DNA of 11,102 nucleotides, taken from positions 1-11,102 of the forward strand of contig CAKZMS010000490.1 of NCBI GenBank assembly GCA_937128785.1, given 5' to 3'. Positions 1 to 11,102 of this stretch are shown piece after piece. Below the pieces are notes generated by a model. The model was given only the letters and a program-made list of their open reading frames with translations. It was not told the origin of the DNA and did not search any database. Within the stretch, counting starts at the first letter, position 1. Every line of letters starts with the position of its first letter. Source of the DNA: an uncultured Opitutaceae bacterium. Lineage in GTDB: Bacteria; Verrucomicrobiota; Verrucomicrobiia; Opitutales; Opitutaceae. The position numbers and the translations under genes are program-made.

Positions 1-747
1 AATCATCACAAAACGGGCCTGAGGATGGGTGGAGAGCAGTTCCTTGAAGGCCAGCAGGCAGACGGGCAGTGACTTTTCGAAAGAGACGCGGCCTAGATAG
101 AGGAAGGTGGGTTCATCGGTCAGCCCATACTCTGCTCGCAGGGCGCGAACTTCTTCGTCGGTCGCGGGTTCGGGCGTGGGCATGCCGTTGGAGACCACCA
201 CGGAATCGACCTGTTTGAGTTTGAGGTGACTCTGCACCGAAGTCGAAGGCGCGATGGTCGCGGTGCAGCGGCGGTAGAAGAAAGCCGAGTAGCGCCCCAT
301 GGCCCGCTGGATGAACTGCCAATTGGGCCAGGGAAAGTGGTGCACATAGCGAGGGTCATCCCAAAAGGTGTGAAAAGTGCCGATCGTGGGGATCTTCAGT
401 CGCCATGCCGCGAAAATGCCCGCCCAGCCCGTGCCCCACTCGGTATGCACGTGGCTTGCGTCGGGCTGGAATTTACGCAAGTCCTTCATGGTGGGCCACA
501 GCACGGGGAAAACCACATTGAGGTTGGGTTGACCACCCCAAGGCAGGGAAAAGGGCACGTTGCGGACGGTCACCGATTCATGCAGCTCGTCGGTCTCCGA
601 GGTCTGCGGGCGTTCATGGGTGGACCCCGGGCTGTAGATTCTCACCTGTTGGCCCTGACGGGCCTGGGCGTTGACCTGGTTCGCGGCCGCGAACGTCGCC
701 CCACAGATGTAGGGCAAAAAGCTGTCGGTAAAAACGGCGATGCGCAT
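1..747 (-). CDS. GT4-family glycosyltransferase, 5' part (C-terminus beyond window)
   Basis: The minus strand is open from ATG at 747 to the window edge, giving 249 residues without a stop. The N-terminus (MRIAVFTDSFLPYICG) is the usual first beta strand and loop of a GT-B glycosyltransferase. It is followed by HVHTEWGTGWAG near residue 105, GTFHTFWDDPRYVHHF near 125, a VVVSNGMP linker near 195 and FLYLGRVSFEKSL near 220, which opens the nucleotide-sugar binding C-terminal domain. Family 4 retaining enzymes of this shape move a sugar from a nucleotide donor to a lipid or a growing glycan, usually at the inner face of the membrane. The loop that is normally GGV reads CGA here. The acceptor and sugar cannot be told. 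The gene diverges from the TPR gene at 975, and its leader contains the 816-858 inverted repeat. The family is clear and the exact role unknown. Confidence 0.9.
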   Translation of the reverse strand, partial: MRIAVFTDSFLPYICGATFAAANQVNAQARQGQQVRIYSPGSTHERPQTSETDELHESVTVRNVPFSLPWGGQPNLNVVFPVLWPTMKDLRKFQPDASHVHTEWGTGWAGIFAAWRLKIPTIGTFHTFWDDPRYVHHFPWPNWQFIQRAMGRYSAFFYRRCTATIAPSTSVQSHLKLKQVDSVVVSNGMPTPEPATDEEVRALRAEYGLTDEPTFLYLGRVSFEKSLPVCLLAFKELLSTHPQARFVMI

Positions 748-815
748 GAAGCCATTGAAGCAAACGTTCTCGGGCGCATAATCCAAGGTGAAACCGATCT
801 CAGAGCTCTGGTTTC

Positions 816-858
816 CTCCCGATCCCAATGTTCGTATTACGAACATTGGGATCGGGAG
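816..858. repeat. Perfect 43-base inverted repeat (21-base arms, 1-base centre)
   Basis: The left arm 816-836 begins CTCCCGATCCC and ends GTTCGTA. A single T at 837 is followed by the exact reverse complement at 838-858. All 21 pairs match, and the symmetry stops at 815/859. It lies in the divergent gap, 68 bases upstream of the glycosyltransferase start and 116 upstream of the TPR start. No T tract follows on either side, so it does not look like an intrinsic terminator. It could be a dimeric operator, a cruciform, an RNA hairpin in a leader, or a dispersed repeat. Confidence 0.9.
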
Positions 859-888
859 TGGGTTGGGATCGGGTCGGGAGTGACAGGG
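848..888 (+). other. Run of seven GGG tracts, candidate G-quadruplex
   Basis: GGG tracts lie at 848-850, 854-856, 860-862, 865-867, 871-873, 876-878 and 886-888. The spacers are 3, 3, 2, 3, 2 and 7 bases, which satisfies the usual four-tract quadruplex pattern several times over. The first two tracts belong to the right arm of the 43-base inverted repeat, so hairpin and quadruplex would compete for the same bases. The unit GGGATCGGG occurs twice (848-856 and 865-873), which suggests local duplication. Confidence 0.6.
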
Positions 889-974
889 CCGCGGTTCGCG
901 TGGGGTGGAACCCATGGGTTGACCCGGGGTCGAGGGAGAGGGAGGGTCACATTTCCTCTTTTCGTAGTATATTC

Positions 975-2141
975 GTGAATACGTTCTCAAAGTTCATTCT
1001 GGTTGTCGGGCTGATCTCGACGTCGGTGCAAGGGACGAGCCCCCTCGGATTGGATCCGGCGCTGGATGGCCGGATTCATGCGGCGCTGGAGGCGAACTAC
1101 CGCATGGACTTTGCGCAGGGGGCTGCCGAACTGGCGGCCGTAGGCGATTTCGCGGAGGAGCATCCGTTGATCGCGTTTGGCGACTTGCTGATCGAATGGT
1201 GGAAGGTAACGGCCGCGGTGTGGGAGGAAGATCGGGACCGCTGTGAACCGATGTTGGCGGCGGTAGATCGGAGTCTGGCCGCGGCCGAAAAGTTGATCGA
1301 GGCAGGCGATCCGACCGGGGAGGGTCATCTGGTAAAGGGCGCCACGCTGGGACTACTGGGCCGTCGGCACATCAAAAACCGGCACTGGATGAAGTCCTAT
1401 TTCATCGGCAAAGAGGCTAAGGCCAATTTGGAACGAGCGCTCGAAATCAACCCCGCATTGCACGACGCCAATTCAGGTATCGGCATCTATGATTACTTCG
1501 TCGCCAAACTGCCGGGCATCGTCCGGTGGCTGGCCTTTTCGGGACAGACGGCCGATCCCGCCGAAGGCATGCGCAAGGTGGAGCATGCGCTGGCGAACGG
1601 CACCTACACCGTAGTGGGAACCAAGGCAGCGCTTTCGCTGATCTTTATTCGGAATGAACTGAATCCCGCGCAGGCGAAAACGCTCATCGACGAGCTGCTA
1701 GCCGACCATCCGCATAGTCCGTTCTTTGGCAGCCTGCGGCTGATCGCGCTCTACGACCTTAACCGGGCTGGTGAACTGGCGGCCGAGGCGGAGCGACAGG
1801 CGGCGTTGTTGGAGGCAGGGCATTACCCGGCGGAGCGGGCGGCACAGATTCATTTTGCGCGAGGCCTCGCCGAATTCCGCCAGCAGAACTGGGCGGCCGC
1901 CGATGCGGCTTATGCGCAGGCCGTGGCCAAGGGGCATGAGTCAGATCCGTTCGCGACGTGGGCACGATTACACCGGGCCAACATCCTGGATGTGCAGGGC
2001 AAACGCCGCGAAGCTCGGGCTGCCTACCGCGAAGTGCGCAAGATGCTCAATCGCTGGGGCACGGAGCGGCTGGCCGATCGCTATCTGGGCGATGCGTTTG
2101 ATCCGGCGGTGCATCAGGTGCGTTTGTTGCCGGACGGTTAG
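975..2141 (+). CDS. Secreted TPR-like protein of unknown function
   Basis: GTG at 975 gives 388 residues beginning with a short polar stretch, then FILVVGLISTSVQG, a plausible Sec signal peptide. The reading frame is open back to 828, but that extension (rich in Gly, Trp and Arg, encoded by the G-tract repeat) does not look like protein and would bury the signal sequence. No good ribosome binding site precedes the GTG; a TATATT hexamer lies immediately before it, so the start is uncertain. Helical-repeat character is visible at about residues 143-176 (GKEAKANLERALEINPALHD followed by an aromatic GIGIYDYFVAKLPG) and again in the last quarter, where alanine-rich paired helices resemble tetratricopeptide repeats. 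Such proteins are normally periplasmic or envelope scaffolds. I do not recognise a specific family. Transcription ends at the hairpin just past the stop. Confidence 0.8.
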   Translation: MNTFSKFILVVGLISTSVQGTSPLGLDPALDGRIHAALEANYRMDFAQGAAELAAVGDFAEEHPLIAFGDLLIEWWKVTAAVWEEDRDRCEPMLAAVDRSLAAAEKLIEAGDPTGEGHLVKGATLGLLGRRHIKNRHWMKSYFIGKEAKANLERALEINPALHDANSGIGIYDYFVAKLPGIVRWLAFSGQTADPAEGMRKVEHALANGTYTVVGTKAALSLIFIRNELNPAQAKTLIDELLADHPHSPFFGSLRLIALYDLNRAGELAAEAERQAALLEAGHYPAERAAQIHFARGLAEFRQQNWAAADAAYAQAVAKGHESDPFATWARLHRANILDVQGKRREARAAYREVRKMLNRWGTERLADRYLGDAFDPAVHQVRLLPDG

Positions 2142-2148
2142 GGCACAA

Positions 2149-2181
2149 AAAATCCCGCAGACCAAAGCCGGGCGGGATTTT
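2149..2181. terminator. Bidirectional intrinsic terminator
   Basis: AAAATCCCGC at 2149-2158 pairs perfectly with GCGGGATTTT at 2172-2181 across a 13-base loop. Read on the plus strand the stem ends in TTTT, 8 bases past the TPR stop. Read on the minus strand it ends in six T residues, about 30 bases past the Ni-SOD stop. It sits between the two convergent genes and can serve both. Confidence 0.85.
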
Positions 2182-2211
2182 CCAAAATCAGCCGGGAACT
2201 CCCGGGCGATC

Positions 2212-2679
2212 TCAATGGTGGTGATGCTCGTGGGTGGGATAGTAGACGAAGAGCTTTTCTACCGCAGCCTTGAGGGCTTCACCCGCGGCGGAGTCCGCGC
2301 TTTGCTTCGCTTTCATGGCGGCGACGATCACGGCGTGGTGGTCTTTGAGCCGTTGCACGTAGTCCTCTTGGGATGCTTTCACCCGTTGGGTAAGGAAGTA
2401 GTCGGCCATGACGAAGATTACGTTTTGGGCGTGTGACTCCTTGTTGTTCACCCAGCGCACGAGTTGCTGGTGGCTTTGGGCGTCGGTTTTGCCGCTGAGG
2501 TCGGCGATCATGTTGCCGGCCTTGATCACGGTTTCGGCGTCCTGCAGCAGCGCATCCACTTTGGCGTGGTCGTCGTAGATGCCGCAGGGGACCTGGCAGT
2601 GGGCAGAGGCAGAATGGGCGGAGAAGAGGAGGCCGGCGAGGGCCACCAGGGTAACAAGGCGGGAAGAGAGTGTTTTCAT
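2212..2679 (-). CDS. sodN: Exported nickel superoxide dismutase
   Basis: The protein has 155 residues from ATG at 2679. A 13-residue upstream extension of the frame is not needed. Residues 1-26 form a textbook Sec signal peptide (basic start, hydrophobic core LVTLVALAGLLF, then SASA). Directly after comes HCQVPCGIY, the Ni-hook motif HCxxPCGxY of Ni-SOD, in which His1, Cys2 and Cys6 of the mature chain bind nickel for superoxide dismutation. The WVNNKESHA and DYFLTQRVK segments match the conserved helices of the family. The mature chain would be about 129 residues, slightly longer than the usual 117 or so, and ends in HEHHHH, a possible metal-binding tail. Classical Ni-SODs are cytoplasmic and have a propeptide removed by SodX; no SodX gene is in this window, and signal peptidase could expose His1 instead. 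A palindromic operator candidate lies 73 bases upstream, shared with the divergent gene at 2857. Confidence 0.93.
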   Translation of the reverse strand: MKTLSSRLVTLVALAGLLFSAHSASAHCQVPCGIYDDHAKVDALLQDAETVIKAGNMIADLSGKTDAQSHQQLVRWVNNKESHAQNVIFVMADYFLTQRVKASQEDYVQRLKDHHAVIVAAMKAKQSADSAAGEALKAAVEKLFVYYPTHEHHHH

Positions 2680-2744
2680 GGGCCCCGTATGTTTGCCGTA
2701 CGAAGGCGGCCGCGTCAAACCACCGTCGCAAGATGGCGCATCTC

Positions 2745-2779
2745 GGGGAGAATTTAACCAATATGGTTAAAGTCTCCCC
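2745..2779. promoter_or_regulatory. Palindromic operator candidate, copy 1 (sodN / 2857 divergent gap)
   Basis: The core TTTAACCAATATGGTTAAA is at 2753-2771 (8-base arms, 3-base centre). Here the symmetry continues beyond one mismatch (2752/2772) into GGGGAGA at 2745-2751 and TCTCCCC at 2773-2779, so 15 of 16 pairs match. It sits between two divergent genes, 73 bases from the sodN start and 85 from the start at 2857. The same core recurs at 9417-9435 and 10610-10628. Confidence 0.75.
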
Positions 2780-2856
2780 CCTGCTCGAGAGCGACAATGC
2801 TGCATCATTTTGGGTGGGGGCTTGCGGAGGAGGCGTGGGTCGGCTTGATCAGCGAG

Positions 2857-3870
2857 ATGATTATGCGAATCGTGGGCGGTTTGATACTGGTGGTTGGACT
2901 GGCGTTGCCTCTCCGGGCAGGGGAAATGGCGGATCTGGTGGCGGCGGTGGGACTGCAGGAACTGGCCGACACCTTCGATCCGGCCAAGGCGGACCGGATT
3001 CTGGGCGAGTATGGGACGAGTATCACGGAACCGGATGAACGGATCGCGGCCGCCGTCTTGGTGGCCATGGGGATGGTGCACGATTTGATTTTGGATGACC
3101 CGAAACGACGGGCAAAAATGCTGCAAGGGTGGGAAAACCCCACGCAGGAGACCGCCGGGGTATTCGAAATGGCGTTGGCCCGACCCTCGGGGATCATGCG
3201 GGTAAAGTCGATTGGCGGACATGAGGCCCTGCGACAGGATGCGGCGTTGATGGCGGCACTCGATGAGGCGATTGGGGAAGAAGTGCTTACAGGCTACGGA
3301 TTGCGGCCGCGCAACGTCAGTGCTCCGACGGCGGCCGAGCGCACCTTGATCTACTCCCACAGCAGTCTGTCGCACGTGAAGCAATTGATCGGGTTGATGG
3401 CCAGTGAGGGTCTGAAGGGGCGGGTCATGATCGCACCCAAAGTGGCGGCATTTGTGTTTCGAGAGGGGTGGGGCGAGCGGCCTGACTGGATCAATGAATT
3501 GGGCGATGGCATCTACGTGGCGCAGGGCCCGGAGATGTTGGTGCACTTTGAACTGGCGACACCGGAGGACCGGCAACGATTTGATGAATTGGTGGAGCGT
3601 TACGCGAAGAAGGACTCGGAGGATGAAACCGGGAATTTGGTCCGTTCCTGGTGGCAGCCCTTTTACTACGGGGAGACTGCGGCCGACGACTTCGAGCCGA
3701 TTTCTCGGGTGACCCTCTACGGCGACAAAGTAGAGGCCTCGCTGCTGATGTTGCCCGAGCGGGAAGAAATCGTGCAGTCGTATTTCGCCGATGCGGAGTG
3801 GGAGTTGAAGACGGATACGATCTGGGTGAATCCGCCGTTCTTCCGCTTCCTCCAAGGCGGATTCAAATAG
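2857..3870 (+). CDS. Secreted protein of unknown function
   Basis: I do not recognise this family. ATG at 2857 (a second ATG is at 2863) gives 337 residues starting MIMRIVGGLILVVGLALPLRAG, a clear signal peptide, so the protein is probably periplasmic or outside the cell. An AGGAGG at 2828-2833 would instead suit a TTG at 2845; the longest frame begins at 2797. The mature part is acidic and mostly soluble. It has an alpha-helical first half (repeated Ala, Leu, Glu and Asp patterns around residues 25-140), then a more mixed region with LIYSHSSLSHVKQLIGLMASEGLKGRVMIAPKVAAFVF near residues 165-205. It shows no zinc, nucleophile or lipoprotein motif I can name. It diverges from sodN across the palindromic operator candidate, so it may share that control. 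It converges on vapC with a 17-base gap and no visible terminator. Confidence 0.8.
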   Translation: MIMRIVGGLILVVGLALPLRAGEMADLVAAVGLQELADTFDPAKADRILGEYGTSITEPDERIAAAVLVAMGMVHDLILDDPKRRAKMLQGWENPTQETAGVFEMALARPSGIMRVKSIGGHEALRQDAALMAALDEAIGEEVLTGYGLRPRNVSAPTAAERTLIYSHSSLSHVKQLIGLMASEGLKGRVMIAPKVAAFVFREGWGERPDWINELGDGIYVAQGPEMLVHFELATPEDRQRFDELVERYAKKDSEDETGNLVRSWWQPFYYGETAADDFEPISRVTLYGDKVEASLLMLPEREEIVQSYFADAEWELKTDTIWVNPPFFRFLQGGFK

Positions 3871-3887
3871 TCAGTGTTGGCAACTTG

Positions 3888-4274
3888 CTACCAAATCACG
3901 TCGACGGGGTAATCCGGAAAATGTCGGTCACCGGAAATGATAGGCACATTCAATGAATGGGCGGTGGAAATAAGTAGCCGATCGAATGGATCGGAATGAT
4001 GATTAGGAAGATCGGCCGTATGAAAAAGTGCGCGGTCGGATATCGGTTCATAGGTCAAGTCCGACTCCTGGATTCGTTTGCGCAGATACTTCTCGGGCGT
4101 ATCGGGCAGGGGCAGTTTTCCGAGGTGATTTTTTAGGCAAATCTCCCAGGTCGAGACCTGGCTGAAGAACAGAACGTTAGTCGGGTCCTCGATTAAAACC
4201 CGGGCATTGCGGCCCAACCGTTCGGGGGCGATCCAGAGGAAAAGGGCGGCTTGGGTATCAAGGAGTAGCTTCAC
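3888..4274 (-). CDS. vapC: VapC-type PIN-domain toxin of a type II toxin-antitoxin pair
   Basis: This 128-residue protein has the size and layout of a PIN-domain ribonuclease. It starts MKLLLDTQAALF (Asp6), has VSTWEICLKNHLGKL in the middle (Glu44), then HHSDPFDRLLISTA (Asp95 and Asp98) and IISGDRHF (Asp116). These acidic residues form the metal site of VapC toxins, which cleave specific RNAs such as initiator tRNA or the sarcin-ricin loop. In many relatives the first motif reads LLDTH; here the histidine is glutamine. The ATG overlaps the stop of the antitoxin gene by four bases, the usual translational coupling of such pairs. All acidic residues are present, so the toxin is probably active. 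The RNA target cannot be predicted. Confidence 0.92.
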   Translation of the reverse strand: MKLLLDTQAALFLWIAPERLGRNARVLIEDPTNVLFFSQVSTWEICLKNHLGKLPLPDTPEKYLRKRIQESDLTYEPISDRALFHTADLPNHHSDPFDRLLISTAHSLNVPIISGDRHFPDYPVDVIW

Positions 4275-4525
4275 TTTGAGCCATCAAACAGGTCGGAGAT
4301 CTCTGCATTGGTGGCCGGAGAATCCCAGTCTGCGGCGAGCTCAATTTTGCCAACGTCCTGACCTAATTTGCGTCGCTGCGACGAGGGGCGACGGGATTTG
4401 GCGAGAGGGCGCAGCTCGGCAAACGGTTTGTTTCGATCACAAATGATGACGGTTTCGCCGGCTTTCACCTGTTTGGCGTAGCGCGACAGATTCGCTTTGG
4501 CTTCGTGGAGGTTGACCTTCAGCAT
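4271..4525 (-). CDS. Phd/YefM-type antitoxin
   Basis: This 84-residue protein has the Phd/YefM N-terminal DNA-binding fold: MLKVNLHEAKANLSRYAKQV followed by KAGETVIICDRNKPFAELRPL. The tail after about residue 45 (KSRRPSSQRRKLGQ, then acidic with SDLFDGSK) would be the disordered segment that wraps and inhibits the PIN toxin encoded next. Antitoxins of this kind also repress their own promoter, cooperatively with the toxin. The gene begins 14 bases after the ceramidase-like gene and is read in the same direction. It may therefore be transcribed partly from the upstream operon and partly from its own promoter within the end of that gene. Confidence 0.9.
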   Translation of the reverse strand: MLKVNLHEAKANLSRYAKQVKAGETVIICDRNKPFAELRPLAKSRRPSSQRRKLGQDVGKIELAADWDSPATNAEISDLFDGSK

Positions 4526-4528
4526 CCC

Positions 4529-4556
4529 ACCAACCTAGTTCAGTCCAGTAGTTGGT
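4529..4556. promoter_or_regulatory. Weak inverted repeat upstream of the antitoxin
   Basis: ACCAAC at 4529-4534 pairs with GTTGGT at 4551-4556 over a 16-base spacer, overlapping the last codons of the upstream gene. Position just before the antitoxin start suits an autoregulatory operator, but the arms are short and chance is a fair alternative. Confidence 0.3.
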
Positions 4557-5805
4557 CAAGTAGCGACTGGAGCGGCTGCACCAGACCGAGCTGGTGATGG
4601 ATGCTGACTAGGGCTTCGAGGACCATGCGTTCGCCGGCGCCGACTTCGAGATCGGTGCCCCACGCGGCGCCGTAGCCGCCCTCGGTGGTGGCCTTTAGCG
4701 TCGGGATATACCAATTGAGTTCGTTAGTGACGCCCAACACCCAGGTGGCCGCCGTCGGGCTCTGGGATTTGAGGTCCAAACCGAGCTGGACGAACAACTC
4801 GCCGGGGAAAGTCGCCATGGCGAAATCATCGCCCAGCAGGATGGTGTTCACTTCGATTTGACGATCCTTGGCTCCCTCGGGACCCGCCGCACGATCCGCC
4901 ATCGGCAGGAAACTTTGGCCATAGCGGACCGTCGGATCAGCATCGAAATCGTTGATGTCCTCAATCGTTTCGATGACTTCATTGGCCAGCAGGTGCCCGG
5001 TGATCTTCACCTGGGCGAACACTTCGTCCGGGGTGGCGTAGCGAAACATATCGGCGTCGAAGGGATTGATGTCTCCCGCTGCGCCCATGAAGAAAATACA
5101 GCGACCGCCGACGGCCTCCTCGATTTCGCGAGCCATCACGCCGGGGTAGTCGGCGGAGATGATCAGCTCGCTGAAGTTCATGCTGATGACCGGGTGCACG
5201 GCGTAATTGACGAGGGTGGCAATGACGTCGTGGGTCTCGGCGTGTTGGACCACGAGAACGCCCACTTCGGGGTCGGTGGGACCGGAGGGGATGCGATCGC
5301 GGTTGTTCCACATCATCTCGACGGAACCATCTTCCTGCACAATCCGCCGGTTGTAGCCCAAGTGCTGTTCACCGCTGCCAAACCCGATCCGAGCGGGGGC
5401 GAGGTTGGCCTGAGCTTGGACCGCGGCGTCGAGAATGAGGGGCAACGTGCGCTGCGCGTGAGCTTCCGAGGATCGGCCGGAGCCGTGGGTGTGCGTGACG
5501 ACGCAGATGACGTTGGCAATGCCGGTGCGCTCCCGAACGCCGGCTCGAATGTCGTCCATATTTTCAGCGCCGATTTGGTCGAGCGAAACGATGGCGAGCT
5601 GGTCGGAACCGTTTTGGAATACGATGATGTTGGCGGCGAGCGGGTCGTGGATTTTCTCCACGGCGACGTCCTTTCCGCCCATGGCTGTCATCATCTCACC
5701 TGGCAGTGGGGTGATGTCGGTGTGGGCGACTCCCGCCTGAAACTCAGCGCCTAGCGGCACGGTGGCGGTTAAGGTCAACAATGCGGCGAGAAGGAGGGGT
5801 TTCAT
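4540..5805 (-). CDS. Exported neutral ceramidase-like hydrolase, single-domain
   Basis: This 421-residue protein starts with a signal peptide (MKPLLLAALLTLTATVPLGA). It matches the N-terminal catalytic domain of the neutral/alkaline non-lysosomal ceramidase family: AGVAHTDITPLPG at 24-36, VVTHTHGSG at 102-110, LVNYAVHPV at 198-206, SADYPGVMAREIE at 217-229 and FMGAAGDINPF at 239-249. The THTH and VHP histidines correspond to the family's zinc ligands. True ceramidases run to about 650-700 residues, with a C-terminal Ig-like domain that is missing here, and have a catalytic Ser in GDxSPN. Here that position reads GDINPF (Asn247). I therefore read it as a periplasmic or secreted zinc hydrolase of unknown substrate rather than a ceramidase. 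It starts 19 bases after the holA stop, so the two are probably co-transcribed. Confidence 0.85.
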   Translation of the reverse strand: MKPLLLAALLTLTATVPLGAEFQAGVAHTDITPLPGEMMTAMGGKDVAVEKIHDPLAANIIVFQNGSDQLAIVSLDQIGAENMDDIRAGVRERTGIANVICVVTHTHGSGRSSEAHAQRTLPLILDAAVQAQANLAPARIGFGSGEQHLGYNRRIVQEDGSVEMMWNNRDRIPSGPTDPEVGVLVVQHAETHDVIATLVNYAVHPVISMNFSELIISADYPGVMAREIEEAVGGRCIFFMGAAGDINPFDADMFRYATPDEVFAQVKITGHLLANEVIETIEDINDFDADPTVRYGQSFLPMADRAAGPEGAKDRQIEVNTILLGDDFAMATFPGELFVQLGLDLKSQSPTAATWVLGVTNELNWYIPTLKATTEGGYGAAWGTDLEVGAGERMVLEALVSIHHQLGLVQPLQSLLDQLLD

Positions 5806-5824
5806 GATTCGATCGGTGGCGACT

Positions 5825-6916
5825 TTACGTAGCTAGGCAACGGGTGGCCATCTCGCGCAGGACGTCTTCCTGCTCGTTGGGTCGCTTGATGATTTCGGCG
5901 AACGCGTTGATCAATTCCTGTTGGTTGTCGATCAGGCGACGGGTGGTCGGCAGCCGGCCACCGCTGGCGAGCTTGCCGACATACCAAGCGTTCTGGGTGA
6001 AGAGATTGTAGGCGCTCTTGCTGGTCGCACCGACGAACTTGTCCGAGTGCTTGTCGGCGGCCGTTTTGAGTCCGTCGAGACCGCGGCCTCCCAGCCGCGC
6101 GTCGCCCGCGTCAATCAAGGCGCGCACTTGCAGCAGGATGCGGTTGCGATTCTGCAATGCGCTGATGATGGGACGGGCATCACCGCCGGAAAAGAAGTGC
6201 CGGTGCAGCGCGGCGAGCGTCCATTTAATGTCGCCGCTGAAAAAGGCCTCGGCGGCTTCGAAGAAATCACCCTCGGCGACATTGGGCGTGAGCTCAGCCA
6301 CGGCCTCTTCGGTGATGGGCTGGCCTTCGTCGACGTAGGACGACAGCTTGCGCACCTCTTCGATGAGGAGGCGGGTATTGGCGCCGATCTTGGTGAGCAT
6401 GAGCTCGATCGCGCCGGGTTCGATGGCGACGTCGAGTTGCTTGGCCTCGGCCATGAGCACGCCGCCGAGAGCCGAGGCATCTCCGTCGCCGCCGATCAGG
6501 GTAAAGTCGCCGTTCTTCTCCGCCCACTTGGGAAAGGCGCGGCGTCGGTCGATGGGCGAGGCAGTGATGAGCACGGCGACATTCGCGGGGTCGTTGGCTT
6601 CGAGTAGGCGTTGAACTTCCTCCACCTGTTTGAGGGTGCTTTCGGCGCGACCGGTGACGGAGTCGGCCAGAAAGTTGACGTCCTTAAGCCAGACGAGGCG
6701 GCGACCGCCGAACATGGAAATCGTCTGCAGGGCTTCGCGGAAGCGGTTCACCGCGGCTTCGACTTCGGCGACGTTGGCGGCATAGCCACTGATGGTCTCC
6801 CGGGAGAACTCGTCGTCGATCTCCTTGGCCAGCTCATCGTAGCGCTCACGACCCAGTCGACCGACGAGAAAGTCGTCGGGGCCGCAGATGAAGATGAACG
6901 GTTTGGCGTCGGGCAT
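5825..6916 (-). CDS. holA: DNA polymerase III delta subunit (clamp loader)
   Basis: Starting at ATG 6916 the protein has 363 residues, close to the usual 330-350 of HolA. MPDAKPFIFICGPDDFLVGR is the typical opening (strand, G-D-FL loop) of the divergent AAA+ domain. It is followed by the arginine-containing segment VLITASPIDRRRAFPKWAEKNG near 135-160, LTKIGANTRLLIEEVRKLSSYV near 195-220, and a helical C-terminal collar domain with RPIISALQNRNRILLQVRALI. Delta is the wrench that opens the beta sliding clamp when loaded by the gamma/tau complex. The frame stays open upstream to 7168, but that stretch is His/Pro/Arg-rich and not family-like. No Shine-Dalgarno sequence precedes the chosen ATG; the leader is pyrimidine-rich. 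It is the first gene of the minus-strand run that ends with vapC. Confidence 0.92.
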   Translation of the reverse strand: MPDAKPFIFICGPDDFLVGRLGRERYDELAKEIDDEFSRETISGYAANVAEVEAAVNRFREALQTISMFGGRRLVWLKDVNFLADSVTGRAESTLKQVEEVQRLLEANDPANVAVLITASPIDRRRAFPKWAEKNGDFTLIGGDGDASALGGVLMAEAKQLDVAIEPGAIELMLTKIGANTRLLIEEVRKLSSYVDEGQPITEEAVAELTPNVAEGDFFEAAEAFFSGDIKWTLAALHRHFFSGGDARPIISALQNRNRILLQVRALIDAGDARLGGRGLDGLKTAADKHSDKFVGATSKSAYNLFTQNAWYVGKLASGGRLPTTRRLIDNQQELINAFAEIIKRPNEQEDVLREMATRCLAT

Positions 6917-7081
6917 GGGGGTGGGGAGCAAGGAGGTTGTTGGGCGATGGCGGCGGGGTGAAGTGCGAAAAGCAATTGGCGGCGGATTGATGGCAGTTGC
7001 CAACGGGCGGGGGAGCGGTGACACCGGACGCATGCTATTTTCTTTGCCCGCCAATCCCGTTTTGCGCGTCTGCGCTGCATC

Positions 7082-8056
7082 ATGACCGGGGATACGGAAT
7101 TTGAGACCCCGAAATCGGTGCTGGTCGTGGGGGTGCTGATGGTGGGGGTGACGCTGCTGTTTGTGCATCGATTCGCCGGCACCGTCATGACCGAGCTGGC
7201 AACCGAAGTGGTGGGCGACGACGAGAGTTGGCGTTATCGAGGAATGTCGACCCTGTGGGTGCTGGGCGGATTGTTGGGGGCATTGGGAGCGGCGATGCGG
7301 TTTCGCCTCGAAGTATGGCGCAGCAGTCTGAGCTGGGGATTACGGGCCTGCAGTATGGCCGCGGTATTGGCCGTGATGGCGGAAAACTGGACGGTGCTAC
7401 TGATCGCGAGTTTTGCGACGGGAGCGAGTGCCGGCTGGTTGTTGACGGTTCTGACCACCGGCATGCGGGCTTCGGTGGGCACATTGCGGTTGGGGGTGAT
7501 CGTGGGAGTGGGCTTTGCACTATCCGTGGGCCTGAGCGAGGCGGCGTTACGGTTGGCGGCGATGTTCGGTGATCCGATCAAGGGTGGTGGGGTCGTGGTA
7601 GCATTGCTCGTGGCGGCCAGTTCGGTTGTCGCGCCGTTTCTGACGCCGCAGGAACCCTCGATGGCAATGGAGCCGGAATACCGGGGGCGCGGACTCTTGA
7701 TTCAATGGCTCGTGCTGACGGCAATTGCGGTCGGTATCACTGCTGCCGGGAGCGGAGCGCTGGCGCCGCCCCTTTGGTGGTGGTTGGCTCTGGCGGTTGC
7801 CCCCATGCTGGGCGGTTGGTTGGATGCCGGTCAGCGCCGCTGGCCGTTGATTGCGGCGATCGGGTTGGTGGCGGTGGCGTTGTCCGGGGTGGTGGGAGGC
7901 TTTCTCGCCGGCGGGCTTACCTTGTTGGCGGGAACGCTGCTGACGGTTTGCGCGATCTATTTCGCGGCTCGTGGGGGGCGCGTCTGGGTCGCGGCCGGCA
8001 CGATGGCCTGGGTCGTGTTTCTCGGCCCCTATGTGGTCGGATTGTTCGCCGCTTAG
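7082..8056 (+). CDS. Polytopic inner-membrane protein, possibly MFS-like
   Basis: The 324-residue protein is strongly hydrophobic, with about ten to eleven predicted membrane segments: residues ~12-30, 56-74, 84-103, 105-123, 135-153, 165-187, 206-225, 227-245, 253-275, 277-294 and 300-322. A short polar N-terminus comes first, and a loop near 190-205 (PQEPSMAMEPEYRGRG) could be the central cytoplasmic loop of a major-facilitator-type carrier. I see no MFS signature strong enough to name a substrate, and Ala/Gly/Val-rich membrane proteins can look alike by composition. The ATG at 7082 has no obvious ribosome binding site. An extended -10-like TGCTATTTT at 7033-7041 lies about 40 bases upstream, in the gap shared with divergent holA. 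The stop overlaps the OsmC-family stop on the other strand. Confidence 0.8.
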   Translation: MTGDTEFETPKSVLVVGVLMVGVTLLFVHRFAGTVMTELATEVVGDDESWRYRGMSTLWVLGGLLGALGAAMRFRLEVWRSSLSWGLRACSMAAVLAVMAENWTVLLIASFATGASAGWLLTVLTTGMRASVGTLRLGVIVGVGFALSVGLSEAALRLAAMFGDPIKGGGVVVALLVAASSVVAPFLTPQEPSMAMEPEYRGRGLLIQWLVLTAIAVGITAAGSGALAPPLWWWLALAVAPMLGGWLDAGQRRWPLIAAIGLVAVALSGVVGGFLAGGLTLLAGTLLTVCAIYFAARGGRVWVAAGTMAWVVFLGPYVVGLFAA

Positions 8057-8526
8057 CTCACCAACGTTGGGGTGCAATTCACCTCACTGGTGATCGAATT
8101 CGCGATGAAGCACGCGTCATGGGCGGCGTGATGGAGAGCGTCCAATGCTTCAGCGGTGGGTTGCTTTTCACCAACGAATTTGGTGGCGGGGCGGAGTTCG
8201 ATTCGACTGATGGCGGGTTTGCCCGCGGCGTTCTTTTCGAGAAACCCCTCGGCGTCATCGGTGTAGGATTCGACCACATAGCCTTTGACGCGGGCGAGAT
8301 GGAGGAACCACAGAAAGTGACAGCTGGATACGCTGGCGACGAATGCCTCTTCAGGGTCGACGGCGGCGGGGTCGGACCACGGAGTGGGCACAACTGCGGG
8401 GCTGGGCGATCCGGGGACGGTGAGGCCGCCGTCAAAATTCCACTGGTGGGCGCGGGAGTAGCGGTTGGTGGCGAAGTCGTCGCCGGCATTCAGCGACCAA
8501 GTGAGTTGTGCGTTGTGGGAGGACAT
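8053..8526 (-). CDS. OsmC-family thiol peroxidase
   Basis: The protein has 157 residues from ATG 8526. A 17-residue upstream extension to 8577 is possible but less likely. It shows the OsmC/Ohr hallmarks: an early Arg (Arg25), the helix DPEEAFVASVSSCHFLWFLHLAR with Glu59/Glu60 and the peroxidatic Cys69, and HDACFIANSI with the resolving Cys139. OsmC-type enzymes reduce organic hydroperoxides, recycled by lipoyl proteins or small thiols, in the cytoplasm. The long insertion TVPGSPSPAVVPTPWSDP before the first helix is typical of the OsmC-like branch rather than Ohr. It is read in the same direction as the SRAP gene, 113 bases downstream of it. Only weak short inverted repeats lie between, so read-through from that promoter is plausible. 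Its end overlaps the stop of the convergent membrane-protein gene. Confidence 0.9.
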   Translation of the reverse strand: MSSHNAQLTWSLNAGDDFATNRYSRAHQWNFDGGLTVPGSPSPAVVPTPWSDPAAVDPEEAFVASVSSCHFLWFLHLARVKGYVVESYTDDAEGFLEKNAAGKPAISRIELRPATKFVGEKQPTAEALDALHHAAHDACFIANSITSEVNCTPTLVS

Positions 8527-8639
8527 GGGCCGGGACAGAAGTATCCCACCGTCGCCAAGGCTTTGGCGGGCAGGCAAGTAACAAGGGAGAGAACGGCCGG
8601 AAGGTGGCGGGTCGCAAAAAGTGACGCCGACCCCGTGGG

Positions 8640-9335
8640 TCAGAAAAGATCAAATTGAGAGCCGGGAGCTTCGCCGCGGGGGGTGAGGCAGGCGGGGCCT
8701 TCCACGCGGGAGGAGTTTACGTAGGTATCGAGCGGGGTTTCCTTGAGGCGCTCGGCGGGGAATTGGGTGATCATGGCAGTCGGATCAGCCAGATCCGGGT
8801 CGAGCCACTCGGATGCCGTCGTTTCGTCGAGGAGGACGGGCATGCGGTTGTGGATGCGACCCAACATGGGATTGGGCGTGGTGGTGATGACGGTGACGCT
8901 CTCGATCACGGTATCATCAATCGGGTCAATCCAGCGGTCCCAGAGTCCGGCGAAGGCGAGAGGTCCGCCGTCGTTGCGTTGGAATAGCCAGGGTAGGCGT
9001 TCCTTGCCTTGTTTCTCCCACTCGAAGAATCCGGTGGCGGGAATGAGGCAGCGCTGCCCTTTTTTCCAAGCGGTGCGGAATGAGGGTTTTTCCGCGATGG
9101 TCTCTCCGCGGGCGTTGATGAGCGGGGCGGACGAAGCGCTGCCTGCTTTGGACCAATGGGGAATCAGCCCCCATCGCAAGGAGGCTGCCTCTTGGTGGCG
9201 GAACGTGACCACGTCGGTCGAGGGAGCGATGTTGTAGCGATCCTTGCCGCCGGCCATTGCTTCATCGATCGGAATGCCGAGCTTTTTGCTCAGGTTGATG
9301 GCATCGCCTAAATTGAGGGTGAAACGGCTGCACAT
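8640..9335 (-). CDS. SRAP-domain protein (YedK/HMCES family, abasic-site shield)
   Basis: The protein has 231 residues from ATG 9335; Cys2 becomes N-terminal after Met removal. In this family the Cys2 amine and thiol form a thiazolidine crosslink with abasic sites in single-stranded DNA, protecting the fork. The other active-site residues are visible: NIAPS at 35-39, LRWGLIPHWSK at 53-63, INARGET at 73-79 (Asn74), IPATGFFEWEK with Glu105 (same number as in E. coli YedK), and GRIHNRMPVLL with His162. The final residues are GSQFDLF; the pentapeptide QFDLF (codons 8643-8657) matches the beta-clamp binding consensus. The longer open frame to 9683 must be ignored because Cys2 fixes the start. Its leader contains a heptamer repeat and the second operator palindrome. 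Confidence 0.95.
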   Translation of the reverse strand: MCSRFTLNLGDAINLSKKLGIPIDEAMAGGKDRYNIAPSTDVVTFRHQEAASLRWGLIPHWSKAGSASSAPLINARGETIAEKPSFRTAWKKGQRCLIPATGFFEWEKQGKERLPWLFQRNDGGPLAFAGLWDRWIDPIDDTVIESVTVITTTPNPMLGRIHNRMPVLLDETTASEWLDPDLADPTAMITQFPAERLKETPLDTYVNSSRVEGPACLTPRGEAPGSQFDLF

Positions 9336-9346
9336 GGCGCGGGGCG

Positions 9347-9380
9347 AAGTATCAAGTAGCAGGTAGCAAGTATCAAGCAG
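9347..9380. repeat. Degenerate 7-base tandem repeat in the SRAP leader
   Basis: Read on the plus strand: AAG, then TATCAAG (9350), TAGCAGG (9357), TAGCAAG (9364), TATCAAG (9371), then CAG. That is four full seven-base units with partial units at both ends, about 4.9 copies of the pattern TA(T/G)CA(A/G)G. It lies 12-45 bases upstream of the SRAP start codon, between the start and the operator palindrome, so it is probably in the 5' untranslated region. Confidence 0.8.
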
Positions 9381-9413
9381 ACCCGTGAGGATGGCCTCAC
9401 CGGAGGCTGTCGC

Positions 9414-9438
9414 TAGTTTAACCATATTGGTTAAACTA
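9414..9438. promoter_or_regulatory. Palindromic operator candidate, copy 2 (upstream of SRAP)
   Basis: The core at 9417-9435 is TTTAACCATATTGGTTAAA, the reverse-complement version of the core at 2753 and 10610. The symmetry extends three bases each side (TAG and CTA), making a 25-base palindrome with a TAT centre. It lies 81 bases upstream of the SRAP start and just past the stop of the radical SAM gene. In that arrangement its only obvious target is SRAP (and OsmC behind it). Confidence 0.8.
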
Positions 9439-9453
9439 TAGAAGTTCTCAGGT

Positions 9454-10584
9454 TCACAATAAATCCAGTTGGGTGCCGCCGGGCCGGCGGAAGTCGGCGG
9501 CATTGAGTTCGGGTAGGTCGGGGGGCAGGCCGGCGCGGCGGCGGGCGGCGACGAAGAGGTTACGGATGTTGTCGGCGTGGATGCCTTCGCCGCGCATGCG
9601 GGTGCGCCACTCGGTGACGTTGAGTTCGCCGCCGCGAATTTCCCGCACGCGGGAGAGGATGCGATCGGCCTTGGTGGGCACATGGGTTTCGAGCCAATCG
9701 GTGAAGAGGGTTTTCAACTGAAAGGGGAGGCGCAAGACGATCATCGACGCGGACTTCGCTCCGGCTTCAGCGGCCGCGTTGATGATGGCCGGCATTTCAT
9801 GGTCGGTGAGCCCGGGGATGATGGGCGCGATCATGACCCCGACCGGCACGCCGGCGGCGCTGAGTCGGCGGATCGCTTCGAGGCGCGCCTGAGGCCGGGA
9901 GGCGCGGGGCTCGAGTTGGCCGGAGAGTTCGGCATCCAAGGTGGTCATGGTGAGCAACACGCCCACGCCGTTCCACTTGGCGAAATCCGCCAGCAGGTCG
10001 ACGTCGCGGGTGATGAGCCGATTCTTCGTGATCAGGCTCACGGGATTGCGCAGTTCGAGCGCGACCTCGAGACACTGTCGCGTGATTTTGAAGTGGCGCT
10101 CCGCTGGTTGGTAGCAATCGGTCGCGCCGCTGAAAGCGATGGGTTCGGGTTGCCAGGAGCGTTTGCTCAATTCGGCGCGCAGCAGTTCCGGGGCACGACG
10201 TTTGACCATGATCTTGGTCTCAAAATCCAGGCCGCTGCTGAACCCGAGGTATTCATGGTAGGGCCGCGCGAAACAGTAGGCGCAGCCGTGTTCACAGCCC
10301 CGGTAGGGATTGACGCCGTAGGTGTAGGGGACGTCCGGGCTGTCGTTGCGGGAAAGAATGGACTGGCTGTCGTCGTCGTAGAACTGGGTTTGCGGCCCGG
10401 GGCGAATCACGTCCTCAGGGGCGAGGTCGGCCTCGGCGGCTTCGTCAATGTCCACTCGCAGGGGAGTGAACCGATTGGGTGGATTGATGGGCGTGCCGCG
10501 ACCCTTGCCGGCGTGGCGAGGCAGGTGAGAGGAGGAAGGGTCCGAGGAAGACGACACGGTCAAAACTATGGTATCCGGGCGCAA
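9454..10584 (-). CDS. PA0069-family radical SAM protein (SplB-related)
   Basis: The protein has 376 residues if it starts at TTG 10584. A GTG at 10557 (removing nine residues) is an equal candidate; neither has a clear ribosome binding site. The N-terminus carries the family signature KGRGTPINPPNRF at 27-39. The segment YGVNPYRGCEHGCAYCFAR supplies Cys97, Cys101 and Cys104, the CxxxCxxC motif that holds the 4Fe-4S cluster and generates the 5'-deoxyadenosyl radical. Further on, IAFSGATDCYQPAERHFKITRQCLE, LITKNRLITRD and GVMIAPIIPGLTD follow the TIM-barrel pattern shared with spore photoproduct lyase. The biochemical reaction of this family is not known to me; kinship to SplB suggests nucleic-acid chemistry. 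The last residues are GGTQLDLL, with QLDLL (codons 9457-9471) resembling a clamp-binding pentapeptide. Operator copy 3 lies 25 bases upstream of the TTG. Confidence 0.9.
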   Translation of the reverse strand: MRPDTIVLTVSSSSDPSSSHLPRHAGKGRGTPINPPNRFTPLRVDIDEAAEADLAPEDVIRPGPQTQFYDDDSQSILSRNDSPDVPYTYGVNPYRGCEHGCAYCFARPYHEYLGFSSGLDFETKIMVKRRAPELLRAELSKRSWQPEPIAFSGATDCYQPAERHFKITRQCLEVALELRNPVSLITKNRLITRDVDLLADFAKWNGVGVLLTMTTLDAELSGQLEPRASRPQARLEAIRRLSAAGVPVGVMIAPIIPGLTDHEMPAIINAAAEAGAKSASMIVLRLPFQLKTLFTDWLETHVPTKADRILSRVREIRGGELNVTEWRTRMRGEGIHADNIRNLFVAARRRAGLPPDLPELNAADFRRPGGTQLDLL

Positions 10585-10607
10585 AATGCCAGCGGAGCGT
10601 TGGAGTG

Positions 10608-10630
10608 AGTTTAACCAATATGGTTAAACT
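10608..10630. promoter_or_regulatory. Palindromic operator candidate, copy 3 (radical SAM / 10718 divergent gap)
   Basis: The core TTTAACCAATATGGTTAAA at 10610-10628 is identical in sequence and orientation to copy 1, and the symmetry extends two bases each side (AG and CT). It is 25 bases upstream of the TTG start of the radical SAM gene and 89 bases upstream of the divergent ATG at 10718. A repressor bound here could block the radical SAM promoter and possibly the other one. Confidence 0.8.
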
Positions 10631-10717
10631 ATCGGCAAGGGACTGTCCGGGATTAGGGGTGACGGGAAGGTTGCGGTGGCACTTTTGGCGCGGCAGGTTG
10701 TCCGGCTCATTTAGCAG

Positions 10718-11102
10718 ATGATTCGAAACGCGTTCATCCTTCTCACTGCCCTCGCGGCTGCCGGCGCCGTCCTGGCCCCGCCTGTTTCGACTACGCGTGC
10801 GGCCTGCGCGCTGAAGGACTTGCTGGTGCTGCAGCGGGAGCTGTTGGCCCGGGCGGCCGAGGCGGAGGTGCAGGAAGATGTCGAGCAGCTGCGCCCGCGT
10901 TTGCAGGATCTGGTGTTTGAGTGGGAGGACTATCTGCAGAATTATCCGAAGAAACCGGAGGGTTACATCGCCTACTCCATGCTGCTGGGCAACCCGCTGG
11001 TGGATGAGCGCAAGCGAGCCAAAGCACTGCTCCTCCGCGCCAACGAATTGGATGCCGACCAGCCGATCGTGAAGAACCAGTTGGGCAAATACCTCGCCGA
11101 AG
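10718..11102 (+). CDS. Secreted helical (TPR-like) protein, 5' part
   Basis: ATG at 10718 opens a frame of 128 codons that runs off the window. MIRNAFILLTALAAAGAVLAPPVS is a signal peptide. The mature start is strongly helical and acidic (ELLARAAEAEVQEDVEQLRPRLQDLVFEWEDYLQ), followed by NYPKKPEGYIAYSMLLGNPLVDERKRAKALLLRANELDADQPIVKNQLGKYLAE. The last part reads like tetratricopeptide repeats, with Ala, Gly and Tyr at repeat spacing. Proteins of this sort are periplasmic scaffolds or assembly factors; I cannot give a specific role. It diverges from the radical SAM gene, with operator copy 3 in the gap. Confidence 0.8.
   Translation, partial: MIRNAFILLTALAAAGAVLAPPVSTTRAACALKDLLVLQRELLARAAEAEVQEDVEQLRPRLQDLVFEWEDYLQNYPKKPEGYIAYSMLLGNPLVDERKRAKALLLRANELDADQPIVKNQLGKYLAE

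Follow-up and report, generated by a model that had tools for sequence, protein, structure and literature searches.

Three identical copies of a 19-bp palindrome are present in the analysed stretch of DNA (hereafter the window; 11,102 nt), which raises the question of what this sequence is and which protein it serves. The copies (positions 2753-2771, 9417-9435 and 10610-10628) match a single 19-mer exactly. Its central triplet is TAT or ATA, depending on the strand; the two outer copies share one orientation and the middle one is reversed. Shuffled sequences are expected to contain 0.01 such occurrences, which confirms the claim of the first-pass annotation that the three copies are beyond chance.

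The palindrome in the window and across the genome

Site 1 (2753..2771, minus strand) is located between sodN (2212..2679, minus strand), encoding a nickel superoxide dismutase (Pfam Sod_Ni, 2.5e-35), and a divergently oriented plus-strand gene with no Pfam family (2797..3870), from which it is separated by a 25-base gap. The flanks of this site extend the dyad past one mismatch (GGGGAGA / TCTCCCC). Site 2 (9417..9435, plus strand) lies 18 bases past the stop codon of a radical SAM gene (9454..10584, minus strand; Pfam Radical_SAM, 5.9e-14) and 78 bases before the start of an SRAP gene (8640..9338, minus strand; Pfam SRAP, 2.1e-59). Site 3 (10610..10628, minus strand) occupies the divergent gap between the radical SAM gene and a plus-strand gene with no Pfam family that leaves the end of the window (10718..11101). 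Sites 2 and 3, which flank the radical SAM gene, are mutually opposite in orientation. The distance from site 1 to the sodN start (2679) is 73 bases, and that from site 3 to the radical SAM start is 25 bases (longest start, 10584) or 154 (gene-finder start). The first-pass distances for sodN (73) and, with the longest start, for the radical SAM gene (25) are therefore retained, and that for SRAP (81) becomes 78 with the start at 9338. All three copies do lie upstream of minus-strand stress or repair genes, as had been stated, but the plus-strand neighbours were omitted: the gaps of sites 1 and 3 are divergent, which places these two sites upstream of the genes starting at 2797 and 10718 as well.

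The 3.64-Mb draft genome (G000; 82% complete, 774 contigs) contains 22 exact copies of the 19-mer, as well as near-copies with one mismatch (two), two mismatches (one) and three mismatches (one); a reversed-control sequence had no copy genome-wide. The exact 19-mer was also found in 11 of 34 genome stretches from unrelated organisms, one copy each, and in three viral contigs, and these occurrences are taken as chance. The sites are mostly intergenic. A near-match inside the coding part of a gene common to G000 and G004 (loci L197 and L179) was discounted, as it probably reflects coding sequence.

A scan for hits clustering upstream of gene starts, suggested in the first-pass annotation, revealed no such concentration in the gap classes of G000 and G001, since each gap class (tandem, divergent or convergent) contributes about as many site-bearing gaps as its length predicts. 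The site-bearing gaps comprise 9 tandem, 4 divergent and 5 convergent in G000 (expected by length: 9.2, 4.5 and 4.2) and 15, 9 and 5, respectively, in G001 (expected: 13.9, 9.6 and 5.5); these counts leave out edge and genic sites (5/26 in G000, 5/44 in G001), the genes were called with our own hexamer script, and the background gap lengths come from the fetched loci alone, which were picked for holding sites. The 34 positions in G001 (arrays collapsed) fit a uniform distribution (KS, p 0.78), with the location of the origin not fixed.

The candidate partner protein and its flanking palindromes

Sequence comparison points to a protein of approximately 120 aa with an XRE-type helix-turn-helix (HTH) as the likely partner of the palindrome. 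Its gene adjoins dus and is located outside the window (G000:C607:4765-5127, minus strand). Homologues were found in 130 of 252 genomes of the family; among 387 sampled genomes of the phylum 18 gave a match, all of them in the same family, and the viral contigs contained one distant relative. The Pfam HTH_3 score exceeds the cut-off of 23 for the G006 protein (24.3) and falls just under it for the G000 protein (22.2), with 16.9 for that of G001. All Pfam and NCBIfam matches are of HTH type, nearly all of them under the cut-offs, and the Foldseek matches (structure model pLDDT 66.6; all listed matches with E > 0.2) are mainly XRE proteins, including restriction-modification (R-M) C proteins, P22 c2 and SinR. 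The YdaS toxin profile gave 25 bits against a cut-off of 30, and the HigA antitoxin profile 13.1 against 47.7 (the score of one member; best E 4e-4 among 15). The N-terminal region is helical and basic, and has no Pfam family. These matches point away from the ArsR-family regulator hinted at earlier and towards an XRE/Cro-type HTH; because the candidate partner is of XRE type, LexA, Fur/Nur and ArsR regulons are unlikely.

The HTH gene is itself bracketed by palindromes. Among the 89 of 90 homologue loci with a usable gene, a palindrome is present on both sides in 52, on one side in 29 and on neither in 8, compared with both sides in 8 of 842 control windows; in 51 of the 52 doubly flanked loci the half-site is the same on both sides. 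The gene of G000 is flanked by the palindrome of G000 itself, and flanking by the gene's own repeat is also seen where dus is not adjacent. The upstream site is centred roughly 18 bases ahead of the start codon, and the palindrome 3′ of the stop codon is present even when the next gene is convergent.

The bases of the palindrome vary with residues of the HTH protein. In counts that ignore kinship, base 6 is C in 62/62 loci with Arg95 and 0/19 without it, base 1 is G in 73/73 loci with Lys/Arg83 and 0/8 without, and base 3 is looser, with His/Asp87 in 28/31 loci with C and 4/50 without. Six loci added later obey this code at base 1 (6/6), bases 5 and 6 (5/6 each) and base 3 (4/6); among the 20 later homologues, 14 lack a palindrome of this kind. 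Base 5 is broken in two loci (GTAATA with Arg85), and L386, a paralogue in G000, breaks bases 5 and 6 (GTCATC with Arg85 and Ala95). Given L386, the predicted recognition code is nearly, but not fully, perfect. The site dialect of each species appears to match its own HTH protein, and where paralogues occur (two in G001, two in G130) each has its own dialect. The palindromes named for the comparison of dialects are TTTAACCATATTGGTTAAA, TGTAACCATAATGGTTACA and TGTCACCATTATGGTGACA. Genomes lacking the HTH protein were scanned with one dialect pattern alone, and the reversed control of the scan pattern gave 1 to 3 matches in G002, G130, G164 and G185.

Site positions in related species

Many sites recur beside orthologous genes. 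In G000, 14 of the 20 gaps with a site have one neighbour gene in common with a gap that holds a site in another species, and 5 of the 20 have both in common (orthology cut-off 55% identity; most shared gaps have one neighbour in common, not both). Sharing was also found in G004 (15/22), G005 (9/15) and G007 (2/3), and is weaker in G001 (10/29) and G006 (2/7). The comparison took 21 of the 46 sites of G005 (20 in 15 gaps, one genic), excluding G005 loci fetched for homology to G000, and 4 of the 10 of G007. The shared gap often holds another dialect in the other species, and the orthologous neighbours of kept sites are often approximately 66-88% identical in protein sequence. Conserved sites adjoin asnS, hemB/cysS, dus, recQ, efp, fabF, pgpA and queT (names read from the sequences). 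They are found at both gene ends, in the divergent gaps of asnS and hemB/cysS and in convergent gaps; a site is retained in the convergent queT/MFS gap of G000, G001, G005 and G007, and the contig of G004 ends there.

The first-pass annotation had proposed an operator of one regulon joining superoxide defence and repair. Conservation near these genes is partial. A site is present on the 5′ side of the radical SAM gene in G000, G004, G005 and G007, in the radical SAM-SRAP gap of G000 and G005 (and of G004, with the dialect of a paralogue), and on the 5′ side of sodN in G000 and G002. SRAP orthologues occur in 8/8 genomes of the genus, and the radical SAM gene adjoins SRAP in 7/8. No site was found near the radical SAM or SRAP genes of G001, G002 and G003, near SRAP in G006, or near the sodN orthologues of G004, G005 and G007; three genomes have no sodN match. 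The palindrome does behave as a protein-binding DNA element, some copies of which reappear next to orthologues, but it does not resemble a switch dedicated to stress genes.

Competing explanations and their meaning

The explanation we favour, at about even confidence, is that the three palindromes are dispersed sites of one resident XRE/Cro-type HTH protein, acting in autoregulation at its own gene and in docking or boundary formation elsewhere. An HTH homodimer would bind each palindrome, with base 1 contacted by Lys/Arg83, base 3 by residue 87, base 5 by Arg85 and base 6 by Arg95. The site just ahead of the HTH gene (centre about 18 bases from the start codon) would cover the ribosome-binding region, and negative autoregulation is the most likely outcome there. 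At the other ~20 intergenic sites the bound protein would most likely serve docking or boundary formation between genes across the chromosome; we infer this role of the dispersed site network, rather than promoter-specific switching, from the fact that the sites look selectively kept yet ignore gene direction. Several observations count against this explanation: autoregulation does not need the palindrome 3′ of the stop codon in loci with a convergent next gene, complementary locus-specific outer arms are not explained by one HTH dimer, and the shared gaps hold important genes, leaving room for a broad transcription-factor role. The code breaks (the GTAATA loci and L386), the later homologues without a palindrome and the weaker sharing in G001 and G006 are also counted against it.

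Parts of the predicted system resemble known ones. Noc, SlmA and MatP are chromosome-organising proteins, each one dedicated protein with tens of strict palindromic sites. As with these, the sites here are placed around the chromosome with little regard for gene direction and would be served by one predicted protein; unlike them, this protein is of XRE type, the sites lie mainly between genes and in many cases adjoin the same genes in several species, and the dialect changes rapidly. The HTH fold and the palindrome just before the gene are shared with XRE/Cro autoregulators (R-M C proteins, P22 c2, SinR), which differ in lacking the further site after the gene and the tens of sites elsewhere; the N-terminal region described above is another difference. 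The pairing of a gene for a predicted DNA-binding protein with dus recalls the dusB-fis operon, a parallel by position only, as Fis belongs to another protein family and fis is on the opposite side of dus.

The dispersed-repeat alternative raised in the first-pass annotation was partly right. REP sequences are short intergenic palindromes with a partner gene (RAYT) beside its own repeat and one repeat type per partner (PMC3116915, PMC3733652). Inverted doublets (REPINs) and tandem clusters including flanks are described in PMC3116915, which regards REP singlets as defunct remnants. The layout found here resembles REP/RAYT without a recognisable transposase: the palindromes are short and dispersed in intergenic DNA, the HTH gene is flanked by its own repeat, there is one repeat type per partner, and tandem arrays including flanking DNA occur in G001 (5 copies of 90 bp, 3 of 124 bp). 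Close site pairs are mostly inverted (3/4 in G000, 7/9 in G004). The palindromes may accordingly be non-coding mobile or gene-converted repeats that the HTH gene spreads, homogenises or hitch-hikes with, a possibility we consider real but rather unlikely. Flanking away from dus, the separate dialects of paralogues, the absence of direction preference, the extended complementary arms and the different dialects in the same gap all agree with it. However, the HTH partner has no tyrosine-transposase domain (Y1_Tnp, PF01797, was absent by Pfam from 3 HTH proteins and 15 aligned members), the copies are fewer, and even single copies are hardly decayed, unlike REP singlets as portrayed in PMC3116915; their positions are also often common to several species with neighbours of the identity given above. 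A further difference from REP sequences is the scarcity of GTAG directly adjoining the core, seen in 4/26 copies of G000 and 0/93 in G001, G004 and G006. A RAYT as partner or driver was rejected, as Y1 transposases are present whatever the palindrome content: such genes occur in 8/8 genomes of the genus, including those with no or almost no palindrome. After one of them, on G000:C599, comes other DNA that looks repeated, and a Y1 transposase may still mobilise the palindromes.

It is unlikely that the HTH protein is a global transcription factor of the classical type, with co-evolving operators and a wide regulon (tRNA synthetases, hemB, dus, recQ, radical SAM, SRAP and others). The conserved sites in the asnS and hemB/cysS divergent gaps, the site just before the regulator's own start and the residue-base code are what such a factor would give; gap use by length and the kept convergent queT/MFS site argue against it, as does the lack, in our own reading, of a common theme among the conserved neighbours. 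A dedicated regulon joining sodN, SRAP and the radical SAM gene is highly improbable: the partial conservation near these genes stands against 19 other exact sites, several of them conserved near housekeeping genes, and against the orthologues without a site.

In many palindromes the complementarity continues into the outer arms, whose sequence is specific to the locus. Arms of at least 13 bases occur in 35 of 155 bracket palindromes (approximately 0.5 expected from the 97 reaching 9), and the excess of complementarity over shuffles reaches significance in two genomes (p 0.0002 in G000, p 0.01 in G001) and falls short of it in two others (p 0.09 in G004, 0.31 in G006). These arms would suit RNA hairpins (terminators or 5′-UTR structures), which were nevertheless dropped as the main explanation and seem the least credible of all, since divergent gaps hold sites about as length predicts, four-T runs in the 15 bases to either 3′ side are rare (2/26 in G000, 6/44 in G001, 4/33 in G004, 0/16 in G006) and the protein-base covariation points to double-stranded DNA.

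Beyond the favoured explanation of the three sites, we tentatively propose, at somewhat less than even confidence, a transposase-free two-part system of the whole family, composed of a dus-linked HTH protein and chromosome-wide intergenic palindromes, in which dialects switch together site by site between species and paralogues run separate dialects in one genome. The open-licence literature searched contained no description of a comparable chromosome system in Opitutaceae-type bacteria. The puzzle is that 20-40 copies per genome change specificity jointly, many of them staying beside the same genes. Dozens of related HTH proteins beside their own targets constitute a natural experiment with a largely readable recognition code. 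Sites kept by function would represent an unrecognised chromosome-organising or insulating system; sites kept by copying would reveal a novel way of maintaining palindromes that needs no transposase.

Copies of the palindrome and its probable partner gene

The 19-base palindrome is present, without a mismatch, at 2753-2771, 9417-9435 and 10610-10628 of the window (0.01 expected), beside the sodN, SRAP and radical SAM genes. A scan of the draft genome (G000; 3.64 Mb in 774 contigs, 82% complete) revealed 22 exact copies: when the three centre bases were left free, the search pattern matched 22 places, every one the identical 19-mer, and the reversed control pattern matched none. Allowing up to three mismatches added only two copies with one mismatch, one with two and one with three, a nearly all-or-nothing distribution that differs from that of an old, decaying repeat. 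It is a real site, which is probably bound by a protein. G000 (L197:5705) and its congener G004 (L179:3035) each have a near-match to the 19-mer within the coding region of a gene that is orthologous between the two.

A gene encoding an XRE-type HTH protein of approximately 120 aa is located beside dus, outside the window (G000:C607:4765-5127, minus strand), and palindromes occur near it in all four species first compared. G000, G001 and G004 clearly show the full layout, in which one site follows the stop codon and at least one precedes the start; G006 has variants of it. Homologs of this protein were identified in 130 of the 252 genomes of the family (33 of 49 genera); in a phylum sample of 387 genomes, the 18 with a match were all within the same family. 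The dus gene was found inside the fetched stretch in 27 of the 30 best HTH loci, and in 40 when the set was widened to 89. Palindromes of the form xTxAxx-N5-xxTxAx within about 160 bases of the HTH gene were present on both sides in 52 of these 89 loci (control windows within the same loci: 8/842), on one side in 29 and on neither in 8, and the half-site was identical in 51 of the 52 two-sided loci. The palindrome after the stop codon was also kept in 20 loci away from dus with a convergent next gene, scored with any 5-base-loop palindrome with arms of at least 6.

Dialects of the palindrome and a putative recognition code

The site, at up to one mismatch, was found in 4 of 38 genomes (including G000), all of one genus. 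The congener G001 contains 42 copies of an altered version, TGTAACCATA(A/G)TGGTTACA, detected in a 3-mismatch search, and 25 more of the form TGTCACC-N5-GGTGACA, which is also present in G005 (46 copies), G003 (19), G002 (13) and G007 (10) and absent from G004. Fourteen genomes bearing the HTH gene contain 5 to 75 GTAACC-type palindromes each. The HTH-bearing G002 and G003, whose dialect is GTCACC, have one and none, respectively, and among ten HTH-lacking genomes nine have none and one has a single copy. The reversed control gave no match in 22 of 26 genomes and 1 to 3 in G002, G130, G164 and G185. Where a genome encodes two paralogues, two dialects can coexist: G001 has GTAACC and GTCACC, and in G130 the half-sites are identical and the 5-base centres differ. 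G000 itself encodes two further HTH paralogues, bracketed by or adjoining GTAACG and GTCATC palindromes; one of the GTCATC palindromes of the latter paralogue (L386, in G000:C222) has arms of 18.

The identity of four half-site bases was compared with that of HTH residues (G000 numbering) over 81 loci with an assignable six-letter half-site. Base 6 is C in 62/62 loci with Arg95 and in 0/19 with another residue: T accompanies Gln (8) or Ala (2), G accompanies Ala (5), Tyr (1) or His (1), and A accompanies Ala (2). With Lys or Arg at position 83 (73 loci), base 1 is always G; it is non-G in all eight loci with Pro (7) or Ala (1), Pro83 with an altered base 1 being present in loci of several genera. 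All 75 loci with C at base 5 have Arg85; of the six others, four carry Thr or Ala and two (GTAATA) retain Arg. C at base 3 is accompanied by His or Asp87 in 28 of 31 loci (4 of the remaining 50). A later set of 20 more distant homologs, which includes the G003 dialect found earlier in the dialect search, comprised 14 loci with no palindrome of the usual format (L389-L393, L395-L402 and L404) and 6 with one, in which the rule was kept at base 1 in 6/6, bases 5 and 6 in 5/6 each and base 3 in 4/6. The paralogue L386 (Arg85, Ala95) breaks it at bases 5 and 6. From this covariation, uncorrected for phylogeny, we infer putative contacts between these residues and bases. The single-sequence AlphaFold model of the protein was modest (pLDDT 66.6), and its best structural matches, all weak, were mainly XRE proteins, e.g. 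C.EcoT38I, P22 c2 and SinR.

Resemblance to REP elements

The strongest rival explanation is that a REP-like maintenance process lies behind the palindromes. Many of them have outer arms that continue outward as complementary, locus-specific sequence: among 155 palindromes bracketing HTH genes, 97 have arms that reach 9 and 35 have arms of at least 13, where about 0.5 would be expected on the basis of those 97. In some, e.g. at L295 and L215, such arms extend up to 25 bases, far above chance. Templated correction of near-palindromes is a possibility. Close site pairs are mostly inverted, and two convergent gaps of G001 contain tandem arrays that include flanking DNA (L141:10303-10681 and L142:8492-8758; five copies at 90 bp and three at 124 bp). 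These features recall REP elements (PMC3116915 and PMC3733652). A short Y1 transposase gene followed by repeated-looking DNA (L027:3-617, G000:C599) possibly represents a separate REP/RAYT system.

Position of the sites in relation to genes

With genes called by a simple gene finder, sites inside predicted genes numbered 2/26 in G000, 5/44 in G001, 2/33 in G004 and 3/16 in G006, with 3 more at contig or locus edges in G000 and 4 in G004. Excluding both categories and counting by gap, the use of tandem/divergent/convergent gaps follows gap length in all four genomes: observed 9/4/5 against 9.2/4.5/4.2 expected in G000, 15/9/5 against 13.9/9.6/5.5 in G001, 9/3/5 against 9.2/4.8/3.0 in G004, and 8/1/3 against 8.0/1.9/2.1 in G006.

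Many of the gaps themselves are shared between species, as counted without the loci fetched for homology to G000. At least one neighbour gene is common to another species' site-bearing gap in 14 of the 20 site-bearing gaps of G000 (both neighbours in 5); shared gaps number 15/22 in G004, 9/15 in G005, 10/29 in G001, 2/7 in G006 and 2/3 in G007. Assuming 2500 genes, G000 has 12 gaps in common with G004 (0.35 expected), 7 with G001 (0.46), 6 with G005 (0.24), 2 with G006 (0.11) and 3 with G007 (0.05). The dialect of a shared gap can differ between species: at the convergent queT/MFS gap, G000 and G004 (at a contig end in the latter) have TTAACC, G001 has GTAACC, and G005 and G007 have GTCACC. 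At the hemB/cysS gap, G000 and G004 each have two TTAACC sites and G005 has three GTCACC sites.

The first-pass annotation had proposed a stress and repair regulon of sodN, SRAP and radical SAM genes. Conservation beside the orthologs is partial: a site 5′ of the radical SAM gene is also present in G004, G005 and G007, one in the radical SAM-SRAP gap in G005 and one 5′ of sodN in G002. No site was found near radical SAM or SRAP in G001, G002 and G003, near SRAP in G006, or near sodN in G004, G005 and G007, and a sodN match was absent from three genomes. In the radical SAM-SRAP gap of G004 (L340, around 1422) the site is in the dialect of another HTH protein of that genome (locus L277), not in that of the main one. 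The regulon reading fails because the sites are broadly distributed and blind to gene direction. Promoter operators or terminators do not match the pattern, since gap types are used by length in the four genomes. Elsewhere in the window, a PIN-domain gene and a Phd/YefM antitoxin gene (3888-4525) resemble a type II toxin-antitoxin pair, based on Pfam.

Searches of an open-licence literature library, mostly at the level of listings, revealed no description of this HTH protein/palindrome system. The data are best accounted for by a dedicated HTH protein and its putative docking sites, a chromosome-wide, co-evolving set of intergenic palindromes, which may organise, insulate or regulate.
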